Positions 1 through 7,023 of a stretch of 7,023 nt of DNA are shown in pieces. The notes beneath the pieces were generated by a model. The model searched no databases and was not told the origin of the DNA. It saw only the letters and a list, made by a program, of their open reading frames with translations. The DNA is from Halobacteriales archaeon QS_9_70_65 (GTDB taxonomy: Archaea; Halobacteriota; Halobacteria; Halobacteriales; Haloarculaceae), in contig PXSC01000159.1 in the NCBI GenBank assembly GCA_003023535.1, forward strand, positions 1-7,023, in the 5' to 3' direction. Both the position numbers and the translations under genes were made by a program. The first letter of the stretch is position 1; every line of letters starts with the position of its first letter.

Positions 1-140
1 TCGACGTCCTCCTGCGAGCGGGAGGTGACGACGACGTTCGCCCCCTCGTCGGCGAACCGCTTTGCGGTCACCTCGCCGATGCCCTGGCTCGAGCCGGTGA
101 TCACCGCGGTCTTGCCCGCGACGCTGTACTGGCTCAGCAC
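1..140 (-). CDS. SDR-family NAD(P)-dependent oxidoreductase, N-terminal part (runs off the left edge)
   Basis: Reading leftwards from a GTG at 140-138 gives about 46 residues that open a Rossmann fold. A short lead (MLSQYSVAGKTAVITG) is followed by the glycine-rich cofactor loop TGSSQGIG (TGxxxGIG), an alpha-helix (FADEGA) and a second strand VVVTSRS. This is the N-terminus of a classical short-chain dehydrogenase/reductase. The Arg after the second strand (TSRS) suggests NADP(H), which is inference. The catalytic Ser-Tyr-Lys lies outside the window, so substrate and exact family cannot be told. The GTG is chosen because an in-frame TGA lies just upstream (149-147) and the fold begins at once. 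It is divergently transcribed from the MBL hydrolase at 309. A second SDR gene lies at 2016, so the neighbourhood has two oxidoreductases, in keeping with hydroxyacyl or alcohol metabolism. Confidence 0.88.
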   Translation of the reverse strand, partial: MLSQYSVAGKTAVITGSSQGIGEVTAKRFADEGANVVVTSRSQEDV

Positions 141-308
141 CGCCGCTCACGCGCCTCGACGACGCCCGTGGATACAGGTACCATACCCCGACGTTTCGGG
201 TCGGCGCTCATAAAGGTAGCCACGGCCGCCGGGTACTGAACAATGGAAGGCAAGAGGCGGCCGCGGTAAAACGAAGTCTTATGTCTCGGGGACGTCACCT
301 TCCGGCGA
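141..308. promoter_or_regulatory. Divergent promoter region between the SDR and MBL genes
   Basis: For the plus-strand MBL gene, a TATA-like CTTATG at 278-283 is centred 28 bases before the ATG at 309, so the transcript is probably leaderless. For the minus-strand SDR gene, CTTTATG (215 down to 209) would place transcription near 184, leaving a leader of about 44 bases; a weaker TGTATC near 177-172 is an alternative. Between the two boxes lies an inverted repeat with 8-bp perfect arms, CGGCCGCC at 223-230 and GGCGGCCG at 256-263, spaced by 25 bases. No gene is seen here. Confidence 0.6.
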
Positions 309-1271
309 ATGAAGTCTCGGAGCGAACAGGGCCGCGTCCACCGGCTCGCCTTCGACGTCGACTGGCCGCCCGGCCACGTCGCCTGCTATCTGGCGGACGG
401 CCCGGAGCCGATCCTCGTCGACGCCGCGACGCCGGACCGCGAGGCGGCCTTCCGCGACCGGCTGGCCGACCTCGATTTCGACCCCGGCGACGTCGAACAC
501 GTCATCGTCACCCATCCCCACGTCGACCACATCGGCCAGGTGCCGACGGTGCTGGCCGAGGGCGACCCGACCGTCTACGCGCCGGCGGGCGTTCGCGAAC
601 GGTTCGCCCGCGACCCCGACGACCTGGCGGCCCGGGTCCGGCGCAACTGCGTCGCCGCGGGCTTCCCCGAGGACATGCGGGAAACCGCCGTCGAGATGGC
701 CGTCGACTCCCTGCAGCGGGACTCGGCGCTGCTGAACCCCGACCGCGTGGACGTCTGGCTCGACCCCGGCGAGCGGGCGACCGTCGGCGGCCTCGCCGTC
801 GAGGCGGTGCACGTCCCCGGCCACCAGGCCGACCACCTCGGTTACCGGACCGAAATCGACGGCGAGACCGCTCTGCTGGCCGGCGACGTGGGCATCGAGC
901 CGTTCCGCCCGGTCGTGATGCACGACGGCCTCGACGACGGCCACCGGGAGGCGTTCGACGCCTTCGACGACGCCCTCGACCGGCTGGCGGCCCTCGACGT
1001 CGATCGCGTCTATCCCGGCCACGGCCCCGTCCACGACGACCTCGCGGGGGTCGTCGAGCGGGACCGCCGCAGCCTCGCCGACCGCCTCGAGAATGTCCGC
1101 GACCTCGTCGCCGACGGTCACGCCACCGTGCCGGCAGTCGCGATGGCCCTCGCCGGCGACCGCGACGTCAAGTACCTCGTTCCGGAGACGATGAGCGCGC
1201 TGGCGCACCTCGAGCGGACGGGCGCCGTGACGAGCGAGACCGTCGACGGCGTCCGCCGCTACGACGCGTGA
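309..1271 (+). CDS. MBL-fold metallo-hydrolase (LACTB2/glyoxalase-II-like)
   Basis: A 320-residue metallo-beta-lactamase-fold hydrolase, probably cytoplasmic since no signal peptide is seen. The zinc-binding set is complete: THPHVDH (H69, H71, D73, H74), H172 in PGHQADH, D193 in LAGD and H238 in YPGHGP. These give the two-metal site used by glyoxalase II, LACTB2 and related esterases or nucleases. The C-terminal part (about 250-320, with VPAVAMAL and a helix-turn-beta ending in ERTGAVTSE) resembles the small helical/winged domain that follows the MBL core in LACTB2-like proteins. The substrate is not evident; thioester or ester hydrolysis is plausible beside acyl-CoA genes but is inference. 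ATG 309 is chosen because a TATA-like box lies 28 bases upstream. A longer ORF from an ATG at 281 is in another frame and is a GC shadow until the HAD gene begins. The stop overlaps the HAD start, so the two are probably co-transcribed and translationally coupled. Confidence 0.92.
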   Translation: MKSRSEQGRVHRLAFDVDWPPGHVACYLADGPEPILVDAATPDREAAFRDRLADLDFDPGDVEHVIVTHPHVDHIGQVPTVLAEGDPTVYAPAGVRERFARDPDDLAARVRRNCVAAGFPEDMRETAVEMAVDSLQRDSALLNPDRVDVWLDPGERATVGGLAVEAVHVPGHQADHLGYRTEIDGETALLAGDVGIEPFRPVVMHDGLDDGHREAFDAFDDALDRLAALDVDRVYPGHGPVHDDLAGVVERDRRSLADRLENVRDLVADGHATVPAVAMALAGDRDVKYLVPETMSALAHLERTGAVTSETVDGVRRYDA

Positions 1272-1957
1272 GCAACCCTCACTACGAGGCCGTCCTGTGG
1301 GACATCGGGGGCGTGCTGGTCGAGTTGGCGTCGGTCCGGGCGGGCTACGCCGCCTTCGTCGCCGAGCTCGCCGACGCCCACGACCTCGACCGCGAGGCCG
1401 CACTCGCAACCTGGCGGGAGACCCTCGGCGAGCACTTCCGCGGCCGCGAGGGAACGGCGTACCGGCCCGCCCGCGAGGGCTACCGGACGGCGACGGCGGC
1501 GCTGTTCGACGGCGACCCGCCGGACGGCTGGGAGCGGACCTTCGAGCGGGCGGCCGGTGCCGCCCTCCGGCCGGTCGACGGCGCCGTTGAAACCGTCGAG
1601 CGGCTCGCGGACCGCGACGTCGCACAGGCGATCGTCTCCGACATCGACACCCGGGAGGCCGAAAACGCCCTGGCGACGCTCGGCGTCCGGGACCGGATGG
1701 CCCACGTCACCACCTCCGAGGCGGTCGGCTTCACCAAGCCCGACGAGCGGATGTTCCGGGACGCCCTCACGGCGCTGGACGTCGCGCCAGATGCGGCGCT
1801 GATGGTCGGCGACCGCTACGAGCACGACGTCGCCGGCGCCGCCGCGGTCGGGATCGACGCCGCCGCCTTCGGCGCCGACGCCCGGGGGCCGGCGGCGACC
1901 CACGAACTCGACGACCTCCGGGACCTGCCCGATATCGTGGCGGGCCGGGGGGCCTGA
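1268..1957 (+). CDS. HAD-superfamily hydrolase (subfamily IA-like)
   Basis: A 229-residue HAD phosphatase-like protein beginning at GTG 1268, whose GTGA overlaps the MBL stop TGA by four bases, a sign of translational coupling. Motif I is WDIGGVL, with nucleophile D12 and Gly instead of Asp at D+2. Motif II is IVSDID (S124). Motif III is FTKPDERMF (K157). Motif IV is VGDRYEHDVAGA (D182, D187). The region 25-105 between motifs I and II is the helical cap of class C1. D+2 = Gly occurs in several HAD-IA groups with FDxGGV or FDxGNV motifs, including the HAD domain of animal ACAD10 and YihX-type phosphatases. Such proteins can still form the phospho-aspartate, but the general acid differs. The substrate is unknown. 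Proximity to an APH kinase and an ACAD makes a role in phosphorylated acyl intermediates possible; that is inference only. Confidence 0.9.
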   Translation: MSNPHYEAVLWDIGGVLVELASVRAGYAAFVAELADAHDLDREAALATWRETLGEHFRGREGTAYRPAREGYRTATAALFDGDPPDGWERTFERAAGAALRPVDGAVETVERLADRDVAQAIVSDIDTREAENALATLGVRDRMAHVTTSEAVGFTKPDERMFRDALTALDVAPDAALMVGDRYEHDVAGAAAVGIDAAAFGADARGPAATHELDDLRDLPDIVAGRGA

Positions 1958-1983
1958 ACCGCCCGCCCATCGTCGTCGGAACG

Positions 1984-1989
1984 CTTAAC
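1984..1989 (+). promoter_or_regulatory. TATA-like box of the second SDR gene
   Basis: CTTAAC is centred about 29 bases before the ATG at 2016 and lies in the 58-base gap after the HAD stop. The spacing predicts a leaderless transcript starting at or next to the ATG. The SDR gene therefore seems to have its own promoter rather than depend on the MBL-HAD unit. Confidence 0.55.
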
Positions 1990-2015
1990 GGCCGACCAAC
2001 GAACATCCCCCCACG

Positions 2016-2805
2016 ATGGACCTTGGACTCGACGACAGGACCGCGCTCGTGACGGGCGGGGCCGGACGCATCGGAAGCGAGGACTGCCGCGTGCTCGCCG
2101 CGGAGGGCGCCGAGGTGATCGTTCTCGACGTGGCGCTGGAGAAGGCCGAAAACGTCGTCAGCGAGGTCGAGACGGACCTCGACGGCACCGCCCACGCCGT
2201 CGAGTGCGATCTCACCGACCGCGAGGACGTCGCCGACACCGTCGCCGCCATCGAGGCGGAGACCGGCGGCGTCGACGTGCTGGTGAACAACGCCGGCATG
2301 GTCGACGCCCGCGACAGAATCGAGGACTTCGACGACGACACCTGGGACCGCGACCTCTCGGTGAACCTGACGGGCGCCTACAACGTCACCCGCGAGGTCT
2401 ACCCCCGGATGAAGGAACGCGAGTGGGGCCGCATCATCAGCATGTCCTCGATGGCCGGCTGGCAGGGCGGCTTCGGCCAGCTGTCGTACGCGGCGACGAA
2501 GGCCGGGCTCATCGGCTTCGGCAAGACCCTCGCCTTGGAGGGCGCCCAGCACGGCGTCACCTCCAACGTCATCGCGCCCAGCATCGTCGTCGACCAGCTG
2601 GCGGAGCTGCCGATCGACCAGCTCGAGGAGGTCGACGAGCACTTCGCCCGCATCGCGAAGGCGACCCCGATGCGGAAGGATGCGGAAGCTCGGCACCGAG
2701 GCCGACGTCGCCAACCTCGTGGCGTACCTCGCAAGCGAGCAGGCCAGTTACGTCACCGGCCAGGTCATCGGCGTCACCGGCGGTATCGACCTGTTCACGT
2801 TCTGA
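2016..2805 (+). pseudogene. SDR-family oxidoreductase (FabG-like), frameshifted by a 10-bp duplication
   Basis: A classical SDR whose fold is intact up to residue 221. It has the cofactor loop TGGAGRIG (13-20), acidic D38 after strand 2 (favouring NAD over NADP), D65, NNAG (91-94) and the catalytic tetrad N117, S145, Y158, K162 (YAATK). After TPMRK the reading frame breaks: GATGCGGAAG occurs twice in tandem (2669-2678 and 2679-2688). Removing one copy restores a normal SDR C-terminus (LGTEADVANLVAYLAS, then YVTGQVIGVTGG, ending LFTF) with a stop at 2803-2805, for 259 residues, the usual SDR length. As given, the frame instead runs into an Arg-rich stretch and on into the DUF502 gene, losing the last helix and the conserved GQ-xx-xxxGG end. 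The family acts on hydroxy/keto groups, such as 3-hydroxyacyl-CoA or -ACP. The duplication could be a real null or slippage allele, or an assembly artefact. Confidence 0.85.
2669..2688 (+). repeat. Perfect 10-bp tandem duplication that breaks the SDR gene
   Basis: Two directly adjacent copies of GATGCGGAAG. One copy encodes the normal family sequence (P-M-R-K); the second adds 10 bases and shifts the frame by +1. A duplication of this size is typical of replication slippage and can revert by losing one unit. Confidence 0.95.
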
Positions 2806-2833
2806 TTCCGACGGCGGACGAGCCGAGGACAGA

Positions 2834-2839
2834 TTATTA
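2834..2839 (+). promoter_or_regulatory. TATA-like box of the DUF502 gene
   Basis: TTATTA is the only AT-rich patch in the gap after the SDR gene and is centred 28 bases before the ATG at 2865. This predicts a leaderless transcript and independent expression of the membrane protein. Confidence 0.6.
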
Positions 2840-2864
2840 CCGGCGGCGGCCGCCAGATCCACGT

Positions 2865-3563
2865 ATGAGTGGGGCGTTACCCTCCGAACGGTCCCCGGCG
2901 GAGCGGCTCAAGAGCTACTTCGTGACCGGCGCGGTGCTCGTGATTCCGGCGCTGCTGACGGTCGGCATCGCGGCCTTCGTCTTCCAGTTCCTCTCGGGCT
3001 ACCTCGCGCCGGTGGCCTCGAAAATCGGTGGGGTCGTCGGCGTCAAGGGGGTCCCCGCGGACCTGCTGACCCTCCTTCTGGCACTGGCGGTCGTCGGGCT
3101 GCTCGGGGCGGCCGTCGAGACGCTGCCGTACGGCTCGACGGCGGCGGACCTCTTCCACCGGGCCGTCGAGTCGATTCCGGGCGTCGGCAACGTCTACGGC
3201 GGCTTCCGGGAGATGAGCGAGACCGTCGCCGACGGCGAGGAGAGCTTCCGGGACGTGAAGCTCGTCGAGTACCCCAGCGAGGGCTCCTACACGATGGCCT
3301 TCGTCACCGCCGACGCCCCGGAGTACCTCGAGCAGAGCGTCGACCACGCCGAGGAGGGGATGATGAGCCTCTTCCTCCCGATGGGTCCCAACCCCGTGAT
3401 GGGCGGGTTCGTCATCTACGTCTCCCGCGACCGAGTCCACGACATCGACATCGGCGTCGAAGAGGGGCTGCAGGCCATCATCACCAGCGGCGTGACGATA
3501 AGTGACGACGGCGACGAGCCGGACATCGGCGGGCGGATGCGCGAACGCATCGAGGAGGCCTGA
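2865..3563 (+). CDS. DUF502 family membrane protein
   Basis: A 232-residue integral membrane protein of the DUF502 family, present in bacteria and haloarchaea with no firmly established biochemical role. Two hydrophobic segments, about 18-43 and 65-84, are followed by a soluble C-terminal half. Family marks are clear: ESIPGVGNVYGGF (102-114), VKLVEYPSEGSYTMAFVT (131-148), LFLPMGPNPVMGGFVIYV (169-186) and a DIDIGVEEGLQAIITSGV region (193-210) with the near-invariant EE. Length and order of motifs are normal, so the gene looks intact. The ATG at 2865 fits both the TATA box and the family N-terminus (AERLKSYFVTGAVLVIPALLT). The frameshifted SDR frame happens to be the same frame and open into this gene, but the arginine-rich link between them argues against a real fusion protein. 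It probably has no direct link to the metabolic genes. Confidence 0.92.
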   Translation: MSGALPSERSPAERLKSYFVTGAVLVIPALLTVGIAAFVFQFLSGYLAPVASKIGGVVGVKGVPADLLTLLLALAVVGLLGAAVETLPYGSTAADLFHRAVESIPGVGNVYGGFREMSETVADGEESFRDVKLVEYPSEGSYTMAFVTADAPEYLEQSVDHAEEGMMSLFLPMGPNPVMGGFVIYVSRDRVHDIDIGVEEGLQAIITSGVTISDDGDEPDIGGRMRERIEEA

Positions 3564-3593
3564 TTCGGGACTCGACGACGTGCACGAGGAGAT

Positions 3594-3764
3594 ATGTATT
3601 TTGACGAATCAGTACGCACTGTAAACAATGCCCTCTTCACTAACACGCGTAGATGGCTATCAGTCCTCGGTAGCATCCGCCGAGCGGGGCGTTCGAAGAA
3701 TGCCCCCGAGGCGGTTCTCGCTGACGAGGCCGAAGGCCGAGTCAGCGTAGCGCGCGCGGACTAA
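3594..3764 (+). CDS. Possible small protein of 56 residues, unrecognised
   Basis: An ORF from ATG 3594 to TAA 3762-3764, preceded by GAGGAG a few bases upstream, which could act as a Shine-Dalgarno site. It begins MYFDESVRTVNNALF, is basic in the middle (TRRW, IRRAGRSKN) and ends with APEAVLADEAEGRVSVARAD. I recognise no family. In its favour are the ribosome-binding-like sequence and a plausible amino-acid mix. Against it, the first half lacks the high third-position GC of the neighbouring genes, the second half coincides with hairpins, and another short frame starts at ATG 3628. It may simply be non-coding sequence or a remnant of an element. Confidence 0.25.
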   Translation: MYFDESVRTVNNALFTNTRRWLSVLGSIRRAGRSKNAPEAVLADEAEGRVSVARAD

Positions 3765-3857
3765 CGCGACGCCGGAGGCGTCGCGGCAGGAGCACGCGCG
3801 CATATTTTCCCCACGTTTTTGCCGCGAGCCGGTGTTCGCCGCCTTCCGGCGGCGAAC
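3677..3857. repeat. Cluster of four hairpins between the convergent DUF502 and ACAD genes
   Basis: Within the gene-poor stretch 3564-3882 I see four inverted repeats in a row. First, 3677-3714 is imperfect: CCGCC pairs GGCGG and GGGGC pairs GCCCC around an 11-base loop. Second, 3719-3747 has CGCTGAC/GTCAGCG, then GA opposite GA, then GGCC/GGCC closing a GAA loop. Third, 3765-3785 has a perfect 9-bp stem CGCGACGCC/GGCGTCGCG with loop GGA. Fourth, 3834-3857 has a perfect 10-bp stem GTTCGCCGCC/GGCGGCGAAC with loop TTCC. The third matches in pattern the palindromes inside the ACAD gene. The part before these hairpins (about 3590-3670) is clearly more AT-rich than the surroundings. The cluster could be a palindromic element, transcript-end structures or part of a non-coding RNA. 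Confidence 0.6.
3805..3820 (+). terminator. Possible T-tract terminator for plus-strand transcription
   Basis: TTTT (3805-3808) and TTTTT (3816-3820) lie close together in otherwise GC-rich DNA. Archaeal RNA polymerase ends transcripts at such U-runs. They sit about 250 bases after the DUF502 stop, and a TTTT at 3599-3602 closer to the gene may serve as well. Confidence 0.35.
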
Positions 3858-3871
3858 CCGCGCTCGCGTGC

Positions 3872-3876
3872 AAAAA
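3872..3876 (-). terminator. T-tract terminator of the ACAD gene
   Basis: On the minus strand TTTTT occurs seven bases after the ACAD stop codon (TGA, 3885-3883), followed by the GTTCGCCGCC hairpin at 3834-3857. A U-run just past the stop is the usual archaeal termination signal. Confidence 0.5.
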
Positions 3877-3882
3877 GTGGTT

Positions 3883-5131
3883 TCAGAACGTAGGGAGGTT
3901 CTCCAGTTCGTCCGCGTGCTCGTCGGCGCCGTCGAAGGCCTCGCGGGCGATGACGCGCTGGTGGACCTCGTCGGCGCCGTCGACGATCCGGAAGGCCCGG
4001 ACGGCCTCGTAGAAGTCCGCCAGCGGCAGGTCCCGGGAGATGCCGGCGCCGCCGCAGCACTGCACCGCCAAGTCGATGGCCTCCGCGGCGACGTTGGCGG
4101 TAAACAGCTTCGACATCGAGACCGGCACGCGGGCCTGGTTGCCGCGGTCGAGTTCCTCGGCGGCGTGTCGCACCATCGTCCGGGCGGCGTGGAGCCGCGT
4201 CTCCGCGTCCGCGATGTCGTACCGGAGGGACTGCTTTTCCGACAGCGTCGAGCCGAACGCCTCCCGGTCGGCCGAGCAGGTTCTCTTCGGGAACCCGGAC
4301 GCCGTCGAAGCGGAACTCGGCGTGGCCGTGGCCGTCGAGGTCCGGCCCCAGGTGCGGGATGTCCCGTACCAGCTCGACGCCGTCGGCATCGGTCGGCACC
4401 AGCAAGATGGACGCGCCCTCGTACGGGTGGACGTCCGGGTCGGTGACGGCCATCACCAGCAGGACGTCGGCGTGGCTTCCCTGTGTGGTCCACCACTTGT
4501 GGCCGTCGATGACGTATTCGTCGCCGTCCCGCGCCGCCCTGGGCGGCGCGGAACTCGTCGAGCTTTGCTCGGCGGTGTCCCGCGTCGCCTCGGGCGACGC
4601 GGGGCTCGCCGGGCTCTCCCCGGTGGCGTCCTGCTGTGCCTCCGGCACTGCAGGGCTCGTCGAGTTCCGCTCGACGGCGTCCTTCTCGGCGGTCGTGGCG
4701 AGCATCTTCGGGTCCGAGCCGCCGCCCTGCCGCGGCTCGGTCATGGCGAACCCCGACCGGATCTCCCCGGCGACCAGCGGCTCTAACCACTCTTCCTTCT
4801 GGCGTTCGGTGCCGACGAGTTCGAGGGTGTGCATGTTGCCCTCGTCGGGGGCGTCGACCCGCATGGCCGCCGCACCGAGCAGCGACCGGCCAGCTTCCTC
4901 GAACAGCGGCAGTACGTCCCGGAGGTCGTAGCCCATGCCGCCGTGGGTTTCGTCGATCTGCGGGCAGTAGAGTTCCCGGCGGCGGGCCTCCTCGCGCAGC
5001 TCCGCGATGACGTCCTCGCCGACCGGGCCGTCGCCCAGGTGGTCGCGTTCGGCCGGGATGACGACCTCGTCGACGAACGCGCGGGCCCGCGCGGCCAGCT
5101 CCGTTGCCGTCGGGGAGTCGTGGTACTTCAT
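3883..5131 (-). pseudogene. Acyl-CoA dehydrogenase (ACAD10/11- or LvaC-like), broken by an internal deletion and frameshift
   Basis: An FAD-dependent acyl-CoA dehydrogenase in two frames. The first part, from ATG 5131, gives 288 residues: N-terminal helical domain (1-120), signature FAMTEP (128-133), the GDEYVIDGHKWW strand pair (203-214) and VRVPEENLLGR (278-288). The C-terminal helical domain continues in another frame from about 4266, starting REAFGSTLSEKQSLRYDIAD, through CCGGAGISRDLPL to RIVDGADEVHQRVIAR (3990-3961), then stop at 3883. The RI-x-DG-x-DEVH end marks the ACAD10/11 and LvaC-like group. The block of about 40 residues that normally joins ENLLGR to SREAFG (including the ARLGPGRIHH-type segment) is missing; the missing length is 3n+2 bases. 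Without it the fold should be destroyed. Residues 150-200 are an extra three-unit repeat not found in the family. The TATA-like TTTACA (5160-5155), 27 bases upstream, supports the start. It is divergent from the APH kinase and may share control with it. Confidence 0.88.
4529..4681 (-). repeat. Three tandem 51-bp units, each with a palindrome, inserted in frame in the ACAD gene
   Basis: Units 4529-4579, 4580-4630 and 4631-4681 repeat with an exact 51-bp period (17 codons). Palindrome centres are at 4540, 4591 and 4642. Stems: CGCGCCGCC/GGCGGCGCG (4530-4550), an 11-bp perfect stem with core CGCGTCGCC/GGCGACGCG (4579-4603), and an 11-bp stem with one mismatch (4630-4654). On the coding strand the 17-residue units are KDAVERNSTSPAVPEAQ, QDATGESPASPASPEAT and RDTAEQSSTSSAPPRAA, placed between the family's ATTAE and RDGDEYVIDG. 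In related ACADs AE is followed almost directly by xGDEY, a surface turn of the middle domain, so 51 residues are extra. The units are Ser/Ala/Pro-rich and should be flexible. Confidence 0.9.
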
Positions 5132-5251
5132 ACCACTGCTTCGTGGCACAGCGATGTAAATGAGGGGTCCGACGACCCCCGGTGGCGGCGGATATATACG
5201 TGTGGCTGGCGCACGGTGGCTTACGATGTTAGTCCGCGGAGCGTGGTGCCG
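5132..5251. promoter_or_regulatory. Divergent promoter region of the ACAD and APH-kinase genes
   Basis: Minus-strand box TTTACA (5160-5155) lies 27 bases from the ACAD ATG. Plus-strand box TATATA (5193-5198) should start transcription near 5222-5226. Between the boxes is a perfect inverted repeat with half-sites GGGGTC (5164-5169) and GACCCC (5174-5179), separated by CGAC. Its position next to both boxes suits an operator that would control both genes together. An ATG at 5226 opens a 9-codon ORF (MLVRGAWCR) whose TGA (5253-5255) overlaps the GTG at 5252 as GTGA. Confidence 0.55.
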
Positions 5252-6328
5252 GTGACCGGCGCCGACTACTTCGACCGCATCGTCGACGAGGCGGCGCTGC
5301 GGTCGTACCTCGCCGACGAGCTGGGGCCGGCCGACCGCTTCGAGGTCCGCCACCACCGGCAGGGCCACTCCAACGAGACGCTGTTCGTCACCTGGGGCGA
5401 CCGCGAGCTGGTCGTCCGGCGGCCGCCGCCGGGCGAGACGGCCGACAACGCCCACGACGTCCTCCGGGAGTACCGCGTCGTCGACGCCCTCCAGGACACC
5501 GACGTCCGGGTGCCGGCGACGGTGCTGGCCTGTGACGACCACGACGTCATCGGCAGCGACTTCTACGCGATGGAGCGGGCCGACGGCGACGTGTTGCGGG
5601 ACGCCGAGCCCGACCGCTTCGCCGACCCCGCCTCCCGCGAGCGGGTCGGCGTCGAGCTGGTCGACCGCCTCGCGGAGATCCACGCCGTCGATTACGACGC
5701 CGTCGGCCTCGAACACGGCGACTTCGGCTACCCGCCCGGGTTCACCGAGCGGCAGGTCCGGCGGTGGTCCGAGCAGCTGACCTGGGCGTTCGAGGTCACC
5801 GCCGACGAGCGGGAGGTCGAGACCCTGTACGACGTGATGAGTTGGCTGTACGACAACGCTCCCGACGACGACGAGTACCCCTCGACGTTGGTCCACGGCG
5901 ACTACAAGCTGGACAACGTGATGTTCGGGCCGGGCGAGGACCCCGAGATAGCGGCGATCTTCGACTGGGAGATGTCGACGCTCGGGGACCCGTTCACCGA
6001 CCTCGGCTGGCTGCTGTCGTACTGGTGGGAGCCGACGGACCCCGAGCCGCCGACGTCGACGCTGGCGGCGACGTTCACCGAGCGGGACGGTTACCCGACC
6101 CGTCGGGAGCTGATCGACCGCTACGAACGGCGGACCGGCTTCGTCTTCGACGACGCGCGGTTCTACTGGGTGCTCGCGGTGTACAAGCTGGCCGGCCTCG
6201 GGGAGATGTTCTTCCGCCGACATCTCGAGGGCAACGCCGACGACCCGATGTATCCGAAGATGCGGGAGGCGGTTCCGGCGCTGGCCGAGCGGGCGCGGAT
6301 GATACGCGACGGCGAAATCGAACTGTAG
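5252..6328 (+). CDS. APH-fold phosphotransferase (LvaA / ACAD10-11 kinase-domain type)
   Basis: A 358-residue kinase of the aminoglycoside phosphotransferase (APH, PF01636) fold. The N-lobe has the loop GHSNETLFV (38-46) and ELVVRRPPPG with Arg at the usual lysine strand (56-57), then LREYRVV with helix-C Glu73. The C-lobe has catalytic HGDYKLDN (215-222; D217 base, N222 metal) and IFDWEMSTLGDPFTDLGW, where D238 is the DFG-equivalent. The DWExSTLGDPxxDLG string is the mark of the ACAD10/ACAD11/LvaA-type branch rather than antibiotic kinases. In the Lva and ACAD11 systems this domain phosphorylates the hydroxyl of a 4-hydroxyacyl-CoA, which the ACAD partner then processes. The gene is intact and divergent from an ACAD gene, which supports that role by context. 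The start is uncertain: in-frame GTGs lie at 5216, 5243, 5246 and 5252. I take 5252 because it follows the predicted transcription start, fits the family N-terminus (TGADYFDRIVDEAALRSYL) and overlaps a 9-codon leader ORF. Confidence 0.9.
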   Translation: MTGADYFDRIVDEAALRSYLADELGPADRFEVRHHRQGHSNETLFVTWGDRELVVRRPPPGETADNAHDVLREYRVVDALQDTDVRVPATVLACDDHDVIGSDFYAMERADGDVLRDAEPDRFADPASRERVGVELVDRLAEIHAVDYDAVGLEHGDFGYPPGFTERQVRRWSEQLTWAFEVTADEREVETLYDVMSWLYDNAPDDDEYPSTLVHGDYKLDNVMFGPGEDPEIAAIFDWEMSTLGDPFTDLGWLLSYWWEPTDPEPPTSTLAATFTERDGYPTRRELIDRYERRTGFVFDDARFYWVLAVYKLAGLGEMFFRRHLEGNADDPMYPKMREAVPALAERARMIRDGEIEL

Positions 6329-6378
6329 CCTGCCCGCCCGCCGGCGGCTTCACCGACCGAGAACGCCGGCGCCGTGCT

Positions 6379-6680
6379 TTGCGATACCGACCACACTCGT
6401 CTCGTCTGAGCGGCGCACTCGCCGACGTGGTGGTGCGAGCGGTGACAGGGGCCGAAGGGGTCGATCCCGACCGGGTGCCGGAGTTCCGTCGTCGCGTCGA
6501 CTGCGAGACCCTCGCCCACCTGGCCGCCCGCGGACCCGGGGTCCGTGCGCCATCATTCGATTCCGGGGTCACGTGGTAATGGTCACCAGCAGTGAAGTCG
6601 TCTCAGTGGACGGTACGAGGCGAGCCGTCCGGACCCGACGCCCGGGTCACTCCGGGAGCCGAACGGGGTCGCTCCGGTGA
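6379..6680 (+). pseudogene. HalOD1-like output-domain protein, frameshifted remnant
   Basis: In the roughly 430-base gap after the kinase one frame reads RYRPHSSRLSGALADVVVRAV, then TGAEGVDPDRVPEFRRRVD, then CETLAHLAARGPG (about 6379-6550), and stops at 6579. The next frame (offset +2) then supplies IIRFRGHVVMVTSSEVVSVDG from about 6552, ending at TGA 6678-6680. Joined, they match the usual order of the small haloarchaeal HalOD1 domain (PF18545): VVxAVAxxxGVDPxxL, then PLYxxVDPDAL, then a final strand pair of the FxxxGHxVTV type. HalOD1 proteins of about 90-110 residues are common in Halobacteria and are presumed output or regulatory domains. No ATG or clear promoter is visible; TTG 6379 or GTGs at 6427-6433 are possible starts. 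A net one-base loss near 6545-6552 would explain the break. The assignment rests on remembered family pattern, so confidence is moderate. Confidence 0.5.
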
Positions 6681-6723
6681 AGCGGCCCGGACCCCGACCC
6701 GGCGTCGTGACCCGAATCGCCGG

Positions 6724-6730
6724 CTTATAT
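6724..6730 (+). promoter_or_regulatory. TATA-like box of the rhomboid-like gene
   Basis: CTTATAT is centred 29 bases before the ATG at 6756, giving a probable leaderless transcript. It favours ATG 6756 over the out-of-frame ATG at 6751. Confidence 0.65.
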
Positions 6731-6755
6731 GTCGTCGCCGGCTCTGTAAGATGAC

Positions 6756-7023
6756 ATGGAGATCCCGGGCGTCGTCTGGCGACTGCTGCTGCTTGCCGGC
6801 GTCGCCGTGTCGCTGGCGGCGATCGTCGCCGTCGCGCGGCCCGGCGGCCGGTGGGGCCTCGTCGCACGGCGACGACTGGTCTTGGGGGTTCCGTGGGGGA
6901 CGCTGCTGGCCGCCGCCGGAATCGTCGGCTTCTACCTCGTCGTCCAGAACGGCCTCGCCACCCCCCGCGACCCGGTCGTCATCCCGTTCCGGGCGTGGGG
7001 GTACTTCTACCCGACGGGGATGG
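6756..7023 (+). CDS. Probable rhomboid-family intramembrane serine protease, N-terminal part
   Basis: The first 89 residues of a membrane protein cut by the right edge. A hydrophobic segment (about 7-27, RLLLLAGVAVSLAAIVAVA) is followed by a basic loop with ARRR, a second hydrophobic segment (about 47-65) and VIPFRAWGYFYPTGM. In haloarchaeal rhomboid proteases a similar stretch, a transmembrane helix then PFRxWxYFYPxGM, precedes the helix with H and N residues (GHLxGN) and the later GxSG serine site. Those catalytic residues would lie beyond the window, so activity cannot be judged. Rhomboids cleave transmembrane substrates within the membrane. No functional tie to the acyl-CoA genes is seen. 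Codon use is GC-rich like the neighbours. Confidence 0.7.
   Translation, partial: MEIPGVVWRLLLLAGVAVSLAAIVAVARPGGRWGLVARRRLVLGVPWGTLLAAAGIVGFYLVVQNGLATPRDPVVIPFRAWGYFYPTGM

What the first reader, a model, noticed from the sequence alone, without database searches (positions are those of the whole stretch)
1268..6328. An unfused archaeal counterpart of the ACAD10/ACAD11 (HAD-APH-ACAD) module
Seen: an APH kinase with the DWExSTLGDP branch motif, divergent from an ACAD with the RIxDGxDEVH end, and, about 3 kb away, an HAD hydrolase with the DxGGV motif I plus two SDR genes. Known: animal ACAD10 fuses HAD, APH and ACAD domains; ACAD11 fuses APH and ACAD; Pseudomonas LvaA (kinase) and LvaC (ACAD-like) convert 4-hydroxyacyl-CoA to 3-hydroxyacyl-CoA through a 4-phospho intermediate. 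Inferred: this haloarchaeal locus encodes, or encoded, 4-hydroxy acid or lactone catabolism, with SDRs acting on the hydroxyacyl products. I do not know of this chemistry having been shown in archaea.
Basis: partly seen in the sequence, partly recalled or inferred. Interest (0 to 1): 0.75.

Follow-up and report, generated by a model that had tools for sequence, protein, structure and literature searches.

The report
Archaeal 4-hydroxy-acid kinase–dehydrogenase gene set
Many salt-loving archaea carry, as separate and often neighbouring genes, the parts that animals fuse into ACAD10 and ACAD11 (which burn 4-hydroxy fatty acids), and a HAD-family gene often travels with them; in this stretch of DNA the dehydrogenase gene itself is broken.

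Summary
The window holds an intact APH kinase (5243-6328+), a divergent ACAD (3883-5131-), a HAD (1268-1957+), a frameshifted SDR and the first 46 codons of another. The ACAD is broken: against L001 and L002, 119 bp are missing at 4270/4271, coding for the ACAD10/11/LvaC-type phosphate-binding motif. Intact relatives read RLGPARLTHCMR plus a catalytic Asp; six haloarchaeal paralogues and MCAD lack it. The kinase keeps the residues equivalent to ACAD11 D220, N225, R86 and R176. In 292 class genomes the ACAD is found in 145 and the kinase in 144, all 144 shared; the HAD in 98, all within the 144; a general beta-oxidation gene in 267. I read this as a haloarchaeal, unfused 4-hydroxyacyl-CoA kinase / phospho-eliminating ACAD system, often with HAD, SDR and 3-hydroxyacyl-CoA dehydrogenase/hydratase genes near. 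Haloferax mediterranei carries such a cluster and is reported to grow on levulinic acid. The HAD shares ACAD10's incomplete DxD motif but scores to other HAD subfamilies. Activity, substrate and HAD role are inferred; nothing was assayed. A new variant of a known kind; the window's own ACAD is dead unless the deletion is an assembly error.

The parts
5243..6328 (+). APH-family kinase, intact, 361 aa; predicted 4-hydroxyacyl-CoA kinase
   Evidence: Pfam APH 152.2 bits; PDB best hits 9o56, 3dxp, ACAD11; residues equivalent to ACAD11 R86, R176, D220, N225 kept
4262..5131 (-). ACAD, N-terminal and middle part, start ATG at 5131
   Evidence: PF02771, PF02770; alignment to L001/L002
3883..4266 (-). 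ACAD, C-terminal part in another frame, with RIVDGADEVH (column of the catalytic Asp)
   Evidence: PF00441 104.4 bits; for the column in intact relatives
4270..4271 (-). Point where 119 bp present in L001 and L002 are missing; the missing segment encodes the RLGPARLTHCMR motif
   Evidence: DNA alignment and gap count; motif pattern absent from the window at up to 3 mismatches
4534..4586 (-). About 51 bp extra in a variable Ser/Thr/Ala/Pro/Glu-rich loop of the ACAD, relative to L001 and L002 (limits approximate)
1268..1957 (+). HAD hydrolase-like protein, motif I LWDIGGVL (DxG, second Asp of DxD absent)
   Evidence: PF00702 74.1 bits; DIG or DLG in 38 of 38 rows
2016..2805 (+). SDR gene, frameshifted by a 10-bp tandem duplication at 2669-2688
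   Evidence: adh_short 185.7 bits for the part 2016-2690; intact 259-aa ORF in L001
1..140 (-). Start of a second SDR, cut by the window edge (46 codons read, 3-140), at the place of the SDR upstream of MBL/HAD in relatives
   Evidence: L001 4065-4841 minus is an SDR; position relative to MBL
309..1271 (+). MBL-fold hydrolase overlapping the HAD by 4 bp; seen in few of the relatives' loci
   Evidence: PF00753 81 bits; family in 9 of 80 loci, 8 of them hit by the window MBL; PDB best hits are weak

Best explanation
The window is a copy, with a broken dehydrogenase, of a haloarchaeal gene set that moves 4-hydroxyacyl-CoAs into beta-oxidation. The kinase phosphorylates the 4-hydroxyl of a 4-hydroxyacyl-CoA. 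The ACAD, using FAD in a redox-neutral way, an Asp base and an Arg/His/Arg pocket for the phosphate, removes the phosphate and leaves a 2-enoyl-CoA. An enoyl-CoA hydratase / 3-hydroxyacyl-CoA dehydrogenase fusion, often encoded beside it, takes it further. The partner SDR may make 4-hydroxyacyl-CoA from 4-oxoacyl-CoA (LvaD-like). The partner HAD probably restrains the kinase or clears 4-phospho by-products. Shown here: presence, co-occurrence, neighbourhood, motif and residue conservation, tree position. Inferred from ACAD10/11 and LvaA/LvaC: the chemistry. Guessed: exact substrate, SDR and HAD roles.
For: Kinase: nearest solved relatives include ACAD11; the catalytic and CoA-side residues are kept in 25 of 25 haloarchaeal rows. 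ACAD: in intact relatives the two Arg, the His and the last Arg of the motif and the Asp are kept in 35 of 35 haloarchaeal rows (HCMR in 33, HCLR in 2) and 10 of 10 bacterial rows (HCMR in 9, HAMR in Massilia); MCAD and 6 haloarchaeal paralogues lack the motif. Among ORFs of the 80 kinase loci, 45 of 45 adjacent orthologues that cover the region have it, and 0 of the 15 other ACAD ORFs listed. PMC12440821 (abstract and passages): R626, H634 and R637 of ACAD11 are not found in conventional ACADs and their non-conservative substitution is the most disruptive (R637K only partly); R631 is general to ACADs. ACAD tree: this clade against ordinary ACADs 100/99, haloarchaea 100/97. In 292 class genomes: kinase 144, ACAD 145, shared 144; HAD 98, all in the 144; SDR 132 of 144 against 30 of 148; control beta-oxidation fusion 267. 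Order kinase, 3HCDH/ECH, ACAD, HAD in 12 of the 15 genomes that I picked out as having all four clustered. H. mediterranei plasmid cluster and reported growth on levulinic acid (PMC12455835, passages).
Against: No enzyme was assayed. In the window itself the ACAD has lost the defining motif. 45 of 127 genomes have kinase and ACAD apart. One genome (G235) has the ACAD without a kinase hit. 46 of 144 kinase genomes have no HAD hit and 12 no SDR hit at my thresholds. The SDR is also in 30 kinase-less genomes. Growth of H. mediterranei on levulinic acid has not been tied to this cluster, and that paper says its data did not fit the growth model well. DUF6285, beside the kinase in Thermus and perhaps LvaB, is absent (0 of 292). 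Both structure models were too poor to use.
Confidence: 0.8

Rival explanations
1. Same chemistry, different natural substrate: the pair removes a hydroxyl by phosphorylation and elimination from another hydroxyacyl-CoA, for example from isoprenoid, sterol or dicarboxylate breakdown, and 4-hydroxyvalerate-like acids are incidental.
For: Neighbours vary (LLM monooxygenase, FMN dehydrogenase, GNAT, other ACADs); the haloarchaeal ACAD is a clade of its own, apart from ACAD11; some genomes hold 2 to 4 ACAD copies.
Against: The phosphate pocket residues are those of ACAD11 and of bacterial relatives; SDR, ACAD and kinase are also neighbours in bacteria.
Confidence: 0.25
2. The kinase is a small-molecule or antibiotic phosphotransferase and the ACAD an ordinary acyl-CoA dehydrogenase; their closeness is chance.
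For: NCBIfam weakly hits APH(3') (28.8 bits); the best PDB hit, 9o56, is named Aminoglycoside phosphotransferase by its depositors, and sources often give the kinase that name.
Against: Score far below the APH(3') cut-off (205); ACAD11 among the top four PDB hits; near-perfect co-occurrence with the ACAD; the ACAD motif.
Confidence: 0.03
3. The lesions in the window (119-bp deletion, 10-bp duplication) are assembly or sequencing errors, and the organism has working genes. (A rival about the window copy only; it does not compete with the main explanation.)
For: Two frame-breaking lesions in otherwise conserved genes; L001, with a nearly identical kinase, is intact at both places and L002 at the ACAD; GC-rich DNA with a variable repeat-like loop.
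Against: No reads were available; a deletion and a short tandem duplication are ordinary mutations.
Confidence: 0.4

Closest known systems
Animal ACAD11 / ACAD10 (4-hydroxy acid catabolism; PMC12440821, PMC11342911)
   Same: Kinase residues equivalent to D220, N225, R86, R176; ACAD motif with R626, H634, R637 equivalents and Asp base in intact relatives; ACAD10 also has a HAD lacking the second Asp of DxD (passages)
   Different: Separate genes, mostly divergent where adjacent; the HAD scores to TIGR02253 or the haloarchaeal RuBP-phosphatase model, not to the sEH-like TIGR02247; own clades in both trees; ACAD10 itself not compared by sequence here
Pseudomonas lva operon (LvaA kinase, LvaC ACAD, LvaD SDR, LvaB)
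   Same: Unfused kinase and ACAD with an SDR gene; expected same chemistry
   Different: Archaeal host; ACAD usually divergent from the kinase; HAD partner; no DUF6285 (possibly LvaB) in 292 genomes; LvaA and LvaC sequences not in hand, so identity not measured
P. citronellolis / Thermus / Sulfitobacter / Deinococcus kinase clusters with a histidine phosphatase
   Same: A phosphatase-type gene next to or near the kinase (PMC6692424 passages)
   Different: Histidine phosphatase superfamily there, HAD here; Massilia, Roseivivax and Chelatococcus show no such gene in the stretches seen

Membership tests
4-hydroxyacyl-CoA kinase (ACAD10/11 kinase domain, LvaA type) | Catalytic Asp and Asn (D220, N225 of ACAD11) and CoA-side Arg residues R86, R176 | tested here: met
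   25 of 25 haloarchaeal rows including the window (L033 has Q for the H of HGD)
4-hydroxyacyl-CoA kinase (ACAD10/11 kinase domain, LvaA type) | Phosphorylates 4-hydroxyacyl-CoA, not the free acid | not testable with these tools
   needs an assay
4-phosphoacyl-CoA-eliminating ACAD (ACAD10/11/LvaC) | Upstream Arg, HCMR motif, Asp catalytic base: intact relatives | tested here: met
   35 of 35 haloarchaeal rows; M replaced by L in two
4-phosphoacyl-CoA-eliminating ACAD (ACAD10/11/LvaC) | Same motif in the window's own ACAD | tested here: not met
   segment deleted; the Asp base is present
4-phosphoacyl-CoA-eliminating ACAD (ACAD10/11/LvaC) | Groups with ACAD11 apart from ordinary ACADs | tested here: met
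   100/99 (48 of 54 rows; LvaC and ACAD10 not included; long branches among the paralogues)
ACAD10 module (HAD-APH-ACAD) | HAD linked to kinase and ACAD | tested here: met
   98 of 98 HAD-bearing genomes have the kinase; 74 of 98 HAD genes within 12 kb of a listed kinase or ACAD; but 46 of 144 kinase genomes lack a HAD hit
ACAD10 module (HAD-APH-ACAD) | HAD of the same subfamily as ACAD10's | tested here: inconclusive
   H. mediterranei HAD: TIGR02253 100.9 bits, TIGR02247 44.6; window HAD: 71.1 and 31.9, best NF053830 88.1; ACAD10 HAD sequence not in hand, and that it is of the TIGR02247 type is recalled
Pseudomonas lva operon | LvaB subunit | tested here: inconclusive
   DUF6285 0 of 292, but LvaB = DUF6285 is my inference
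Antibiotic APH (APH(3')) | NCBIfam equivalog cut-off | tested here: not met
   28.8 against 205 bits

The most novel reading that the evidence does not exclude
A phosphatase-fold partner is a recurrent, separately recruited element of 4-hydroxyacyl-CoA catabolism: a HAD (DxG type) found in the sampled haloarchaea only in genomes that hold the kinase, a HAD domain in animal ACAD10, a histidine phosphatase in several bacterial clusters. Its job would be to hold down or clear 4-phosphoacyl-CoA / 4-phospho acid, so that the archaeal protein would explain the unexplained HAD domain of ACAD10.
Probability: 0.45. Interest if true: 0.72.

Novelty: new variant of a known kind. Interest (0 to 1): 0.6.

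Why it matters
It would place a pathway so far described in animals and bacteria in about half of the haloarchaeal genomes sampled (144 of 292), offer a culturable host (H. mediterranei carries SDR, HAD, ACAD, kinase and 3-hydroxyacyl-CoA dehydrogenase in one run on a plasmid, and is reported to grow on levulinic acid), and give an independent handle on what the HAD domain of human ACAD10 does, because here it is a separate gene that can be deleted or purified alone.

Tried and rejected
Structure models of kinase and ACAD had mean pLDDT 66 and 59; the alignments were shallow. I ran no fold search on them and draw nothing from them. In viral contigs 16 stretches matched a pattern and none encoded a relative. 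The idea that the MBL gene is a gamma-lactonase feeding the pathway was considered: its family lies in 9 of 80 loci, its PDB hits are weak (the second is named paraoxonase), and the MBL in the H. mediterranei cluster is only distantly alike; not claimed. I did not take the window SDR at 2016 as the conserved SDR; the SDR followed through the genomes is the one upstream of the HAD (H. mediterranei L081:5784-6563). Deriving the HAD from the ACAD10 HAD was dropped on the subfamily scores. In the alignment the L002 stretch was wrongly chosen; only the L001 row counts. I fetched the Sulfitobacter region because its listing already showed a histidine phosphatase, so it is not an unbiased pick. Paper searches (I saw listings and starts of abstracts, and opened four papers) showed no report of this pathway in archaea; they cover only the held open-licence library. 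Rand et al. 2017 was not read; its content is taken from PMC6692424, PMC11342911 and PMC12440821. Papers seen: PMC12440821 abstract and passages; PMC11342911 abstract, passages and section 8; PMC12455835 passages; PMC6692424 passages.
Full report
What is in the window. The window is haloarchaeal: the kinase protein is 98% identical to L001 (MAG Halobacteriales QS_4_69_225) and 96% to L002. Left to right: start of an SDR on the minus strand (1-140), MBL-fold gene 309-1271+, HAD 1268-1957+, SDR 2016-2805+ with a frameshift, DUF502 2865-3563+, ACAD 3883-5131- in two frames, APH kinase 5243-6328+ intact. No whole genome is held for the window.

The ACAD is broken in a telling place. Aligned with L001 and L002, the window lacks 119 bp at 4270/4271, so the frame shifts, and has 51 bp more in a low-complexity loop. 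In the relatives the missing segment contains RLGPARLTHCMR. PMC12440821 (abstract and passages) places R626, H634 and R637 of mouse ACAD11, on one helix beside the catalytic Asp D753, around the 4-phosphate; [quoted passage not shown] Disrupting the region abolished ACAD-domain activity, although R637K did so only partly. The window copy keeps the Asp (VDGADEVH) but not the pocket. The SDR has a 10-bp duplication that L001 lacks. Whether these lesions are real or assembly faults cannot be told here.

Intact relatives meet the motif. Of 80 kinase loci (the best 80 of 362 relatives), 46 have the ACAD orthologue next to the kinase (the further adjacent ACAD in L038 is a different paralogue). Of these 46, L020 is a 149-aa piece without the motif region; of the other 45, 44 read RLGPARLTHCMR and L017 RLSPARLTHCMR. 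None of the 15 other ACAD ORFs listed for those loci has it. In a wider alignment of 54 rows, all 35 haloarchaeal rows keep the two Arg, the His, the last Arg (M is L in two) and the Asp; so do 10 of 10 bacterial plasmid rows (C is A in Massilia) and 4hr3 (C is A) and ACAD11; MCAD and 6 haloarchaeal paralogues do not. In the ACAD tree (48 of 54 rows; six haloarchaeal rows left out as near-duplicates) this clade of 41 stands apart from ordinary ACADs at 100/99, and the 29 haloarchaeal rows form one group at 100/97, separate from ACAD11 and the bacterial rows. The tool warned of long branches among the paralogues and of letter make-up in two rows.

The kinase. Its best solved relatives are 9o56, 3dxp and two ACAD11 entries. 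9o56 and the weaker 9fsg carry aminoglycoside-phosphotransferase names given by their depositors; I do not know whether these were tested. The positions equivalent to ACAD11 D220, N225, R86 and R176 are kept in 25 of 25 haloarchaeal rows, the window included (L033 has Q for the H of HGD). Haloarchaeal kinases form one clade (25 rows, 100/99); several deeper forks are weakly supported, and Thermus, Massilia, Rhodococcus and ACAD11 were flagged as long branches. Thermus lacks the CoA-side Arg residues in that alignment.

Co-occurrence. In 292 genomes drawn evenly from the class of G001 (the genome of L005, Natronomonas gomsonensis), with H. mediterranei queries: ACAD (E<=1e-90) in 145, kinase (E<=1e-90) in 144; the lists differ only by G235, which has the ACAD alone. 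The HAD (E<=1e-40) is in 98, all inside the 144; 46 of the 144 have no HAD hit. The SDR (E<=1e-80) is in 132 of the 144 and in 30 of the other 148. As a control, the 3-hydroxyacyl-CoA dehydrogenase/enoyl-CoA hydratase fusion (E<=1e-130) is in 267 of 292, so the tight link is not simply having beta-oxidation. These counts are not corrected for kinship. In 16 genomes chosen (15 without an ACAD next to the kinase, plus that of L005), all 16 have an ACAD orthologue somewhere, one of them in two pieces.

Neighbourhood. Of 127 genomes whose places for both genes were listed (the tool cut its listings), 82 have them within 10 kb: 68 divergent, 14 convergent; 45 do not. 74 of 98 HAD genes lie within 12 kb of a kinase or ACAD place that I entered, 24 do not. 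In 12 of 15 genomes that I picked out as having all four genes clustered the order is kinase, 3HCDH/ECH fusion, ACAD (opposite strand), HAD; in the other 3 it is HAD, ACAD, kinase, fusion. In H. mediterranei ATCC 33500 plasmid pHME132 the run is SDR, HAD, ACAD, kinase, 3HCDH fusion. H. mediterranei DSM 1411 (the same type strain, as I recall) is reported to grow on levulinic acid at up to 0.097 per hour, with a poor fit to the authors' inhibition model (PMC12455835, passages); no gene was tested there.

The HAD. Motif I is DIG or DLG in 38 of 38 rows: the second Asp of DxD is missing, as PMC11342911 says of ACAD10. In ACAD10, changing the remaining Asp raises kinase output, and phosphatase activity was negligible (section 8). 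The H. mediterranei HAD scores best to TIGR02253 (100.9 bits) and only 44.6 to TIGR02247, the epoxide-hydrolase-like type; the window HAD scores best to the haloarchaeal RuBP phosphatase model, far below its cut-off (88.1 against 330), then TIGR02253 71.1, TIGR02247 31.9. PDB neighbours are PH0459-like and engineered derivatives. I therefore read the pairing as association and not as a split ACAD10 HAD by descent. In bacteria, of seven annotated kinase regions looked at, three show a histidine phosphatase gene next to or near the kinase (Thermus, Sulfitobacter, Deinococcus; Sulfitobacter was picked for that reason), one a tyrosine phosphatase gene about 3 kb off (Rhodococcus oxybenzonivorans), and three none (Massilia, Roseivivax, Chelatococcus). 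P. citronellolis has a histidine phosphatase gene next to its LvaA homologue and no lvaB (PMC6692424, passages).

Novelty. PMC6692424 reports, citing Rand et al., lvaABCD homologues in Alpha-, Beta- and Gammaproteobacteria. My searches listed no paper that describes this pathway in archaea in the held library. The family is known; an archaeal, unfused set with a HAD that was found only alongside it is a new variant.

Noticed in passing
window about 4534-4690, minus strand: A Ser/Thr/Ala/Pro/Glu-rich loop inside the ACAD middle domain, apparently built of repeated units, is 51 bp longer in the window than in L001 and L002; L017 has a shorter loop of similar make-up.
   Followed up: partly
L100, L108, L110 (Thermus, Sulfitobacter, Deinococcus plasmids): Histidine phosphatase genes lie next to or near the kinase, and a DUF6285 gene directly follows it in Thermus; DUF6285 may be the LvaB family (inference).
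   Followed up: partly
window 2865-3563: DUF502 gene between SDR and ACAD; also hit at this place in L001 and L002.
   Followed up: no
loci L004, L005, L030 and others (family f3): A luciferase-like (LLM) monooxygenase family lies within 10 kb upstream of the kinase in 37 of 80 loci (one member identified by Pfam).
   Followed up: no
genome G016 (that of L073, Halobacterium bonnevillei), contig C168:808-2064: The ACAD orthologue matches in two pieces there, possibly another broken copy.
   Followed up: no
window 1268-1957: The window HAD's top NCBIfam match is the haloarchaeal ribulose-1,5-bisphosphate 5-phosphatase (88.1 bits against a cut-off of 330), so a distant relative only.
   Followed up: no
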